Of a stretch of 64,000 bases of DNA, positions 1-64,000 are shown in pieces. Under the pieces are notes generated by a model, which had not been told where the DNA came from, made no database searches, and saw nothing but the letters and a program-made list of their open reading frames with translations. The translations under genes and the position numbers were made by a program. Source of the DNA: Candidatus Gastranaerophilales bacterium (GTDB taxonomy: Bacteria > Cyanobacteriota > Vampirovibrionia > Gastranaerophilales > Gastranaerophilaceae); assembly GCA_944325555.1 (NCBI GenBank), contig CALVAN010000004.1, forward strand, positions 1 through 64,000. Reading direction: 5' to 3'. The stretch's first letter is position 1. Each line of letters opens with the position of its first letter.

Positions 1-31
1 CATACAGATGCTGAAACAAGTTCAGCATGAC
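1..31. repeat. Dispersed palindrome overlapping the start of the autotransporter gene
   Basis: Positions 8-28 read ATGCTGAA-ACAAG-TTCAGCAT, a perfect 8-bp inverted repeat with a 5-nt spacer, followed by a GACGG tail. From general knowledge, this sequence is a common intergenic repeat in many bacterial genomes, often found together with a GTCATTCTGAG segment; such segments also occur here at about 2896-2913 and 12988-13020. Because it overlaps the first codons of the autotransporter, those residues are probably repeat-derived. Confidence 0.6.
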
Positions 32-2818
32 GGTTATTCTTTGTCAAACACCCTGACAAAATTGGCAAAAACAGCAGTCATAAGCCTAGCACTGTCATTT
101 TTCATAACAGCTCCGGCAATGGCGCAAGACCCTGTGCCCGTGCCAACAGACAATCACGCTTATACCTTAACAAAAGTAGAGCAAGCAGGCGTCAATACAA
201 TCACAAAATACGAATGGTCAGATACTGAAAATAAAAACGTACCTGTTAATTACCGTGTAGATTTAAAACAAACAGACTACGGCTACCCAGAAATAGCAGA
301 TGATAAAAAAACATTTACCGTCACCACACCAAACGCTGACGGCAGCGGCAATGCTTTTGAATATGAAATAAAATACTATGTGGATAGCAGCCGTCTTGCT
401 CCTGACAGAATTACTACAGAACAAAATGGCACAGATATAAACAATGATTTTGTAGGATTAAATGTTACAACATCATCTTCTGCAACTGGCGGGGCGATTT
501 ATAACTATGGTTCAAGCTCAGAAATCGGTGACTTAACCGGTGATTTCATCGGCAACTATGCATCATCAAATAATGATGCCTATGGCGGGGCGATTTATAA
601 CAGTAATGGAACAATCGGCAACATCACAGATGATTTTATAAGTAACTATGCAAGCTCTGTTAAAGATGAAGCATCTGGGGGAGCCATTTATAACACTGGC
701 GGAACAATCGGCAACATAACAGGCGATTTTATAGGCAACTATGCAACATCAAGCTCTCCAGGCGCATTTGGCGGAGCAATTGCAAACATTGGAATAACCG
801 GCAATATAACAGGGGACTTTATCGGTAATTATGTTACATCAGATGGATTCTATGCTATTGGCGGTGCAATAGCTAATTTAGGCTACATAGGCACAATGGA
901 TGAACAAAATATGACAATAACAGAAGGTGAGATAAAAAACTCATCTTTCATAGGCAACTATGCAGAATCTAAAACAGGCAATGCAATTGGCGGGGCAATA
1001 TTCAGCACAAATAAAATATCTATAGTGGCAGACAACGGACAATCAATATTTTCAGGTAATAAAACCATCTCAAACGGAGTTGAAGAACAAAACGCCTTAG
1101 GTATGTATGGCATTGCTGAGCAAGATGCGTCAACCGGTGAGTATGCGTTTGTAGACGTAACAACAGGTGCAACATCAGACAAAAATACAGCCAACCTGAA
1201 ACTCGAAGCCAAAAACAATGGCGTAATAGTTTTTGACGACACAATACGCGGCGGTGCAATAGATGAAAACACTATGGCTGTTGCAGAAACCCCTGAAACA
1301 GCATTTGACTTAAAAGTAACAGGAGACTCCACCGGCAAAGTTGTTCTTAACAACGATGTAATCAATGCCAACATATCCTTAGACAACACTAATTTGTATC
1401 TCGGCAGAGAAGATGTGTTTGACAAGAGTGTGTCTCTGTCTTTGAACTCAGGTTCAATTTATCTTAATAACAACGCAATCGGCACAATGCATGTTCCGAC
1501 CCTCAACCTCAACGGCAATACAAATATATCCGTTGATGCTGACCTTGCTAACAAATCAATGGACAGAATTACTGCCGATAACTACAACATTACAAATGAT
1601 GCAAAACTCAACGTCAACAATGTTGTGCTTTTATCTGACGCAAAAGAAGATGTTACTAACATCCTCTTTGCAGATACAGAACTTAAAGGCAGCGTAGCAT
1701 ATACGGGTGTAAGTCCTATTGCTTACTCTCCAATCTACAAATACGAAGTAACCTACAACCCTGACGACGGCTTCTTCACCTTCGCAAGAGGTTCATCATC
1801 ATCAGGTAACCCGAGTGATAACTACAACCCCGCAGTTTTAGCACCAAGCGTTACTCAACAGGCAGGTGCTTATACAACTCAACTCCAAACCTTTAACTTC
1901 GCTTTCCAGCACGCAGATACATTTATGAATATCCCGTATATGGAAAGACTGTCAATAATAGAACAGGGCAAATATGCATTATCCCCCACTGGTGACGCAA
2001 CAGATGTGGGAACATATTCTCCATTAATGATAAAACAACACGACCCCGGATTCTGGGTAAAACCATATGCATCTTTTGAAAATATACCGCTTAAAAACGG
2101 GCCTAAAGTAAGTAACATCAACTACGGAACTTTAATAGGCTATGATACTCCTATTAAAGAAATATCAAACGGCTTTGAACGAGTATTAACAGGATACATA
2201 GGATACAACGGAGCAAGCCAGCGCTATAGCGGAGTAGACGCATATCAAAACGGCGGCTTACTTGGCGGAACAGCAACGTTCTACAAAGGCAACTTCTTTA
2301 ACGCAACAACCTTATCCGTAGGAGCAACAGCAGGCGATGCCACAACAATGTACGGTTCTGAAAACTATACAATGCTTTTAGCAGGCTTAGGTAACAAAAC
2401 AGGATATAACTTTGAATTCTTTAACGGCGGAATGATACTACAACCCAGTATGTTGATATCATATACATTCGTTAATACATTTGATTACACAAACGGAGCC
2501 GGAGTACGAATCGAGAGTGACCCGTTGCATGCAATCCAGCTTTCACCGGGCTTAAAACTCATTGGCAATACCAAAAACGGATGGCAGCCATACATAGGAG
2601 TAAACATGGTATGGAACCTTTTGGATGACAGTAAAGTAACGGCAAATGATGTAAGATTACCCGAAATGAGCATAAAACCTTACGTCCAGTATGGAGTAGG
2701 TATCCAGAAGAGATTCAAGGACAGATTCCTTGCCTTCGGACAGGCAATGATACACAACGGCGGTCGAAACGGTGTATCCTTGACAGCGGGTTTACGCTGG
2801 AAGGTTGGTAAAGAATAA
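8..2818 (+). CDS. Autotransporter (type V secretion) with repetitive beta-helix passenger
   Basis: The 936-residue frame starts at ATG 8 and has no stop between it and the window edge, so the true 5' end could lie upstream. A signal peptide ends near residue 39 (APAMA/Q). Residues about 155-330 hold repeats of about 25-35 residues built on a GGAIYN...IGNITGDFIGNYA pattern, typical of a beta-helix passenger. The last 280 or so residues (from about 655) look like a 12-strand autotransporter barrel, ending in a GLRWKV-type beta signal. The expected role is export of the passenger across the outer membrane and its display at the surface. Substrate or adhesion target cannot be read from the sequence. 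The first nine residues (MLKQVQHDG) are encoded by a dispersed palindrome; TTG at 41, just ahead of the hydrophobic stretch, is an alternative start. Confidence 0.8.
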   Translation: MLKQVQHDGYSLSNTLTKLAKTAVISLALSFFITAPAMAQDPVPVPTDNHAYTLTKVEQAGVNTITKYEWSDTENKNVPVNYRVDLKQTDYGYPEIADDKKTFTVTTPNADGSGNAFEYEIKYYVDSSRLAPDRITTEQNGTDINNDFVGLNVTTSSSATGGAIYNYGSSSEIGDLTGDFIGNYASSNNDAYGGAIYNSNGTIGNITDDFISNYASSVKDEASGGAIYNTGGTIGNITGDFIGNYATSSSPGAFGGAIANIGITGNITGDFIGNYVTSDGFYAIGGAIANLGYIGTMDEQNMTITEGEIKNSSFIGNYAESKTGNAIGGAIFSTNKISIVADNGQSIFSGNKTISNGVEEQNALGMYGIAEQDASTGEYAFVDVTTGATSDKNTANLKLEAKNNGVIVFDDTIRGGAIDENTMAVAETPETAFDLKVTGDSTGKVVLNNDVINANISLDNTNLYLGREDVFDKSVSLSLNSGSIYLNNNAIGTMHVPTLNLNGNTNISVDADLANKSMDRITADNYNITNDAKLNVNNVVLLSDAKEDVTNILFADTELKGSVAYTGVSPIAYSPIYKYEVTYNPDDGFFTFARGSSSSGNPSDNYNPAVLAPSVTQQAGAYTTQLQTFNFAFQHADTFMNIPYMERLSIIEQGKYALSPTGDATDVGTYSPLMIKQHDPGFWVKPYASFENIPLKNGPKVSNINYGTLIGYDTPIKEISNGFERVLTGYIGYNGASQRYSGVDAYQNGGLLGGTATFYKGNFFNATTLSVGATAGDATTMYGSENYTMLLAGLGNKTGYNFEFFNGGMILQPSMLISYTFVNTFDYTNGAGVRIESDPLHAIQLSPGLKLIGNTKNGWQPYIGVNMVWNLLDDSKVTANDVRLPEMSIKPYVQYGVGIQKRFKDRFLAFGQAMIHNGGRNGVSLTAGLRWKVGKE

Positions 2819-2866
2819 GAATAGAAATAAAAAAACAACAACAAACAATAAACTCCAAACAGCAGA

Positions 2867-2913
2867 GTTGGGCAGGTATGCCCAACCTACGTACTGTCGC
2901 CTCAGAATGACGA
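2867..2913. repeat. REP-like palindrome plus GTCATTCTGAG-type fragment
   Basis: Positions 2867-2886 form GTTGGGCA-GGTA-TGCCCAAC, an 8-bp perfect stem with a 4-nt loop. It is followed at about 2896-2913 by the reverse complement of the widespread CGTCATTCTGAG motif. It lies between two convergent genes and may act as a transcript end, but there is no clear T-run. Confidence 0.5.
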
Positions 2914-2965
2914 ATAAAGTAATAAAATCCGCCCTATGTTACTGCCGGCACAAAACCCATATACC

Positions 2966-4180
2966 CTAACCTTCAAGGGAAATGCCTGCAATATAACCAG
3001 TTGACCAGCAGTTTTGCAGGTTAAATCCGCCTGTCAAACCGTCTATATCCAAAACCTCACCGCAAAAGTATAAATCTGAAACCAGCTTAGACCCCATGGT
3101 TTTGGCATCAACCTCTTTTAAATCCACGCCGCCTGCAGTCACAATTTCCTCTCCCGACACGGGTTTTAGCGCATTAAAGCAATGAGAAGTTAAATTTTTA
3201 ACGATTTTTTCTCTGTCCTTTTTAGATAACTGCCCCGCCTTTACGGAAGTGTTAATATTTTCTCTCTGCAAAATAACCGCTGCAAGATGCTTTGGAATAT
3301 ATTTACTTATTACGTTTAAAACATCTTTTTGAGCTTTACCTTTAAGCTCTGCAAGCAGCGCTTCATCAAATTCCGCCGCATCTTTGTTAACAAGGTTCAA
3401 CTCAATTTTTAAAGGAACATTTTCGTTAAAATCAACATAAGCGCAGTAGGAGGATATTTTATACACAAGAGGGCCGGAAATTCCGTTGTGGGTGAACAAA
3501 AAATCCCCCGTTTGAACATTTTTCGGAAGCTTCAATTTTTTGTTATTAAAAAATACCTGAGCGGAAATGTTTTTAAGACTGATACCGCTGACAGCGGCAA
3601 ACTCTTTTTCCTTTGTAACAAGAGCGCTCAATGAGGGCTTTAACTCCGTAATATGATGTCCCAAACTTTCGGCAAGCTTGTGTCCGTTGCCTTTTCCGCC
3701 GGTCGCAATTACCAGTTTATCCACTATGTGCACACCCTTATCGGTTGTAAGCTCAAAGCCGTTTTCCAGCTTTTTTACTTTTAAAACATTTTCAAACACT
3801 TTTTTGATATTCTTTTTTTCCAGCTGCTTTAAAAGGGCAGTTTTAACGTCTTTAGCACAATCAGTAATCGGAAATATTCTTAAATCGTCCTGAACATAAG
3901 TTTTTACACCTATTTTGTTAAAAAAATCGAGGGTATCTTTTGTGGAAAAACGGGAAAAAACACTGTACAAAAACTTCTCGCCTCTGGGGTAAAATTTTGC
4001 AAGCTCCTTAAAGTTAAATTCACTGTATGCAAGGTTGCAGCGCCCGCCACCCGTTGGCAGAATTGTATTAAGAATAATATTTTTGTCAAAAATAAATATT
4101 TTGTTTTCGGGGTTTTGTGCCGCAAACAACGCACACATTATCCCTGCCGGCCCGCCGCCTATTATGCCGACATTACTCAT
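2966..4180 (-). CDS. HI0933/YhiN-family FAD-dependent oxidoreductase
   Basis: Residues 1-30 carry an FAD-binding Rossmann motif (GIIGGGPAGIMCALFAA) and residues near 45 the TGGGRCN motif typical of the HI0933/YhiN/BaiN family of flavoproteins. A second family signature, GGV followed by a FCGEVLDIDGLTGGFN stretch, lies near the C-terminus. The start is ATG 4180, preceded by GAGGT about 7 nt upstream; the longer open frame to 4237 runs into folK and has no ribosome site. The start overlaps the folK stop by 8 bp (ATGAGTAA), so both are probably co-transcribed and translationally coupled. The physiological substrate of this family is poorly known; annotation as an aminoacetone oxidase or a bile-acid-related enzyme would be unsupported here. 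Confidence 0.85.
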   Translation of the reverse strand: MSNVGIIGGGPAGIMCALFAAQNPENKIFIFDKNIILNTILPTGGGRCNLAYSEFNFKELAKFYPRGEKFLYSVFSRFSTKDTLDFFNKIGVKTYVQDDLRIFPITDCAKDVKTALLKQLEKKNIKKVFENVLKVKKLENGFELTTDKGVHIVDKLVIATGGKGNGHKLAESLGHHITELKPSLSALVTKEKEFAAVSGISLKNISAQVFFNNKKLKLPKNVQTGDFLFTHNGISGPLVYKISSYCAYVDFNENVPLKIELNLVNKDAAEFDEALLAELKGKAQKDVLNVISKYIPKHLAAVILQRENINTSVKAGQLSKKDREKIVKNLTSHCFNALKPVSGEEIVTAGGVDLKEVDAKTMGSKLVSDLYFCGEVLDIDGLTGGFNLQNCWSTGYIAGISLEG

Positions 4181-4685
4181 GGATATGACCTCTTGTGCCG
4201 TACAATACAACCTCTTCGACCTCATCCAAATCGTCATATAATTCTGATATTGATTTATTCAATACGGGATGAACAAAATCGGGAATAAGTTCAAGCAAAG
4301 GAACAAGGACAAACGCTCTTTGGTGCATTCTCGGGTGAGGAACGGTCAAAATCTCCGTATTGATAACCTCTTTATCATAAAAAATGATATCTATATCAAT
4401 CGGCCTTTCACCCCAGCGCTGCTCTTTTTCTCTGTTTCTGCCGAGAGTTTTTTCAATATTAAGGCATTTTAAAAGCAAATCCTCTGCGCTTAAATCGGTT
4501 TTTATCTCAAGTGCCATATTTAAAAACCAGTTTTGATTTTTTACGCCCCAGGGCTCGGTTTCATACAAAGCTGAGGTTCTTATGATTTTTATATTTTGAG
4601 CAAGGCTAATAAGGCTTACCGCCTGTTCGGCATATTTAAGCCTGTCACCCGAATTTGAACCTAAACACAAGTATGCTATTGCCAT
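4173..4685 (-). CDS. folK: 2-amino-4-hydroxy-6-hydroxymethyldihydropteridine diphosphokinase
   Basis: This 170-residue protein shows the HPPK signature in order: an N-terminal LCLGSNSGDR, LYETEPWG near residue 42, ERPIDIDIIFYD near residue 95, and PHPRMHQRAFVLVPL near residue 120. The two Asp residues of DIDI bind Mg2+ in the family. It transfers pyrophosphate from ATP to hydroxymethyldihydropterin in folate synthesis. No other folate gene is adjacent in the window. Its 3' end overlaps the downstream flavoprotein gene, so the two likely form an operon. Confidence 0.95.
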   Translation of the reverse strand: MAIAYLCLGSNSGDRLKYAEQAVSLISLAQNIKIIRTSALYETEPWGVKNQNWFLNMALEIKTDLSAEDLLLKCLNIEKTLGRNREKEQRWGERPIDIDIIFYDKEVINTEILTVPHPRMHQRAFVLVPLLELIPDFVHPVLNKSISELYDDLDEVEEVVLYGTRGHIHE

Positions 4686-4836
4686 AAATAGATATTATAA
4701 TTTTTCACGGGCAATTACAATTCCAAAGCCTCAAATTTGCCATTATTCTTTATAATTGTTAAAAATTAGCGGTCGGAATTGCGCTTTCAGTCGTTTTTAT
4801 GTTAAGATTTTATACATTAGTATATGAGGAAAATCT

Positions 4837-5394
4837 ATGATATCAGTAAATGATTTAAAAACAGGCTTAACACTGGAATTGGACAACGGATTGTGGTCAG
4901 TTGTTGAATTCTTACACGTAAAACCCGGTAAAGGTGCTGCTTTTGTAAGAACAAAGCTCAAAAACGTAGAAACCGGCAACGTAGTTGAAAAAACCTTCAG
5001 AGCAGGTGAAAAAGTTGCAAAAGCTACTCTCGACAAACGTGAAATGCAATACCTTTACAAAGAAGGTTCCGATTACGTTATGATGGATACAGAAAACTAT
5101 GAACAGCTTTCTGTTCCCGAAGTTCACATCGGCGACGGTGTTAAATACCTTAAAGAAAATATGAACGTACAAATTTTGCTCCACGACGGCAAAATCGTAG
5201 GTCTTGATATTCCTAACCACGTTGAACTCGAAGTTGTTGACACTCCTCCGTCAGAAAAGGGCAACACTTCTCAAGGCGGTACAAAACCTGCTAAACTTGA
5301 AACAGGCGCCGTTGTTAACGTTCCTTTCTTTATCGCTAACGGTGACAAAATCAGAGTCGATACAAGAACAAACGAATACCTCGACAGAGTATAA
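4837..5394 (+). CDS. efp: Elongation factor P
   Basis: This 185-residue protein matches EF-P in length and in its three-domain layout. The loop that enters the ribosome near the peptidyl-transferase centre carries PGKG with Lys32 at the tip, so this is a Lys-type EF-P. I see no modification gene (EpmA/B, YmfI-like) in the window. The GDKIRVDTRTNEYLDRV C-terminus is the family signature. The start ATG 4837 has GAGGA 7 nt upstream. efp stands 90 bp before accB on the same strand; this pairing is typical of Cyanobacteria and supports the taxonomic placement. Confidence 0.97.
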   Translation: MISVNDLKTGLTLELDNGLWSVVEFLHVKPGKGAAFVRTKLKNVETGNVVEKTFRAGEKVAKATLDKREMQYLYKEGSDYVMMDTENYEQLSVPEVHIGDGVKYLKENMNVQILLHDGKIVGLDIPNHVELEVVDTPPSEKGNTSQGGTKPAKLETGAVVNVPFFIANGDKIRVDTRTNEYLDRV

Positions 5395-5484
5395 AATCCA
5401 TACCGGCAAAATATTACGTTCCGAAAAATATTTTCCGAACGCCGGTATTGATTAAAAGCTAAAACTTAGTAAAAGGATGTTACT

Positions 5485-5943
5485 ATGAATTTTGAATTAG
5501 ATTATATTGAAAAATTAGTCAAAATGGTTTCCGACAGTGATTTAACCGAATTGACACTGGAAGATAACGAACAGGCTATTGTTATAAGAAAAGAAAAAGA
5601 GATAGTACAGGCACAGGTTGTACCTCAAGCTGTTGCAGCAGCTCCCGCTGTACAGATGCCTGCAGCTGCCCCTGCTGCAGCCGAAGAAAAGAAAGACGAT
5701 GCACCAAAAGGCAAACCTATCACATCGCCGATGGTCGGTACTTTCTATATGGCGGCTTCTCCCGGAGCAAAACCGTTTGTTGAAGTAGGACAAACTGTTT
5801 CAACCGGTCAGGTAGTTTGTATTATCGAAGCCATGAAGCTTATGAACGAAATTGAATCCGAAGTTTCAGGTAAAGTTACACAAATTTGCGTAAAAGACGG
5901 CGAAGCTGTTGAATACGGTCAAGTATTGATGTACGTAGAATAA
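5485..5943 (+). CDS. accB: Biotin carboxyl carrier protein of acetyl-CoA carboxylase
   Basis: The 152-residue protein has an N-terminal segment, an Ala/Pro-rich linker (about residues 44-70), and a C-terminal biotinyl domain with the AMKLMNE motif; biotin would be attached to Lys118. It carries CO2 from biotin carboxylase to the carboxyltransferase in the first step of fatty-acid synthesis. AAGGA lies about 8 nt before the start. The gene is followed by accC after a 100-bp gap that can form a hairpin. accA and accD are not in the window. Confidence 0.96.
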
Positions 5944-5952
5944 AAATTTACA

Positions 5953-6037
5953 TTGTAACTTTACAAAATAAAAAAAATTATGATAAATTCCCAAGTTTGA
6001 GATAAAATTATACTATCTATCAGACTTAGGGAATTTA
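5953..6037 (+). promoter_or_regulatory. Palindrome and long hairpin in the accB-accC spacer
   Basis: TTGTAA-CT-TTACAA at 5953-5966 is a perfect 6-bp inverted repeat and could be an operator. Positions 5984-6000 (TAAATTCCCAAGTTTGA) can pair with 6020-6037 (TCAGACTTAGGGAATTTA), with one bulged A and one G-U pair. The 3' arm contains the only purine-rich stretch (AGGGAA) before the accC ATG at 6044, so folding could hide the ribosome site. Function is inferred from structure only. Confidence 0.4.
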
Positions 6038-6043
6038 TTTTAT

Positions 6044-7417
6044 ATGATAAAAAAAGTTTTAGTTGCTAACAGGGGCGAAATCGCCGTAAGAATAATAAGA
6101 GCCTGCAAGGAATTGGGAATAAAAACGGTTGCCGTATATTCTCAGGCAGATGCTGACTCTCTGCACGTAAGCCTTGCCGATGAGGCATACTGCATAGGTC
6201 CTGCACAGAGTGCAAAAAGCTATTTGAACATACCGGCAATAATTTCCGTTGCACTCACAAGCGGTGCGGATGCAATCCACCCCGGTTACGGCTTTATGTC
6301 TGAACGTTCCGATTTTGTGGATATCTGCTGCGACCACGGTATTAAGTTTATCGGGCCTTCCGCTGAAGCAATGCGCAAAATGGGCGATAAAGCAACGGCA
6401 AGAAAAACAATGACGGCAAACGGTGTGCCCGTAACTCCGGGGACTGACCTTGTTGAAGATATGGAAGCTGCAAAAGAGTTTGCGGCTAAAGCAAAATATC
6501 CCGTTATCGTTAAAGCAACCGCAGGCGGCGGCGGAAAAGGTATGAGAATAGCAAATTCACCGGAAGAACTGGAAGAAGCTATCACTCTCTGCCAGACAGA
6601 AGCCCAAAATGCCTTCGGTAACGCAGGTGTGTATCTTGAAAAATATATTATAAATCCCCGTCATATTGAAGTACAAATCATTGCTGACAGCTACGGCAAC
6701 GTTGTTCACCTCGGCGAACGTGACTGCTCCGTACAAAGACGCCACCAAAAACTGCTTGAAGAAGCTCCTTCCCCTGCTATTGACGAAAAAACAAGAAAAG
6801 CAATGGGTGCTGCAGCAATTACCGCCGCAAAATCAATAGGCTATGAAGGCGCAGGCACAATAGAATTTTTGCTTGACCACGACGGCAGCTGGTATTTTAT
6901 GGAAATGAACACACGTATTCAGGTTGAACATTGTGTATCCGAAATGATTTCCAGTGTTGACCTTGTAAAAGAACAAATCAGAGTTGCCGCAGGCGAAAAA
7001 CTCTCATTTACTCAAGACGACATAGAGCTTAGAGGTCACGCTATTGAATGCCGTATCAATGCGGAAGATGCAGACAAAAACTTTATGCCCTGCCCCGGAG
7101 AAATCAAAGGCTACATTGCCCCCGGCGGTTTTGGCGTAAGGGTGGATTCCCATTCTTACACCGGTTATAAAATCCCGCCTTATTACGATTCCATGATAGG
7201 CAAACTCATCTGCTGGGGAAGGGACAGAGAAGACGCAAGAAAAAGAATGCTGCGTGCTCTTGATGAATACGTTATTACGGGTATCAAAACCACAATACCT
7301 TATCACAAAAAGATTTTAACCAACGAAGTGTTTATCTCGGGCGACTTCAACACCGGCTTTATTGCAGAGCACATGACACCGCAAAAAGAAGAAGTTGAAG
7401 AAGAAGTAAAAGTATAA
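6044..7417 (+). CDS. accC: Biotin carboxylase subunit of acetyl-CoA carboxylase
   Basis: 457 residues, the usual length for AccC (about 450). Residues 1-115 form the biotin-carboxylase N domain ([13 protein letters not shown]). The ATP-grasp fold follows with the glycine-rich loop GGGGKGMRI near residue 165 and [15 protein letters not shown] near residue 288, which holds the catalytic Glu and Arg residues. The C-terminal domain contains [12 protein letters not shown]. It carboxylates biotin on AccB using ATP and bicarbonate. The ribosome site is poor and sits inside a predicted hairpin, so translation may be regulated separately from accB. Confidence 0.96.
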
Positions 7418-7499
7418 CATTTGTTAGTTTAATCTAATATTCGATTAAACATGCCTGCCCGATACTTGGTGTGCCGGCCTTAACAAAGCACACAACTTT

Positions 7500-8816
7500 T
7501 TACACAATAGAAGAAGAATTTATATCCGAAGTTTGTTCCAGACGTTTTTTCAACTCGCCTTTCGGCTCGTAGTATGGTGTAACCGTCATTATCTTTGCCG
7601 CAATGTCGGGATAATAATAAATAAACTTCAACTCGCTGTCAGTCAAAGGCAGCTGCGTGTGTACGTTTGCGTATCTCGCAAGCTCAAGGATGTTTCTTGC
7701 CTCGTCCTCATCGTGAAATTCCAGCTCAAGATTTTTATAAACATTTCTGAACCCTTTAATACCGCCGTATTCACCTATTGTAATCATTCTGCCGGTTTCA
7801 ACAATTTCCGGCTCTCCTCTTCCGAGTTCTTCAAAATCGTACAACTCATAGTTTCTTCTGTCTTTAAGTGCACCGTCTGCGTGAATACCTGATTCGTGCG
7901 CAAAAGCATTGGCTCCTACTGCGGGCTGGTTGACGGGAATAGGCACGCCAAAAGCGTGAGAGGTATATTTTGCAAGTTTCCATGCTTTTGACATGTCAAT
8001 ATTGGGGTCAACTTCATACTTGCCCGCAAAACCGGCTGATTTTTTCACCGCAAGCAGGCATGAAATCAAATCCGCATTGCCGGCACGTTCGCCCATACCG
8101 TTGATTGCGGTGTCGATATAAGCATCAACACCCGCATCCACTGCAGCTTTTGCACCCAGTACCGAGCAGCCCACAGCCATTCCCAAATCGTTATGAAAAT
8201 GCATTTCCATATCAATTTGAGCTTCCTTGGCAATTTGATAAATTCTGTCATAAGTTGTTCCTGGGTCCTCATAACCGAGAGTATCACAGTATCTGAAACG
8301 GGAAGCACCGTGCTTTTTGCACTCTTTTGCGTATTCAATCAGATAATCAATGGAACTTCTTGAAGCGTCCTCGGCATTAACGCCGATTGTTTCCACTCCG
8401 TAGGTTTTTGCCGTTTCAACGGCTTCGATGGTTTGGGCAAGTATAGCGGCCTTTGTCATTTTATCGCCGTATTTGCCATGAATCATCTGGTCGGATGTGG
8501 ATTGCGACAGGTTCAAAAATTTAAGACGGGGAACATTTTGTATAGCCTGTATAACGTCTTTGGAAAGCGCACGCACCCAGCCCGAAAACTTTGTTCTTTT
8601 AATAACACCTCTATCCACAAGCTCAAGGTTTGCGTTGAGATAATTTATCTCGTGCTTTGTTGTAGGAAAACCTATTTCCGATTGAGTGATTCCCATATCG
8701 TCCAGCATCATGTTTATTATGGTTTTTTGCAGTTTAGCAAGCCCCAGACGTGAAGTCTGAACGCCATCTCTGTTTGTTACGTCAACAAAATATATTTTAT
8801 GTTTGGAATCGCTCAT
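7500..8816 (-). CDS. DRE-TIM metallolyase: Re-citrate/homocitrate/isopropylmalate-synthase-like
   Basis: The 438-residue protein starts with the TIM-barrel signature DVTNRDGVQTSR, in which the catalytic Arg-Asp pair is kept but the usual Glu/Asn of RDGxQ is Val. HFHNDLGMAVG near residue 205 gives the metal-binding HxH, and HESGIHADGALKDRRNY near residue 310 is typical of homocitrate and isopropylmalate synthases. The C-terminal LeuA allosteric domain appears to be missing. The N-terminal motif recalls, from memory, the clostridial Re-citrate synthases, which are often mis-annotated as homocitrate synthases; this assignment is inference. A canonical LeuA is encoded at 40243-41766, so this copy probably uses another 2-oxo acid. 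Confidence 0.7.
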   Translation of the reverse strand: MSDSKHKIYFVDVTNRDGVQTSRLGLAKLQKTIINMMLDDMGITQSEIGFPTTKHEINYLNANLELVDRGVIKRTKFSGWVRALSKDVIQAIQNVPRLKFLNLSQSTSDQMIHGKYGDKMTKAAILAQTIEAVETAKTYGVETIGVNAEDASRSSIDYLIEYAKECKKHGASRFRYCDTLGYEDPGTTYDRIYQIAKEAQIDMEMHFHNDLGMAVGCSVLGAKAAVDAGVDAYIDTAINGMGERAGNADLISCLLAVKKSAGFAGKYEVDPNIDMSKAWKLAKYTSHAFGVPIPVNQPAVGANAFAHESGIHADGALKDRRNYELYDFEELGRGEPEIVETGRMITIGEYGGIKGFRNVYKNLELEFHDEDEARNILELARYANVHTQLPLTDSELKFIYYYPDIAAKIMTVTPYYEPKGELKKRLEQTSDINSSSIV

Positions 8817-9016
8817 CTTTGGTTTTCTTCTTTCTATGACGGACTAAATAAATTATACGAAATTATAACATATTTTATCAGACATTTACCAATTTCATAA
8901 TCGGACAGGGTTATAAACTTACTTAGCTAATTAGTCTAATGTAAATTTTTTCAGGAATGTAAAAATAAATATACGGGGAAGCAAAAACTTCCCGATACAC
9001 AAAAAGGAGAAAAATT

Positions 9017-9313
9017 ATGAAAAAGATATTTTTGTTATCAGCAGCAGCAATGGTTCTTGCCTCAACAACGGCATTTGCATCATGTCCGATTTATCAGACA
9101 AATAACTCTTGCTCTATTAACCCGACAGGCAGAATAACCGGTGCAGCCGCTCCTGTATCTTATATTGTTGCTCCGGCACAGCAAAGAACATTTTTGCCGC
9201 CCTGCAACAACTGCAACACTCAACAGAAAAAGACATTTTTCCAAAAAATGATGACTCCTGTTTCGGGTGTATATAATGCGGTATTCTCACCGTTTACACA
9301 ACTGTATGATTAA
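9017..9313 (+). CDS. Small secreted cysteine-containing protein of unknown function
   Basis: 98 residues with an obvious signal peptide (KKIFLLSAAAMVLASTTAFA, cleavage near residue 21). The mature part has Cys pairs (SCPIY, NSCSIN, PCNNCN) that could form disulphides, and a C-terminal amphipathic stretch. A strong AAAAGGAG lies about 7 nt before the start. I do not recognise the family. It stands alone between two minus-strand genes and is probably exported to the periplasm or outer membrane. Confidence 0.7.
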   Translation: MKKIFLLSAAAMVLASTTAFASCPIYQTNNSCSINPTGRITGAAAPVSYIVAPAQQRTFLPPCNNCNTQQKKTFFQKMMTPVSGVYNAVFSPFTQLYD

Positions 9314-9326
9314 TTAACGGTGCGCT

Positions 9327-10325
9327 CTACAAAATCATAGCCAGAACCATAAGCAGAATACTGCCGATTTGGATACCGGCGTTTAATCTGCGGGCCCACT
9401 TGTTAGAGTCATATTCCTGAGATGTCTTTTGAGCTGTCGTAACAGCAAGAAGCCTTTGAATACGAGCTTCATCATTGTCACTAAAGGTACGCCGGAATAA
9501 ATTTGACTCTAATCGGGCAAGACGCTTGGAAGGCGGTTCTTGAGCAAACCTTTTGCCAAAGAGCTGCTTTTCCAAAACGTCCAAATCATAATTCTGCGCA
9601 TAACCGACTGTTTCGTCGTCAAAAGCAGAAGAATCAGGATAAGAAGAATAAGGAGAATCAAAAGAAGGCGACGGCTGAGCTATATGGTTTTTAGACCCCT
9701 CATAGCTGTAGTAATTGTATTGGGTATCGTTATCCCCCATATATTTTTGTCCGTTTTCAAGAATAATTTCCTCACGCATCGGGTCAATATCCACAGCGGC
9801 AAGCTGTGACCCTCCGAGCAGTTTGTCACGCAAAGCATCCACTCTTTCATTCAAAGAGAGGGTGCTTTTTTGGGCAAAATCTTTAGGGAATACCTGTTTT
9901 TCCAATCTGGCAAGTCTGTCGTAAATATCGTCGTTTTCGTAAGCCTTTTTAAAGACTTTTTGTTCCAGTTTGTCGACCACGGGATATTTTATACCCGCCT
10001 CGGCCTGAGGACCGATATCCTTTGTCATCGGTTCTTCTTCCGGTACATAACTTTGGTTGAGCGAAGCAGCCGCACCCGTTGCTCCGCCGAGGTTCATATC
10101 TTTATAAATTTTATCGACCCTGTTTTTTAAAGACTGAGAAGAGGTCTGCCCGTAAAGGTCTTTTTCCACACGTGCAACCCTTGATATATCAGAGCCTTTG
10201 TTTGTATAGCCGTAAAAATATTTTTCGATTTCCTCAAGTTTCGTTCCGACATAATCAGCAGCAAAAGAGTTTGAGCACAAAACAAACAGCGCAAAAACCG
10301 ATAGCAATAATTTTTTATATTTCAT
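9327..10325 (-). CDS. Exported protein with LE-K-x-F-G / R-L-x-R-L-E repeats
   Basis: The better start is ATG 10325, which opens a signal peptide (MKYKKLLLSVFALFVLCSNSFAA); the open frame extends to 10457 but that part has no signal or ribosome site. The mature part holds at least three copies of a 45-55 residue helical repeat: LEEIEKYFYG...RVARVEKDLYG, LEQKVFKKAY...RLARLEKQVF and LEKQLFGKRF...RLARLESNLF. The last 20 residues are hydrophobic (IQIGSILLMVLAMIL) and may anchor the protein. I do not recognise a named family. The low-complexity middle is rich in Tyr, Ser and Asp. It probably resides in the cell envelope. Confidence 0.7.
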   Translation of the reverse strand: MKYKKLLLSVFALFVLCSNSFAADYVGTKLEEIEKYFYGYTNKGSDISRVARVEKDLYGQTSSQSLKNRVDKIYKDMNLGGATGAAASLNQSYVPEEEPMTKDIGPQAEAGIKYPVVDKLEQKVFKKAYENDDIYDRLARLEKQVFPKDFAQKSTLSLNERVDALRDKLLGGSQLAAVDIDPMREEIILENGQKYMGDNDTQYNYYSYEGSKNHIAQPSPSFDSPYSSYPDSSAFDDETVGYAQNYDLDVLEKQLFGKRFAQEPPSKRLARLESNLFRRTFSDNDEARIQRLLAVTTAQKTSQEYDSNKWARRLNAGIQIGSILLMVLAMIL

Positions 10326-10598
10326 AAAAAATACCCGTTTAACATAACCCGACTTTAAGATAAACGGATTTTTTACGGTGCTCAATTCTCCTGATATCAA
10401 GTATTTATTCAAAAATATTGCCGCAAAAAAATAATACTTTACGGTAATAAAAATCAAAAAGCCAACTTATACAAACCAATTACGGTTAACATAAAGTATT
10501 ACTATCGCCGTTTTTTTACAATAAAAAATAATTATTCTCAAAATTTAAATATATTTAGAATATAATAATTATAAGAAAAGATTTATGGGGCGGTTAAC

Positions 10599-11324
10599 TT
10601 GGAACTCACAGCTGAACAAAATATTAAAGATATTGTAAAAAATACCAACCTGCAGCATATCGCAATAATTATGGACGGCAACAGACGCTGGGCAAAAGAA
10701 AAAATGCTGCCTTCAGCAATGGGGCATCAAAGAGGAGTGGATTCCCTGCGCACAACCATGCGCCTTTTTGACGAATTCGGAATCAAATATTTGACGGTTT
10801 ATGCTTTTTCCACCGAAAACTGGAACAGAAAAAAGGAAGAAGTCGAATTTTTAATGGGGCTGCTTGCTAAAACTCTGCTAAACGAGCTGGACGACATGCA
10901 CAAAGAAAACGTCAAAATAAAATTCCTCGGTGATATTTCGCAGCTTAACAAAAATCTTATAAAAATCGTTCACCATGCAGAAGAAAAAACAAAAAACAAC
11001 ACCGGAGTAAACCTTAACATTGCCTTTAACTACGGAGCAAGAAACGAAATTGTACACGCATTGCAATCCATAATTAAAGAAGGCATTGCACCCGAACAAA
11101 TTACGGAAGAAACAATCTCGAAGCACCTATACACAAAAGATATTCCCGACCCTGACCTTTTAATCAGAACAGGCGGAGAAAAAAGAATCAGCAACTATCT
11201 TCTCTGGCAGCTTGCGTATTCCGAAATTTACGTAACAGATACCTACTGGCCCGAGTTCGACAGAAAAGAGCTGTCTAAAGCAATCCTTGAGTTTGAAAAA
11301 AGAAACAGACGCTTTGGCAAGTAA
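10599..11324 (+). CDS. uppS: Undecaprenyl diphosphate synthase (cis-prenyltransferase)
   Basis: 241 residues with all UPPS regions: HIAIIMDGNRRWAKE with catalytic Asp near residue 27, MGHQRGVDSL, YAFSTENWNRKKEEV, FNYGARNEI, and PDPDLLIRTGGEKRISN. It condenses isopentenyl diphosphate onto farnesyl diphosphate to make the lipid carrier for peptidoglycan and LPS. The start is TTG 10599; no in-frame ATG lies before the catalytic motif, and a GGGGCGG stretch lies about 6 nt upstream. A TATAAT at 10561-10566 may be its -10 box. dxr and murA elsewhere in the window belong to connected pathways. Confidence 0.95.
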   Translation: MELTAEQNIKDIVKNTNLQHIAIIMDGNRRWAKEKMLPSAMGHQRGVDSLRTTMRLFDEFGIKYLTVYAFSTENWNRKKEEVEFLMGLLAKTLLNELDDMHKENVKIKFLGDISQLNKNLIKIVHHAEEKTKNNTGVNLNIAFNYGARNEIVHALQSIIKEGIAPEQITEETISKHLYTKDIPDPDLLIRTGGEKRISNYLLWQLAYSEIYVTDTYWPEFDRKELSKAILEFEKRNRRFGK

Positions 11325-11328
11325 TATT

Positions 11329-11491
11329 TTTCATATAGTCAACTAACCCCGACAACTCATTGAGCAGGTGCAATAAACAAGTACGATATTGGCTGCATAA
11401 CATGGGCACCTGCAACAAGTACATGGGGTCACTTGAGCAAAATTATAGCTTAGGCGACCTCGCTACCTCTCATCAATGTGCCACTCAGACA
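11329..11491 (-). repeat. Structured dispersed repeat, copy D (internally shortened)
   Basis: Read on the minus strand it begins TGTCTGAG near 11491, four bases after the stop codon of the upstream gene, and ends GTTGACTATATGAAA near 11329. The stem arms CAGGTGC (minus-strand sense of 11406-11412) and GCACCTG (of 11365-11371) pair perfectly. The outer arms TGACCCC and GGGGTTA pair with one G-U. Relative to copies A and B it lacks about 100 bp of the left half. Confidence 0.8.
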
Positions 11492-11493
11492 TT

Positions 11494-12288
11494 CTACTTA
11501 TCTTTATCTCCCGCTTTTGAAAAATTAAAAGAGCCGAACTTTTCTTTAATTTTGTTTTTAAGGTGCTTTATATTAAAGTAATACGAAGGCGGTTTTGTTG
11601 CACAACCGGGGTCGATAAGGTAAACTTTGCCGTCTTTTGTTCTGCCGAACTGGCGGGTTTTGATTATTGCGTCGGGGTCGTCGTCGTCAAAGTGCACAAG
11701 ATAATCCCTCATTGTATAACCCTTGCTTTTTATATACTTAACAAGAGTTCTTAACTCTTCTTGTGTTAAATCCTCCTGAGTTATTTTTTCTTCAAGATAA
11801 TAGTAGCAATCCCCCAAAGAGCCCCGTTTTTTAATCGGCAAATCAAAATCATCGGGCTTTCTGTTATTTGGAAAATGGTTTGTGTCGCTGATTTTTACAA
11901 CATCACCGTCAACCGTTTCAAAAGCAAAAGCGTATGCACCAAGACCGATTAAAGCTTTTACTTTTATATCGCCTATTTTGGGGTTTTTGTTTAATTGTTC
12001 GGCTATATAGATTAATGTACCTTGCGGATGCAGCTTTTTGTCCATTTGTTCTCTGATATAGTCGTCCTCGGTATTGCCTAGCTCTGCAAAAACCTTTTTT
12101 AATTCAACGGGTTGTTTAAATTTGATAAAAACAAGGTTATTGGATTTATCCTTCTCCATATTTGCCATATAGATGACATGTGCGTCAAAAGTATCCGCCT
12201 TCAACTTATTATCCGTGTTGAAGCTGCGGGAAAAAGATACTCTGTTTAAAGGCACATTATATGTATAATTTAGAGGAAGAATTTTCAT
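11494..12288 (-). CDS. Protein-kinase-fold-like protein, probably degenerate
   Basis: The open frame reaches 12345, but that ATG lies inside a GTTGACTATATGAAA box that looks like a promoter, so I prefer ATG 12288 (264 residues, MKILPLNYTYN). Residues near 120-145 read ALIGLGAYAFAFETVDG then VVKIS, resembling a kinase glycine loop and ATP-binding Lys. Near the C-terminus YLVHFDDDD and YLIDPGCA resemble catalytic and DFG-like loops, but the canonical HRD and DFG are not present. This suggests a remote or inactive kinase/phosphotransferase fold; sequence comparison with HipA, Fic or phage kinases was not possible. The N-terminus weakly matches a short motif shared by other proteins here. Confidence 0.55.
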   Translation of the reverse strand: MKILPLNYTYNVPLNRVSFSRSFNTDNKLKADTFDAHVIYMANMEKDKSNNLVFIKFKQPVELKKVFAELGNTEDDYIREQMDKKLHPQGTLIYIAEQLNKNPKIGDIKVKALIGLGAYAFAFETVDGDVVKISDTNHFPNNRKPDDFDLPIKKRGSLGDCYYYLEEKITQEDLTQEELRTLVKYIKSKGYTMRDYLVHFDDDDPDAIIKTRQFGRTKDGKVYLIDPGCATKPPSYYFNIKHLKNKIKEKFGSFNFSKAGDKDK

Positions 12289-12318
12289 ACCACATATAAA
12301 AACAATACAAAAAATTTT

Positions 12319-12357
12319 TTGCGTATTAATGTTAAAATTTTTCATATAGTCAACACA
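12319..12357 (-). promoter_or_regulatory. TTGACT box between divergent genes
   Basis: On the minus strand GTTGACTATATGAAAAATTT occurs at 12357-12338, the same right-end sequence as the dispersed repeat but without the rest of it. TTGACT fits a -35 box; a possible -10 (ATTAAT) follows after 17 nt. It would drive the kinase-like gene from ATG 12288. Confidence 0.4.
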
Positions 12358-12369
12358 GGGAGAGAAAAT

Positions 12370-12957
12370 ATGCTCAAAATCGCACTCGGTACATCAAATC
12401 CGCACAAACTCGAAGAAATTAACGACATGTTAAAAGAAATTCACCCCGACAGTATTGAATTTGTACTTGTGGAAGGCGATTTTGACCCTGTTGAAAACGG
12501 AACAACCTTTGAAGAAAACTCGTACATAAAAGCAGCAGAAGCCGCAAAAATAATGGGGATTCCCGCCCTTGCCGACGACACGGGGCTTTGTGTGGACGCT
12601 CTCGGCGGACGTCCGGGGCTATACTCGGCAAGATATGCTCCGGATCAAAAATCAAAAATCGCAAAGCTGCTTGAAGAGATGAAGGACGTTGAAAAAGACA
12701 AACGTTCGGCGCATTTTGTCTGCACCATGACGCTTGTTGAACCGGACGGAACAAAATTACATACACAGATCGGCAAAATAGAAGGCTTTATTGACACAAA
12801 ACCCTCAGGCACGCACGGTTTTGGCTATGATCCGTTGTTTTTTATACCGGAATTAAACAAAACCATGGCAGATATGACAATGAAAGAGAAAAACACGCTC
12901 TCACACCGTGCACGTGCACTAAAGCCCATGGTGGAGTGGATAAAGGGTAATCTGTAG
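12370..12957 (+). CDS. rdgB: XTP/dITP diphosphatase (RdgB/HAM1 family)
   Basis: 195 residues from ATG 12370, which follows an AGGGAGAG ribosome site; the longer open frame from 12319 adds a non-conserved extension. Family motifs in order are GTSNPHKLEEI (substrate loop), TFEENSYIKA, ALADDTGLCVDALGGRPGLYSARYA, and HGFGYDPLFF followed by KNTLSHRARA. It hydrolyses non-canonical purine triphosphates such as dITP and XTP to monophosphates, keeping them out of DNA. It stands divergent to the kinase-like gene and is followed by a repeat mosaic. Confidence 0.95.
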   Translation: MLKIALGTSNPHKLEEINDMLKEIHPDSIEFVLVEGDFDPVENGTTFEENSYIKAAEAAKIMGIPALADDTGLCVDALGGRPGLYSARYAPDQKSKIAKLLEEMKDVEKDKRSAHFVCTMTLVEPDGTKLHTQIGKIEGFIDTKPSGTHGFGYDPLFFIPELNKTMADMTMKEKNTLSHRARALKPMVEWIKGNL

Positions 12958-12984
12958 AAAATATGTTATCCCGAAGGCAAAAAC

Positions 12985-13242
12985 ACATCGTCATTCTGAG
13001 GGAACCTAGTGACCGAAGAATCTACGAGGGAATCTATAACTGATTTTTGCTTGAGATGCAGGCGAGGTACGAGCCGTGTGAAGCTGTCTTGTATTTGCTT
13101 AACGCTCGCAGAGATTCGCCTTTTGTGCTTTGCACAAGACGGCTTACTTCTGCTCGCTCACCGGATTCGTTCACTTTGTTCACTCCATCCGTCCGCAAAT
13201 CCGCAGGATGCCCTTGGGTACAAGCGAGGTCCCTCTCAGACA
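12985..13242 (-). repeat. Repeat mosaic: copy E of the dispersed element fused to a REP unit
   Basis: Read on the minus strand from 13242 it begins TGTCTGAGAGGGACCTCGCTTG, then follows the left half of copies A and B as far as GGGCATCCTG. An insert of about 120 bp replaces the short ATATGTA segment, after which CGGCTCGTA...CTCGCCTGCATCTCAAGC resumes. At 12988-13023 it ends in the widespread CGTCATTCTGAGG...GAATCTA repeat. The right half with the covarying stem is missing. Short open frames here are not convincing genes. Confidence 0.7.
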
Positions 13243-13256
13243 AACTTCAAAAGCAT

Positions 13257-13284
13257 AAAAAAATCAGACCTTTCGGTCTGAGTT
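13257..13284 (-). terminator. Terminator of the 95-residue gene
   Basis: TCAGACC-TTTC-GGTCTGA at 13264-13281 forms a 7-bp stem and is followed on the minus strand by seven T. It lies about 75 nt beyond the stop of the small gene at 13358-13645. Confidence 0.75.
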
Positions 13285-13357
13285 TACTGCATCTATTCAA
13301 ATTAAAATTATAAACGGGGGAAAAAAGCTTTTGTTATAATGTTTTGGCTAAAATATA

Positions 13358-13645
13358 TTATGCTCTGTATAATATATTTTGGGTTGAATCATAGCTTTCG
13401 ATAGCATCTTTCAACTGTTGAGCGTGTTTTGTTGTTTCATCAGAGAATAAAACATCTTTGAAGAAATTAATTTTGCTCATAAAGTTGCTTTTGTTTCTTT
13501 TATCGTTGGAAGATTCAACAAATGCTTCTAAAATAGCCGGAGAAACACTGTCTGTTTGAGATTGTTTGAAAACAGGTCTTGTGGCATATTGTTTGTTATT
13601 ATTTATATTTGAATAGCTATATGTATTTATGCTATTAATTTTCAT
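13358..13645 (-). CDS. Small protein with MKINSINT N-terminal motif, unknown function
   Basis: 95 residues, mostly polar, no signal peptide or membrane segment. It starts MKINSINTYSYSNINNN, an Asn/Ser-rich leader resembling the first eight residues of the proteins starting at 42654, 54760 and 56242, and it is followed by RPVFKQ. The C-terminal half is predicted helical. An AAAGGACG stretch lies about 9 nt before the start. A strong terminator downstream and an inverted repeat upstream (13701-13723) support a real, independently transcribed gene. The function is not recognised. Confidence 0.6.
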   Translation of the reverse strand: MKINSINTYSYSNINNNKQYATRPVFKQSQTDSVSPAILEAFVESSNDKRNKSNFMSKINFFKDVLFSDETTKHAQQLKDAIESYDSTQNILYRA

Positions 13646-14099
13646 TTTTTTCGTCCTTTTATTGTGACTTGGTTTAATTAAGTGTTTTATCTACACTATT
13701 TAGTACATTTTTATTATGTACTATAAACTTTTCTTTGTCAACCCTTCTTAAAAAATTCTTAATATCTTCTCAAAATCCTTGTTATTACTATATTTTAGAT
13801 AAAGTGCATTTTGTACACTTAATCATATGTTTTATACTATTTTTATTCAATAAGATAAAAAATCAGAAGAATTATTAAAAAATACCCGACCGGCTAATTG
13901 TTATTAAAGTGATTTTCAAGTTATATATAATTAAATCTTTTTCATACTTCCAACTATTCTTAATTCCAGACAGCTAGGGCTTTTCTAGACCAAAGCCCTA
14001 TTTTTTTTGTTTATTATTTAACTAAAAAATATAAAAAATAAAGTGTATTTTTAACAATTAATTTTACGGCATGCCTTTTCAGCATTTTAGGCAAAAGGC
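13646..14099. other. Intergenic region with operator-like repeat and orphan terminator
   Basis: No protein gene is evident. TAGTACAT-TTTTATT-ATGTACTA at 13701-13723 is a perfect 8-bp inverted repeat about 60 bp upstream of the small minus-strand gene and may be its operator. A strong plus-strand terminator lies at 13975-14008 although no plus-strand gene precedes it for 1 kb. Confidence 0.5.
13975..14008 (+). terminator. Orphan intrinsic terminator
   Basis: TAGGGCTTT (13975-13983) pairs with AAAGCCCTA (13992-14000) and eight T follow. Only a plus-strand transcript would use it, but no plus-strand coding gene is upstream after rdgB, so it may end a small RNA. Confidence 0.75.
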
Positions 14100-14639
14100 T
14101 CAATCTCTGTTGATTATTGACCCGACTACATCGTCATATTTGCCGGCTGCTTTTAAAATCAGGTCGCACAACTCTCTTACAGCACCTCTGCCACCGTTTT
14201 TAGAGGCAACATAGCCTGCATAATTACGAACCTCTTCCACTGCATCATGCGGGCATGCCGGCAGCCCTACGACCTTTAAACAGCATATGTCAGGCAAATC
14301 ATCACCCATATAGGCAATTTCCTCGGGTTTCAAGTTGTATTCGGCCATTAACTCTTTAAGTGCGGCTATCTTGTTTTTGCAGCCTTCAACAAGTTTTGTC
14401 ATGCCAAGATTGTTGAATCTGTGTCTTACGGTTCCGTTCTGGCGTGCGGTAATAATAGCGGTCACAAAGCCTGTTTTGTTAAGCATAACAATGCCCTGAC
14501 CGTCTTTTGCATTAAAAGTTTTGTATTCAACTCCGTTTTCATCAAAAACAAGCGACCCATCCGTCATAACGCCGTCTACGTCGAGCACGAGCGCTTTTAT
14601 TTTTGATGCTTTTTCAAAAATTTCTTTTTCGTAATTCAT
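14100..14639 (-). CDS. kdsC: 3-deoxy-D-manno-octulosonate 8-phosphate phosphatase
   Basis: 179-residue HAD-superfamily C0-type phosphatase. Motif I is LDVDGVMTDGSL near residue 18 with both catalytic Asp; TARQNG holds the motif II Ser/Thr; YMGDDLPDICCL near residue 110 is motif IV. It removes phosphate from Kdo-8-phosphate in lipopolysaccharide core synthesis. Its ATG overlaps the kdsD stop (TAATG), so the two are translationally coupled. Presence of this pair implies a Kdo-containing outer membrane. Confidence 0.93.
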   Translation of the reverse strand: MNYEKEIFEKASKIKALVLDVDGVMTDGSLVFDENGVEYKTFNAKDGQGIVMLNKTGFVTAIITARQNGTVRHRFNNLGMTKLVEGCKNKIAALKELMAEYNLKPEEIAYMGDDLPDICCLKVVGLPACPHDAVEEVRNYAGYVASKNGGRGAVRELCDLILKAAGKYDDVVGSIINRD

Positions 14640-15625
14640 TATGCAACACCCGCTTTTAAAAGGTCATGGATATGTATAATCCCGACGGGTTTACCCTTTT
14701 CGTCACAAACCGCAAGCGAGGTAATGGAGTGTTTTTCCATAATATGAAGAGCCTTAGCCGCCAGATCAGTTGCCTGAATAATTTTCGGGTTTTTAGTCAT
14801 AACATCTTTTGCTATTAAAGAAGCGGTATTGTTGTATTTTAACAAAGTACGTCTGATGTCGCCGTCCGTTAAGATACCTGTCATAACCCCGTTAGCATCA
14901 ACCATAATTGCACATCCGAGTTTTTTGTCCGAGATAAATCGGATTGTATCGAGAAACTTTGTATTTTCGCTCAAAACAGGGATACGTTCGCCCGTAATCA
15001 TCAAGTCGGAAACATGATACAGCACGCCTCTGCCGAGTGCGCCCGACGGATGGAACATAAGGAAGTCTTCCTCTGTGAATCCTCTTTTTTTAAGCAAACA
15101 AATTGCAACTGCATCACCCATTGCCAACGTTGCGGTTGTACTTGCCGTAGGAGCTTTACCGAGAGGGCATGCCTCTTTTTCAACGGAAATATCAAGCACT
15201 ACATCGGATTTTTTGCCGAGAGTAGACTCTTTTTTACCCGTCATTGCTATCATTTTTACTCCAAAACGTTCAATCAACGGTAAAAGGTTCATCAATTCTG
15301 CCGTTTCTCCGCTGTTAGATATAGCAATAACTACATCATCACGTGTGATAAGCCCGGAATCTCCGTGTGTACTTTCTGCAGGGTGAAGAAAATATGACGG
15401 TGTACCCGTAGAAGATAATGTAGCCGCAATTTTTCTTCCTATATGTCCTGATTTACCCATACCCGTAACGATAACACGTCCCTTACAGCCGTAAAGAATA
15501 TCTATGGCTTTTTCAAAATCCTCGCCGATTCTTTCTTTTAACTTCAAAATAGAATCAGCCTCTATTTGCAAAACTTGCATTGCCAGATCACGTATGGAGT
15601 TAATTTTATTTAAAGTTTGCAGCAT
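14639..15625 (-). CDS. kdsD: D-arabinose 5-phosphate isomerase
   Basis: 328 residues with an N-terminal SIS sugar-isomerase domain (GKSGHIGRKIAATLSSTGTPSYFLHPAES near residues 55-85, split here as GKSGHIGRKI and FLHPAESTHGD) and a pair of CBS domains in the last 130 residues. It converts ribulose 5-phosphate to arabinose 5-phosphate, the first step of Kdo synthesis. GAGGT lies 5 nt before ATG. It directly precedes kdsC with a one-base stop/start overlap. The CBS pair may sense a nucleotide or sugar phosphate, as proposed for the family. Confidence 0.93.
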   Translation of the reverse strand: MLQTLNKINSIRDLAMQVLQIEADSILKLKERIGEDFEKAIDILYGCKGRVIVTGMGKSGHIGRKIAATLSSTGTPSYFLHPAESTHGDSGLITRDDVVIAISNSGETAELMNLLPLIERFGVKMIAMTGKKESTLGKKSDVVLDISVEKEACPLGKAPTASTTATLAMGDAVAICLLKKRGFTEEDFLMFHPSGALGRGVLYHVSDLMITGERIPVLSENTKFLDTIRFISDKKLGCAIMVDANGVMTGILTDGDIRRTLLKYNNTASLIAKDVMTKNPKIIQATDLAAKALHIMEKHSITSLAVCDEKGKPVGIIHIHDLLKAGVA

Positions 15626-15705
15626 ATTACCTCACCCGTTTGTTTTTTATAATTATAAGTCAAATAGCGCCAAAGGGCAAAAATAAAGGACAAAATCAAT
15701 AATTC

Positions 15706-16155
15706 TTAACGGATTTTTATGTTTCTTGCAATATCTCTGTCCATTGCTTTTTTGGCAATTGCTTCACGTTTGTCATGCAGCTGTTTGCCTTTTGCAAGAG
15801 CTATTTCCACTTTTGCCCAGCCGTTTTCCAGATACACGCTCAAAGGGACAATGGTGTATTGTTCTTTTTTCACTTTGCCGAGCATTTTTAGAATTTCGTT
15901 TTTATTTAACAGCAGTTTTCTTTTTCTTTCAGGATCCGGGTTAAACCTGTTGCCCTGAGCATAAGGATTTATATGGACGTTATAGAGCCATACCTCGCCG
16001 TCTTCAATCTTTGCGAAGCTGTCTTTAAGGTTTATTGCTCCCTGTCTTATTGATTTTATTTCCGTACCCGTAAGCACAATACCTGCGTTGTATTTTTCTA
16101 AAATCAAAAAGTCATGAAAAGCTTTTTTGTTGTTTGCTACTACTTTTTTGCCCAT
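15706..16155 (-). CDS. smpB: SsrA-binding protein SmpB
   Basis: 149 residues with the SmpB core: the N-terminal VVANNKKAFHDFLI, GIVLTGTEIKSIRQG, and PERKRKLLLNKNEI, and a basic C-terminal tail (HDKREAIAKKAMDRDIAR) that enters the mRNA channel. It delivers tmRNA to stalled ribosomes. On the minus strand TTGACT at about 16195-16190 may be its -35 box; the sequence TTGACTACATAAAA resembles the right end of the dispersed repeat. The tmRNA gene is not in the window. Confidence 0.96.
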   Translation of the reverse strand: MGKKVVANNKKAFHDFLILEKYNAGIVLTGTEIKSIRQGAINLKDSFAKIEDGEVWLYNVHINPYAQGNRFNPDPERKRKLLLNKNEILKMLGKVKKEQYTIVPLSVYLENGWAKVEIALAKGKQLHDKREAIAKKAMDRDIARNIKIR

Positions 16156-16202
16156 AGTTTTATTTTAACATCAAAAGTTTTTATGTAGTCAACGGATAAT
16201 AC

Positions 16203-17399
16203 CTATTTTTCCGTTGTATCGGGTATTGAATAAAAATATTTATACCCGTCGTTGTAGGCTTTTACAATGCTTTTTGCAAACCTTTTTCCGTTTGACCAGT
16301 ATGCCATATGTGAAGAAAATACGTTTGTCCAGCATTTTACCCCTGTAGCGTCGTACAAAAATCCGCCGTTTGGCGTCACATCACCAAGATTTTGCGAATT
16401 TTGCAAATCGTTTAATGTCGGTTTTCCGGCAAGAGGCATTCCTATAAAATCATTTTCATAATTTACTACGAGAAAGAAAACGTTATTTTCAACAAGATAT
16501 TTCATTGCAAGCTGCATCAGCTGGTTGCTGGAGGAGCCTTCTTTGGGCGCTGAAGAATCAAATATGGTTAATGGTGCTCCAAAAACGACAATACCCTTTA
16601 GTGCACCCTGCGGAGAGCAGTATTTGTCAGTATATGTATCCAGGTTAGGAAATTCTCGCTTCAAAAAAGATATGTCAGGATTTGCAACAAATTCATCATT
16701 ATCCGTATAAAATACCAGTTTGCTTTCTTTTAAAGCATCAAGGCAGGTTGGTTTGAATTTATGTTTTTTGACTGTTTGTGCAAAATATCTATTCATATAA
16801 GAATCATCATCAGCCGCATTTTTAACTTCATTTAAATCAATTATCGGCATTTTTTGTGTAAGATATTCCGAAGCCAGCAGGCTGCCCGCACTGTATCCGT
16901 ATAAAATAACCTGATTACCCTTTGAATTTTCTTCCTTCACAACTTTAAGCAAATCATTTAAAAGCGGAGTGTAATTAACCGGTTTGCTTATCCATATTGC
17001 GTCATGTAACAGGTGCGACAAAGTTTCTCTGCCAAATCTTGAAATAAACGACCCCACATTTTTTACATAAGCAAGTGCTTTATCCAATATTTTCTGGTTT
17101 TCTTCCGTCTGATCGGCCCAGAAGAATATTATTTCTTTTTCGCCTATTTTTTTGTTGCCGTTATCTAACAGATTTTTATACATAAAAGGATCATTTTGAA
17201 ACTGTTTGACCATGTCATCGTGTACATTGCGCACGGAATTGTTAAAGGCATCTCTGGTTTCGTAAGCACCGTGGATATAAATAATGTCTATCGGTTTTGC
17301 ATCGGCAGCTATAGGCAATTCGTCTTTAGCAGCTGCAAAAGGGCAGTTGAACAAGGATAAAAAAACAGCCAACAGTAAAATTTTACTTAAATATTTCAT
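16203..17399 (-). CDS. Secreted alpha/beta hydrolase, lipase-like
   Basis: 398 residues with a signal peptide (KILLLAVFLSLFNCPFAAA). IIYIHGAY near residue 40 resembles the oxyanion-hole strand-loop, and LYGYSAGSLLASEY near residue 165 is a GxSxG nucleophile elbow. The Asp and His of the triad cannot be assigned firmly; FLVVNYENDFIGMP and FSSHMAYW are candidates. This suggests a periplasmic or exported esterase/lipase. Substrate is unknown. A GGGGCGGAG ribosome site directly precedes ATG 17399. smpB lies 47 bp downstream on the same strand but seems to have its own promoter. Confidence 0.7.
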   Translation of the reverse strand: MKYLSKILLLAVFLSLFNCPFAAAKDELPIAADAKPIDIIYIHGAYETRDAFNNSVRNVHDDMVKQFQNDPFMYKNLLDNGNKKIGEKEIIFFWADQTEENQKILDKALAYVKNVGSFISRFGRETLSHLLHDAIWISKPVNYTPLLNDLLKVVKEENSKGNQVILYGYSAGSLLASEYLTQKMPIIDLNEVKNAADDDSYMNRYFAQTVKKHKFKPTCLDALKESKLVFYTDNDEFVANPDISFLKREFPNLDTYTDKYCSPQGALKGIVVFGAPLTIFDSSAPKEGSSSNQLMQLAMKYLVENNVFFLVVNYENDFIGMPLAGKPTLNDLQNSQNLGDVTPNGGFLYDATGVKCWTNVFSSHMAYWSNGKRFAKSIVKAYNDGYKYFYSIPDTTEK

Positions 17400-17701
17400 A
17401 CTCCGCCCCTCTGATACTGTTTTATAACATTTATATTATTTTAAATATAAGAAAAAATTTACATTTATTATATCATGGATTTTTAGGATTTTGGCTGTGG
17501 ATTTGTACAGGTTAAAGTTAAAAATCGGTTATCATTTTGGAATATTTATGCATTTCAATAAAAATAAATAAACCAAAACTGCGTAAACAGTGTAGCGGAT
17601 TAGGCATTTGTGCAGTAAACCGATAATTTACTAAATCCTAATTATTTAAAATACACGGCTTACAATGTAAGCCGTGTATATTAAAATAAATTTTTTGTTA
17701 T
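17400..17701. other. Intergenic region with terminator hairpin
   Basis: Apart from the hairpin at 17651-17679 that follows proS, I see only AT-rich sequence that should hold the promoter of the secreted hydrolase. No open frame with a ribosome site is visible. Confidence 0.5.
17651..17679 (-). terminator. Terminator hairpin after proS
   Basis: ATACACGGCTTAC-AAT-GTAAGCCGTGTAT is a perfect 13-bp stem with a 3-nt loop; on the minus strand TTTTAA follows. The core GGCTTAC-AA-GTAAGCC also occurs at about 24221-24238 after a repeat block, so the hairpin is reused. Confidence 0.65.
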
Positions 17702-19471
17702 TTATTTTATATAAGGTCTTACGTATTCAAGAATTTTTTCAACAGCTTCTTCAGGCTTAAACTTAAATACTTCGCCTGTTTCTCTTACCTTAAATTCCAC
17801 AAAACCTTCGTTGATTGTTTTACCTACGGTGATTCTGAACGGAAAACCGATTAAATCAGCGTCTTTAAACTTAACACCGGCTCTTTCATCTCTGTCATCA
17901 AGCACAGCTTCAACTTTTGCGGCAAGAAGTTTTTCATAGATTTCATCAGCAACCTTCATCTGCAATTCGTCCTGAATATTTACGGGAACGATATCAACAT
18001 GATAAGGCGCAATCGCAACAGGCCATTTAATACCCCATTCATCATGGTGACGCTCAACCGCAGCGGCAGCCGTTCTTGAAATACCTATACCGTAACAACC
18101 CATAATAAACGGCTGTGTTTTGCCGTTTTCGTCAAGATAAACAGCGTTCATTGCTTTAGAATATTTTGTCCCGAGCTGGAAGATATTACCAACTTCAATA
18201 CCTTTTGTTACATACAAAGGCTCGCCGCAATCAGGACATTTTTCACCTGCTTCAACAAGTCTGATATCTGCAAATATCGGTGTATTCAAATCTGACCAGT
18301 TAACACCGGTAAAATGTTTGTCTGTTTCATTTGCACCAATAACAAAGTTTTTCATCTCCTGAGCGGTTAAATCGGCAACAACCGTAATTTTTTCGCCCTC
18401 ATATTCTTCGGGAATTTTTACCTGTTCAATGTCTTTTGGTCCGACAAAACCTTTGCTTGCACCAAAAATCGCCTCAAGCTCGGCAGGTGCTGCGCTTCTG
18501 ATTTCGTTTGCACCAACGGCATTCATGACTTTTGTTTCTTCAAAAGTCTTATCTGCTCTGATTAAAGCCATAACAATTCTGTTATCCGCAACATAAATCA
18601 TTGATTTTAAAATAACCGTTGCAGGAACCTTTAAAAAGGCTGCAAGTTCTTCGATAGTAGTTGTATTCGGGGTATCAACTTTTTTAAATTCATTAAAACC
18701 GAATTTTGCCCCGTCGACTTCTGCTGCCTCAAGCACTGAAACTGCGTGGTTTGCGTTAGCTGCATAACCGCAGTTTTTGTTTTTACAGAAGAATACGTCG
18801 TTTTCGCCTGCGTTGTTTTCATTGTCATCAATTAAAACCATATATTCATGCGATACAGCCCCGCCGATAGCTCCTGAATCAGACTGTACGGCTTTTGTTT
18901 CCAAACCGCAGCGCTCAAAAATTTTGTAATAAGCTTTTGCCATATCGGCATAAGATTTTTCAAGCCCTTCCTGAGAAGAATCAAAACTGTAAGCGTCTTT
19001 CATAATAAATTCACGTCCTCTTAAAAGACCGTAGCGAGGGCGAACCTCATCACGGAATTTGGACTGGATTTGATACAAATTAACAGGCAGTTGTTTGTAG
19101 GATTTAATTCCTTCTCTTGCAACAGCTGTTATAACCTCTTCGTGAGTAGGTCCAAGGCACATTCCCCGTCCGTGACGGTCTTTAAGACGCATAAGTTCTT
19201 TGCCGTAAACGTTCCATCTGCCAGATTCCTGCCAGAGTTCTTCGGGTTGAACAAACGGCATAAGCATTTCCTGTGCGCCTGCTGCGTCCATTTCTTCTCT
19301 TACAATGTTTTCAACTTTTTTTAAAACTCGCCACATCAAAGGCATATAGTTGTAAACGCCCTGGGCCAATTTTCTTATATAACCTGCTCTAACAAGCAGT
19401 TTGTGGCTTATAACTTCTGCATCAGAAGGATATTCTCTAAGTGTTTGTACAAACAATTTTGACATTTTCAT
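17702..19471 (-). CDS. proS: Prolyl-tRNA synthetase (bacterial type with editing insert)
   Basis: 589 residues; class II motif 2 is around residue 135-160 (FRDEVRPRYGLLRGREFIMKD, shown here only as FRDEVRPRYGLLRGREF) and motif 3 is GCYGIGISRTAAAAVE near residue 450. Residues about 230-390 form the YbaK-like INS editing domain that removes Ala from tRNAPro. The C-terminal anticodon-binding domain contains VDIVPVN and VLDDRDERAGVKF. AAAGGA about 10 nt upstream supports ATG 19471. Confidence 0.96.
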   Translation of the reverse strand: MKMSKLFVQTLREYPSDAEVISHKLLVRAGYIRKLAQGVYNYMPLMWRVLKKVENIVREEMDAAGAQEMLMPFVQPEELWQESGRWNVYGKELMRLKDRHGRGMCLGPTHEEVITAVAREGIKSYKQLPVNLYQIQSKFRDEVRPRYGLLRGREFIMKDAYSFDSSQEGLEKSYADMAKAYYKIFERCGLETKAVQSDSGAIGGAVSHEYMVLIDDNENNAGENDVFFCKNKNCGYAANANHAVSVLEAAEVDGAKFGFNEFKKVDTPNTTTIEELAAFLKVPATVILKSMIYVADNRIVMALIRADKTFEETKVMNAVGANEIRSAAPAELEAIFGASKGFVGPKDIEQVKIPEEYEGEKITVVADLTAQEMKNFVIGANETDKHFTGVNWSDLNTPIFADIRLVEAGEKCPDCGEPLYVTKGIEVGNIFQLGTKYSKAMNAVYLDENGKTQPFIMGCYGIGISRTAAAAVERHHDEWGIKWPVAIAPYHVDIVPVNIQDELQMKVADEIYEKLLAAKVEAVLDDRDERAGVKFKDADLIGFPFRITVGKTINEGFVEFKVRETGEVFKFKPEEAVEKILEYVRPYIK

Positions 19472-19589
19472 AATATATGAATCCTTTTTATATTACATTT
19501 TCTTTAATGTTACCACAAAAGTCTTGATAATATTTTTTCAGCAGTCTAAAATCTAAATACTAATAAATCTACAGAAGGGAATGACCAAA

Positions 19590-19790
19590 ATGAAAAAAGA
19601 TATTCATCCTGAATATAAAAAAATGAAAATCAAATGCGTTTGCGGCAACGAAATCGAAACAGGTTCCGTTGAAGAAAACATCACCGTTGAAATCTGCAAC
19701 AAATGCCATCCGTTCTACACAGGCAACCAGAAAATCATGGATACTGAAGGTAGAGTTGAAAGATTCAAAAAAAGATACGAACAAAAATAG
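19590..19790 (+). CDS. rpmE: 50S ribosomal protein L31, zinc-binding type
   Basis: The 66-residue protein starts at ATG 19590 (MKKDIHPEY); GAAGGGA lies 9 nt upstream, whereas the ATG at 19581 directly abuts that site. Cysteines CVC near residue 17 and CNKC near residue 36 make this a Zn-containing (C+) L31. It bridges the ribosomal subunits. It is monocistronic and followed by a strong terminator. Confidence 0.95.
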
Positions 19791-19816
19791 TTGTTCAAAA
19801 ATTTTTAAAAACATTA

Positions 19817-19856
19817 AAACAGGCTGTTTTCAAAAGAGAATCGCCTGTTTTTTATA
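19817..19856 (+). terminator. Terminator of rpmE
   Basis: AAACAGGC (19817-19824) pairs with GCCTGTTT (19843-19850), followed by a T-run. Confidence 0.75.
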
Positions 19857-19870
19857 TTAATTTAATATTT

Positions 19871-20515
19871 TTAAGAATATACAATTACTTTTATATCGTG
19901 AGAGAGTTTTACCTTAACAAGTGTATTTCTCGGAATTTCAACATCATTGCCCTTTTGAACAAAAGACATTATTGCACCGTCGGCAAGCCCCATACTTGCA
20001 TACAGCAATAAATCTTTTGCGTCAGTAACATTCCCCCTCATAATGCCGTCATAAGCAACAGCCATACCCATTTTGCCGACATGATAAGCTATTCTTAACG
20101 GTCTGCTTTCGTTAACACCAACAGCAAAAGTATTGGAAGCAATCGGAATACTTTGCCCATCGGGGGTTATTATTTCATTAAAGCGCAATTCAAGTTCACC
20201 GTTTTTGTAACCTCTGCCGGCTTGTTCAACCTGTATTGCGTTGCCGTAGAGAATACTCCCCGCAGGCGCAATAACATTGCCGTCATAAATCCAATCCTCA
20301 TCAAGAGTAGCGGCAATATTATCGCCCGCTTTTAACGTAGCGGAGCTGACCGCCGATTGCATTTTTGCAACAAACGAAGTTCCCGAAGGCACGGTTATTA
20401 TGCTGAAAGCAGGCACCTGCCGTTGAGCAAAATCGTTTGCAAAAGCAAGTGTTGCGTTAAGGCAAAAACAAATAAACGTTAAAAAAATTTTTCTCATAAT
20501 ATTTTTCACAGTCAT
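19871..20515 (-). CDS. Exported beta-rich protein with VirB10/TrbI-like pattern
   Basis: 214 residues with a signal peptide (IFLTFICFCLNATLAFAN). The mature part reads PSGTSFVAKMQSAVSSATLKAG, then VIAPAGSILYGN and LRFNEIITPDGQSIPI; this order (lower bound, 'i.PaGs.l.G', 'R.i..PDG') resembles the beta-barrel domain of VirB10/TrbI conjugation proteins, but the similarity is only by eye and no secretion cluster is nearby. AAAGGA lies 9 nt before ATG 20515. The gene starts 28 bp after the stop of the EF-hand-like gene, so the two are likely one operon in the cell envelope. Confidence 0.6.
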   Translation of the reverse strand: MTVKNIMRKIFLTFICFCLNATLAFANDFAQRQVPAFSIITVPSGTSFVAKMQSAVSSATLKAGDNIAATLDEDWIYDGNVIAPAGSILYGNAIQVEQAGRGYKNGELELRFNEIITPDGQSIPIASNTFAVGVNESRPLRIAYHVGKMGMAVAYDGIMRGNVTDAKDLLLYASMGLADGAIMSFVQKGNDVEIPRNTLVKVKLSHDIKVIVYS

Positions 20516-20543
20516 TGCAGATATCCTTTATTTTTTGTGAAAG

Positions 20544-21209
20544 TTAAAACAAGTTTTTTAAGTGTTCGCTTTCACTGAAAGTAACCAGCCCCACAATCAT
20601 CCTGCCGTCGTTTAAATAAACGTTAAAATGCCCGAACACACCGTCCGGTGTATAGTTGGCTAATTTTCTGAGTTTTTTAATATCGATATAGTTAATTTTA
20701 TTCAGGTCAAAATCTTTTTCCGTGTTTTTAACAAGCAGTTTGCCATCCTGTCCGACCGCCGCCAGTCTTACATTATTATTTTTTAATTCTGCAGGTGTAA
20801 GTTTTGTATCGGCATTTTGATTCAATGCCACAAGCGAAGAAAAAAGAAGCTCCGGTGTATCATAAAAGCCGAGTATATCCTGCTCATTATATACGCCGTC
20901 TTTGTTGTCCTTCAGCATTACATACTGCACTCCGTCAATTTTTATAACAAACGGATCAGATACAGCGGCAACTTCTGTCAAAGACATTGTTTCAATCTCA
21001 TATTGTTGAGGGGGAAGAAGAAGATAATCCGTATTACCTTTGCTGAACGTAGCTCCCTCAAGCAGGGTGCCAGTTGCCTCACCCGTTAAAAAGTCATATT
21101 CTGGTACCGCCTGTTGCAGTGTAAACATCCGTTCTTGCGCCTGCGCTGTATTTAAACCGAGTGAAAAAAACATTAAAAATACAAAAGTTAAAAATCTTTT
21201 CATACGCAT
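20544..21209 (-). CDS. Exported protein with two EF-hand/dockerin-like loops
   Basis: 221 residues with a signal peptide ending near NTAQAQ. Two Asp/Asn-rich loops stand about 40 residues apart: DNKDGVYNEQDILGF and NQNADTKLTPAEL. Both fit the calcium-loop pattern D/N-x-N-x-D/G...E/D of EF-hands. The C-terminus (HFNVYLNDGRMIVGLVTF) is beta-rich. I do not recognise a family. It likely acts in the periplasm or outer surface, perhaps binding Ca2+, with the protein encoded 28 bp downstream. Confidence 0.6.
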   Translation of the reverse strand: MRMKRFLTFVFLMFFSLGLNTAQAQERMFTLQQAVPEYDFLTGEATGTLLEGATFSKGNTDYLLLPPQQYEIETMSLTEVAAVSDPFVIKIDGVQYVMLKDNKDGVYNEQDILGFYDTPELLFSSLVALNQNADTKLTPAELKNNNVRLAAVGQDGKLLVKNTEKDFDLNKINYIDIKKLRKLANYTPDGVFGHFNVYLNDGRMIVGLVTFSESEHLKNLF

Positions 21210-21422
21210 ATATCCTTTCTTAGGGGTGTTATTATGTATCGGATTTGAAATAGGAAAGCAAACAGGAATAAAATTTGTATAAATGTGAGGCTTAAAATTC
21301 AGTCATAACCATTGCGTATATTAAAAAGCCTGTTTTTTGACAATATGAAGTATATTAACCGAATGCAGTCTTTATTTCTTAATTACTATAACGAATAAAA
21401 TAAAAAAATGTTCAAAAAAAAA

Positions 21423-21456
21423 ACACCCCTAAAAATTTTAAGGGTGTTTTTTTATT
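21423..21456 (-). terminator. Bidirectional terminator after the S41 protease gene
   Basis: AACACCC...GGGTGTT stem at 21422-21449 with A/T runs on both sides; on the minus strand it follows the protease stop by about 20 nt. Confidence 0.75.
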
Positions 21457-21469
21457 TTGTATTTAATTA

Positions 21470-22699
21470 TTATTTAGAACAAACAGTTTGGTTTTTAATC
21501 ATTTGCACAAGAAGTTCGTTAGCTTTTTGCAGCTGAACATCGTTTTTGGTTTTAATATCTTCTTCAGTCAATTCAACCGTAACATCAGGTGCAATACCTT
21601 TTTTGTTAATATCAGTTCCGTTAGGTGTCAAATATTTTTGGATTGTAATATTTGCACCGGAACCGCCCATGAGTTTGTTAACCTCTTGTACGAGTCCTTT
21701 ACCGAAGGTATTTTCACCAACCAGCAAAGCACGTTTGTTATCCTTCATCGCACCCGAGAAAATTTCGCTTGCGGAAGCGCTGCCCTTATTTATAAGAATA
21801 ACGATAGGTTTGTCAGTAACGTATTTTCTGGTTGCTCTGGTTGTTTCTTTATAACCGTCCCTGTCAACGGTGCTTACGATAATACCGCCGTCAAGGAACA
21901 TGTCGGAAATAAGGATTGCATTGCTTAACAATCCGCCGGGGTTTGAGCGAAGGTCAATAATATAACCTTTTTTATCTTTATAATAATTCAAGGCATTTTC
22001 AAATTCGGTAGTCGCATTTTTGCTGATAAAAGAGCTGAGTCTGATATATCCTACGCTGTTATCGAGTTTTGCTTTTTCCGGAACTTTTGTGGAAACCGAT
22101 TTAATTTCTATTTCCGCACGTTTAATTTTATATTCTTTATTTGGTTGATTTTTTCTTTTAATCAAAAGGGTTACGTAGGTGCCTTCTTCACCTCTGATTC
22201 TGTCGGCGGCCTTATCTATAGTAATACCTTTTGTGGATTTACCGTCAATTTCAAGGATTTCGTCCTCGGCAAGCAGTCCTGCTTTTTCTCCGGGGGTATC
22301 TTCTATAGGTGCAATGATAAGAAGCTTGCCGTCCCTAAGACCTATCTGCACACCGATACCTTTTAAAGAACCTTTAATAGAGCTTGTTTCTTCTTCAAAC
22401 TCTTTTGGGTCGAGAAATTTTGTATAAGGGTCATTCAAACTTGCGAGCATGGTTTGTATTGCTACATAAGCATCTTCATCAGTTTTTATAACCTTATCAT
22501 ATTTACATTTCCAACGTTTCCAGTCCTGCTGGTTGTTGGTATGGTCAACATATTTTGAGTTAACAAGTTTCCAAACCTGATCATAAAGCTGCTGCGGAGA
22601 TGACGCAAAAACACCGGAAGAATTTGTCAGTGTTCCGGCAACAATAACCATTAATAATGTCAACGCAGTAAGCCAGTATTTTTTCAAAATATTTTTCAA
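21470..22699 (-). CDS. S41-family C-terminal processing protease
   Basis: 409 residues: an N-terminal signal/anchor (YWLTALTLLMVIVAGTLT), a PDZ domain around residues 95-190 (GIGVQIGLRDGKLLI, AGLLAEDEILEIDG), and a protease domain with the catalytic Ser in KGSASASEIFSGA and Lys in GENTFGKGLVQ near residue 335. Such CtpA/Prc-like enzymes trim C-termini of exported proteins. In Cyanobacteria CtpA matures photosystem II D1; here, without photosynthesis genes, the target must differ. Monocistronic, with a strong terminator. Confidence 0.92.
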   Translation of the reverse strand: MKNILKKYWLTALTLLMVIVAGTLTNSSGVFASSPQQLYDQVWKLVNSKYVDHTNNQQDWKRWKCKYDKVIKTDEDAYVAIQTMLASLNDPYTKFLDPKEFEEETSSIKGSLKGIGVQIGLRDGKLLIIAPIEDTPGEKAGLLAEDEILEIDGKSTKGITIDKAADRIRGEEGTYVTLLIKRKNQPNKEYKIKRAEIEIKSVSTKVPEKAKLDNSVGYIRLSSFISKNATTEFENALNYYKDKKGYIIDLRSNPGGLLSNAILISDMFLDGGIIVSTVDRDGYKETTRATRKYVTDKPIVILINKGSASASEIFSGAMKDNKRALLVGENTFGKGLVQEVNKLMGGSGANITIQKYLTPNGTDINKKGIAPDVTVELTEEDIKTKNDVQLQKANELLVQMIKNQTVCSK

Positions 22700-22968
22700 A
22701 ACATATACCTCGTGTTTTCTAAGTAAAGGATTTTTCCCGACTTTTTATAAAATATAATATCATAAAGCACCGATTTTGTGGTATCGGATACAAGGAGCAA
22801 TTTTCAACAAAAATTATAGTAATTTAATATACTAGACATTAGTTTTATAAAAAAGTTGCAAGTGGTTTTAGTTTTTTATTTTGGAAAAATTCGCAATGAT
22901 AAAAATTATCCTGCGGATTTTATGCTAATAAAATAAAAAATTATATTCAACTTATTTAAAACTGTCTG

Positions 22969-23657
22969 CTATTTTTTATTAGGCGGAAATTTTTTGTTAG
23001 CAATAATATATCCCGTACGGTTTAAATCGTTCTTTGAAAAATCAAAATCACCTGCAGCCACAGATGTATTTTCCGTCATATTAAAACCGCACGGAAGCAG
23101 TCCTTTTCCCTTAAATAAATAAAAACCGAATACATCAATACCTGATTTATTTGGTCCTTTAAATCCGTTTATATCTACAACAAAACGCCCCATATACAGT
23201 TTTGCATCATCTCCGGTATAGCAATAACCTTTATGAACAGAAAATGCAGACTTATTAAAACTGTATAACATGCCATCAGCAGTCACCATTCGATATTCCC
23301 CCTGCCGCCAAGAGAATAATTTGCATCATTTTTACCATTACTTTGTTTAACGTAATAATTATACCAGCAGCCGTTTTTATTCTTGCCGCAATCTTCAACC
23401 ACATTCATTTGAGCAACCAAGCCTTTCCAAAAATCATCAGGATTATTCCACTTGGTGCCGAATCCTATAGGACCATAATCAACCTTCATTCTGTTTATTG
23501 CCTGACTCAATACAGAATAGGATTTTAAACATCCCGATACAAAATGATTGTACTGGATATTTTGATTTAATGACGGTAGCGTCATTGCCGCTATTACACC
23601 AATAATCATCAATGTGACAAGAACCTCTGCCAGGGTAAAAGCTTTATATGTTTTCAT
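22969..23657 (-). pseudogene. Type IV prepilin-like gene interrupted by a frameshift
   Basis: ATG 23657 opens MKTYKAFTLAEVLVTLMIIGVIAAMTLPSL (given as KAFTLAEVLVTLMIIGVIAA), a prepilin leader with class III cleavage site before FTLAEV. This frame stops at 23283 after GGRGNIEW. The adjacent frame continues with TADGMLYSF, VDINGFKGPN and DVFGFYLF to 22969, which is the usual C-terminal part of such pseudopilins. The break falls at or near a run of five G on the minus strand (23298-23302). One added or missing base there would restore a single protein of about 229 residues. It may be a sequencing error, a real pseudogene, or a slippage switch. Confidence 0.7.
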
Positions 23658-23720
23658 TTTTATGTCGTCCCCCAATGTCGTTATCAACAATATTAAAACA
23701 GTTTTAAAAAGAACGGGCAT

Positions 23721-24275
23721 AACCGACCGTCACTTATCTTATAGAAGAGCTTATCGGACTTGAGTTTTCAGGTCAAGAGTCCATGCTTAATATTTGGTTA
23801 CAATTCTGTTTTTGTGTAATGCAAAGCGTCCGCTTTAGCCGGTAGACTAAAGTCTACCCTACTTCGCTTAGCCTGCCTCTATCTCGAATTGCACTTCGTA
23901 AGGACAGGTTCACAATTTTCACTTCGTTCAAATGTTCACTTTGTCACATTTAGTCAATTCCCGACAGAGTTCTTTCCAAAGAATGGGTGGAACATAAAGC
24001 AATAATCTTTGTTTTTATTTTTTATGTTCATTTCTTTTCTTTTGTATCTTGCAGGCAAAAGAAAAGAAACGAACCAAAGAAAAGAAAACCGGCGCTTATC
24101 AAAAGAAACAGTTAAGTGTTTTATCAGTAATTTTTCAGCGACAAGCTGCTGTAAAAATTACCTCAAAACACAACTGTTTCTAATCTAACTTCCATCAGGG
24201 CTTCGCCCCGAACCCCCTACGGCTTACAACGTAAGCCGTAATTAGTTTTTAAAAAACTTGATAAAAAGTATAAAC
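23721..24275. repeat. Repeat-rich intergenic block
   Basis: No protein gene. From left to right: GGTAGACT-AA-AGTCTACC palindrome at 23841-23858; a perfect inverted repeat TTTCTTTTCTTTTG...CAAAAGAAAAGAAA at about 24032-24070; a long imperfect inverted repeat of about 34 bp arms between about 24107 and 24181 (AGAAACAGTT...GTAATTTTT against AAAAATTAC...AACTGTTTCT); and TACGGCTTAC-AAC-GTAAGCCGTA at about 24219-24240, related to the proS terminator. The block lies between the prepilin and dnaN genes and looks like an accumulation of REP-like units. Confidence 0.7.
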
Positions 24276-25406
24276 CTATCTTATCTGAATAGGCATAATC
24301 AAGCAGAGATAATCATCCTCGCTGTCAGGTCTGAATAATGTTGCAGACAAACTTCCGCCCAAACCGATTTTAACCTTTTCGGATTCCATAATTTTTAAAG
24401 AATCAAGAACATATCTGTAATTAAAAGCAATTGTCAATTCTTCGTCAGTATATTCTGCAGAAATGGAATCCTCGCCCAATCCCGCATCGGGAGTATCGGC
24501 TTTTAAAAACAGAGTGTTTTCGCCAAAAATAAATTTAACAATATTTGTTCTTTCATTAACCATAACCGCAACTCTTTCAAGAGCGGAAATCATTTCTTCA
24601 CGTTTAACTATTGCATTTTTTTCGCAGCTTTGAGGAATAAGCTGTTTATAAGGCGGATACTCACCTTCAAGAATACGTGAGGTCATAATCATTGAAGAAG
24701 TTTTGAAAATAATTCTTGTTTTTTCAATTATCAAACACAATTTTTCATCATTTACAAAAGAAGCTATTCTTAAAAATTCCTGCAAGGTTTTTGAAGGAAT
24801 TACACAGCTTATATCTGTTTCTTTTTCGTTTGTAATTTTTTCTACAATTCTTGTCAAACGGTTTCCGTCTGTTGCTGCCATTTCAATATTTTCTTTTGAA
24901 ATTGCACAAAATACACCGCTTATTATGTTTCTGTTTTCATAATTTGCCGCAGAAAATGCAGTATATTTAATCGATTTTATAAAAGGATTTATGTCAATTT
25001 CAACGCATTCTTTATCTTTTAACTCTTCTTCGGTAATTGTTTGAGGAAATTCGTCAGCACTGATACCGATAAGTTCAAATTTAGAATTTCCGCAAATTAT
25101 ATTAACAACATTTGTTTCTGCATTCAATGAAAAAACAACCGGTTTGTTGCTTAAACGGGAAACAATTTCGGAAAGTTTTTTTGCAGGCAATGTAATTTTT
25201 CCGGGAGTTTGAACAGATGCTATAGTTTTTGTTGTTATATTAATATCTAAATCTGTTGCAGCAAAGGTAATGTAATTGTCAGAAGATGCAACAATTAAAA
25301 TGTTAGAAAGTACCGGTTGGATACCTCTTGTTATTGTTGTTTTTTCAACAATTTTTAAATTAGTAAGCAAGGATTCTTTTTCTATAGTAAATTCCATGTT
25401 TGACAT
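24276..25406 (-). CDS. dnaN: DNA polymerase III beta sliding clamp
   Basis: 376 residues from ATG 25406, chosen because AGGAG lies 6 nt upstream; the frame runs to 25430 but without a ribosome site. Three repeated clamp domains of about 125 residues each are visible, with the family ending (YLCLIMPIQIR). It forms the ring that tethers replicative polymerase to DNA. It stands alone on the minus strand downstream of a very AT-rich spacer. dnaA is not in the window. Confidence 0.94.
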   Translation of the reverse strand: MSNMEFTIEKESLLTNLKIVEKTTITRGIQPVLSNILIVASSDNYITFAATDLDINITTKTIASVQTPGKITLPAKKLSEIVSRLSNKPVVFSLNAETNVVNIICGNSKFELIGISADEFPQTITEEELKDKECVEIDINPFIKSIKYTAFSAANYENRNIISGVFCAISKENIEMAATDGNRLTRIVEKITNEKETDISCVIPSKTLQEFLRIASFVNDEKLCLIIEKTRIIFKTSSMIMTSRILEGEYPPYKQLIPQSCEKNAIVKREEMISALERVAVMVNERTNIVKFIFGENTLFLKADTPDAGLGEDSISAEYTDEELTIAFNYRYVLDSLKIMESEKVKIGLGGSLSATLFRPDSEDDYLCLIMPIQIR

Positions 25407-25430
25407 ATTTTCTCCTGACGATTTTTGCAA

Positions 25431-25848
25431 TAAATTTTTTTGTTTTTTATTTTAAATTTTCAATAAAAATTTTTTCTGAAAGTTTTTATTTTTTTTATTT
25501 ATAAATTAATTATATAAATAAATATAATAAAATAATAATAAGTAATAAAGAAATAAATTTCTGTATAAAACTATTATAAACCAAACAATAGAAACAAACA
25601 CACCTGTTCAAAACTTTGTTAAATTTTTGTAGAAAATTTTTCAATAATTTTTTAAAACTTTCAAAAATTTTTTTGTTTAATTTTTGTTTGTAGAAAACTA
25701 AAAACTTTTTGCAAAAGTTTGAACATCAAATTTGTAGTTTTGAACAGGTTTTCTACAAGTATTTTTGCGTAAAAATTCAATATTATATTATAAAAAATCG
25801 GCATGGGTAATCATGGAAACCGTTGCCATGCTTTATTTTTAACTTTAC
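25431..25848. other. Candidate replication origin (oriC) upstream of dnaN
   Basis: The first 180 bp (about 25431-25610) are almost pure A/T, as expected for an unwinding element. TTTTCTACA, one base from the TTTTCCACA DnaA box used in Cyanobacteria, occurs three times: 25628-25636 (minus), 25689-25697 (minus) and 25749-25757 (plus). CCTGTTCAAAAC at 25603-25614 is the inverse of GTTTTGAACAGG at 25737-25748, which directly abuts the third box. No protein gene is evident. In Synechococcus elongatus the origin is near dnaN, which supports the reading by analogy. Confidence 0.55.
25793..25831 (-). terminator. Probable terminator of the 99-residue gene
   Basis: GCATGG (25801-25806) pairs with CCATGC (25826-25831), and on the minus strand CGATTTTTTATA follows. 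It supports transcription of the small gene upstream. Confidence 0.5.
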
Positions 25849-26148
25849 TTAATATTTTTTGAAATCATTTGCTTTTTGTTTGTGAATCCAGCGTGCCATT
25901 TTTTGCTGTTCAAAACTCAGAGCAAAATTATACAGGCTTTCTATCAGATTTCTGCCCGAGGGTGATTTTCCTATGAACAAAAAATTTCCTGCTTTGTTTT
26001 TTGCAATATAAATTTCTTTTTGCAAAATTCTGTCAACATTTGTTTTGGCAGGTGTTTCTATTTTTAATTTTAACCATATATATAAAAGAGAAACTGAAGG
26101 TTTTTCTTCGTTTTCTTTTAAAAAATCAGAAAATTCTTTTAGTATCAT
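25849..26148 (-). CDS. Small basic protein of unknown function
   Basis: 99 residues, Lys-rich, with no signal peptide. KAGNFLFIGKSPSGRNLIE is the most distinctive stretch. There is no clear ribosome site before ATG 26148. The gene lies between a candidate origin and an isochorismatase-like gene on the same strand, with a probable terminator after it. I do not recognise the family; it could be a weakly translated or over-called gene. Confidence 0.5.
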   Translation of the reverse strand: MILKEFSDFLKENEEKPSVSLLYIWLKLKIETPAKTNVDRILQKEIYIAKNKAGNFLFIGKSPSGRNLIESLYNFALSFEQQKMARWIHKQKANDFKKY

Positions 26149-26161
26149 TTTTTGTAACTGG

Positions 26162-26200
26162 CGCCGGAAAAATTTTGGTTTTTCCGGCGTAATTTTTTTA
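26162..26200. terminator. Strong hairpin between two minus-strand genes
   Basis: CGCCGGAAAAA-TTTTGG-TTTTTCCGGCG at 26162-26189 is a perfect 11-bp stem; the T-run (26193-26199) is on the plus-strand side. It begins 9 nt beyond the stop of the isochorismatase-like gene, so it may still end that transcript or protect its 3' end. Confidence 0.5.
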
Positions 26201-26740
26201 TTTGATTAACAATTGTACTTCTTTAAAGTTTGGATGTTTTGAGGATTTTAAAAGTTCAAAAATAACCATCTCTGTTGTCATTATTTTTGCGCCTTCTTTT
26301 TCCATCAAATTTATCCCTGCTTTAAATTCATCTGTTTCTCGTGATGCACAGGCATCTTTTACGACAAAAACATTGTATCCGTTTTCTAAAAGTGCCAATG
26401 CTGTTTGAAAAACGCAGATATGTGTTTCTATACCAAAGATAAAAACATTTTTTATGTCACCGATTGTTTCTTTTACGCCTTCCGTATCGAGTGCGTTAAA
26501 ACTAGTTTTTTCAAAAAACTTTGCACTGTCAGGCAGGCAGTATTTTACCTGCGGGATTGTGGCGCCCAGTCCTTGCGGATATTGTTCGGTTAAAACTGTT
26601 TTTATGTTTAAAATTTTGGCTGTTTTTGCCAGAATTTCCGCTTTTTTGGCGGCTTTGTCTTTTCTCAGCATTGCCGTTAATTTTTCTTGTACGTCTATAA
26701 ATAAAAATGCGCAGTTTTCAGCCGTAATATTTATTGTCAT
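26198..26740 (-). CDS. Isochorismatase-family cysteine hydrolase
   Basis: 180 residues. The catalytic triad of the family is visible: Asp in FLFIDVQEKL near residue 16, Lys in FFEKTSFNAL near residue 80, and Cys in GIETHICVFQTAL near residue 109, with a cis-peptide-type turn before it. Members include nicotinamidases and YcaC-like hydrolases; the substrate cannot be set from sequence. The start has AAGGA about 6 nt upstream. Confidence 0.88.
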   Translation of the reverse strand: MTINITAENCAFLFIDVQEKLTAMLRKDKAAKKAEILAKTAKILNIKTVLTEQYPQGLGATIPQVKYCLPDSAKFFEKTSFNALDTEGVKETIGDIKNVFIFGIETHICVFQTALALLENGYNVFVVKDACASRETDEFKAGINLMEKEGAKIMTTEMVIFELLKSSKHPNFKEVQLLIK

Positions 26741-26762
26741 AAAAATCCTTTCTTTTGTATTT

Positions 26763-27992
26763 TTATATTGCTGCTGTTAAATTTTGAAAATTTTGTATAA
26801 AATCTTCAAGCATTTCTTCAATTTTTTCTTCACACAGTTCGTTAGTATCTATGTAATATTTTTTTCTGCTTTCTTTGTCTTGAATTTTTTGAAGAATTTC
26901 TATATTTATTGTTGTAAAACCGGGATAAGTTACAATAAAAGAGCTTTCGCAATCATTACTTTTTAATGTAAAATAGCTTTTTTGATCGTTTACGTTTTGG
27001 GTTATTTTAGTTTCAAAAAGTTTATCCTCGTTTGTTCTTTGCATCTGGAAAAACAGAGGTGACAAAATATTTTCCAATTTTTTAACAGAATTTTCTTTGT
27101 GCTGCTTAAAATTTTGAATATCTATTTTTGTTGTTTTTTGTTTTTGCGGTTTTGGTTTTTCCTGTACACATATAAAAGAATTGCCTTTTAAAAGAGCTTT
27201 GGATAAAGCTTTGTTTGCTAAAACTTCGGCTTCGTCGAACGGAATTTCTTTTGTTTCCGTATAGCCTGCGCTTATTGTAAAGTCGCTTGTGAGTGCTCTT
27301 TTTATTTTTGTAAGGACTTTTCTTGTATCTTCATTTGAGGTGTTTCTGAACCACAGATAAATTTTAAAATCAGAGGCATAGCCGAGTATATCACAGGCTC
27401 TTACGTTATCTTTTATTATACTCATTAAAGTGTCGGGTGAGATTTTGTTCCTGCTGTTTATATCCGGTGCAACAACCGCAAAACAGCCCCAGTCTTTTTT
27501 ACTTTCTTCTTTTAAAACAGTGTAGGTGTAATTTTCCGTAAAGACCTGATTTTTTCTGTCCAGAATTTTTAACTGGGAAAGTAAATCTTTTTTATTTTGG
27601 TTATCTTCAACATTATCTCTTTTTTGCAGACACCATAGAGTTCTTATCGTGTATTCTGTATCAGATGCAGTTGTTCTGATAAAATCTGTTATACCCTTTT
27701 CAAAAGCGCTGCACAAAAGATTTTCATCCAAATCGTCATATATAAGGATTATGGAGCATGTTTTAAGATTTTTGTTTTGTCTTGCTTTTTGTAAAAAGTT
27801 TAAAAAGTCGTCTTCTCTGTTTAATTTTAAATGATAAAAAATGAGAACCGGTTTTATTTTTTTTACCTTATCAAAACAATCGGCATGGTGGATTGTTTGT
27901 AATATATCTGTATTTCTGAGCAGCAGCACCTTTTTGTTTACTTTTTGTGCTACTTTTTCGTTATCAGTGATGAGTACAACAATGTTTTGCAA
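26763..27992 (-). CDS. Degenerate receiver plus degenerate GGDEF-domain protein
   Basis: 409 residues. Residues 1-125 follow a response-regulator fold, but the strand normally ending in the phospho-acceptor Asp reads VLIFYHLKL, so the Asp is absent. Residues about 160-285 follow a GGDEF fold: CDILGYASDFKIYLWF stands where RxGGDEF should be and DFTISAGYT and EAEVLANKALSKALLKG match the later part. Neither active site is intact, so it should not make c-di-GMP; it may be a binding or scaffold protein. The C-terminal 120 residues are not recognised. Neighbours in the window include a PilZ protein and an HD-GYP regulator. Confidence 0.65.
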   Translation of the reverse strand: MQNIVVLITDNEKVAQKVNKKVLLLRNTDILQTIHHADCFDKVKKIKPVLIFYHLKLNREDDFLNFLQKARQNKNLKTCSIILIYDDLDENLLCSAFEKGITDFIRTTASDTEYTIRTLWCLQKRDNVEDNQNKKDLLSQLKILDRKNQVFTENYTYTVLKEESKKDWGCFAVVAPDINSRNKISPDTLMSIIKDNVRACDILGYASDFKIYLWFRNTSNEDTRKVLTKIKRALTSDFTISAGYTETKEIPFDEAEVLANKALSKALLKGNSFICVQEKPKPQKQKTTKIDIQNFKQHKENSVKKLENILSPLFFQMQRTNEDKLFETKITQNVNDQKSYFTLKSNDCESSFIVTYPGFTTINIEILQKIQDKESRKKYYIDTNELCEEKIEEMLEDFIQNFQNLTAAI

Positions 27993-28410
27993 AAACCTTC
28001 TCCGATTAGTCCTTAATTCTATTTTATATCAAAACTCTTATTCGTGTAATTTATTACAAATTGTTAGCATGCTTTTTTGAAAATTTAATTATTTTTTAAA
28101 ACTCATACTTTAGTTAGTTAAATTTCTAACTTTTTAAGCATCCAGAAACACTGAAAAGAGCCGTATTAATATGTGTGAAGAAAAATTAACCATCACTAAA
28201 TCACCTATAGCGTGGCTTTTAGCCTGCTACGATTTTTTGAAAAATTTGTAATTGCCTCTGGCAGCTGCAAAAAAGGTTAATGATTTTTTGGCCATCAAAT
28301 CACCACAACACCACATCACTAAATTAATAGAAATACTGTAACTGTATTTTCTCCAACGCCTGTTTGGGTGTCGGTACAAGAGGAATTATTTAAGAAAGGA
28401 AAACTGTATT
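27993..28410. other. Flagellin upstream region with attenuator-like hairpin
   Basis: No protein gene. A hairpin followed by six T lies at 28208-28238. CATCACTAAAT occurs twice (about 28191 and 28312). ACGCC-TGTTTG-GGTGT near 28356 may fold just before the flagellin ribosome site, with GAGGA and AAGGA motifs on its 3' side. A clear flagellar sigma-factor promoter was not identified. Confidence 0.45.
28208..28238 (+). terminator. Attenuator or small-RNA terminator upstream of flagellin
   Basis: TAGC-GT-GGCT-TTT-AGCC-T-GCTA folds into two stacked 4-bp stems and is followed by CGATTTTTT. It is on the flagellin strand but 170 nt before its start, with no plus-strand gene ahead of it. Confidence 0.5.
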
Positions 28411-29319
28411 ATGGCTATTATAGTAAATACGAACGTAACTGCCCTAAAGGCGGTTAGCAACTTAAACAAAGCGACGAGTGCAATGTCTACGGCAATGGAA
28501 AGGTTGTCAACCGGTTGTAAAATTAACAGGGCCGGAGATGATGCCGCAAACCTGTACATTGCAACAAATCTGGATACTCAAATAAGAGGCTCGAAAGTCG
28601 CAAAAAATAATATTACAACAGGTACAAATGTACTGGCGGTAATCGAAGGCGACCTTGATGTTATGTTAGATAACATTCAGCGTATAAGAGATTTAACCGT
28701 ACAGGCTGCAAACAGTATTTATGATGAAAATTCAATGAATGCGATGAAGGATGAAATTACACAGAGATTGGCAGAAATTGACCGTATTTCCAAAAACTCA
28801 AACTTTAACGGTTTGACTCTGTTGGACGGTAACAGCCAGCTGGCTGATATCGGTTTAAGGTTACAGGTAGGTGCAAACTCTGATGAAGCGGCAAACTGTA
28901 TTAAACTTGATCCGGATTTCTTCCAGACTGTGGATTCCACAACACTTGGTGCAGATGCTACGGGTACGATGCCGGCGCTGACTCCTGCTGACGGTCTTAG
29001 CGGAAACGTAGACGCTGCTTTTGCAAATGCCAGTGCTGCAGCCCAATATATAACAATGCTTGATGCCGCAGTAACAAGTATCAATGACAAAAAAGCAAAA
29101 ATCGGTGCTACTCAAAACAGATTGGATGCTGCGACTGATTCTTTAACAACAACAATTGAAAACTTAACTGAAGCAAAATCCACAATTATGGATGCTGATA
29201 TTGCTGAAGAAACGGCAAATTATACAAAATATCAAATACTGCAACAAACGACCTCTTCACTCCTGTTACAGGCAAATGCATTGCCTCAAATCGCAATCAG
29301 CCTGGTCAATGGAGGTTAG
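28411..29319 (+). CDS. fliC: Flagellin
   Basis: 302 residues with conserved helical ends: N-terminal NTNVTALKAVSNLNKA and ERLSTGCKINRAGDDAANL, C-terminal KSTIMDADIAEETANYTK and QANALPQIAISLVNGG. The variable surface domain between about residues 165 and 215 is very short, giving a minimal flagellin. It polymerises into the flagellar filament. It is monocistronic with a terminator at 29368-29391. No other flagellar gene is in the window. AAAGGAAAA lies about 8 nt upstream of ATG. Confidence 0.96.
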   Translation: MAIIVNTNVTALKAVSNLNKATSAMSTAMERLSTGCKINRAGDDAANLYIATNLDTQIRGSKVAKNNITTGTNVLAVIEGDLDVMLDNIQRIRDLTVQAANSIYDENSMNAMKDEITQRLAEIDRISKNSNFNGLTLLDGNSQLADIGLRLQVGANSDEAANCIKLDPDFFQTVDSTTLGADATGTMPALTPADGLSGNVDAAFANASAAAQYITMLDAAVTSINDKKAKIGATQNRLDAATDSLTTTIENLTEAKSTIMDADIAEETANYTKYQILQQTTSSLLLQANALPQIAISLVNGG

Positions 29320-29367
29320 TAAGACTAATAATCTTACAGTTACAATATATACAGTATTTCTTTCTAG

Positions 29368-29391
29368 GCCTGCGCAAGCGGGCTTTTTTTT
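29368..29391 (+). terminator. Terminator of flagellin gene
   Basis: GCCTGC-GCAA-GCGGGC stem followed by eight T. Confidence 0.85.
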
Positions 29392-29392
29392 A

Positions 29393-30304
29393 TTAGAAAA
29401 AGCTTACTATGCAAAGAATGGCAAATATTGCGATAAATCTTTGTACATTGTTCATTGCTGACATAAATTCTTTTTCGTTTTTGATTTCTTTATCAGTGTA
29501 TAGCTGTAATTTTTTTATTGTGTTTAATGCGGGAAATATTGATAAAAATATTATAAAAAATTTTGTGGATAACAAATGTGCATGGATACCGAGAAAAAGA
29601 ACTGCATAAATTAAAAATATTAAAAATATATAAAAATAATATGCATTGTTTTTATTTCCGCAAATTATCGGGATTGTTTTTTTACCTTCTTCTTTATCGT
29701 TGTTGTAATCCAGAAAGAAATCCGTATAAAGCAAAGTAACAGTGACAATTGCAAATGATAATGACAACCAGATAAGTGCTGAAGATATTTTACCTGTCAT
29801 TACATAATAAACGCCGGTGAATAATAAAGGTGAGAAAAGTATGCCTATAACAGTTTCGCTCAATCCTATATAACCGGATTTTGGATAAATTAAACAGAGG
29901 ATTCCGCTTATTGCAATCAATTCAAGAATCGGTAGTCCGTATATTTCTATAAAAAAAGCGCCCGTAACTAATGCGATGCCAAAAAGTATTGCACAAACTT
30001 TAAGAGCTTTGTTTGTCGTAATTTGTCCGTCTATAAAACATCTGCATTTTCCCTTTTTGATATTTATATTTTTGTCTTTTTTTTGTTTTTTTAAGTAATT
30101 TTTGTAATCAATAATGTCATCAAAAAGATTTCCGCCAAGATGAACACATATTATGCCAAGCAGAGCAATAATTCCGTAAATAATACTGCCTTTTGCAGCA
30201 ATACCTGCACTGAAAGCTATTGCCCATGCTGTAATTGACATAGGCAAAGCGTATGCACGTGTACAATCCATCCAGAAAAGTAATTTGTTCATGATAACAA
30301 GCAT
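29393..30304 (-). CDS. UbiA-family membrane prenyltransferase
   Basis: 303 residues with about eight or nine membrane segments. Two Asp-rich sites characteristic of UbiA enzymes are visible: NLFDDIIDYKN near residue 59 and DFFLDYNNDKEEGKKT near residue 200. Such enzymes attach a prenyl chain to an aromatic acceptor (menaquinone, ubiquinone, heme O) or make related lipids. A MenA-like role would supply quinone for the FixC-type oxidoreductase encoded at 62184, but this is inference. ATG 30292 (MNKLLFWMD) is an equally possible start; neither has a clear ribosome site. Confidence 0.85.
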   Translation of the reverse strand: MLVIMNKLLFWMDCTRAYALPMSITAWAIAFSAGIAAKGSIIYGIIALLGIICVHLGGNLFDDIIDYKNYLKKQKKDKNINIKKGKCRCFIDGQITTNKALKVCAILFGIALVTGAFFIEIYGLPILELIAISGILCLIYPKSGYIGLSETVIGILFSPLLFTGVYYVMTGKISSALIWLSLSFAIVTVTLLYTDFFLDYNNDKEEGKKTIPIICGNKNNAYYFYIFLIFLIYAVLFLGIHAHLLSTKFFIIFLSIFPALNTIKKLQLYTDKEIKNEKEFMSAMNNVQRFIAIFAILCIVSFF

Positions 30305-30346
30305 ATCATAAATTTTTGTTGAAAAGAAAATGTAAAACAGGCGATT

Positions 30347-30613
30347 TTATTTGTTTAATATTTCATCCAATTTTTTTGTTTTGTATAAATGTTCCAAATC
30401 GTCATATCCGCCTACATAATTGCCGTTGATAATAATCTGCGGAACTGTGGATATACCCGGGCGGTTGTATTGTTTGCTCAGGTTTTCGCACATTTCATCA
30501 AAATTTTCGTCGCTGTTTATTTCTTCATAGTCGAGATTAAGCATTTTAAAAAGTTTTTTTGCTTTGATACAGTACGGGCAAGCGGTTGAAGTATAAATTG
30601 TAATTTTATTCAT
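30347..30613 (-). CDS. Glutaredoxin, dithiol type
   Basis: 88 residues with the CPYC active site at residues 12-15, the cis-Pro motif STVPQI near residue 59 and GGYDDL near residue 71. It reduces protein or glutathione disulphides. AAGGAG lies 7 nt before ATG 30613. The gene stands 42 bp downstream of the UbiA-family start on the same strand but is probably separate. Confidence 0.94.
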   Translation of the reverse strand: MNKITIYTSTACPYCIKAKKLFKMLNLDYEEINSDENFDEMCENLSKQYNRPGISTVPQIIINGNYVGGYDDLEHLYKTKKLDEILNK

Positions 30614-30717
30614 TCAAAAACTCCTTACAAACGATATAATATTATAGCTTAAAATAACAGAAAAACATTGTACCCTTTCGGGTATAAATTTTTTGTATGA
30701 GCATCTGATATTTATAA

Positions 30718-32172
30718 TTATTTTTTTATGACTTCTATACAGTTATAAGCATTCAAATAAGGCATATGTTCTTCTGTAATAAGTTCACCCGGAAGCAGGA
30801 TTGAAATACCCGGGGGACATTCCGCAATAACTTCCGCAGATATTCTGCCTATTGCTTTTTCTTTGGGTATTGTTTCTTTTTCGCTGTAGTATGCTTCTCT
30901 GGGATTCATTATAATCTTTGGAGTGAGCATAGGCATGTGTTTTCTTTTTTCAATATAGTAAATATCAGAATAATTTGATTTTGCTATTTTTTCTATTGAG
31001 TTAACCAGATATTGAATTTCCTGTTTAGTATTGCCGATGTTTATTAAAAGTAAAACACCTACATCGCTTGCGGATTCAACCTCTATATCAAAATCGATTT
31101 CCAGAATACTTTCCAGACGTTTTCCGGACAAACCGTCAACGCTGATAAATACTTTTGTAATATCCTGATTAAAGTTTTCCGTTGCCTCAAGTACGTTCAC
31201 ACCTTCGATTTTATGCAATTTTTTGCGTATAAATTTTGCATATTGTATTGCACGGCTTAATTGTCTTTTTCCTCTTTTTGATTCGAGGTTTGCACGTGCG
31301 GCGTCAAGGCTTGCCATCAGTAACATGGAAGGGCTTGTTGTCTGTAAAAGCTGCAGTGTTCTTTCTATTTCGTCAGGATTAAATTTAGAATTTTTCGTTA
31401 TATGCAGCATAGAGCTTTGCGACATACTTCCGCCTGTTTTGTGCAGAGAATGTACAACCGCATCTGCCCCCAGATGTATTGAAGAGGACGGCAGATTTTT
31501 GTTGAAATTCCACAAACAGCCGTGAGCTTCATCAACAATCAGCGGAACATCGTATTTTTTACATACCTGTGCAATGGATTTTATGTCAGATACAACGCCC
31601 TCGTAGGTCGGGTTTGTAATCCAAACCATTGCAACATCATCGTTTTGTTGTAAAGCTTTTTCTATGTCCTGAGGTCTTATTTCTCCCCACAAAGACCACT
31701 CGTCCAATTTTTCAGGTAAAACCCATACGGGTTCGGCACCGGAGATAATCATACCCGTTAAAATTGATCGGTGGCAGTTTCTGTTAACTATAACTTTTTT
31801 CCCTTTTTTAGACTGACACATAGCAAGGGTAAGGTTGCCTATTGTTGAACCGCCTACAAGGAAAAATGTTCTTTGAGTACCGAAAGCCTGTGCAGCAAGT
31901 TCTTGAGCCTCTTTTATAGGACCTGTTGCGGGGTGGAGAGTTCCTAAATTATCAAATTCATCAGTAGTATCTAAAAGCAAAGCACGGTTTCCGACAAGTT
32001 TTTTAAACGGCTGGTACGAAGCACGTCCGCCCGTATGCCCCGGGATGTGAAATTGCATCATGGGATTTTTGTAAAAGTTCTCCAGCGCTTCCACAAGCGG
32101 TGCTTTTACGTCGCTTCTTAAATCATCGGAAATTTTACGGAACTTACGTGTTTTTGTCTTTGCTTTTAACAT
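30718..32172 (-). CDS. Orn/Lys/Arg decarboxylase-family PLP enzyme
   Basis: 484 residues of fold type I. The PLP Lys sits in HSLHKTGGSMSQSS near residue 240, DEAHG near 207 contacts the cofactor, and FLVGGSTIGN near 108 and AECPPGISILLPGE in the C-terminal domain are family marks. It most likely decarboxylates arginine or lysine to a polyamine precursor. The length matches the shorter, Bacillus SpeA-like or cyanobacterial form without an N-terminal wing domain. No other polyamine gene is adjacent. Confidence 0.88.
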   Translation of the reverse strand: MLKAKTKTRKFRKISDDLRSDVKAPLVEALENFYKNPMMQFHIPGHTGGRASYQPFKKLVGNRALLLDTTDEFDNLGTLHPATGPIKEAQELAAQAFGTQRTFFLVGGSTIGNLTLAMCQSKKGKKVIVNRNCHRSILTGMIISGAEPVWVLPEKLDEWSLWGEIRPQDIEKALQQNDDVAMVWITNPTYEGVVSDIKSIAQVCKKYDVPLIVDEAHGCLWNFNKNLPSSSIHLGADAVVHSLHKTGGSMSQSSMLHITKNSKFNPDEIERTLQLLQTTSPSMLLMASLDAARANLESKRGKRQLSRAIQYAKFIRKKLHKIEGVNVLEATENFNQDITKVFISVDGLSGKRLESILEIDFDIEVESASDVGVLLLINIGNTKQEIQYLVNSIEKIAKSNYSDIYYIEKRKHMPMLTPKIIMNPREAYYSEKETIPKEKAIGRISAEVIAECPPGISILLPGELITEEHMPYLNAYNCIEVIKK

Positions 32173-32230
32173 TTATCATACAATCTCCATGGAACTTTAT
32201 ATTTAAACAGAGTCTTATATTTTACGCATA

Positions 32231-32331
32231 TGACCCCTTGTACTTGTTGCGTGTGCCGGTGTGTTTTGCAAAAATTGAACTTATTTAATGCACACGTTCA
32301 ATAAATTTTTGGTGTCAGTTGACTTATGAAA
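32231..32331 (+). repeat. Dispersed repeat, copy F (right half only)
   Basis: Begins TGACCCCTTGTACTTGTTG and ends TTGACTTATGAAA. The inner stem CGTGTGC (32250-32256) with GCACACG (32290-32296) is perfect and differs from the other copies by paired changes. The outer stem has one mismatch (GGTGTCA). Its right end points to aroF, 142 bp downstream. It lies in the 301-bp spacer 32173-32473, which holds no gene. Confidence 0.7.
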
Positions 32332-32473
32332 TAATACTACAAAAATAATTTTTGTTGTACCATCATGTATATTAATTCTTACGTATTTTATAATTTAATA
32401 AAATACACTCAAAAATAAAATTGCTCAAATTTTATGTAAACATTAGTAACAAAAAAGAAAAGGATAAAATTTT

Positions 32474-33502
32474 ATGCTCATTATTATGAATCCGTCTGCA
32501 ACAGACGAACAAATACAGGCGGTGGTAAGTTTTATAAAAAGAAAAAACTTTGATGCTCATGTGTCTAAAGGCGAAGTCCAGACAGTCATCGGTGCTGTGG
32601 GCGGAAAAATAATCGACCCCCGTGATATTGAACTTTTAGACGGTGTAAAGGAAGTTATACGTATCAGCTCCAGCTACAAACTTGCCGGTCGTATGTTTAA
32701 GCCTGAAGATACGATTATAGAAGTCAACGGTGTAAAATTCGGCGGGGATAATATAGGGCTTATTGCAGGCCCCTGCACGGTGGAAAGCTATGAGCAGATG
32801 GACGAAACCGCAAAACAATTGAGCAAAATGGGCGTAAAGATTTTAAGAGGCGGTGCATTTAAACCCAGAACTTCACCCTATGCTTTTCAGGGACTTGGAG
32901 AAGAAGGTTTAAAAATAATAAGAGATGTTGCCGACAAATACGGTATGGCGGTAACCTCTGAGGTTATGGAAATTTCTCAAATTCCTATGTGCTTAAAATA
33001 CGTTGATATTTTGCAGGTAGGTGCAAGAAACATGCAAAACTTTAATCTTTTAAGAGAACTCGGCTACATTAACAAGCCGGTAATGGTTAAAAGAGGTATG
33101 GCAAACACCATAGAAGAACTTCTTATGGCTGCGGAATACGTTATGTCCGGCGGAAACAGAGAGGTTATTCTTTGCGAAAGAGGTATCAGAACTTTTGAAA
33201 GAATCACAAGAAATACTCTTGACCTTTCGGCAATACCGGTTGTTAAAAAACTCAGCCACCTGCCTATTATTATAGACCCGAGCCACGGCACGGGCTTGCG
33301 TGATAAGGTTGCACCAATGTCACGTGCTGCGGTTGCTGCGGGCTGCGACGGTTTGATAATAGAAGTTCACTACGACCCTGATACGGCACTTTGCGACGGT
33401 GCGCAATCACTTTATCCCGAACAGTTTGCCGAATTGAAATCCGATTTGGAAAAAATTGCTCCTATAATCGGAAAACACATCAGCGAACCGGCTGTGAAAT
33501 AA
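32474..33502 (+). CDS. aroF: 3-deoxy-7-phosphoheptulonate synthase with N-terminal regulatory domain
   Basis: 342 residues. Residues 1-70 form the ferredoxin-like regulatory domain seen in Thermotoga-type DAHP synthases; the catalytic TIM barrel follows with IAGPCTVES, LRGGAFKPRTSPY, VGARNMQNF, CERGIRTFE and IIDPSHGTG. It joins phosphoenolpyruvate and erythrose 4-phosphate as the first step of aromatic synthesis. AAAGGATAAA precedes the start. The regulatory domain suggests feedback control by Tyr or Phe. pheA is 4 kb away on the other strand. Confidence 0.94.
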   Translation: MLIIMNPSATDEQIQAVVSFIKRKNFDAHVSKGEVQTVIGAVGGKIIDPRDIELLDGVKEVIRISSSYKLAGRMFKPEDTIIEVNGVKFGGDNIGLIAGPCTVESYEQMDETAKQLSKMGVKILRGGAFKPRTSPYAFQGLGEEGLKIIRDVADKYGMAVTSEVMEISQIPMCLKYVDILQVGARNMQNFNLLRELGYINKPVMVKRGMANTIEELLMAAEYVMSGGNREVILCERGIRTFERITRNTLDLSAIPVVKKLSHLPIIIDPSHGTGLRDKVAPMSRAAVAAGCDGLIIEVHYDPDTALCDGAQSLYPEQFAELKSDLEKIAPIIGKHISEPAVK

Positions 33503-33512
33503 ATTTTTATAT

Positions 33513-33688
33513 TGTCTGAGAGGGACTTCACTTGCAGGAGTAGTACACGGAGTGCGAATGGCGCAGAGTCTAGCATTTTACGGAAGTGACCCCATGTACT
33601 TGTTGCGGGTGCCCACGTCATATAGCCAATATTGTACTTGTTTATTGCACCCGTTCAATAAGTTGTCGGGGTCAGTTGACTATATGAA
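33513..33688 (+). repeat. Dispersed repeat, copy C
   Basis: Starts TGTCTGAGAGGGAC 10 bases after the aroF stop and ends GTTGACTATATGAAA. The left part diverges from copies A and B (GGAGTAGTACACGGAGTGCG), but the right half is intact: CGGGTGC (33606-33612) pairs with GCACCCG (33647-33653), TGACCCC with GGGGTCA. Confidence 0.8.
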
Positions 33689-33699
33689 AAAGCAAATAA

Positions 33700-33732
33700 A
33701 AGCGGAGTTATAAATTATTAACTCCGTTTTTA
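33700..33732. terminator. Bidirectional terminator
   Basis: CGGAGTTA (33703-33710) pairs with TAACTCCG (33719-33726), with T-rich flanks on both strands; it separates aroF plus copy C from the convergent zinc-ribbon gene. Confidence 0.7.
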
Positions 33733-33954
33733 TTTTTTTGTGTTGTAATCCCACATATAAATCTGTCCGCAGTATCTGCAAACGGCGTGCCTGTTCATAA
33801 AATTTAAGTCGGGTACAAACGTGTAACCGTCAACGGTAATAACTATATCACCGTTTTTGTTGTACTCCTGCTTGTAGTTTTTTGCACCCTGATAGTTCGG
33901 GGCAAACATGAGTTCAAATTTATCTACGGATTTACAATTTTTGCAGACAAACAT
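33730..33954 (-). CDS. Small zinc-ribbon protein of unknown function
   Basis: 74 residues with two Cys pairs, CKNC at residue 4 and CRYC near residue 60, enough for one zinc site. Between them are aromatic and Asn-rich beta stretches. No DNA-binding helix is evident. Its start overlaps the stop of the upstream membrane-protein gene by one base, so the two form an operon. Confidence 0.65.
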   Translation of the reverse strand: MFVCKNCKSVDKFELMFAPNYQGAKNYKQEYNKNGDIVITVDGYTFVPDLNFMNRHAVCRYCGQIYMWDYNTKK

Positions 33955-34943
33955 TAATCCTCGTCATCCTCATCTTTGATTCTGCGTTTTGATGGTTTTC
34001 CCGCTCTTTGCGCCAGTTTTTCCGCAGCAATTTTACCTGCGTAATTTCTTTTGTTGATATCTTTATACAACGCAGTGCAGCATAAACTTCTTAAAGGAAG
34101 CGTAAAGCCCGTAACCGCAAAGCTTACAACCATAAGCACTATATGTTTGGCAATGGAATAACTTTTGAGTGTAAATGGTATATTATTTTGTGAAAGTATC
34201 GAATTGAAACCGTCTAAAGGCAGCAGTCTGATGTATTGTTCAACCGGATATGAGAAGAATCCGCCTAAATCTCCGATATCAAACCCCCAGCTTATCAGCC
34301 CCGGAACAAGCCAGTAGGTTGTTATACCGAGCACTGCAAGAAGCATTGCCGTTTTCCAGAAGTTAAATTTTACATATCCTATTGCCGATTTTATAGCTTC
34401 AAAGGCGCTTTTGTCTTCTTCAAGCGCAAAAACCTGAAAACTCAGTGACATATATACAAAAACGATTACCAAAAGCCCCCATAACAGAGGGAAGGACAAA
34501 ATCAGATAAATGAAGGAGATCAGCAATAGAAACCAGATATAAGAACCAGTGCGTCTTTTTATGAGTTCTGTGTGTACGCCTGTGTCGTCTATGTTACAGC
34601 CTTCAAGAAGCGAGCTTGCCATGGAATTCAGTGCAGCAAGTGCGACAATGTAGTCCCAAAAAGCTTTGCAGAAGATAAAAAATCCCGGCAAAGTTAAAAC
34701 AAGCAGCATTAAAAATACAAGAGGAATATTGTCAAAAATCGGGTTTTTGTTTGTTAATGCCGACACGTGCAGTGTAAAAATATAAGAGGCAAAAAATATC
34801 AGGGCTATCCCGATAATCTGTCCGAATATTGGAAAAGCCATGTATTTAAAAAATTTTTCAAAGTTTAAAAAGTATAATTTTACTCCGTTTAAAAATATTT
34901 TCATAACGCTTGCAAAAGCCGATTCTTTTTTAGTTTTTGCCAT
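33954..34943 (-). CDS. Polytopic membrane protein of unknown function
   Basis: 329 residues with about six membrane segments (for example IFGQIIGIALIFFASYIF and VFLMLLVLTLPGFFIF near the N-terminus, and IVLMVVSFAVTGFTL near residue 275). The C-terminus is basic then acidic (KRRIKDEDDED) and cytosolic by the positive-inside rule. The pattern recalls integral membrane proteins of the DUF975/YesL type, but I cannot assign it. It is translationally coupled to the zinc-ribbon gene (TAATG). Confidence 0.65.
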   Translation of the reverse strand: MAKTKKESAFASVMKIFLNGVKLYFLNFEKFFKYMAFPIFGQIIGIALIFFASYIFTLHVSALTNKNPIFDNIPLVFLMLLVLTLPGFFIFCKAFWDYIVALAALNSMASSLLEGCNIDDTGVHTELIKRRTGSYIWFLLLISFIYLILSFPLLWGLLVIVFVYMSLSFQVFALEEDKSAFEAIKSAIGYVKFNFWKTAMLLAVLGITTYWLVPGLISWGFDIGDLGGFFSYPVEQYIRLLPLDGFNSILSQNNIPFTLKSYSIAKHIVLMVVSFAVTGFTLPLRSLCCTALYKDINKRNYAGKIAAEKLAQRAGKPSKRRIKDEDDED

Positions 34944-34970
34944 AATACCTGTATTATTCCTCTTTTAATT

Positions 34971-35237
34971 TGTCTGAAAGGGATCTCGCTTGTACCCAAG
35001 GGCATCCTGATATGTACGGCTCGTAAACTCGCCTACATCTCAAGCCAGGAATGATACACACTCTGCCGAGCAAACAATCCTGTGAATTGTTTGTGAGAGG
35101 CAGCGAGGTCGCCTAAGCTGTAATTTTGCTCAAGTGACCCCTTGCACTTGTTGCAGGTGCCCTTGTTATACAGCCCATATTGTACTTGTTTATTGCACCT
35201 GTTCAATAAATTGTCGGGGTCAGTTGACTATATGAAA
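34971..35237 (+). repeat. Dispersed structured repeat, copy A (full length)
   Basis: About 267 bp between TGTCTGAAAGGG and GTTGACTATATGAAA, closely matching copy B in the opposite orientation. Predicted pairs: CAAACAAT-CCTGTGA-ATTGTTTG hairpin near 35076-35098; GATCTCGCT (about 34982) with AGCGAGGTC (about 35102); CAGGTGC (35154-35160) with GCACCTG (35195-35201); TGACCCC with GGGGTCA. It occupies most of the 319-bp spacer before the PHP gene. Confidence 0.85.
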
Positions 35238-35252
35238 TTATGTTTATATTAA
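35224..35252 (+). promoter_or_regulatory. Candidate promoter at the right end of repeat copy A
   Basis: TTGACT (35224-35229), 17-nt spacer, TATTAA (35247-35252). It faces the PHP gene whose ATG is at 35263, so the transcript would be almost leaderless. Confidence 0.45.
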
Positions 35253-35262
35253 CATGTAAAGT

Positions 35263-35913
35263 ATGGACGAGCAAAAAAATATAACGGATATTTTGAAGGG
35301 ATTAACGCAAGAAGACTTTAACGGTAAAGTCGATTTGCACATGCATTCAAATTTTTCCGACGGAAAATTAACCCCCGAAGAACTTTTAAAAGACGCACAG
35401 TCAAAAGGTTACAGGCTTATTGCAATAGCCGACCACAACACCGTTGAGGGGTATAAAAAAACAAATATTCTCGAAAGCGCAATGGTTATAACAGCAATAG
35501 AATTTGACTGCTGGTATAAAGGCGTGCTTGTGCATTTGCTGGGTTACGGGGTGGATATAAATAACGAGGAGCTTTTAAAGCTCTGTGCTAAAACAAAAAA
35601 AGAAACCGAAGCCGACCTTGTAAGGCTGTTTAATCACCGACACCCCAAAGACGTAATAAAAGCCATACATTCTGCCGGCGGGGCGGCTGTATTGGCGCAT
35701 CCGGCATGTTATTGGGCTATTAATTTGGATCATTTTATAAAATCATTAATTGATTTGGGCTTGGACGGGGTGGAATCGTACTATCCTTACAGACGCCACA
35801 GAGGGATAATTAAATTCCACACGGCAGAGACAGTAAGAAAAATTGCGAGAAAGTATAAAGTTATAATGACCGGCGGGTCTGACTCTCACGGAAAGATTGA
35901 GAGTATTATTTAA
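35263..35913 (+). CDS. PHP-domain metal-dependent phosphoesterase
   Basis: 216 residues with the PHP metal-site motifs: DLHMHSNFSDGKLTPEEL near residue 24, IADHNT near residue 54, a Glu in ITAIEFD, AVLAHPACYW near residue 143, and GGSDSHG near the end. Family members are nucleoside 3',5'-bisphosphate or oligoribonucleotide phosphatases (YciV/RnAM-like). It is shorter than the usual 270-290 residues, ending soon after the last motif, so the C-terminal helices appear reduced. Its 3' end overlaps the convergent XRE gene by 8 bp. Ribosome site is weak. Confidence 0.85.
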   Translation: MDEQKNITDILKGLTQEDFNGKVDLHMHSNFSDGKLTPEELLKDAQSKGYRLIAIADHNTVEGYKKTNILESAMVITAIEFDCWYKGVLVHLLGYGVDINNEELLKLCAKTKKETEADLVRLFNHRHPKDVIKAIHSAGGAAVLAHPACYWAINLDHFIKSLIDLGLDGVESYYPYRRHRGIIKFHTAETVRKIARKYKVIMTGGSDSHGKIESII

Positions 35914-36133
35914 ATTCCGAATTTTCAAAATCTTTTAATAATTCTGCGGGTGTTTTGTCATAGCCGTGTGCAATTTTTTCTAATATGGAAATTTTTATTT
36001 CCAAAATGTGATTTTCAATACGGCTTAAAGTAGAGGGTTCAATGCAATTTTTGTAAGCAAAAGAATTAAGCTTAAATCCCTTTGCTTCTCTTAATGATTT
36101 TAAATAGTCAGCTAATTTTTCATTATATTGCAT
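35906..36133 (-). CDS. XRE-type helix-turn-helix regulator, single domain
   Basis: 75 residues forming one helix-turn-helix of the Cro/C1 type: LREAKGFKLNSFAY, then PSTLSRIENHI for the recognition helix, and a hydrophobic final helix (EIKISILEKIAHGY). Small XRE proteins like this are typical of restriction-control or addiction genes, though no partner is evident. It is divergent from the HAD gene at 36215, with which it shares an 81-bp promoter region, and may control it. Confidence 0.85.
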   Translation of the reverse strand: MQYNEKLADYLKSLREAKGFKLNSFAYKNCIEPSTLSRIENHILEIKISILEKIAHGYDKTPAELLKDFENSEFK

Positions 36134-36214
36134 ATCTGCAATTATTGACTATAATGAATATGGTTTTATTGCCAATTCGCAATAAAATTTTCTTAATTAA
36201 AGAAAGAGAAAAAT

Positions 36215-36550
36215 ATGAAAACAATTCTTGTTGATTTAGATGGTGTGCTTAATGAATATGACGGACAATATGTAAAGGATTTTATACCCCCGCTTAGAAA
36301 AGATGCGAGGGATTTTTTACAATTGTTAAGTCAAAGCTTTAAAGTTGTTATTTTTTCCACACGTGAGGAATTTCTCATAAGAGATTGGGTTGAATCTAAT
36401 AATCTTACCCAATATATTTCATCAATTACTAATGTTAAAACACCGGCTTTTGTGCAAATTGACGATAGATGCATAAATTTTAACGGCAATTATGCAGAAG
36501 CTATTGAAAATATAAAAAATTTTAAACCCTTTTGGGCAAAGTCTAATTAG
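36215..36550 (+). CDS. Short HAD-superfamily phosphatase
   Basis: 111 residues with motif I VDLDGVLNEYDG (both Asp), motif II Ser/Thr in VIFSTREEF, and a motif III/IV region PAFVQIDDRCINFNG. It lacks a cap domain, like polynucleotide-kinase-type or phage-associated HAD phosphatases. AAAGAGAAA lies before the ATG. Its 3' end overlaps the convergent infC by 8 bp. Substrate unknown. Divergent XRE gene suggests joint regulation. Confidence 0.78.
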   Translation: MKTILVDLDGVLNEYDGQYVKDFIPPLRKDARDFLQLLSQSFKVVIFSTREEFLIRDWVESNNLTQYISSITNVKTPAFVQIDDRCINFNGNYAEAIENIKNFKPFWAKSN

Positions 36551-37079
36551 CAGGTGCCAGAATTATAATAAGGTTTCTGCCTTCCATGGAAGGTTTTTTC
36601 TCAACATTGATAGGTTCACCCTCAAGGTCTGCAATAAATCTGTTGGCAAGGTCAAAAGCAAGCTCTGTATGCTGCATTTCACGACCTCTTAACATAATAA
36701 CTATTTTAACCTTGTCGCCTGCGGCAATGAATTTTTTAATATTTTTAATTCTTACATTGTAATCATGAACATCTATTTTGTATCTGATTTTAATTTCTTT
36801 AATTTCTACGGTATGTTGTTTTTTCTTGGCTTCTTTAGCCTTTTTTTCCATCTCGTATTTATATTTGCCGTAGTTCATGATTTTAGCTACGGGGGGATTT
36901 TGGTTTGGTGATACAATTACTAAATCGAGGTCTTTTTCATCGGCAAGTCTTTGGGCTTCCTGTGTGGGTATAACGCCGAAGTTTTCTCCTTCGCTGCCTA
37001 TTAATCTAACTTCTTTACATCTGATGTTTCTGTTAATAAGGGCTGCATCCTTGCCGCCGTTTGAAAAATCTCTGCTAAT
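36543..37079 (-). CDS. infC: Translation initiation factor IF-3 with ATT (AUU) start codon
   Basis: 178 residues when read from ATT at 37079. The first in-frame ATG is at 36878 and would remove the N-terminal domain; no ATG, GTG or TTG lies upstream of it. Translation from ATT gives the IF-3 N-domain: ALINRNIRCKEVRLIGSEGE, DEKDLDLVIVSP and NPPVAKIMNYGKYKYE, joined to the C-domain (KEIKIRYKIDVHDY, VMLRGREMQH-like IVIMLRGREMQH). AAAGGAG stands 7 nt before this ATT. An AUU start on infC is a known conserved feature through which IF-3 represses its own translation. Typical promoter boxes precede it. Confidence 0.93.
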   Translation of the reverse strand: MSRDFSNGGKDAALINRNIRCKEVRLIGSEGENFGVIPTQEAQRLADEKDLDLVIVSPNQNPPVAKIMNYGKYKYEMEKKAKEAKKKQHTVEIKEIKIRYKIDVHDYNVRIKNIKKFIAAGDKVKIVIMLRGREMQHTELAFDLANRFIADLEGEPINVEKKPSMEGRNLIIILAPAN

Positions 37080-37110
37080 AATTGTTCTCCTTTATTGTGC
37101 TGTTTTAATT

Positions 37111-37140
37111 ATTGTAGTGTGCTGAATATACATATGTCAA
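37111..37140 (-). promoter_or_regulatory. infC promoter
   Basis: On the minus strand, perfect -35 TTGACA (37140-37135), 18-nt spacer and -10 TACAAT (37116-37111). The predicted transcript starts about 25 nt before the AUU start codon. Confidence 0.75.
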
Positions 37141-37301
37141 GCGGATTTTGTGCGACTGTTGAGTCGAGTCTGTAAAGCAGACGAGCTAACAACCATGTGA
37201 ACAAGGTTAATGTAGTGCTGAATCGTACGAGACTGACTGAGTGAAGAACTTCCACTTTTTAATAAAGTTACGGGTTGTGGTTTTGCTCCAACAACAAAAA
37301 G

Positions 37302-38159
37302 CTAAAACCTTCTGTATGATCCGAGAATTTTTATATAATTTGTATTCAACCTGATTAAATCAAGCACCTTTTGTGACGGCTCATCTGTTATATGCCCTTC
37401 AAAATCCACAAAAAATACATATTCTCCAAGATTTTTTTTAGACGGTCTTGAATCGATGTATGACAAGTTTATGTTAAGTGCATCAAAAACGTTCAAAACT
37501 TTAACAAGCGCACCGGGTTGATTTTTTGTGGCAAAAGCAATGCTTGTTTTGTCACTGTCAGTGGCAGTTGTGCTGCAGCGGGAAAGCATTACAAAACGTG
37601 TTTTATTGTCGGGCTCGTCGTTTATGTTTTTTGCAAGCACGTTCAATTTAAATAACTCCGCTGTTCTTTTATTTGCGATTGCTGCGTATGATTCGTCAAG
37701 GTTAACAAGCTCCTGTGCTGCTTTGCTGGTTGAGGCTTTTTCTATTTGCTCAACAGTGGAATCAAAATGTTTGCTTATAAAATTCTGGCATTGCGCAAGC
37801 GCCTGCGGATGAGAGATGATTTTTTTTATCTTCTTTATATCTTTTGCTTTTGACACAAGACAGTGATGAATGGGAATAACGGTTTCCGCACAAATTTGCA
37901 CATTGTGGTCTTTCAGGTTCAAAAGATTGTCGAGAGTTTCTCTTACCATTCCTTCAATGGAATTTTCTATAGGAATAATCCCTGCCGTGTGCGGGTTTTT
38001 GTCAACATACTCTATAATTTTTTTTACGGTTGCAAACGGAAGCTGCTCAAGATTTTTTTGAGCAAGCATTGTTAAAAATTGGTTTTTGGCAATTTCGCTG
38101 TAGGTGCCGACAGGACCCAAAAACAAAAGTTCTTTTATTTCTTCATTTATCTCAATCAT
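37302..38159 (-). CDS. pheA: Prephenate dehydratase
   Basis: 285 residues. The dehydratase domain shows FLGPVGTYSEIA near residue 13, IPIENSIEGMV near residue 60 and NKTRFVMLSR near residue 205, where Thr-Arg-Phe is the catalytic motif. The last 75 residues are an ACT domain (KNQPGALVKVLNVFDALNI, SYIDSRPSKK), the usual site of phenylalanine feedback. It lacks chorismate mutase, as in most non-enteric bacteria. Confidence 0.94.
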   Translation of the reverse strand: MIEINEEIKELLFLGPVGTYSEIAKNQFLTMLAQKNLEQLPFATVKKIIEYVDKNPHTAGIIPIENSIEGMVRETLDNLLNLKDHNVQICAETVIPIHHCLVSKAKDIKKIKKIISHPQALAQCQNFISKHFDSTVEQIEKASTSKAAQELVNLDESYAAIANKRTAELFKLNVLAKNINDEPDNKTRFVMLSRCSTTATDSDKTSIAFATKNQPGALVKVLNVFDALNINLSYIDSRPSKKNLGEYVFFVDFEGHITDEPSQKVLDLIRLNTNYIKILGSYRRF

Positions 38160-38266
38160 TTTGCCGTACGCCGATTATCTGGTAAAATAACATTTATTAC
38201 ATTGTACAAAATTGTTTTTAACTTGACAAATTGTACAAATAGCGAATCAGACTTACGGGAAAAGGT

Positions 38267-39673
38267 ATGGAAACTAACATTAAATTTGGTACTGACGGGT
38301 GGAGAGCCGTTGTCGGCAAGGATTTTAATCACAAAAACGTGGAAATAGTAACAAAAGCCATTGCACAATACATTATTGATGAGGACGGAATAAACAAGCC
38401 TGTTATTATAGGCTATGACCCCAGAAATATGGCAAAAGAGTTTGCACAATTCAGTGCGGAAATTTTATCGCAAGCTGGTTTTAACGTTACCGTTTCATCG
38501 GAAATTATTCCGACACCGGTGCTTGCTTTTAATGCAAAATACAGAAACGCAGCTGCTTTGATGTTTACGGCATCTCACAATCCGCCGGAATATCTCGGGA
38601 TAAAATTCATCCCCGATTATGCGGGACCCGCCACCACAAAAATTACCAATGCAATAATGGAAAACATCAAAAATATTGATTCCGTTGTGTTTAAATCACT
38701 GCAAAAACCCGAAATCAAATACGAATCTTTTAAAGAACCTTATTTTAAACATATTGAATCAATTATTAATTTTGAAAAAATAAAAGACTACTTTACCCGA
38801 GAAGATGATGACGGAGAAATTGTTTACGACGGTCTTTACAGTGCAAGCATAGGCTATTTTGACGAACTTTTAAAACGCAACGGCATAAGTTGTGAAACCT
38901 TGCACATGCATCATGACCCCAATTTCGGCGGCGGTATGCCCGAGCCGAAAGCAAAATATCTGTCGGAATTAATTGACCTCATTGCCCGCAGAACCAGCGC
39001 AATAGGGCTCAGCAACGACGGTGATGGCGACAGGTTCGGGGTAATCAACGAAAAAGCGGAGTTTGTAACCCCCAATGAAATTATCGCTTTGCTTTTGGGG
39101 CATTTAATCAACAACAAAAATTATTCCGGCAGGCTGGTTAAAACAGTCGGGGCAAGCAGAATGCTTGATATAATTGCGGATTATTACAATGTTGAGGTTA
39201 TAGAAACCCCTGTCGGTTTTAAATGGGTGGGTGCCGCAATGCGTGAATATGACGTTATAATCGGCGGTGAAGAATCCGGCGGCTTAAGCATTAAAGGTCA
39301 TATTCCGGAAAAAGACGGCATACTTGCCGATTTGCTGGTTTTAGAAATGCTTGCTTATGAAAATAAATCGCTGTGGGAATTGCAAGAGGATTTAAGACAA
39401 ATTGCGGGCTGTACTTTTATTAATGAGCGTGTCGATGTAAAACTGCTTGATAATCATCAGCTTGAAATTTTAATGAAAAAGTACTCGGAGCTTGAAAAAA
39501 TTGCAGGCTTTGGAATAAAAGAAACCGATGACAAAGACGGTATAAAATACTATCTTGACGATGACAGAACCTGGGTGCTAATACGCCCCAGCGGTACCGA
39601 ACCGTTGTTGAGGATTTATTTTGAATCTGACACTAAAGAAAAAATAGAAAAATTAAAGGAATTTTTTAAGTAA
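38267..39673 (+). CDS. Phosphohexomutase (phosphoglucomutase/phosphomannomutase family)
   Basis: 468 residues with the four family motifs: FGTDGWRAVVG at the N-terminus, the phosphoserine loop FTASHNPPEYLGIK near residue 106, the Mg2+ site NDGDGDRFG near residue 246, and the sugar-binding GGEESGG near residue 328, with phosphate-binding RPSGTEPLLRIY at the end. It interconverts hexose 1- and 6-phosphates; specificity between glucose and mannose cannot be read with confidence. Together with glgA (43516) it could feed glycogen synthesis. Its stop overlaps the next ATG (TAATG). Confidence 0.9.
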   Translation: METNIKFGTDGWRAVVGKDFNHKNVEIVTKAIAQYIIDEDGINKPVIIGYDPRNMAKEFAQFSAEILSQAGFNVTVSSEIIPTPVLAFNAKYRNAAALMFTASHNPPEYLGIKFIPDYAGPATTKITNAIMENIKNIDSVVFKSLQKPEIKYESFKEPYFKHIESIINFEKIKDYFTREDDDGEIVYDGLYSASIGYFDELLKRNGISCETLHMHHDPNFGGGMPEPKAKYLSELIDLIARRTSAIGLSNDGDGDRFGVINEKAEFVTPNEIIALLLGHLINNKNYSGRLVKTVGASRMLDIIADYYNVEVIETPVGFKWVGAAMREYDVIIGGEESGGLSIKGHIPEKDGILADLLVLEMLAYENKSLWELQEDLRQIAGCTFINERVDVKLLDNHQLEILMKKYSELEKIAGFGIKETDDKDGIKYYLDDDRTWVLIRPSGTEPLLRIYFESDTKEKIEKLKEFFK

Positions 39674-40257
39674 TGAATAATTTAAAACCATGTTCTTTAA
39701 TAGATTATAGACATTCAATAGCTACATTTTTTTTAATGTTCAGCGCCATTTTTATAATAAGCGGTACTTTGGCAATATATATAAAAGAGGCTATTTGGGG
39801 CTTTGGCATTTTAATTTTTCTTGTTAGTTTAATAGTAGTTTCGACTGTTCGCTCGACAGATAAAACTTTGCCTAGATTTATTGGTGCGGGTGATGATTCA
39901 TTAAAGATAGTTTACTGGGACAAGAAAGAAAAAATTGTACCGTTTCAAGATATTACACAATTTATTGTTGACGGCTTTATCGGCAGATCTGTGCAAACAA
40001 TTATAACTATAAAAACAAAAGATGATGTGATTAAAGTCGATATAGAAATTTTTGACAGCGCAGTTGATATTATTGCTTGTTTAAAAGACAAAATTGATAT
40101 TGAGTATAAAAATAAAGCTCTTGAAAACATGTTCAAAAACAATATAATTGAGCCTTGGCGGAAAAAATTCCGTATTGCATTTGCTTATTTCTGGGTGACG
40201 GTGTTCTGGGTGATTGCTATTGCATTGTGTTTTACCATGCCGTCAATGGTTCATTAA
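39673..40257 (+). CDS. Membrane protein with PH-like cytosolic domain
   Basis: 194 residues. Two hydrophobic segments near residues 15-35 and 40-57 form a hairpin, then a beta-rich part (DSLKIVYWDKKEKIVPF, IITIKTKDDVIKVDIE) resembles bacterial PH/YcxB-type domains, and a third membrane segment is at the C-terminus (FAYFWVTVFWVIAIALCF). It is coupled to the mutase gene by a stop/start overlap. Its end overlaps convergent leuA by 15 bp. Function unknown. Confidence 0.65.
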   Translation: MNNLKPCSLIDYRHSIATFFLMFSAIFIISGTLAIYIKEAIWGFGILIFLVSLIVVSTVRSTDKTLPRFIGAGDDSLKIVYWDKKEKIVPFQDITQFIVDGFIGRSVQTIITIKTKDDVIKVDIEIFDSAVDIIACLKDKIDIEYKNKALENMFKNNIIEPWRKKFRIAFAYFWVTVFWVIAIALCFTMPSMVH

Positions 40258-41766
40258 ATTCAAACCGTTAAATATAGCTTTAACGTTTGCTTTTGAGGTG
40301 CTTTCGTCTTTGCCTCTGGCAACAATGGTTCTGCCGTTTGAATCTTCAAAATGGATAACCGTCATTGCGGTGGCTCCGGAGCCGAAAATCTCGCCATCCA
40401 GTGCATACTGTTCGTAATCAACAAGTTTTTGAGGGAAACCTGCCTGTTTTAATGCTGACATGCAAGCATCAACAGGACCGTTCCCTTCTGCATTCATATC
40501 AAAAAATTCTGTTTTATGGAAAAATTTGAGGTTGAATAATTTTTCTGCGATTTTTTCAAACGCAACAAGTCTGAAATCACCTTTGACATTAAATACTTCA
40601 TTAAAGTAAATATCAATAATATTTCTTGTCGGCAATTCTCCGACTTTTTCCGCAGCCTCTTTAACAACAGGCGTAATGCGGATTGCCTCCTGCATTGTAA
40701 TTGGATAACCGGCATCAGAAATAATTTCAAATACCGCAGTTTTACCGGACTGGCTTGTAAAGCCGATTTTTTCGTCGTCTTTTCTGCCGATAAGTGTCGG
40801 GTGTATGGGTCTGTAAGCACCTTTTTCCATATCTTTTGTTTTGACTGCGCCGTCCTGATGGATTCCGCTTCTGTGGGCAAGTGCCTCCTGACCTATGAGC
40901 GGGGCTTTTTGCGCAATTTCGGTTTTAGACATATCGGCAACGGTGAGTGCGAGTTCATAAATTTCCCCGAGGTTCAGCGGAACTTCAACGCCGCTGTTAT
41001 GCAACGCAACGGCAACCTCATACATATTTGTGTTGCCAGCACGTTCACCAAGCCCGTTAAGACAGCATTCCAGCTGTGTTGCTCCGGCAAAGTAGCTTTC
41101 CACAGTTGCTGCTGTTGCCATACCGAGGTCATTGTGGCAATGCACGGCAATCATAATATTTTTGGGCAGCGCCTCGTAAACCTGTGCAACCATATCCACA
41201 AAGGTTTTTATTCTGGTTCTTTCCACCGTGTTGGGAAGGTTTATAACGGTTGCGCCCGCTTGGACAATTTCTTTGAGTGTGTCTGTTACAAACGGAAGGT
41301 TTTCCATACAGTCGCCAAAATGCTCTACGGAAAATTGAACTTCTCCGTTTTTGTTTACTTTTAACAATTCTTCTTTTGCAAACTTTACTGCCTCTATGGC
41401 GGTTTTGCGCACCTCTTGCGGATCTTTGTTCAAAACGTATTTCATATTAAACGGACTCATCGCAATAAAAGTGTGGACTCTGGGTCTTTTGCAGTCTTTT
41501 ATTGCCTCAACCGCTTTTAATATGTCGTGTTCTACCGCACGTGCAAGTCCGCTTATGACAAGATTTTCCGGTGCAATTTGCGCCAGTCTTTGCACCGCTT
41601 CAAAATCCATTTCCGATGCTGCGGGGAAACCTGCCTCAACCGCCTGAACACCAAAGTCTACAAGTTTGTTGAAAATATACTCCTTTTCCTTTATGTTCCA
41701 TGGTTTTTTCAGTGATTGGTTGCCGTCACGCAATGTAATATCATAAAAAAAAGGTTGTCTTGTCAT
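40243..41766 (-). CDS. leuA: 2-isopropylmalate synthase
   Basis: 507 residues. FYDITLRDGNQSLKKPW at the N-terminus has the catalytic Arg-Asp and metal site; HCHNDLGMATAATVES near residue 205 supplies the HxH ligands; ALAHRSGIHQDGAVK is present near residue 295; and the last 120 residues form the LeuA dimerisation/allosteric domain (GNGPVDACMSALKQ, GSGATAMTVIHFED). Citramalate synthase (CimA) is a close alternative, since a few positions differ from standard LeuA, such as the long FFYDITLRDGNQSLKKP opening. No other leu gene is in the window. Confidence 0.82.
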   Translation of the reverse strand: MTRQPFFYDITLRDGNQSLKKPWNIKEKEYIFNKLVDFGVQAVEAGFPAASEMDFEAVQRLAQIAPENLVISGLARAVEHDILKAVEAIKDCKRPRVHTFIAMSPFNMKYVLNKDPQEVRKTAIEAVKFAKEELLKVNKNGEVQFSVEHFGDCMENLPFVTDTLKEIVQAGATVINLPNTVERTRIKTFVDMVAQVYEALPKNIMIAVHCHNDLGMATAATVESYFAGATQLECCLNGLGERAGNTNMYEVAVALHNSGVEVPLNLGEIYELALTVADMSKTEIAQKAPLIGQEALAHRSGIHQDGAVKTKDMEKGAYRPIHPTLIGRKDDEKIGFTSQSGKTAVFEIISDAGYPITMQEAIRITPVVKEAAEKVGELPTRNIIDIYFNEVFNVKGDFRLVAFEKIAEKLFNLKFFHKTEFFDMNAEGNGPVDACMSALKQAGFPQKLVDYEQYALDGEIFGSGATAMTVIHFEDSNGRTIVARGKDESTSKANVKAIFNGLNLMNH

Positions 41767-41901
41767 AAGTTTGTCCTGCTGTTTATTTTTTTTAATTATA
41801 GATTAATTTTTACGTTCTAACAATTTTTTATTTAAGTTCTGCAAAATTGACTGCTTTGACGAATCTTAATATAATAAATTTGTAAAAGAACGGAGTCTGA
41901 T

Positions 41902-42504
41902 TTGGATAATTACAGCTTTTTAAAACCTTCTAACAAACTGGAAATAATAGTAGACGGCAAAAGTTATTTTTGTACGATTTATTACGTTGAAAACGAAAAA
42001 TTGACTGTCTTTTTTGAAAAACAAACGGAATTGCCCGAAAAAGAGATTGAAATTAATATTTATGCCGAGGACGGTATCTATAACGCAACAAGCCGTATAT
42101 TATCCAGCAATTATTTAAATGATACTACTTTTTATATGTTGTCGTTCCCTTCAAATATAAAACATTCTCAAAGAAGGGAATATTTAAGAGCCAACATCGA
42201 AACTGATTTTACTTTAACTATTAATTTTGACGGCGAAGAGTTGGACAAACTCATAGCTACGACAAAAAATATTTGCGCTAAAGGACTGGCTTATATTTCA
42301 GACAGACAAATGGGTGCTTACAGTGATTTGGACGTTGATTTGCAGCTTGCGGGTAAGGTTATACACACTAAAGCGGAGCTTGTTTATTGCACGCCTATAA
42401 GGGTTAACAACACTTTTAAATTTTTAACTGCGCTGACTTTTACAACTATTTCCAAAGAGGAAATGAATTTTATTACGCTGCAGTGTATGAAATTTAAGGG
42501 ATAA
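41902..42504 (+). CDS. PilZ-domain (c-di-GMP binding) protein
   Basis: 200 residues starting at TTG 41902, with CGGAG 7 nt upstream. Residues 1-85 are a YcgR-N-like beta domain. The PilZ domain begins with QRREYLRANIE near residue 90, which keeps the RxxxR motif, but the second motif (D/NxSxxG) reads NICAKG, so binding may be altered. Such proteins act as effectors of c-di-GMP, often on flagella. Flagellin and an HD-GYP phosphodiesterase are elsewhere in the window. Confidence 0.85.
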   Translation: MDNYSFLKPSNKLEIIVDGKSYFCTIYYVENEKLTVFFEKQTELPEKEIEINIYAEDGIYNATSRILSSNYLNDTTFYMLSFPSNIKHSQRREYLRANIETDFTLTINFDGEELDKLIATTKNICAKGLAYISDRQMGAYSDLDVDLQLAGKVIHTKAELVYCTPIRVNNTFKFLTALTFTTISKEEMNFITLQCMKFKG

Positions 42505-42570
42505 TTTGTTTTACTTTTTTGGGATTGAATAGTTGTGTAATGCGGTTACAAAAAACGTTATCCTGAGGGG

Positions 42571-42596
42571 TAGGGCAGACTTTAGTCTGCCAATAT
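42571..42596. repeat. REP-like palindrome
   Basis: GGCAGACT-TT-AGTCTGCC at 42574-42591. The same palindrome at 23841 reads GGTAGACT-AA-AGTCTACC, differing by one compensated pair. Confidence 0.6.
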
Positions 42597-42644
42597 TAAA
42601 TAAACGTACTATAAAAAATAGCAAATTATTTTTTGACGGGTTTT

Positions 42645-43421
42645 ATGTCTTATATGAAAATTCCTTCAATATCTCCACAATCAGTTAAAAACAATCCCCT
42701 CGCAAAAATTATCTGGAAAACTCCGGAGCAAACCGACGGGCGTAAATTTTTTGAACCCTTTAGCTTAAACAAAGGCGCTATCGGTGATGTTTTTGTCAAA
42801 ATTTCAAAATATCACAGAGGTGAAAATAACCTTTATATCGAGGTTAAAAATCCTTTTGGCAAAGAGCTGGGACACGAACTTTTGTCAATGGAAAAAGACA
42901 AAACCAGAAATATTGTCGGCTTTGATATGAGGGTTGCGGATGAATACAGAAGGAAGAGTTTTCGCATAGGAGAGCTTTTAAGACTTGCAAGTATTATGGA
43001 AATGCTTGAAAATAAAGCTTCGCATATAAAAATTTGTTCAAAAGATACTGCCGTGTATTTCCATGGAAAATACAAGTTTGAACCTGCAATTACTTCTTTT
43101 GACGAGCGCAACAAAGTGCTGCAATCAATTATTGATGACAAAAGTGTAAATTTTCAAGACCTTAACCAAAAAGCCGAAAACCTCTTACACGAAGCACTGA
43201 CAACAACGGATAATCCGCCGAATCAGAGGGATTTGTGCGTAAGAACAAATGAACTTGCAAAAGAATATATTGAAAGAGCTCTTTTAGAGGATAAGCCCGA
43301 GAAAAAGCATCCGTTTAAATACGGTTTGTATATGATTTTGAAAAGTGATACGGTAAAACAATTTAAAGATTTTTTTAATAAGATGTTTGAAAAACAGGGA
43401 ATAGACTATAAAATATCTTGA
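42645..43421 (+). CDS. GNAT-like acetyltransferase-fold protein
   Basis: 258 residues from ATG 42645; ATG 42654 is also possible and would give the start MKIPSISP, which matches a motif shared by other proteins here. Residues about 70-150 resemble a GNAT fold: LYIEVKNPFGKELGHELL, NIVGFDMRVADEYRRKSF then RIGELLRLASIMEMLE in the position of the acetyl-CoA loop, and KDTAVYFHGKYKFEP at the end. The pyrophosphate loop R/QxxGxG/A is imperfect (RRKSFRIG). The C-terminal 100 residues are helical and not recognised. Substrate unknown. Confidence 0.6.
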   Translation: MSYMKIPSISPQSVKNNPLAKIIWKTPEQTDGRKFFEPFSLNKGAIGDVFVKISKYHRGENNLYIEVKNPFGKELGHELLSMEKDKTRNIVGFDMRVADEYRRKSFRIGELLRLASIMEMLENKASHIKICSKDTAVYFHGKYKFEPAITSFDERNKVLQSIIDDKSVNFQDLNQKAENLLHEALTTTDNPPNQRDLCVRTNELAKEYIERALLEDKPEKKHPFKYGLYMILKSDTVKQFKDFFNKMFEKQGIDYKIS

Positions 43422-43515
43422 TTATAATGTTCGGGATTTTGTCGGACTGCTTTTTTTACATCAAATAAATGTTATAATTGTTATGCAAAAAGTATAAATA
43501 TATAGAGGGTTTGTC

Positions 43516-44964
43516 ATGAAAATAATGTTTGTATCAGCCGAGGTGGCTCCTTTTTCTAAAGTTGGGGGGCTTGCAGATGTTGTGGGCAGTCTGCCTAAGG
43601 TGCTTGAAAAAATGGGGCACGAGGTTGCTATATTTACTCCTTTGCACGGGTGTATCGACCAGCAGAAATACAATATTCAAGAGGTGCCGAACTCTAAACT
43701 GACAATAGATTACAGCTACGGTCAATATTATTTTAATTTGAAAATGGCAAAACTGCCCGATACGAACATCAATGTGTTTTTCCTCGATAACAGCAAATAT
43801 TTTGCACCGTTTCATGAAGTTTACCCCAGATACATAGATACAAGATACGAGCACGAAAGATTTATTGCGTTTTCCCATGCGTCAATTGAATACGCAAGAC
43901 TTTTGAACTTTAAACCCGATGTTATACATTCAAATGACTGGCACACGGCGATGATTCCCGTGTATATGAAAGTAAATTATAAGGATGATCCGTTCTTTAA
44001 AGATACAAAAAACTTTTTCTCCATACACAACATTGCTTATCAGGGTCAGTGGTTTGACGATTTGTTGTACTTTGCACAAATTGACCACAAAGATGTTTGG
44101 AACTGCTGGGGGCTTGAGCATTTCGGAATGCTCAACTGGATGAAAGGTGCAATTAACTATAGCGATAAAATTATAGTTGTTTCTCCTAACTATGCAAAAG
44201 AAATTATGACCTACGAAGGCGGACACGGTCTGGATTGGACTTTGAACCATAACTCACACAAACTGCTCGGTATCTTAAACGGTGTTGATTACAGCGTCTA
44301 CAACCCCGAAACCGATAAATTTATTGCAAAAAATTATGACTTAAATCATGTTCAATACAAAGAAGATAATAAAAAGGCAGTGCTGGAACAGTTCGGTCTG
44401 CCTTATGAAAAGGATAAACCGCTGATTGCAATAGTTTCCCGACTTGTTGAGCAAAAAGGTTTTGATTTGCTCGGGCCTGTATGTGAAGAATTGAAAGGGC
44501 TGGACGCACAGTTTATAATACTCGGCACTGGTGCAAAGCATTACGAAGATATGTTCAGTTATTTGAGCAATACAAGTTCTAATATCAGAGCAAAAATTGA
44601 ATTCAGCATACAGTTGGGCAACCTTATGTATGCGGGGGCGGATATGTTTTTAATGCCGTCAGCGTTTGAGCCGTGCGGGTTGAGTCAGCTTATTGCATTA
44701 AAATACGGAACAATCCCTATAGTACGTGCAACCGGCGGACTGGATGATACAATCATCGGATATCCTCTGGAAAACGGCGACGGCTTTAAGTTCTGGAATT
44801 ACAGCCCGTATTCTATGATGGATTGTATAAGGTATGCCATCGATATATTTAAGGATAAAAAAGATTGGGCACATCTTATTGAAAATGCAATGAAGGCTGA
44901 TTTCAGCTGGGATAAAAGTGCACAAAAATATGTTGATGCTTACAAAGAAGCTTGCGGAAAATAA
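43516..44964 (+). CDS. glgA: Glycogen synthase (ADP-glucose dependent, GT5)
   Basis: 482 residues. KVGGLADVVGSLPK at residues 15-28 is the ADP-glucose binding KxGG motif; SNDWHTAMIPVY and SIHNIAYQG are typical of GT5, and SRLVEQKGFDLL near residue 300 and SAFEPCGLSQL near residue 385 lie in the C-terminal Rossmann domain (nucleotide site). It extends alpha-1,4-glucan chains. GAGGG stands 6 nt upstream of the ATG. The phosphohexomutase at 38267 may supply glucose 1-phosphate; glgC and glgB are not in the window. Confidence 0.95.
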   Translation: MKIMFVSAEVAPFSKVGGLADVVGSLPKVLEKMGHEVAIFTPLHGCIDQQKYNIQEVPNSKLTIDYSYGQYYFNLKMAKLPDTNINVFFLDNSKYFAPFHEVYPRYIDTRYEHERFIAFSHASIEYARLLNFKPDVIHSNDWHTAMIPVYMKVNYKDDPFFKDTKNFFSIHNIAYQGQWFDDLLYFAQIDHKDVWNCWGLEHFGMLNWMKGAINYSDKIIVVSPNYAKEIMTYEGGHGLDWTLNHNSHKLLGILNGVDYSVYNPETDKFIAKNYDLNHVQYKEDNKKAVLEQFGLPYEKDKPLIAIVSRLVEQKGFDLLGPVCEELKGLDAQFIILGTGAKHYEDMFSYLSNTSSNIRAKIEFSIQLGNLMYAGADMFLMPSAFEPCGLSQLIALKYGTIPIVRATGGLDDTIIGYPLENGDGFKFWNYSPYSMMDCIRYAIDIFKDKKDWAHLIENAMKADFSWDKSAQKYVDAYKEACGK

Positions 44965-45013
44965 TTCCGGAAAAGAATTTATTTTACCGAAGCAATTGAT
45001 TATATGAAAAAAT

Positions 45014-45050
45014 AAAAAAGCCCGCATACATTTTATGCAGGCTTTTTTAT
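45014..45050. terminator. Bidirectional terminator after glgA
   Basis: AAAAGCC-C-GCATA pairs with TATGC-A-GGCTTTT around a short loop, with A and T runs on the two sides, between convergent genes. Just upstream at 44998-45010, TTGATTATATGAAA resembles the right end of the dispersed repeat. Confidence 0.75.
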
Positions 45051-45068
45051 GTATTAAATAATTTGTTT

Positions 45069-45752
45069 TTAAACTTTCAAAACAAATCCGCCGTTATCGG
45101 CATTTTGGATTGCGTTTTCATTCATTTTTGCTCTGAGATTTTTAATGTATTTGTAAACATAATCTCTTGGCAAATCCAACACCTGAGCGAGTTCTTTTGC
45201 ATAAACAATGTGATTTTTGTTGTTTAAAAAGTGTTCGTAAACAGCTTGTTCTCTGGGTGTAAGATTTTTCTTGAAAGTTACCGCAACTTCTTCTTTTACG
45301 ATAGAAGCCTGCGGGGCTGCAGGTTGTACAGTTGTTTTAACAGCTGTTTTTGCTGCGGTTTTTGTTTTTATTGCGGGTTTAACTTCCTTAACCGCTGCTT
45401 TTTTAGTTTCCGTTTTAGCTGCAGGTTTTTCTGTTTTTACAGCCGGTTTTGGTTTGTTAATAGCTTTTCTTAAATCTCTTTCCAGTTTGATTTCTTTTTC
45501 TCTGTCAAAAGATTGCTGTGCCAGCGAGCTTATTCTTTCTGCTTTAAAATTGCTTTGAGAAATAGTTGTATCTTCGTTTGTTACATATCTGACTTCTGAT
45601 GAATGGTGTTTGTAAACCATATCCACCATATCGTTGGTTTCTTTCTCCTCATTTATTACTTTGCCTAATCTTTTGGCATATTCTTCCAACGTAATTTTTT
45701 CCAAAGATCCTCTCCATTGTTTGATTTCTTCTTTGGTCAAATAATCCGGCAT
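45069..45752 (-). CDS. Winged-helix-like protein with Lys/Ala/Pro-rich linker
   Basis: 227 residues in three parts: an acidic/basic helical N-terminus (about 1-90), a low-complexity stretch rich in Lys, Ala, Pro and Thr (about 100-150, for example KPAAKTETKKAAVKEVKP) like histone H1 tails, and a C-terminal helix-turn-helix-like domain (LTPREQAVYEHFLNN, AKELAQVLDLPRDYVYKYI, LRAKMNE). This suggests a DNA-binding, perhaps nucleoid-associated, protein. The family is not recognised and the regulon is unknown. Confidence 0.65.
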   Translation of the reverse strand: MPDYLTKEEIKQWRGSLEKITLEEYAKRLGKVINEEKETNDMVDMVYKHHSSEVRYVTNEDTTISQSNFKAERISSLAQQSFDREKEIKLERDLRKAINKPKPAVKTEKPAAKTETKKAAVKEVKPAIKTKTAAKTAVKTTVQPAAPQASIVKEEVAVTFKKNLTPREQAVYEHFLNNKNHIVYAKELAQVLDLPRDYVYKYIKNLRAKMNENAIQNADNGGFVLKV

Positions 45753-45945
45753 ATTAATAAATCTCCTTGACTAAATATATAATAACTATTCCTTAACCCT
45801 AAAGTTTTTGAATAAGCAGATGAACCATTCCGCCTGCAAAAAATTTTATCTTTCTCAACTTACCAATGGGGTTCAAGTTATGTATAATTTAGCATGAAAT
45901 TTATAAAAAAATCTCAAAATATGTAGCAATATTTACAATGTAAAT

Positions 45946-47088
45946 TTATTTGTTCAGCAGTTGATTTTTTGTTTTTTCGCGTGCAATTTTATCCTGTTCA
46001 AGAATTTGTTCAAGCGACGGATTTAAAATATTATTATGCTCCGACATTATTTTTTTTGTTATTTCATAAATTTCCCAAAGAGAAATTTTTCCGTTTAAAA
46101 ACATAAATACTGCTTCTTCGTTTGCTGCGTTCATAACGGCCGGCAGCGTACCGCCCTGTTTTCCTGCTTCAAACGCAAGTTTTAAACACGGAAATTTTTC
46201 CAAATCAGGCGCTTCAAAATCCAGCCTTCCCGCTTTTATAAAATCAAAGTTTCTTGTTTCAATACCCTCGTATCTGTGCGGATATGTTAAGGTGTATTGA
46301 ATCGGAATGTGCATAGAAGGAAAGCCTAATTGTGCAATAACGCTTCCGTCAACGTATTCCACTGCACTGTGTACAATACTTTGAGGGTGTACAACCACCT
46401 GAATTTTTTCGTAAGGCATATTAAAAAGATGATGCGCTTCTATAACTTCGAGTCCTTTGTTCATTAAGGTTGCCGAGTCTATGGTGATTTTTTTGCCCAT
46501 ATTCCATCTTGGGTGATGAAGCGTTTCTTCAACGGTTGCATTTTTTATATCATCAATTGTTTTGTTTCTGAAAGGTCCGCCTGATGCAGTTATAATAAGT
46601 TTTTCAACTTCTTCTCTTTTGGTAAGACACTGATGTATTGCTCCGTGTTCGGAATCCACGGGAAGAATTTTCACCCCGTTTTCTTTTGCTTTTGCCATAA
46701 CAATATCACCTGCCATAACAAGAGTTTCTTTGTTAGCAAGTGCGACATCTATTTTGTTTTCTATGGCTGCAAGTGTAGGCTTTAAACCGGTTTTGCCTGA
46801 AACGGAAACTAAAATTCTGTCGTTAGTTTTGTCGGACGCAACTTCAATTAATCCTTCGTCACCGTATAAAACATTTATTTTAGGAAACTCTTTTTTTAAT
46901 AACAGAGCATTTTGCTGCGATTTTACACAGACATTTTTCGGATTTAAAATTTTTATTTGTTTTCGCAATTCCTCGATATTGTCCCCGCCGCAGATTGAAA
47001 CAATGTCAAAATAGTCAGGCATTTTTTGTATAACTTCTACAGCCTGTCTGCCTATGGAACCCGTTGAACCTAAAATTGAAATTTTCAT
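45946..47088 (-). CDS. dxr: 1-deoxy-D-xylulose 5-phosphate reductoisomerase
   Basis: 380 residues from ATG 47088 (AGGGA 6 nt upstream). NADPH-binding GSTGSIGRQA at the N-terminus, PVDSEHGAIHQCL near residue 150 with metal-binding Asp/Glu, ITASGGPF, HHPRWNMGKKITIDSATLMN near residue 210, and VHPQSIVHSAVEY are diagnostic. It makes 2-C-methylerythritol 4-phosphate in the non-mevalonate isoprenoid pathway, feeding uppS and the prenyltransferase in this window. Confidence 0.95.
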   Translation of the reverse strand: MKISILGSTGSIGRQAVEVIQKMPDYFDIVSICGGDNIEELRKQIKILNPKNVCVKSQQNALLLKKEFPKINVLYGDEGLIEVASDKTNDRILVSVSGKTGLKPTLAAIENKIDVALANKETLVMAGDIVMAKAKENGVKILPVDSEHGAIHQCLTKREEVEKLIITASGGPFRNKTIDDIKNATVEETLHHPRWNMGKKITIDSATLMNKGLEVIEAHHLFNMPYEKIQVVVHPQSIVHSAVEYVDGSVIAQLGFPSMHIPIQYTLTYPHRYEGIETRNFDFIKAGRLDFEAPDLEKFPCLKLAFEAGKQGGTLPAVMNAANEEAVFMFLNGKISLWEIYEITKKIMSEHNNILNPSLEQILEQDKIAREKTKNQLLNK

Positions 47089-47286
47089 AATTTTCCCTGA
47101 ATAAAATTTGTTTGTCCGCAATTAAATTATAAGATAAATAGATTAAAAGGAAATTTTTAAATATAAAATATTTAACAGTGTTTGCTTAACATTTTCATGA
47201 GCAAATAATAACTTTAAATTCGGGCAAAAATTTTTTTATTAATCAATTACACATGTAACAATTTTAAGTGTAATCATTACAATAGT

Positions 47287-47315
47287 TTGTAAAATATGAC
47301 CGATTATATTATAAT
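47287..47315 (+). promoter_or_regulatory. glyQ promoter
   Basis: TTGTAA (47287-47292), 17-nt spacer, consensus TATAAT (47310-47315). It implies a leader of about 90 nt before glyQ. The rest of the 324-bp spacer 47089-47412 is AT-rich with short TTACA/TGTAA palindromes near 47248-47275 and no gene. Confidence 0.7.
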
Positions 47316-47412
47316 GGTAGAACTTAAAGAGAAAATGTGTGTGAAAACCCTACTCAGCAAAGGTAAAGCATATATTTAAAGAAATTTGTAAGAGTACTGG
47401 AATAAAAAGAGA

Positions 47413-48303
47413 ATGGCTTTAACCTTCCAAGAATTAATTTTAAATTTATCAAAATTTTGGTCAGACTACGGATGTATAATTCAACAGCCTTATGATATTG
47501 AAAAAGGCGCCAGCACAATGAACCCTGCAACATTCTTGCGTTCTCTGGGGCCTGAACCGTGGAATACCGCAATGGTTGAACCTTGCAGAAGACCTACTGA
47601 TGCCCGCTACGGTGAAAACCCTAACAGACTGGGACATTATTTTCAGTATCAGGTTATTTTAAAACCTTCGCCGGACAATGCGCAGGAACTTTATTTGAAA
47701 AGTTTGGAAGCAATGGGTATTGACCTGTCGCAGCACGATGTAAGATTTGTTGAAGATAACTGGGAATCTCCGACTCTGGGTGCTGCAGGTGTAGGTTGGG
47801 AAGTATGGCTGGACGGTATGGAAATTACCCAGTTTACATATTTTCAACAGGTTGGCGGTTTGGAAATCAAACCCGTTGCACTTGAGTTAACTTACGGTCT
47901 TGAACGTATTGCAATGTATCTTCAAAACGTAAATTCCGTTTACGATGTTATGTGGAATAACGAATTGAAATACGGTGAAATATATCTGCAAAATGAAATT
48001 GAGCAGTCAAAATACAATTTTGAAGTTTCTAACGCTCAAACTCTTTTCAAACTCTTTGATTTATATCAGCAGGAAGTTGAAAACTGTGTGGAAAATGAAC
48101 TTGTACTGCCTGCTTACGATTACGTTTTAAAATGTTCTCACACATTTAACCTGCTTGATGCAAGAGGCGTAATCAGCAAAGATGAGAGAATCAATTTTAT
48201 TAACAGAGTGAGAAGAATGGCTGCCATGGTAGCCAAATTGTACGTTGAACAAAGAGAAAAATTAGGTTTCCCCTTACTTAAAAAAACAACGATTAACATA
48301 TAA
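47413..48303 (+). CDS. glyQ: Glycyl-tRNA synthetase alpha subunit
   Basis: 296 residues with the class II alpha-subunit signatures: [18 protein letters not shown] at the start, [39 protein letters not shown], and [19 protein letters not shown]. It is the catalytic half of the alpha2beta2 enzyme; glyS is not adjacent. A permease gene begins 15 bp downstream, so both are probably one transcript. No T-box leader is seen. Confidence 0.95.
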
Positions 48304-48318
48304 TATAAGGATATTTAC

Positions 48319-49941
48319 ATGAGCCAACAAGATGTTACTGAACCGAAATTGGTGGAACACTTTATTTCTAAGTTGTTGAAGACCAAAAATCCTGACGACA
48401 TGATAGCCGATACAAAAGAAACAGGCTTGAACAAAACGTTAACTTGGATTGATTTGATTATACTCGGTATAGGTGCCGTAATCGGTGCGGGTATTTTCTC
48501 AATGGTAGGTACAGCGGTTGTTGGTACTGCTTCTCATCCCGGAGCAGGTCCGGCACTCGTTATTTCAATGATTATTGCAGCTATTGCGTGTATATTTTCA
48601 GCACTGTGTTATGCTGAATTTGCCGCAATGATTCCGGTATCGGGCGGTGTTTATACATACACGTTTGCCACAATGGGCGAGCTTGCCGCTTGGATGGTAG
48701 GCTGGGTGTTGATGCTTCAATACACAATAGGTAATATTGCGGTTGCCTGCAGCTGGACAGGTTATTTGTTCCAATTCTTAAGAGGGTTTGAAACTTATAC
48801 AACCCATTTACCGGCAGCATTGCAGGGTGTTATTCATCATATTATGTACCCGCCGTTATGGTTAATTAGTGATTACGGTTCAGCTAAGGCTGCTTATTTA
48901 AAAATGGGGATGAATCCTGTTGATCATATTCCGCATTTATTCGGAATACTGCCTATTTGTATAAACATTCCTGCAATTTGTATTATTGCACTTGTTACAT
49001 ATATTCTTGTTAAAGGTATTTCCGAATCCAAAAACATGGCAAGTATAATGGTTGCAATAAAACTTCTTGTTATTGCTTTGTTTATCGGCGTCGGTGCTTT
49101 TTATGTAAAACCGGCAAACTGGACTCCGTTTATGCCTAACGGTGTGGGCAGTGTTTTGATAAGCGCATTTACTATATTCTTTGCATATACAGGTTTCGAC
49201 GCTATTTCCACGGCTGCTGAGGAAACTAAAAATCCGCAAAGAGATGTTCCTATCGGTATTATAGGTACATTGCTTGCTTGTACCGTTGTTTATATTTTTG
49301 TAGCACTTGTATTAACAGGTGTTGTACCCTGGAGCCAAATTAACATTAATGCACCTATTGCGCATGCAATACAAAAAACAGGTCAAAACTGGATTGCAGG
49401 TTTTATTTCTATCGGTGCTTTGACAGGTTTGACATCAGTATTGCTGGTAATGCAGCTTGCTGCAACAAGAATACTTTTTGCAATGGCGAGAGATAACTTC
49501 TTCCCGACCATACTTAAAAAAGTTCATCCTGTTTATAAAACTCCGCATGTAATCACATGGCTGGTGGGTGGAGCAATGATGATAGGATGTTTGTTCCTTG
49601 ATTTGAATCTCGCTGCACAGCTTTGTATATTCAGTGTGTTTACGGCGTTTATTATGGTTTGTGTCAGCGTATTAATTTTGAGAAAAACAGACCCCGACAG
49701 AGAAAGACCTTTCAGAGTTCCTTTCTCGCCTTTGTTCCCTTCTTTAGGCATACTGCTTTGCGGAAGTTTGATGTGCGTTGCAATTATCAGCATGGGTAAA
49801 CATGCATTGTTGTTCCCTCTGTGGCTGTTAATCGGTATAGGCATATATGCCGGCTACGGTTATAAGAGAAACAGACGCATTGAGCGCATTGAAGAAAAAA
49901 GACAGCAAAACAAAGCCGCAAGAGAACGAGCTTCGCTGTAG
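48319..49941 (+). CDS. APC-superfamily amino-acid permease
   Basis: 540 residues with about 12 to 14 membrane segments. The first is preceded by LTWIDLIILGIGAVIGAGIF, the APC substrate-binding loop with GAGIF. Other family marks are FAAMIPVSGGVYTYTFATMGE and FFAYTGFDAISTAAEETKNP near residue 300. It resembles the cationic amino-acid transporter (CAT/YfnA) group. Substrate is uncertain. It follows glyQ by 15 bp, and AAGGA precedes it. Confidence 0.9.
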   Translation: MSQQDVTEPKLVEHFISKLLKTKNPDDMIADTKETGLNKTLTWIDLIILGIGAVIGAGIFSMVGTAVVGTASHPGAGPALVISMIIAAIACIFSALCYAEFAAMIPVSGGVYTYTFATMGELAAWMVGWVLMLQYTIGNIAVACSWTGYLFQFLRGFETYTTHLPAALQGVIHHIMYPPLWLISDYGSAKAAYLKMGMNPVDHIPHLFGILPICINIPAICIIALVTYILVKGISESKNMASIMVAIKLLVIALFIGVGAFYVKPANWTPFMPNGVGSVLISAFTIFFAYTGFDAISTAAEETKNPQRDVPIGIIGTLLACTVVYIFVALVLTGVVPWSQININAPIAHAIQKTGQNWIAGFISIGALTGLTSVLLVMQLAATRILFAMARDNFFPTILKKVHPVYKTPHVITWLVGGAMMIGCLFLDLNLAAQLCIFSVFTAFIMVCVSVLILRKTDPDRERPFRVPFSPLFPSLGILLCGSLMCVAIISMGKHALLFPLWLLIGIGIYAGYGYKRNRRIERIEEKRQQNKAARERASL

Positions 49942-49961
49942 TAATAAATAATTTTATGAAA

Positions 49962-49994
49962 TAAAAAGACCTTTCATTTGAAAGGTCTTTTTGT
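49962..49994. terminator. Bidirectional terminator
   Basis: AAAAGACCTTTCA-TT-TGAAAGGTCTTTT stem between the convergent permease and zincin-like genes. Confidence 0.85.
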
Positions 49995-49997
49995 GTA

Positions 49998-51068
49998 TTA
50001 AACTAAAGGTCCGTTGTATTTTCTATACAAAGACATAACCTCATTATCAAAGTGCTGTCCTTTGCGCAAACCCGTGTAAACCTCTGCTACAAATTCAAGA
50101 GGAGAACTTGCGGCATAACTTGATACTCTGTAGGGTATCCGGCTTGTTTCCGTATCAAGTGTAAAATCTTTTCTCAGCTGTGTCATCTGAGCGCCGGCTT
50201 CTTCATATCTCGGGTATATTGATCGATGATGCATGTGTCCCATTTCGTGAACAAATATATCATCAAAGGCAAAATCCTGCATTTTGTAGTCCTTTAACCC
50301 GAGATTTCTTGCATGGGCTGCACTTTTTGCATTTGATATACCCTGATACAATTCCATTTTATCCTTGAAAGAAGAATTTGGATTAAAGGTGTTCAATTTT
50401 TCTATAAATTTGTCCATGGCATTTGATTTGTAACTTAAATCAGATAAAACATATTTTCCGTCTTTTAATGCAATAAAATTTGACAAACCCGTTCCTCTGC
50501 CTCTTTCGACAAAAGAATCTTTAATAACCTCGTCAAAACGATTAAAGGTATCCGTGTTAACAAACAAAACTCTTTTGTTTGTTTTAGGGTCTAATTTATA
50601 CCCCATGGGAGCGGTAACGTGCAATTCTCCTTTTTTCAAAAAACGTATAACCTGTGGGATTTCTCCAGTCAGACGTTTTTCTTTATGCAGCATTTCGTTA
50701 AGGGTATTTATCATATCAAGATCTGCAAGTTCGGAATTTTCATAACGCCGTATTTTTAAATCTCTTTTACCGTAATTAACGGCCTCTTTAACGGATTTTG
50801 CATTAATAAATTCGCCTGATTTTGCAGCTTGTTTGAAAATATTTAATCTGCCTCTTGTTGCAGTGTATAAAGCAGTACCGACAACAGCCAACCCCGATGC
50901 GATAATTACGCTTTTGTTTAAAGCATTCTTTTTATCTTTTTGGGTAGAAATATCGACAACATCTTTTTTTAAACCGACATCGCTTAAAAACTTTAATGAG
51001 TTCTGCTTTTGCGCTTTACGAGTAACGTTGCTGACATAATAACCCTGTACGTTGTTCCTTACTTCCAT
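49998..51068 (-). CDS. Membrane-anchored zincin-like metallopeptidase candidate
   Basis: 356 residues. A membrane segment lies at residues 52-70 (SVIIASGLAVVGTALYTAT), followed by RGR. Near residue 280 IFVHEMGHMHHRSIYPRYEEAG contains HExxH (HEMGH), the zinc/catalytic motif of zincins, with a Glu about 14 residues on as a possible third ligand. The family is not recognised. The layout, a short polar N-terminus, a segment ending near residue 70 and GRG/RGR, resembles the paralogue pair at 53225-56242. The repeat copy B upstream may supply its promoter. Confidence 0.65.
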   Translation of the reverse strand: MEVRNNVQGYYVSNVTRKAQKQNSLKFLSDVGLKKDVVDISTQKDKKNALNKSVIIASGLAVVGTALYTATRGRLNIFKQAAKSGEFINAKSVKEAVNYGKRDLKIRRYENSELADLDMINTLNEMLHKEKRLTGEIPQVIRFLKKGELHVTAPMGYKLDPKTNKRVLFVNTDTFNRFDEVIKDSFVERGRGTGLSNFIALKDGKYVLSDLSYKSNAMDKFIEKLNTFNPNSSFKDKMELYQGISNAKSAAHARNLGLKDYKMQDFAFDDIFVHEMGHMHHRSIYPRYEEAGAQMTQLRKDFTLDTETSRIPYRVSSYAASSPLEFVAEVYTGLRKGQHFDNEVMSLYRKYNGPLV

Positions 51069-51135
51069 GCAATTTTTCCTACACTTTAAAACTTACTTAA
51101 TTTAATAAAAAATTTTGTAAGTAAAAAATTGCGTA

Positions 51136-51402
51136 TTTCATATAGTCAACTGACCCCGACAATTCATTGAACCGACGCAATAAACAAGTACAATATTGGT
51201 TATACAACAAGGGCATCGGCAACAAGTGCATGGGGTCACTTGAGCAAAATTATCGCATAGGCGACCTCGCTGCCTCTCACAAACTATTCACAGGATTGTT
51301 TGCTCGGCAGAGTGTGTATCATTCTCGGCTTGAAATGCAGGCGAGTTTACTAGCCGTACATATCGGGATGCCCCTGAGTACAAGCGAGGTCTTACTCAGA
51401 CA
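51136..51402 (-). repeat. Dispersed structured repeat, copy B (full length)
   Basis: About 267 bp. On the minus strand it starts TGTCTGAGTAAGACC four bases after the stop of the HD-GYP gene and ends GTTGACTATATGAAA before the zincin-like gene. The inner stem CCGATGC with GCGTCGG (plus-strand 51213-51219 and 51172-51178) pairs with one G-U, and the outer TGACCCC/GGGGTCA is perfect. The CAAACAAT hairpin has one mismatch compared with copy A. Confidence 0.85.
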
Positions 51403-51405
51403 AAA

Positions 51406-52527
51406 TTATTTTGTTTCATAAATCTGTTTTTGCAGATAGCTGTATTTTGGATAATAAGTTTCGGGGTCTTCTTTTGCAGCTTTAATTTCCTCCGAACACT
51501 TAACAAACAGATCCGCAAGCACAGGATCAAATTGCGTACCGGCACATCTTTTTATTTCTTCAATAGCTGTTTCGTGAGAGAGAGCCTTGCGGTATGAACG
51601 GGTCGAGGTCATTGCGTCATAAGTATCGGCAAGCGCAATAATACGACCGGATATAGGAATTTCTTCTCCTTTTAATCCGTAGGGATATCCTTTGCCGTCC
51701 CAGCGTTCGTGGTGGCATCGCAGCCAGTTGGATACAACCGTAAGTTTTTTGATACCCATAAGCATTTTTTCTGCACGTGCAGGGTGGGATTTCATAAGCT
51801 CGTATTCTTCATCCGTAAGCTTGTCGGGTTTGCACAAAATCTTTTGGGGGATACCTATTTTGCCTATATCATGCAAAAGCCCGGCTGTTTCTATTTCTTC
51901 AAGGGTTGTATCATCAAGATTAAGATTTTTTGCAAGAATCAAAGAATACATAGTTACACGCAGCGAGTGACCGTGCGTGTACGGGTCTTTTGCGTCCAGA
52001 GCCGAGGCAATAAGTTTTATTGTTTTATAAAACAGTTCTCTTAAATCTTTTAAAATAACCGTTTTGTTATTAACAAGATCAAACTTTCTTATACCGGAAT
52101 CTATGGTCATTTTTAATTCTTCGGGGTCAAAGGGTTTTACTATATATTGGTACAGGTGGCAATCGTTAATGGAATCAACAATTGCATCTACATCCAAATG
52201 CCCTGTTAAAAGAATTTTTACGATATCGGGATATTCTCCCGCAACACGTTTTAAAAATTCTGTCCCTTCCATCTCCGGCATTTTTTGGTCGCTTACAATC
52301 AATGCAATTTCATCCCCTTTGCCTTCAACAATTTCCAACGCTTCCTTTCCGTTAGAGGCGGTAAGGATATTATAATCATGACGAAGTGTCCTGCGAAGCA
52401 GCTGCAGGTTGTTTACTTCATCATCTACCAGGAGAATTGTATGTTTTTCATTTTTTTGATTCAATTGCAGAATTTCGCTTAAGCTTTCTTCAAAAGAATC
52501 TTCTTTTAATAATGCAAAATTGTCCAT
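51406..52527 (-). CDS. Response regulator with HD-GYP c-di-GMP phosphodiesterase domain
   Basis: 373 residues from ATG 52527. The receiver domain (HTILLVDDEVNNLQLLRR, phospho-Asp in LIVSDQKMPEMEG, Lys in YIVKPFD) is intact. The HD-GYP domain follows: GHSLRVTMYS, LLHDIGKIGIPQKIL, HHERWDGKGYPYGLKGEEIP, and ALADTYDAMTSTRSYRKA. The residues HD and HHERWDGKGYP are the full active-site set. It should hydrolyse c-di-GMP in response to an unknown sensor kinase. No histidine kinase is adjacent. Confidence 0.93.
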   Translation of the reverse strand: MDNFALLKEDSFEESLSEILQLNQKNEKHTILLVDDEVNNLQLLRRTLRHDYNILTASNGKEALEIVEGKGDEIALIVSDQKMPEMEGTEFLKRVAGEYPDIVKILLTGHLDVDAIVDSINDCHLYQYIVKPFDPEELKMTIDSGIRKFDLVNNKTVILKDLRELFYKTIKLIASALDAKDPYTHGHSLRVTMYSLILAKNLNLDDTTLEEIETAGLLHDIGKIGIPQKILCKPDKLTDEEYELMKSHPARAEKMLMGIKKLTVVSNWLRCHHERWDGKGYPYGLKGEEIPISGRIIALADTYDAMTSTRSYRKALSHETAIEEIKRCAGTQFDPVLADLFVKCSEEIKAAKEDPETYYPKYSYLQKQIYETK

Positions 52528-52715
52528 AAATACACCATAATACATTTTTTATTTCGACCAAACGGGGTCAAAACTTTATAACTTTATTTAAAAACTTTAC
52601 AAAAGTTTAGAAAAAAGCCATAACGTGGTTTATTATATATTATTTTAGCGATAATTAAAATACGACATTTAAAGCACTTTAGAGAAAAAATATTTGAAAT
52701 AAGACAGGAAAAAAT

Positions 52716-53147
52716 ATGTTTTTAAAACAATATGAAAGAGGAAGAACCTTTGTTGCAAAGCTGGATTACGGCTCGGATTTGCTTGAGGAATTAACAAAAA
52801 TTTGCCAGAAAGAATATATTAAAACCGGATATATTCAGGTAATAGGCGCTGTTTCAAGCTTAAAATACGGGTTTTATGAACAGGATGTTAAAGAGTATAT
52901 TTATACAACTTATGCCTATGACGAATCTTTGGAAATTGTCTCCTGCAGCGGAAATATATCGATAAAAGACGGAAAACCCTTCTGCCACTTGCATATTGTG
53001 GCATCAGATAAGAAAGGCAAATGCGTTGGCGGACATCTCGTTGCCGGAACATCTGTTTTTGCGGCAGAGGTTGTGATTCAGGAAATTCTCGGAGAGGATT
53101 TGATAAGAGAATTGGATGATACTACAAAACTTACACTGTGGAAATAA
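52716..53147 (+). CDS. PPC/DUF296-domain protein
   Basis: 143 residues, the length of a single PPC domain. MFLKQYERGRTFVAKLDYG, then GYIQVIGAVSSLKYGFYEQ, and CHLHIVASDKKGKCVGGHL with the family's conserved His residues and GGHL. In plants this domain follows AT-hooks; bacterial single-domain forms bind metal and have no settled role. Start has AGGAAAA upstream. Terminator follows. Confidence 0.85.
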   Translation: MFLKQYERGRTFVAKLDYGSDLLEELTKICQKEYIKTGYIQVIGAVSSLKYGFYEQDVKEYIYTTYAYDESLEIVSCSGNISIKDGKPFCHLHIVASDKKGKCVGGHLVAGTSVFAAEVVIQEILGEDLIRELDDTTKLTLWK

Positions 53148-53164
53148 ACAGCTGTTAATTATAT

Positions 53165-53204
53165 AAATAAAGCCTTTCTTTCAATAAGAAAGGCTTTATT
53201 TTTA
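53165..53204. terminator. Bidirectional terminator
   Basis: AAATAAAGCCTTTCTT-TCAAT-AAGAAAGGCTTTATTT, with a T-run, between the PPC gene and the convergent repeat-protein gene. Confidence 0.85.
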
Positions 53205-53224
53205 ATAAAATTGTATGACAATTT

Positions 53225-54760
53225 TTATTTCTTCCGGCTGTTTTCTACAATTTTTGCAACAACGTCATTGAAGAATTTGTCGGCAGTTATTTCTTTTTCA
53301 ACTTTGCAGTTTGCAAGTTCGTTGTTGCGCAGGTTGTTAACTCTGATTGCAGCTTCTTCAACCGGCATTTTTTTATAATAATTAAACAGTTTCGGGTTGT
53401 TCATTACTATGTCATATAAATAAGAAAGACCTGTTTTGGCTTCACCTTCCGTTTTTATTGCCTCTCTTATGTAAGATTGTTCAAGGAGATTTGCTGCTTG
53501 ATGATATCTTTTAGCACCTCTGCCTTCTGCATCGGCACAAAAATCATCAGAAATTTTTCTCATTTTATCAAGGTCAACATGTCCGTTCCTTGAGTTTTCA
53601 CCGATAATTCTGTTTGCTTCTTCCTGACTGGCTTTTTGAATTTCGTCAATTTTATCTATAGTTTCTTTTTTGGAAAGATTGATTTCCGGTTTGGCTTCTT
53701 TTACGGGAGCGGATTCCTGTTTAGCTTTATTTGTTTCAGGTTTAGCATCTTGTTTAGAAGCTTCAGCAGGTTTGGCTTCCGGTTTCGCTTCCGCATTAGC
53801 AGGAGCTTCTTGTTTAGGAGCCTCAGCGGGTTTAGTTTCTGTTTTAGCCGCAGGGGCATCTGTTTTTGGTGCTTCTTCAGGTTTAGCTTCGGGTTTTGCA
53901 GCAGGAGTTTCCTGTTTCGGTGCATCAGCGGGTTTATTTTCTGGTTTTGCCTCAGGTGCTTTTGCATCCGCAGCTTCTACAGGTTTTTCTTCTGTTTTAG
54001 CAGCAGGAGCTTCCTGTTTCGGTGCATCAGCGGGTTTATTTTCTGGTTTTGCCTCAGGTGCTTTTGCATCCGCAGCTTCTACAGGTTTTTCTTCTGTTTT
54101 AGCAGCAGGAGCTTCCTGTTTCGGTGCATCAGCGGGTTTATTTTCTGGTTTTGCCTCAGGTGCTTTTGCATCTGCAGCTTCTACAGGTTTTTCTTCTGTT
54201 TTAGCAGCAGGAGCTTCTTGTTTAGGAGCCTCAGCGGGTTTAGCTTCAGGTTTAGCAGAAGGGGCATCTGGTTTCGGTGCTTCTGCTGTTGCTGCTTTGG
54301 ACTCTGCTTTAGATACATCAGCAGCTGTTTCTGTTACGTTTTTTGCCTGTGCTGCTTCTGTAGTTCCCTTTTGGGCGGTCTTTGAAGCGTCTGCTACTTC
54401 TTCTTTTGCTTTTGCTGCAGCATCCGCCAGACCTTCTTTTACTTCATTGACGGTCTTTTTATTTAAATTTTTACCTCTGCCTTTTACCAAATAAACGCCC
54501 AGACCTGCAAGTACAATTGCACCCGCAACATATGGTGCGGCTTTTTTGAAGTTTGTTTTTGCTTTGCTTAAATCTTTGTTTTCTGTTTTAGTTTCCTCGG
54601 TTTTAGCGACTTGTGCAGGAGCGGTAGCAGCGGAAACGGTTGTTTTAGCAGCAGGAGCAGTTGCTGCAGCTGCTGTTGAGGCGGCAACTTTTGCCTGAGT
54701 TGCGGCAACCAAATTGCCTGCCGGCGGTAAAGATAATGTACTGATTGATTTGATGTCCAT
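53225..54760 (-). CDS. Membrane-anchored protein with Ala/Pro/Glu/Lys tandem repeats (paralogue 1)
   Basis: 511 residues. It starts MDIKSIST, then a low-complexity part; residues about 75-92 are a membrane segment (PYVAGAIVLAGLGVYLV) followed by KGRGKN. Residues about 170-350 are a spacer built of near-identical 34-residue (102-bp) repeats with the core KPADAPKQEAPAAKTEEKP. The C-terminal domain from about residue 370 is shared with the neighbour at 54839, including RGAKRYHQAANLLEQSYIRE and YYKKMPVEEAAIRVNNLR. It probably sits in the membrane with the repeats as a spacer to the C-terminal domain. Function unknown. Confidence 0.75.
   Translation of the reverse strand: MDIKSISTLSLPPAGNLVAATQAKVAASTAAAATAPAAKTTVSAATAPAQVAKTEETKTENKDLSKAKTNFKKAAPYVAGAIVLAGLGVYLVKGRGKNLNKKTVNEVKEGLADAAAKAKEEVADASKTAQKGTTEAAQAKNVTETAADVSKAESKAATAEAPKPDAPSAKPEAKPAEAPKQEAPAAKTEEKPVEAADAKAPEAKPENKPADAPKQEAPAAKTEEKPVEAADAKAPEAKPENKPADAPKQEAPAAKTEEKPVEAADAKAPEAKPENKPADAPKQETPAAKPEAKPEEAPKTDAPAAKTETKPAEAPKQEAPANAEAKPEAKPAEASKQDAKPETNKAKQESAPVKEAKPEINLSKKETIDKIDEIQKASQEEANRIIGENSRNGHVDLDKMRKISDDFCADAEGRGAKRYHQAANLLEQSYIREAIKTEGEAKTGLSYLYDIVMNNPKLFNYYKKMPVEEAAIRVNNLRNNELANCKVEKEITADKFFNDVVAKIVENSRKK
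53920..54230. repeat. 102-bp tandem repeat in the coding region
   Basis: About three near-identical units of 102 bp (34 codons), with a fainter repeat pattern outside. The pieces differ at only a few bases, which suggests recent amplification, probably by slippage or recombination. Confidence 0.85.
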
Positions 54761-54838
54761 ATAAATCTCCCTTTATTTATATAAGTTAGTGACACATTGC
54801 ATATTAAACATAACTGTTTTACGTCATAAATACTCTCT

Positions 54839-56242
54839 TTAATTAATTGTTGTACCGAGCTTTTTAGCTGTCTCTTTTAGAAGGTTCAATGTATGTTCAT
54901 TATCAGAATCAATTATCTGAGGCGGAAGCTCAAACCTTCTAAATGCATTAACTCTTTGCAGAGCCTGTTCTTTAGGCATTTTTTTATAAATGTCGAAAAG
55001 AACTTTATTGTTTAAAAAGTCTTTTTCTAATTCAGAAAATAATTTTTCACCCGAAGGTTTGCTCATAAAATCATTTAAAATAGCCTTTTCCATAATATAT
55101 GCGGCTTTATGGGCATCCGGTTCATTTTGTGCAATTTGTGTTAACCTTTCAAGAGGTGTACCCTGAGCTTTAGATAGGGATTCTGTGTTAATAATCGATT
55201 CCGTATTTTTTCTTAGTCCCTGATTAATTTGCATTATATCGTTAAAGTTTCCGTCAATTTTAAAGGTATCATTATATTTTTTAAATTGGCGTTTTTCTAT
55301 CAGTCTGTCGAACATTTTGTCAAAAAATGTTTCTTTAGACATGTCTTTAGCGGCATTGCATTTTAAAAGATCATTGTAACAGATGTAGTTAATTCTGTTT
55401 ACGGCTTCTTCAAGAGGCATTTTTGTGTATATAGACATAAGCTCCGTGTCAGATTTCATTGTATCAAACAGGTTGTACACTCCGTGTTTTTCAAAACCGT
55501 CAGGTTTTATGTATTCTCTGATATAAGATTGTTCAAGAATCTCAGCTGCCTGATGGAATCTGTCCGCACCTCTGCCGGCCTCGTCCGTTGAAAAATCATG
55601 GGCAACTTTTCTCATTATATTAAAATTTATATGTCCGTCTTTGGTGTTTTCCGCAATGATTCTGTTAATTTCATCAAACTTTTCATTTTTGTTTTTAATT
55701 ATTTTTGCAATAATTTCGTCATTTAAAGGGTTTATTTTATTTTTAATCTCTTTATATCCGTCTATGGCTGGAGTAATAGCAGCGCTTACAACCTCTGATT
55801 TTTTTACGTAAATCGGCTTGCCGTTTGAAAAACCGGTACAGATATATTCTTCTTTCGGCGCAAGTATAGCCGGCAGATGAGAAACTTTTTTATTTTCAAT
55901 AAATTCTTCTTTTATTTCTTCGCCGATTTCTTTTAACTCTTCTTTAAGTTCTTCTTTAGCTTTTTCTTTTAAATTTTTGTCAACAACATTTTTGCCCCTG
56001 CCCTTTAACAAATAAAAACCTAAACCTGCCAGCACTACAACACCGGCTGCATATGGCAGAGCTTTTTTAAAATTTGCAGCGGTTTTATTGGTTTTTTGTT
56101 GAGGCTGCTGTTTAGAAGTTTCAGCTGTCTTAGTGTTTACAGGTTTTTGTGTTTTGGGAGTATCAGCAGTCGTTTTAGATGCGGGTGTCTTTACATAGGT
56201 CGTATTCGGTAAAGGAAGTGTGCTGATAGCCTTAATATCCAT
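54839..56242 (-). CDS. Membrane-anchored protein with the same C-terminal domain (paralogue 2)
   Basis: 467 residues from ATG 56242, chosen because AAAGGGA lies 6 nt upstream; the frame extends to 56308 without a site. It starts MDIKAIST, and residues about 62-79 (PYAAGVVVLAGLGFYLL) followed by KGRGKN match paralogue 1. The C-terminal domain appears twice: RGADRFHQAAEILEQSYIRE with YTKMPLEEAVNRIN, then HKAAYIMEKAILNDF with YKKMPKEQALQRVNAFR. It lacks the Ala/Pro repeat. The two genes are tandem, 78 bp apart, and arose by duplication. Confidence 0.75.
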   Translation of the reverse strand: MDIKAISTLPLPNTTYVKTPASKTTADTPKTQKPVNTKTAETSKQQPQQKTNKTAANFKKALPYAAGVVVLAGLGFYLLKGRGKNVVDKNLKEKAKEELKEELKEIGEEIKEEFIENKKVSHLPAILAPKEEYICTGFSNGKPIYVKKSEVVSAAITPAIDGYKEIKNKINPLNDEIIAKIIKNKNEKFDEINRIIAENTKDGHINFNIMRKVAHDFSTDEAGRGADRFHQAAEILEQSYIREYIKPDGFEKHGVYNLFDTMKSDTELMSIYTKMPLEEAVNRINYICYNDLLKCNAAKDMSKETFFDKMFDRLIEKRQFKKYNDTFKIDGNFNDIMQINQGLRKNTESIINTESLSKAQGTPLERLTQIAQNEPDAHKAAYIMEKAILNDFMSKPSGEKLFSELEKDFLNNKVLFDIYKKMPKEQALQRVNAFRRFELPPQIIDSDNEHTLNLLKETAKKLGTTIN

Positions 56243-56434
56243 AAGATTCCCTTTTGAAATATTTGCAGTCATTATTATTAATAATACAACTATTGAAAGT
56301 ACAAACAAAATAAATTTTGCTATTAATAATATTTACATTTTACAATTCATAACAATTACTAAAAACGTAAACATATTGCATATACCAAATATTCTGGGTA
56401 TTATATATACTGTTAAAAATAATAAGGATATAAG

Positions 56435-58324
56435 ATGTCATCAGACAGTAATAATATTGAAACAACTAATAACACAGAAAACTTACAGGATAATAAAGAA
56501 ACTATTTCGTTAAAAATTGAAAACAACATATCACACGAAGATGCTGAAAACTCAAAATTTATGGCTGTAATCAAAGCTTTGATAGCAAATTTGGGTATTG
56601 CACTTGTTAAGTTTATTTGTTTTTTGTTTTCATCAAGTTCCGCAATGCTTGCAGAGGCAATTCACTCCGGGGTGGATTCGTTTAACAGCATATGTCTGCT
56701 GGTCGGAATAAAAAGAGGAGCAAGACCTGCCGACAATGTTCACCCGTTTGGCTACGGGTTGGAAGCTAATGTCTGGGCAATGTTTGCTTCTATATTAATG
56801 CTCGGCGGTACTTTTGTTGCACTGTATCACGGGTTTGAAAAACTTGTTCATGCCGAAGAAGCTGCAGAACTCTTAAGAAATTATCCGTATATCGCCGTTG
56901 CACTTATTTGCAGTATATGTTTTGAAGCTTGGGCAGTAGTCAGTGCCTCTAAGGCTGTTTTGCATGAAGTCGGCATTGAAGAAAAAAATATAATAAAAGA
57001 ATTTTTTATTTCAATAAAATACATAGGTAAAATCAAAAGTCCTACAACAAAATTTGTATGGTATGAAGATACGGCAGCATTTACCGGTGTTATAGTTGCT
57101 TTTATCGCTTTAACACTTGCAAAATTTGTAATGCCGCCGGCACTTGCATACATACCTGATGCTATTGCGTCTATTATTATTGGTACTATTTTGTTTTTCC
57201 TTGCGATTTATCTTTTAAAAAACAATGTAAGCAGTTTGACTGTACAGGCGGCAGAGCCCAAAGTAGAAGAAAAAATCAGACAGGTTGCTTCAACAATACA
57301 TGGAGTAACAGATGTAATTGAATTAAAAACAATAGATTTAGGCTCTTCAGGAGTAATTATCAACATGACAATAGAAGTTGATCCTGAAACTCAGATGAAA
57401 GACGCCGATGATATTGCAGACATGCTTGAGCGTAAAATAAGAAAAGTTATTAAAAATATTGCTCACATAACAATAGAACTGCAAGCCCACGATGCTGAAG
57501 ATAATTGGGAAGAAAAATTCCACAAACTTATCAAAGAGGGTGAAAAACTCGAAACAATTGACAGTCATGAAGCACAAATGCTTTCAAATTTCTTTGGTTT
57601 TGCAAACACTGTTGTTAAAGAAATTATGATTCCGAGAACTGAAATTTCAATGATTAGTGTTGAACAAAACATTAATGAACTTGCTGATTTGATTATAAAT
57701 TCCGGTCATACACGTATCCCTGTTTACAGAGATAATGTAGATAATATAATCGGCGTAATTAATGCAAAAGATGTTTTGAAAGTTATTAAAAATAACCATG
57801 TTGACGAAAATTTCTCAATAGAGATGTTAACCAGAGAATTGTTAATAGTTCCGGAAAATAAATTTATATCAGATATGCTCAGTGATTTTATTGCTTCAAA
57901 AAATCAAATCGCAGCTGTTGTTGATGAGCACGGCGGAGTTGCAGGTATTGTTACGATTGAAGATATTCTTGAAGAAATTGTCGGAGAAATTTACGACGAA
58001 TTTGACAAAGTTGAAACTCCTGAAGTTGTAAAAATTGACGATAATACATTAAACGTTTCTTGCAAAATGGACATTGATGATATAAACGATCGTTTTGATC
58101 TGGATATTCCAAATGAAGATTTTCAGACAATCGGCGGATATGTCTTTGGACTTTTAGGAAGAGAACCTGAATTAAACGATGTTATAGAAGATAAAAATAT
58201 TACTTATACAATTTTAGAAATTGACGGCAGAAGAATTTCCCGCATAAAAATGCATAAAGAAACTCCTTTTGTCGATGCGCAGGACGTAAAATCCGACGAA
58301 GAACAGAGCTCTGACGGACAATAA
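56435..58324 (+). CDS. Fusion: CDF cation-efflux transporter with CBS pair and CorC_HlyC domain
   Basis: 629 residues. Residues about 40-275 are a cation diffusion facilitator membrane domain with AEAIHSGVDSFNS (HxxxD metal site), the HPFGYGLEANVW stretch, and YEDTAAFTGV, as in the ZnT9-like branch; a ZT-dimer-like part follows (about 275-350). Residues about 375-535 are a CBS pair preceded by VVKEIMIPRTEISMI, with VVDEHGGVAGIVTIEDILEEIVGEI, and residues about 545-610 are a CorC_HlyC domain (FQTIGGYVFGLLGREP). CorC domains normally follow a DUF21/CNNM membrane part, so this combination is unusual. It should export a divalent metal under control of a nucleotide sensed by the CBS pair. Confidence 0.85.
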   Translation: MSSDSNNIETTNNTENLQDNKETISLKIENNISHEDAENSKFMAVIKALIANLGIALVKFICFLFSSSSAMLAEAIHSGVDSFNSICLLVGIKRGARPADNVHPFGYGLEANVWAMFASILMLGGTFVALYHGFEKLVHAEEAAELLRNYPYIAVALICSICFEAWAVVSASKAVLHEVGIEEKNIIKEFFISIKYIGKIKSPTTKFVWYEDTAAFTGVIVAFIALTLAKFVMPPALAYIPDAIASIIIGTILFFLAIYLLKNNVSSLTVQAAEPKVEEKIRQVASTIHGVTDVIELKTIDLGSSGVIINMTIEVDPETQMKDADDIADMLERKIRKVIKNIAHITIELQAHDAEDNWEEKFHKLIKEGEKLETIDSHEAQMLSNFFGFANTVVKEIMIPRTEISMISVEQNINELADLIINSGHTRIPVYRDNVDNIIGVINAKDVLKVIKNNHVDENFSIEMLTRELLIVPENKFISDMLSDFIASKNQIAAVVDEHGGVAGIVTIEDILEEIVGEIYDEFDKVETPEVVKIDDNTLNVSCKMDIDDINDRFDLDIPNEDFQTIGGYVFGLLGREPELNDVIEDKNITYTILEIDGRRISRIKMHKETPFVDAQDVKSDEEQSSDGQ

Positions 58325-58396
58325 GATTCTATATAGTTAACGGCAATAACGATTTATTAATTGCAGACGAAGGTTGGTCGACCTGTTAAAGCTAAA

Positions 58397-58789
58397 TTAC
58401 AACTCAAAGCCGTAAGGTAAAAGTTCGTCAATAGTGAAGACCGCACATTTTGAGTCTTCGCTTTCAAGTATTATTTGCAAATTTTTATCTTTTTTAAATT
58501 CTGCCATCCACTGTCTGCAAGCACCGCAAGGCATACAGTTTTTTGTATTTGTGGAATATACGGCAATTTTAACAAGCTTTCCTTTTTCACCGGCAACAAT
58601 TGCATTTGACATTGCATTGCGTTCCGCACACAAAGAAAGACCGTAACTGGCGTTTTCAACATTACAGCCCAGATAATAGTTGCCTGTATCGTAAAGTGCA
58701 CACGCTCCGACATTGAATTTTGAATACGGAGCATAAGCATTACTGCAAGCCTGTTTTGCTAAATTCAAAAGTTCCTGATTGTCTAACAT
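58397..58789 (-). CDS. cdd: Cytidine deaminase
   Basis: 130 residues from ATG 58789. The catalytic zinc site is GLSLCAERNAMSNAI near residue 50 (Cys, Glu) with PCGACRQWMAEF near residue 85 (two Cys), and the substrate motif NVENASYG precedes it. It deaminates cytidine and deoxycytidine. AGGT lies 9 nt before the ATG; TTG 58795 is an alternative. The gene converges with the CDF-CorC gene. Confidence 0.95.
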   Translation of the reverse strand: MLDNQELLNLAKQACSNAYAPYSKFNVGACALYDTGNYYLGCNVENASYGLSLCAERNAMSNAIVAGEKGKLVKIAVYSTNTKNCMPCGACRQWMAEFKKDKNLQIILESEDSKCAVFTIDELLPYGFEL

Positions 58790-58942
58790 AAGCAAATTAC
58801 CTGTTTGTTATTAATTTCCGTAAAATATATTCTACTACAAGCATAAAAAATTTTAACCCTAATTGTTTTAAAATACTGTATTTAAGGGATAAAAAAAAGT
58901 GAAAAAAGGTTGATAATAAATACTAAGACAATGGGGATAAGT

Positions 58943-60229
58943 ATGATTTTTAAAGGAATAATTAAGCTAATAATAATTGTATCAGTCGTTTTTGGTATGT
59001 TTACTGTATTTACGCAAACTCCTTCTTTTTCAAAAGAAAATCACAAAATTCCAACGGTACTTGTGTTAAGTGATTCGGGACAAAGAAACGGCACAACTTA
59101 TTTAACATGCGGTGCTGCTGCAGATTTAATAGCAGCGGATATTATAAACGAGCTGAATAAAACAGGACGAATAAAAGCTCCGCTGCTTGGCGAAACAATG
59201 GCAAAGATTACGCAAAAAAATATACCTCTTTATTATCTTACATTTTTTAGAGAATACAGAAACAACTACAATATTGATTTTATAAACCTTAAACGTGTAA
59301 CGAATGATATGAATGCGGATTACATTCTGCTTGTCACAAGCGGTATGGATATACAAAGCAGATTTTTAAAAACCACCTGGTGGAATAAACTTGGACTTGC
59401 TGAGGGGGATTCCGTTATTCCTACATATAAACTTAATACACTTGTTTCACTAATAGACAAAAAAACATATTCTGTAATTTGGCAGGATTTGTACCAGAGG
59501 GATTTAAAAGCTGCTGATTATGATATAGGTTTTGCGCAGTTTTCTCCGGGTTATGCACAGTTAACCAAAATAAAAAAATATTCTATGACTATGTCGCAAT
59601 ATGTTAGCAAAGAAGTGGATAAAAAAGTCAACCCGTGGACAGTTCCGGAAGAAAAACCAAAATCAGTAGAAATGAAAAGCAAATTTGTTAATGAAGGTAC
59701 AAAAATTTACTATCCGAGCGTTAACGGTGAAGTAATCAAACAAAATATAAACGAAGCACAGCAAAATTATAAATCAAAACGTGAACAACGCCGTCTTGAA
59801 AAAGAGCAACAAAAACATATCGAAAATGTAAGATTATTGGAACAAAAACGTCAGGAACTCGAGATAAAACAACTTGAAGAGCAAAATGCCATAATTAAAA
59901 ATCAGCAAAAACAAAAAGAACCAAGATTGTTTGACTCAATAAGAGATGATATAGAAAACTCTTCTAACAACCCGCCAAAACTCAGAGGCGAGAAATTTAT
60001 TCCTGCAGTAGATATTCAGACGCAGGAACCGGCAGTAATAACTCCTGTAATGGATAAACCTGCTGCGTCTTCAGCGCAAACTCCGGTACAAAAAATTAAA
60101 ACAGCACCTGCAGAAGTAAAACAACCGGAAGCAGTTCAGCAGCAAAATATTCAACAACAGCAAAATAAACTTCCGCAATATGATTGGAATATCAAAAACA
60201 TAAATTTGCAAAAAATAGGAAATATATAA
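58943..60229 (+). CDS. Exported protein with Q-rich coiled coil, unknown function
   Basis: 428 residues from ATG 58943, where GGGGAT stands 5 nt upstream; a TTG at 58910 is also open. A membrane anchor or signal (IIKLIIIVSVVFGMFTVF) is followed by a mixed domain (residues about 40-240) containing VLVLSDSGQRNGTTYLTCG and LIAADIINEL, which recalls CsgG/TolB-like lipoprotein domains by eye only. Residues about 265-330 form a Lys/Glu/Gln coiled coil, and the rest is Gln/Pro-rich. It sits in the envelope, 110 bp upstream of murA. The family is not recognised. Confidence 0.6.
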   Translation: MIFKGIIKLIIIVSVVFGMFTVFTQTPSFSKENHKIPTVLVLSDSGQRNGTTYLTCGAAADLIAADIINELNKTGRIKAPLLGETMAKITQKNIPLYYLTFFREYRNNYNIDFINLKRVTNDMNADYILLVTSGMDIQSRFLKTTWWNKLGLAEGDSVIPTYKLNTLVSLIDKKTYSVIWQDLYQRDLKAADYDIGFAQFSPGYAQLTKIKKYSMTMSQYVSKEVDKKVNPWTVPEEKPKSVEMKSKFVNEGTKIYYPSVNGEVIKQNINEAQQNYKSKREQRRLEKEQQKHIENVRLLEQKRQELEIKQLEEQNAIIKNQQKQKEPRLFDSIRDDIENSSNNPPKLRGEKFIPAVDIQTQEPAVITPVMDKPAASSAQTPVQKIKTAPAEVKQPEAVQQQNIQQQQNKLPQYDWNIKNINLQKIGNI

Positions 60230-60342
60230 TTTCTTTTGAGGCAATTTACATTAATTAAATTATGTACGACAATTTATGTTGGTTATATTATGATAGAAGA
60301 AAAGACACTATACGGATATAAATTTAATCCCGGAGGGATATC

Positions 60343-61680
60343 TTGGTTGAGAAACTAAAAATAATAGGCGGTAATTCATTAAAAGGTGAAGTTTCCATCA
60401 GCGGTGCAAAAAACTCTGTCTTAAAACTGATGGCAGCAGCAATTTTGTCTAAAGGAGAAACTGTTATTCATAACGTCCCCGAGCTTACTGATGTTAACAT
60501 AATGCTCAGGGTAATTGAAGAGTTAGGCGTAAAAACAAAATATGACAAAATTGCCAAAAAAGTAACAATTGATGCGACCGATATATCAAGTATTACGGCA
60601 AAATATGAACTTGTAAGTAAAATGCGAGCTTCATTTATTATACTCGGTGCGCTTGTTTCAAGATGTAAAGAAGCTATTGTTGCACTTCCCGGAGGTTGTG
60701 CAATAGGTGAAAGAAGAGTGGATTTTCACATTAAAGGGCTTGAAGCGCTTGGTGCGGAAATAAAGATAGAAAACGGATATGTACACGCTAACGCACAAAA
60801 ACTTGTGGGTACGGATATTTATCTTGATATTCCGTCTGTAGGTGCAACAGAAAATCTTATGCTGGCTGCCATTTTGGCTGACGGAGCAACGAGAATCCAA
60901 AATGCTGCACAAGAACCCGAAATTGTTGATCTTGCAAATTTCTTGAATGCAATGGGTGCAGATGTTTCCGGAGCAGGTACATCGGAAATAGTTATCAACG
61001 GTGTAAAACAAGAAGACTTGCATCCGATTGAATATACAACCATTCCCGACAGAATCGAAGCCGGCACGTACATGGCTGCAATTATTGCTACTAAAGGGCG
61101 TGGTATTATAAAAAATGTTTTGCCGTCACATTTAACTTTTTATAACTCAAAACTTATAAAAATGGGCGCAAACATAAAACTTATAGAACCTACTGTTATA
61201 GAAGTTAGCTGCAATCAAAGATTAAATCCTGTTAACATAGTTACACAACCGTATCCCGGATTTCCGACAGATTTGCAGGCAATTGCAATGGCTATGTTAA
61301 CTACTGCAAACGGTGTAAGTATAGTTACGGAAAGTTTGTATGAAAACAGATTTATGCAGGTTCCGGAACTTCGCCGTATGGGTGCAGATATCCATCAGGA
61401 AAGAAACCATGCGCTTATCAGAGGAGTTGATAAGCTGACAGGTGCCAATGTAAAAGCAAGCGACCTTAGAGCGGGAGCTTCTCTTATCATTGCAGCCCTT
61501 ATGGCAGAAGGCGAAAGCGATATTGAAGCACTTCATCATATAGATAGAGGTTATGAACTCTTTGAAACAAAATTTGCCAATTTGGGGGCAAATATAGTAA
61601 GATACAATGATGAGAGCGATATTTTAACGGCAAATATTGCAGAGGTAACAAATAAAGGAAGTATAAATGCCTCAATATAA
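60343..61680 (+). CDS. murA: UDP-N-acetylglucosamine 1-carboxyvinyltransferase
   Basis: 445 residues. ISGAKNSVLKLMAAAIL at the N-terminus holds the first Lys; LPGGCAIGERRVDFHIKG near residue 115 has the catalytic Cys that forms the phosphoenolpyruvate adduct and is the target of fosfomycin; YPGFPTDLQAI and DLRAGASLIIAAL complete the second half. It makes the first committed peptidoglycan precursor. It begins with TTG, preceded by GGAGG about 5 nt upstream. Its last 14 bp overlap the RWYD-protein gene. Confidence 0.96.
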   Translation: MVEKLKIIGGNSLKGEVSISGAKNSVLKLMAAAILSKGETVIHNVPELTDVNIMLRVIEELGVKTKYDKIAKKVTIDATDISSITAKYELVSKMRASFIILGALVSRCKEAIVALPGGCAIGERRVDFHIKGLEALGAEIKIENGYVHANAQKLVGTDIYLDIPSVGATENLMLAAILADGATRIQNAAQEPEIVDLANFLNAMGADVSGAGTSEIVINGVKQEDLHPIEYTTIPDRIEAGTYMAAIIATKGRGIIKNVLPSHLTFYNSKLIKMGANIKLIEPTVIEVSCNQRLNPVNIVTQPYPGFPTDLQAIAMAMLTTANGVSIVTESLYENRFMQVPELRRMGADIHQERNHALIRGVDKLTGANVKASDLRAGASLIIAALMAEGESDIEALHHIDRGYELFETKFANLGANIVRYNDESDILTANIAEVTNKGSINASI

Positions 61681-62002
61681 AAGATGGTATGATCATGATC
61701 CGGTTTTAATGGAAGTAGTTGAACTCCTGCGCAACTATCAGGATGAATTGAGAGCGCAGGCAGAGATTTTTCTTGCAAAAATAGAAGAAAAAGTTTCCAA
61801 AGAAACTATAGATAAATTCTATGAAATGGTAAAGCCTATAAATGGTAACAGATGGTATGATAAAGATCCGGTAATTTCTAAAACAATAGAACTTTTAAGG
61901 GTTGTTCCGCCGGAAATTCAAAAATCGGCAGCGGAAAATTTTATCAAATCGCTGGAAACCATGGGAATTGATAAAGACGCAAAAAAACAACCTCAAGAAT
62001 AA
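61667..62002 (+). CDS. Small protein with two RWYDxDP repeats
   Basis: 111 residues. Two direct repeats of about 56 residues: KRWYDHDPVLMEVVELLR near residue 6 and NRWYDKDPVISKTIELLR near residue 62, each followed by a helical part. The same opening appears in the gene that starts at 63821. No transmembrane part. The start overlaps murA by 14 bp, so the two are coupled, and a terminator follows. The family is not recognised. Confidence 0.65.
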   Translation: MPQYKRWYDHDPVLMEVVELLRNYQDELRAQAEIFLAKIEEKVSKETIDKFYEMVKPINGNRWYDKDPVISKTIELLRVVPPEIQKSAAENFIKSLETMGIDKDAKKQPQE

Positions 62003-62018
62003 TTTTGAAATTGTAATA

Positions 62019-62054
62019 AAAAAGACTGTCGTTTAACGGGACAGTCTTTTTGCA
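62019..62054 (+). terminator. Terminator of the murA operon
   Basis: AAAAAGACTGTC pairs with GACAGTCTTTTT (62019-62030 and 62040-62051), followed by a T-run. Confidence 0.85.
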
Positions 62055-62123
62055 TTTGCTTTTAACTCATTCTAATATAAAGATTAATTTTCAACCCTAA
62101 ACTCTTTTACGACAAACGGTTTA

Positions 62124-62153
62124 TTGCGGTGAAGCCGGAATTAATAGTATAAT
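62124..62153 (+). promoter_or_regulatory. fixC promoter
   Basis: TTGCGG (62124-62129), 18-nt spacer, consensus TATAAT (62148-62153); about 30 nt before ATG 62184. Confidence 0.6.
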
Positions 62154-62183
62154 TAATTAGACTCAGGGGGCTTTATACGAAAT

Positions 62184-63488
62184 ATGACCGAAGAAAATAA
62201 ACAGAATAAAACAGATGTTATAGTTGTTGGTGCAGGACCTGCAGGTGTCAGTGCCGCTGTTACTGTTGCACGCAGCGGTAAAAAAGTTGTACTGGTGGAA
62301 AGAGGAAATTATGCCGGTGCAAAAAATATGTACGGTGGTGTTATATATTCTCACGCTGCTGCTGAAATTTTCCCAAATTACAAAGAAGCCCCTATAGAAA
62401 GATTTGTTTCAAAACACAGTTACGTGCTTTTGTCGGAACAAGATTCCACCACAATATCTTATAAAAACCCGTCGCATAACGAAAATGCTTTTGTTATAAC
62501 ACGTGCAAACTGGGATAAGTGGTGTGTTGAACAGGCAATAAATGAGGGTGTTTATTATGCACCCAACACTCTTGTTAAAGAGTTAATTGTAAAAGACGGC
62601 AAAGTTATCGGCATAAGAACCGACGTGGAAGAATATTATGCGGAGGTGGTGATTATTGCGGACGGCGTAAACTCATTGCTCGCAAGACAGCTTGGTCTTA
62701 GAAAAGACATGAGGCCTAAAGATGTCTTTCTCGGTGTAAAAGAGGTTATTAAGCTTCCGTCAGAAGTTATTGAGCAGCGCTTCGGTTTGACAAACCATGC
62801 GGGTTGCGCAATGGAGCTTGTCGGGGAGCCTTTTAACAATATGTTTGCAATGGGAATTATTTACACAAACAAGGATTCCGTTGCCGTAGGGCTTGGCGTC
62901 GGGCTGGATGATTTAAAGAATCATAAGGTTAAACCGTATGAACTTTTGGAAAAGATGAAAACCCACCCGTTTGTTGCTGATATTATAGAGGGCGGAGAGC
63001 TTTTGGAATATTCCGCTCACCTGATTCCGGAAGGCGGCTATAACAGGCTGCCTCAATTATACACTGACGGTGCAATGGTTACGGGTGATGCTGCAATGCT
63101 TGTTAACAACGTTCATTTTGAAGGAACGAATTTTGCTATGATAAGCGGAAAATATGCCGGTGAAACGGCTCTTGAGGCTTTTGAAAAAGCTGATTTTTCT
63201 AAAAATCAGCTGTGCCTGTATAAGAAAAAACTGGACAACAGTTTTATTTTAAAAGATTTGAAAACTTACAAGGATGTTGTAAAAACAATTACCGGAAGGT
63301 CAAATTCCATTGGTTATTATTCTAAAAAAGTTAATGAATTTTTTGGAATATTTACAACCGCCGACGGAGTTGAGAAAAAAGGTAAATTCCAGAAATTTAC
63401 AAAACACTTTTTTACAAAACGCAGTCTTGCGGAACTTTTTAAAGACGGTTTCGCCGGTATAAAAGTTATGTTTGATATATTGAAATAA
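62184..63488 (+). CDS. fixC: FixC-type electron-transfer flavoprotein-quinone oxidoreductase
   Basis: 434 residues. DVIVVGAGPAGVSAAVTVA is the FAD-binding motif; GAKNMYGGVIY, IIADGVNSLLARQLGL and VTGDAAMLVNNVHFEGTNFA are characteristic of FixC/ETF-QO flavoproteins. It should move electrons from an electron-transfer flavoprotein (FixAB) to quinone or to the ferredoxin FixX. fixX follows 16 bp later; fixA and fixB are not in the window. Such systems are known from Melainabacteria. Promoter boxes precede the start, but the ribosome site is weak. Confidence 0.9.
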   Translation: MTEENKQNKTDVIVVGAGPAGVSAAVTVARSGKKVVLVERGNYAGAKNMYGGVIYSHAAAEIFPNYKEAPIERFVSKHSYVLLSEQDSTTISYKNPSHNENAFVITRANWDKWCVEQAINEGVYYAPNTLVKELIVKDGKVIGIRTDVEEYYAEVVIIADGVNSLLARQLGLRKDMRPKDVFLGVKEVIKLPSEVIEQRFGLTNHAGCAMELVGEPFNNMFAMGIIYTNKDSVAVGLGVGLDDLKNHKVKPYELLEKMKTHPFVADIIEGGELLEYSAHLIPEGGYNRLPQLYTDGAMVTGDAAMLVNNVHFEGTNFAMISGKYAGETALEAFEKADFSKNQLCLYKKKLDNSFILKDLKTYKDVVKTITGRSNSIGYYSKKVNEFFGIFTTADGVEKKGKFQKFTKHFFTKRSLAELFKDGFAGIKVMFDILK

Positions 63489-63504
63489 TGCTCGGATAAC
63501 AGAT

Positions 63505-63792
63505 ATGAACGAAAAAATTCCTGAAAAAATTGAAGACAAACTCTTTAGCGTCAAGTATAGAACTGACTCGCAGTGCCATTTGAAGCCTGACCAATCAAAA
63601 TGCTTGCAATGTCTTGAAAAAACCTGTACAATAGTATGTCCGGCGAATGTTTACTGCTATAATGAAACAGAAAAAAAACTCACCGTAAGTTACGAAAAAT
63701 GTTTGGAATGCGGTGCCTGCAGAGTAGCCTGTAAACATATTGATTGGACTTACCCTAAAAGCGGCAAGGGCGTTCAATTTAAAAAATCATAA
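63505..63792 (+). CDS. fixX: FixX-type ferredoxin-like protein
   Basis: 95 residues. CLQCLEKTCTIVCP near residue 33 and CLECGACRVACKH near residue 70 supply the cysteines of at least one [4Fe-4S] cluster, with the DQSKCLQC opening typical of FixX. It partners FixC, passing electrons from flavin to the quinone pool. It lies 16 bp after fixC and 28 bp before the RWYD gene, all on one strand. Confidence 0.92.
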   Translation: MNEKIPEKIEDKLFSVKYRTDSQCHLKPDQSKCLQCLEKTCTIVCPANVYCYNETEKKLTVSYEKCLECGACRVACKHIDWTYPKSGKGVQFKKS

Positions 63793-63820
63793 GTTTTCAA
63801 AAAATTAAAAGGAGAGAGGT

Positions 63821-64000
63821 ATGAAAGAAGAATACAGCCACAACTACCGCAGATGGTACGACAAAGACCCGATTTTATCAAAATCCATGAGTACTCTGGA
63901 AAAATCAGACGACGAAACGCAGATTAAAGTTGCGTTGAATGTTATTAAAATTATTATCGAACACAACATTGCGGAACATACATACACGGGTGTTGAAGAT
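63821..64000 (+). CDS. RWYD-motif protein, cut by the window end
   Basis: The first 60 codons are visible from ATG 63821, preceded by a strong GGAGAGAGGT site. It reads YRRWYDKDPILSKSMSTLEKS and then a helix-rich part (QIKVALNVIKIIIEHNI). The RWYDKDP motif matches the two repeats in the protein at 61667-62002. It is probably part of the fixCX transcript. The 3' end lies beyond the window. Confidence 0.7.
   Translation, partial: MKEEYSHNYRRWYDKDPILSKSMSTLEKSDDETQIKVALNVIKIIIEHNIAEHTYTGVED

Follow-up and report, generated by a model that had tools for sequence, protein, structure and literature searches.

The closest described systems are the chromosomal origins of cyanobacteria (Synechococcus elongatus PCC 7942, Anabaena PCC 7120 and Cyanothece ATCC 51142), which lie next to dnaN with dnaA often elsewhere, and which combine an A/T-rich duplex-unwinding region (DUE), a DnaA-trio and an opposed pair of boxes 11 bp apart, the boxes being of the TGTGG type (PMC4674748). 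Closely related in layout is the basal unwinding system (BUS; DnaA-boxes plus DnaA-trios) of Bacillus subtilis and others, in which a DnaA box is oriented toward a trio across a 13-nt spacer and the NAN triplets are followed by A/T-rich DNA; S. elongatus is among the species with a predicted and tested BUS, and published spacers between trio and box peak at 10-13 bp (PMC8287927). The locus described here, in a Candidatus Gastranaerophilales genome of 2.32 Mb in 60 contigs, shares the dnaN neighborhood, the DUE, the trio, the opposed box pair and the 13-nt spacer, but lacks TGTGG boxes; compared with the BUS, no counterpart of the first tandem box can be recognized, and the trio, known here from sequence, is A/T-rich (AAT/TAA) in this genus.

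The host is a non-photosynthetic bacterium of the gut, related to cyanobacteria and belonging to a class that we take to be Vampirovibrionia or Melainabacteria; among named records, the proteins nearest to its DnaA come from Candidatus Gastranaerophilales MAGs. Literature searches, with most subscription journals outside their range, turned up no study of replication origins in Melainabacteria or Vampirovibrionia and no paper in which "DnaA box" occurs together with TTTTCTACA. The gap of 439 bp that separates dnaN from a 99-aa open reading frame (ORF), and which holds the candidate, is near certainly the chromosomal origin of this genome.

Organization of the Origin Region

The window is the whole stretch of DNA that was analyzed, 64,000 nucleotides in length, and the features in and around the gap are given below in its coordinates; congener counts refer to 22 genomes of the same genus.

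24276..25409, minus strand: dnaN, DNA polymerase III beta clamp (Pfam PF00712, PF02767, PF02768), pointing away from the origin
25431..25548, no strand: A/T-rich DUE, called from composition; A/T-rich in 22 of 22 congeners despite sequence drift
25531..25548, plus strand: DnaA-trio-like element AAT AAT AAT AAG TAA TAA; middle A in all triplets, near-invariant in congeners
25549..25561, no strand: 13-nt spacer between trio and first box; length fixed and sequence variable in congeners
25562..25570, minus strand: DUE-proximal DnaA box in a weak form, TTTTATACA on minus, from the per-site congener tally
25605..25613, minus strand: DnaA box TTTTGAACA; identical in 19 of 22 congeners, 43 bp from the first box
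25628..25636, minus strand: DnaA box TTTTCTACA, first box of the original prediction; site check and congener tally
25689..25697, minus strand: DnaA box TTTTCTACA, second box of the original prediction; TTTTGAACA in 6 congeners
25717..25725, plus strand: weak DnaA box GTTTGAACA; TTTTGAACA in 7 congeners
25738..25746, plus strand: DnaA box TTTTGAACA, arm of an inverted pair; identical in 20 of 22 congeners
25749..25757, plus strand: DnaA box TTTTCTACA, third box of the original prediction; 11 bp from its neighbor, TTTTGAACA in 7 congeners
25799..25836, minus strand: GCATGG/CCATGC inverted repeat, then a T-run on minus; found by eye, conserved in congeners
25849..26148, minus strand: 99-aa ORF bordering the origin; no Pfam match, with an ORF of similar length here in most congeners

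The anatomy is that of a classical oriC: a 7%-GC unwinding region, a DnaA-trio-like element, a 13-nt spacer and seven DnaA boxes, which are recognized through their position and conservation and which form a cluster beside the A/T-rich DUE near a replication gene. An almost pure A/T stretch, three TTTTCTACA boxes and the absence of dnaA from the window had all been put forward in the original prediction, and each was borne out: GC content is 7.1% over 25440-25580, the three boxes lie at the coordinates and on the strands listed above, and the single dnaA of the genome is on another contig (C2). The BUS definition asks for three or more NAN triplets no farther than 16 bp from a box, on the side of A/T-rich DNA; here there are six triplets at a 13-nt spacing, and they are conserved; such triplets are a weak criterion in A/T-rich DNA, and the trio call rests on conservation. 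The position and orientation of the element are alike in other families and in cyanobacteria, TAGTAGTAG or a near form of it is found in many other families, and the H. pylori trio AAT-AAT-AAT-TAG-TAA resembles it. The box facing the trio, at 25562, reads TGTATAAAA in 15 congeners, TGTTCAAAA in 4 and TGTTTAAAA in 3.

To the right of the last box, a block at 25776-25797 reads CATGATAATAC in most congeners and has an A/T-rich variant here; it is perhaps a promoter element. The inverted repeat beyond it could tentatively be the terminator of the incoming 99-aa gene. Promoter and terminator scans gave nothing above chance, and the automatic terminator scan called no terminator at the repeat. A further TGTTCAAAAC lies at 25907-25916 inside the 99-aa ORF, and the box match recurs there in congeners; this may reflect conservation of the box or of the codons, the two being indistinguishable.

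One DnaA Box in Two Forms

The inverted pair pointed out in the original prediction is real, forming a perfect 14-mer (ACCTGTTCAAAACT at 25602-25615 and AGTTTTGAACAGGT at 25736-25749), but it is not a separate feature, as its arms belong to the same family as the boxes, TGTWNAAAAC. In the alignment of the 22 congeners TGTAGAAAA and TGTTCAAAA, the opposite-strand forms of TTTTCTACA and TTTTGAACA, replace one another at orthologous sites; at 25749, for example, the ratio is 13 to 7, and at 25689 it is 14 to 6. The pair therefore adds further DnaA boxes, and a separate operator, which was considered for it, was rejected as its sequence replaces TTTTCTACA at these sites. Judged from the swaps, TTTTCTACA and TTTTGAACA are interchangeable forms of one box, TTTT[CT or GA]ACA. 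Compared with the canonical TTWTNCACA, the changed base is position 6, from C to T or A; the C-to-T change first proposed applies to the three boxes then seen, and the other form carries A. The proposal of a lineage-specific box likewise holds, though only half the boxes had been seen and the change reaches well beyond the species.

Strict TGTWNAAAAC occurs five times in 196 bp, with weaker copies in addition, against 0.03 expected when the region is shuffled at constant composition (at most 2 copies in any of 20,000 shuffles). No comparable cluster is found elsewhere on the 131.8-kb contig that holds the locus, nor is there a rival among the first 100 of 258 genome matches listed, which covers the contigs listed rather than all 60. 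The original prediction had asked whether the word clusters only here: no other three TTTTCTACA lie as close together in the genome, the next being pairs on contigs C5 and C6. In the window 6 copies are found where 1.4 would be expected, a number that none of 100 shuffles attained, but the 69 copies in the genome amount to no genome-wide enrichment. It is thus clustering alone that marks the origin. Canonical boxes mark nothing, as there are 103 in the genome and 0 in the origin; cyanobacterial-type TTTTCCACA boxes are not found next to dnaN, the nearest TTWTCCACA being at 29564.

The same box is found throughout the order. Among 379 boxes from 48 genomes, many of them close relatives and the counts thus non-independent, the central dinucleotide is AG in 149, TC in 118, AT in 44, TT in 26, TG in 7 and AC in 2, collected with a scan pattern (TGTNNA[AT]AA) that would also catch canonical boxes. 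Of the 379, 369 have A or T at position 6 and 276 have G or C at position 5, while the canonical C at position 6 (complement G) is seen in three. Taking one genome per genus (n=19) leaves the pattern unchanged: AG 88, TC 18, TG 5 and AC 2.

Conservation and GC Skew

In most genomes of the order, about 5-12 boxes cluster upstream of dnaN, against about 0.5 expected. The altered box also forms clear clusters upstream of dnaN in three other class families (f8, f9 and f10), and the first two boxes are spaced 42-44 bp apart in these families and in most order genomes with a cluster. Of the eight other class families sampled, f15 has a weak altered cluster and f11-f14 have no clear cluster within about 1.5 kb of dnaN; a class-wide statement therefore holds for DnaA residue 433, discussed below, and partly for the box. 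Beyond the class, other members of the phylum retain TTTTCCACA.

Four genomes of the family seemed in a first scan to have no boxes upstream of dnaN. In two of them, G028 and G023, which represent two genera, the cluster lies 5.2-5.4 kb farther upstream (loci L314, at about 53.8 kb of G028:C2, and L321, at about 75.9 kb of G023:C4), with six boxes in 300 bp, an A/T-rich flank and about 5 kb of other genes between origin and dnaN; it is the densest in the stretch examined. In a further genome, G024, allowing ATAA endings brings out three boxes just upstream of dnaN. That the cluster is part of the dnaN promoter was considered and rejected, given its distance from dnaN in G028 and G023.

GC skew was computed on stretches of contigs. 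On the contig of the locus the cumulative minimum is at about 25.1 kb, and mean skew is -0.066 on its left side against +0.037 on its right (Mann-Whitney p = 4e-6). This places the locus at the minimum, next to dnaN as originally proposed; a minimum far from 25.6 kb, which by the original prediction would have refuted it, was not seen. In G046, from another family of the order, the skew changes sign at 263 kb and dnaN is at 263.1 kb; in G059, a single-contig class member outside the order, the flip at about 1738 kb is at dnaN, and the opposite switch near 0.6 Mb is half a chromosome from it. The minimum lies at most about 5 kb from the box cluster in G006 and G031, and at about 59 kb, some 5 kb past the cluster, in G028; over the stretches taken from G034, G027 and G023 the skew is noisy. 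G031 also has a second, divergent dnaN-like gene (G031:C3:35123-36133, 26% identity) beside the normal one.

The altered boxes sit at the positions of cyanobacterial DnaA boxes, which is the main argument that they are DnaA boxes themselves; the skew switch, the box cluster and this match of positions together place the origin beside dnaN. The boxes could instead be operators of another transcription factor regulating dnaN, with the origin elsewhere; in favor of this, the cluster lies directly upstream of dnaN, and its box departs from the canonical form at a position important in E. coli. Such operators would not account for a skew that switches at the cluster in several genomes, for the match to cyanobacterial positions, or for the A/T-rich flank that the cluster keeps in G028 and G023 though 5 kb of genes part it from dnaN, and this explanation is considered highly improbable.

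The origin reading is held with high confidence as a whole, that is, an oriC at 25431-25760 with about seven TTTT[CT or GA]ACA boxes that DnaA would bind, followed by filament formation and melting; what is shown directly is where the region lies, how it is laid out and conserved, its skew switch, and that the box change co-occurs with a change in DnaA. By homology, DnaA would bind the boxes via domain IV, and from the box at 25562 an ATP-DnaA filament would cross the 13-nt spacer onto one strand of the trio at 25531-25548. The filament would then melt the flanking A/T-rich region, again by homology, thereby letting the helicase load.

DnaA Residue 433 and the Change of the Box

The DnaA of this genome retains the recognition residues Arg399, Pro423, His434 and Thr435 (E. 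coli numbering), and lacks the standard Asp at position 433, reading DKKHTT where E. coli reads GGRDHTT, with Lys at 433. Within the order the residue is Lys in nearly all genomes, Arg in a few and Asn in one; in 20 class genomes from beyond the order, it is Lys, Gln, Thr, Gly or Arg. No class member examined has Asp there, while 20 of 20 phylum genomes outside the class do. As Asp433 is also present in the DnaA chains of E. coli, B. subtilis, M. tuberculosis and A. aeolicus, a loss of Asp in the class is the natural reading. In families f11 and f12 (L128, L130, L132, L134 and L135) DnaA reads GxGNSS (Gly433) or RTHSS (Thr433), and no box cluster is seen near dnaN. A first look, which may have missed some, gave no DnaA match in G058 and in the cyanobacterial G229, G231 and G232; loss of dnaA has been reported for some cyanobacteria (Ohbayashi 2016, as cited in PMC8287927).

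A quick DnaA tree of 49 rows needs a single Asp/non-Asp change; it was built with column 433 included, one very long branch is unsure, and the direction of the change is not given by the tree. The box change and the Asp433 loss thus amount to one event on the tree, from which a link between both cannot be established. D433 is described as highly conserved and as contacting bases at position 7 (PMC8235120); the changed base is position 6, and the structural link is therefore not direct. Of the box positions, 5 alone is reported to be tolerant (PMC5043019).

We infer with moderate confidence that the change at residue 433 contributes to the altered box; on the initiator side, replacement of Asp433, in most cases by Lys, probably matches the change at position 6. 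In its fuller form, which is thought fairly probable, initiator and box would be a re-coded pair, with Asp433 replaced (mostly by Lys), position 6 changed from C to A or T, the forms TTTTCTACA and TTTTGAACA in use, the intermediates TTTTGTACA and TTTTCAACA selected against, and a code distinct from that of photosynthetic cyanobacteria. A real origin whose boxes have undergone A/T drift with relaxed specificity, residue 433 being coincidental, is an unlikely though serious alternative: the genome is A/T-rich, a single change on the DnaA tree leaves room for coincidence, and D433 is reported at position 7, not 6. Drift would be expected to hit positions 5 and 6 alike, whereas across the order position 5 largely stays G/C while position 6 is almost always A/T, and AC and TG centers are nearly absent beside the many AG and TC. 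In addition, four class members whose dnaN regions are at 45-53% GC (G081, G096, G141 and G126) still have TGTAG or TGTTC boxes. The lineage appears to have changed both its start signal and a protein residue that reads it.

Comparison with Known Systems

The class members examined are all without Asp433, and wherever an origin is recognized, the box is altered at the neighboring position; this offers a natural, testable case of an essential initiator changing along with the site that it binds. A standard search for DnaA boxes would fail to mark the origin in this gut lineage; the motif and architecture described here do, which is useful, for example, for replication-rate estimates from metagenomes.

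The box of Thermotoga maritima is longer and of a different sequence. Its DnaA (PMC10316083), from an unrelated lineage, is also without Asp433 (Ser in the alignment), and its base-reading residues are largely not conserved with those of C. difficile (PMC7561715). The boxes of Epsilonproteobacteria likewise have a class-wide altered core, explained there by changes in the DnaA recognition helix (PMC5043019); in that class position 5 is a fixed T and the Asp-His pair is kept, whereas the present lineage has an altered position 6 and no longer carries the Asp. In comparison with the cyanobacterial origins, where TTTTCCACA boxes are paired with a DnaA carrying Asp433, the origin described here has T or A at position 6 of its boxes and Lys at residue 433 of its DnaA.

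Follow-up and report, generated by a model that had tools for sequence, protein, structure and literature searches.

A CDF-type protein joined to a CorB/CorC-type cytosolic module in the cyanobacterial class Vampirovibrionia

We analyzed the first 64,000 nucleotides of contig CALVAN010000004.1 (assembly GCA_944325555.1, Candidatus Gastranaerophilales bacterium, a gut relative of Cyanobacteria), referred to here as the window. The gene studied is one ATG-started open frame encoding a protein of 629 aa, and all Pfam domain calls on this protein exceeded the curated cut-offs. A CDF domain fused to CBS and CorC_HlyC domains, as claimed at 56435-58324 by the original prediction, was confirmed by this single frame and these matches. 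The ZT_dimer domain, which had been omitted there, was found beside them. The features of the gene are as follows.

56435..58324, + strand: whole gene, one ATG-started open frame, CDF-ZT_dimer-CBS-CBS-CorC_HlyC fusion protein of 629 aa
56576..57238, + strand: Cation_efflux domain, aa 48-268 (Pfam E 1.5e-31)
56663..56677, + strand: TM2 site H77-x3-D81, equivalent to YiiP D45/D49, invariant in 91 sequences
57056..57070, + strand: TM5 V208-x3-D212, ZnT9-type VxxxD instead of HxxxD (alignment of 91 sequences)
57257..57478, + strand: ZT_dimer cytosolic dimerisation domain, aa 275-348 (Pfam E 6.8e-11, 42.5 bits)
57506..57622, + strand: joint, start of the added module, helices 358-371 and 377-396, which correspond to the acidic helical bundle of MtCorB
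57614..57994, + strand: CBS pair, aa 394-520 (Pfam E 1e-14, two CBS stretches)
57713..57715, + strand: R427, equivalent to MtCorB R235 (phosphate contact), R in 87/91 and K in 4/91
57953..57964, + strand: T507 and D510, equivalent to MtCorB T313/D316 (ribose contacts), invariant in 91
58031..58258, + strand: CorC_HlyC domain, aa 533-608 (Pfam E 4.6e-20)

The N-terminal half scored 110.2 bits against Pfam Cation_efflux (cut-off 26.6) and 140.3 against NCBIfam TIGR01297 (cut-off 82.35), placing it in the CDF superfamily (TC 2.A.4). TIGR01297 was the sole NCBIfam model over its cut-off, and no NCBIfam model for the whole fusion protein was found. Pfam detected no DUF21/CNNM membrane domain (PF01595) of the CNNM/CorB type in the protein. 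The CDF, CBS, and CorC parts each matched solved structures by sequence, separately from one another.

The structure of the fusion was predicted as a single chain with AlphaFold, using 49 diverse relatives (mean pLDDT 80, pTM 0.50). The model showed six predicted TM helices in a CDF fold, followed by the cytosolic ZT_dimer domain. CDF transporters, YiiP and human ZnTs among them, were matched over about residues 31-358 with a Z of about 22; against YiiP (5vrf), the VIA Z was 22.2 with an rmsd of 5.7 over 282. Residues 396-517 matched the CBS pair of archaeal MtCorB with Mg-ATP (7msu) with a VIA Z of 17.8 and an rmsd of 1.8 over 118 residues. The packing of the CDF and tail halves is left unfixed by this single-chain model (pTM 0.50).

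The whole-collection scan and genome searches identified the same single-frame fusion in 131 loci from many assemblies, representing 91 distinct sequences with identities to the window protein reaching down to 36%. The whole-collection scan alone gave 58 loci, nearly all on contigs titled Candidatus Gastranaerophilales or unnamed bacteria. We compared the window gene with 22 relatives at 81-96% identity. The dN/dS ratios, which are rough as dS was near saturation, were about 0.06 for the membrane part, 0.02 for ZT_dimer, 0.04 for CBS, and 0.02 for CorC, and the lowest of the protein, about 0.014, was that of the joint (aa 353-396). Purifying selection acted on every domain and on the joint, and loose selection was confined to the two tails of the protein. 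W358 of the joint was present in 90/91 fusion sequences, and base composition around 57500 showed no break.

The first reading had named a frameshift or assembly join at about 57500 as what would overturn it. Two adjacent genes joined through a frameshift, a read error, or an assembly join are conceivable, as a standalone ZnT9-like CDF gene adjoins a CNNM-CBS-CorC-type gene on an Azospirillum plasmid. However, the single open frames at 131 loci, the 91 distinct sequences, the near-invariant W358, and the strong constraint on the joint make such an origin practically negligible, and together with the even base composition they led us to reject it. The fusion is genuine and ancient, and it is conserved across the class to which it belongs.

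The distribution of the fusion was examined at several taxonomic levels. It was present in 22/22 other genomes sampled from the same genus and in 68/289 sampled from the same class. Families f9, f14, and f15, outside the order Gastranaerophilales, carry it at about 38-44% identity to the window protein, and the Pfam domain order was identical in six distant members, five of them from these families. In the class sample, many genera of the window's own family were without the fusion, indicating losses. Every match in the phylum sample (386 genomes) lay within the class. No fusion was found in the phylum of a Syntrophus-titled record (247 genomes), where, among the matches listed, only the tail was covered, or in that of a Clostridia-titled record (299 genomes). 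Thus, within the phyla sampled, its own and two others, the fusion looks like a class-level trait of this non-photosynthetic cyanobacterial lineage. A widespread architecture, which would have undone the original prediction, was not observed in its own phylum outside the class or in the two other phyla.

Some candidates were rejected. In 72,556 plasmid records, the sole match covering more than 80% of the query was the Azospirillum match (85%), and it consists of two separate genes. On this plasmid, from Azospirillum ramasamyi (L154, 3905-6586), a gap of 400 bases separates the standalone CDF gene from the hemolysin-family (CBS-CorC-type) gene on the same strand; these are the two parts found fused in the window protein. 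The extra N-terminal part of two further CDF-matching frames, 511 and 460 aa long (L209, L216), resembles translated non-coding sequence ahead of the CDF start and does not represent another fusion.

Trees were built for each half of the protein. In both, the fusions formed one group (CBS half 100/96; CDF half 86/91) that divided in the same way, with Gastranaerophilales on one side and the f9/f14/f15 families on the other. Such agreement would be expected if the two halves had been passed on together since a single ancient fusion. This fits a single fusion event in the class ancestor, probably followed by vertical inheritance and losses. In the tail tree, a CNNM-type protein from the same class (L159; 95/94) was placed next to the fusions. 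Constraining them with soluble CorC was not rejected (p-AU 0.18), so the tail donor may have been of the CNNM type or a soluble CorC. The standalone relatives with the same TM5 motif in the tree of the CDF half were all bacterial. A closer standalone CDF homologue (L158), 36-40% identical, ends a few residues past the DW equivalent to the start of the joint; it may be the closest standalone CDF (p-AU 0.30). KsgA-like genes adjoin both a fusion gene (L117) and the CNNM-CBS-CorC gene of L159, in the same class; the transmembrane part could have been swapped in place, or the shared neighbour could be due to chance.

We then compared the CDF half with known transport sites. The sequence marks named in the original prediction, AEAIHSGVDS (TM2), HPFGYG, and YEDTAAFTG (TM5), were all present, but YEDTAAFTG characterizes the ZnT9-like subgroup and not CDF proteins in general. 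With the TM5 register placed by motif and not by residue-level structural alignment, V208 and E211 were invariant and D212 was present in 90/91 sequences; in one order-level relative (L133), Glu replaces Asp at the D212 position. The TM5 HxxxD or DxxxD of the Zn-, Fe/Zn-, and Mn-CDF groups was absent, V208 being found in all 91. The ZnT9-like cluster has His in TM2 and VxxxD in TM5, without the usual TM5 pattern, and mixes bacterial and eukaryotic members (Montanini et al., PMC1868760). The fusions have both features; judged by these motifs, the CDF half belongs to the ZnT9-like type and not to the YiiP-like type.

YiiP/FieF shares with the fusion the overall CDF fold and the position of the TM2 metal pair. 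In contrast, the fusion has Val at TM5 His153, and YiiP/FieF is without the CBS-CorC tail. At site B, where, as for the cytosolic site, the register against YiiP was set partly by hand, D100 and H103 were kept and the second His (His75) was replaced by Tyr. Most of the site C histidines, which bind cytosolic zinc in YiiP, were replaced in the ZT_dimer domain; acidic D325, D326, and E348 were invariant. Since valine occupies one of the four positions that usually supply transport-site ligands, metal transport is not transferable from YiiP, and we infer metal export by the fusion from its CDF family.

ZnT9/SLC30A9-like proteins (TC 2.A.4) have the same HxxxD in TM2, V/IxxxD in TM5, and ZT_dimer-type cytosolic domain, whereas standalone members end shortly past ZT_dimer and the fusion adds a helical bundle, a CBS pair, and a CorC domain. 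The same TM5 motif occurs in standalone relatives from 10 genomes of photosynthetic Cyanobacteria (E about 1e-59 to 1e-66), as well as in others from the samples centred on Syntrophus and on Clostridia. An HD-DN site has been proposed for ZnT9, whose substrate is possibly different (PMC5837213).

The loss of the TM5 ligand (V208) also bears on whether the CDF half transports at all. It might be a transport-dead anchor or dimer platform, in which case the protein would act as a CorC tethered to the membrane and control a different cation transporter, for example the CNNM-CBS-CorC protein of the genome. Regulation of a separate transporter has been attributed to soluble CorC (PMC12421838). As this genome has just two CorC_HlyC matches, the fusion and the CNNM-type protein, the fusion could fill that role. 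However, H77, D81, E211, D212, D100/H103, and D242 are conserved over deep divergence, which is unexpected for a mere anchor, and animal ZnT9, a reported mitochondrial zinc transporter, has the same V/IxxxD (PMC11335279). We consider a transport-dead platform improbable.

The tail was compared with MtCorB. Residue 359 of the fusion aligned with chain residue 167 of MtCorB, whose acidic helical bundle spans residues 166-199 (PMC8242095), indicating that the added part is a complete cytosolic module of bundle, CBS pair, and CorC domain. CorB/CNNM magnesium transporters (PF01595-CBS-CorC_HlyC, e.g. MtCorB), on which this tail is normally found, have the same module from the helical bundle onward and the same Mg-ATP contact residues; they differ in having the DUF21/CNNM transmembrane part in place of CDF and ZT_dimer. 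Judged by the residues kept, the tail appears to be of the CNNM/CorB type, a CBS pair with Mg-ATP contacts followed by CorC_HlyC. The linker helices (aa 357-388) contain on average 6.8 acidic residues, compared with 13 of 31 in the MtCorB bundle, and direct Mg sensing there is therefore doubtful.

Mg-ATP makes the CBS pairs of MtCorB dimerise, and when the nucleotide is lost the dimer is rearranged (PMC8242095). The CBS pair of the fusion keeps the residues that hold Mg-ATP in MtCorB, and nucleotide gating is thus the best guess for its function. The adenine-stacking F233 of MtCorB is mostly His in the fusions (H425), and T207 is Val or Ile. These changes alter the adenine/ribose pocket, and the tail may instead sense a metal or another ligand (the transported cation, AMP, or a cyclic dinucleotide) at CorC_HlyC or the CBS cleft, as a product-type control of an exporter. 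Cation sensing has been proposed for the CorC domain (PMC12421838), and CorC-type CBS pairs have been solved with AMP, according to the titles of the matched structures. His also occupies the F233-equivalent position in the solved CorC chain 4hg0. On the other hand, nearly all fusion sequences retain the residues that contact phosphate and ribose in the Mg-ATP pocket. We regard sensing of such another ligand as rather unlikely, if less so than a transport-dead CDF half.

A real, old join conserved across the class suggests a metal pump with its own ATP or magnesium sensor. In the mechanism we favor, a homodimeric CDF transporter of the inner membrane would export a divalent metal in exchange for protons. 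The metal may be zinc, manganese, cobalt, or magnesium, with zinc favored. The complete CorB/CorC cytosolic module would be mounted below the ZT_dimer domain, and Mg-ATP or another adenylate would bind between two CBS pairs and draw them together. This joining would move the CDF cytosolic domains and the transmembrane helices, and transport would be turned on or off with Mg-ATP or the energy state. We judge the chances about even that the protein is a dimeric, ZnT9-like exporter of divalent metal in the inner membrane, switched by Mg-ATP or an adenylate at its CorB/CorC-type tail. More tentatively, at somewhat less than even chances, we propose that a CorB-type tail gates this CDF transporter directly in response to Mg-ATP or adenylate charge, which would make it the first such case described, and that the fusion became fixed early in Vampirovibrionia.

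A CorC-type tail may, according to published work, be attached to a CNNM, TerC, or Na/H exchanger core or stand alone (PMC12421838). MgpA/YoaE and YegH (TerC-CBS-CorC_HlyC) and CvrA (Na/H exchanger and CorC) resemble the fusion in carrying such a tail on an unrelated cation transporter core; they differ in the core itself, CDF being absent from those listed (PMC12421838). The original prediction knew of no described example, in agreement with our literature search, whose coverage left out most subscription journals and which found no description of a CDF core with a CorC-type tail. The architecture is new, and both modules are known. The fusion adds CDF to the transporter cores that borrow CorC tails.

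Regulation of CDF proteins has been described only as metal binding to their own cytosolic domain, and CBS modules as plug-and-play regulators of diverse transporters (review, PMC10710835). A nucleotide-binding module on a CDF protein would add a second input, the energy or Mg-ATP state. The fusion provides an experimental handle on the ZnT9 subgroup, with its altered transport site. If the proposed mechanism is true, the Mg-ATP-gated fusion would be a natural switchable form of a poorly understood ZnT9-type transporter.

The genomic surroundings were also inspected. As possible clues to the substrate, riboswitches and gene neighbours were considered. Rfam gathering scores identified no metal riboswitch upstream of or near the fusion at 14 loci. 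Its gene neighbours were none of them obviously metal-related and differed between lineages; the FlhB-, FlhA-, GpsA-, and Era-like names used here were assigned by reading the sequences. Outside Gastranaerophilales, most loci (L105-L111, L115, L120, L121) have FlhB- and FlhA-like flagellar genes just upstream of the fusion, usually separated from it by a gene for a small membrane protein. Within Gastranaerophilales, the gene that comes after the fusion is instead often GpsA-like (14 loci) or Era-like (7 loci). In the window, two neighbouring paralogue-like proteins of 511 and 489 aa are encoded on the - strand at 53225-54760 and 54839-56308. Their starts are near-identical (MDIKSISTLSLP and MDIKAISTLPLP, the second internal to its longest frame), and the 511-aa protein (53225-54760, - strand) contains a tandem repeat rich in Pro, Ala, Lys, and Glu.
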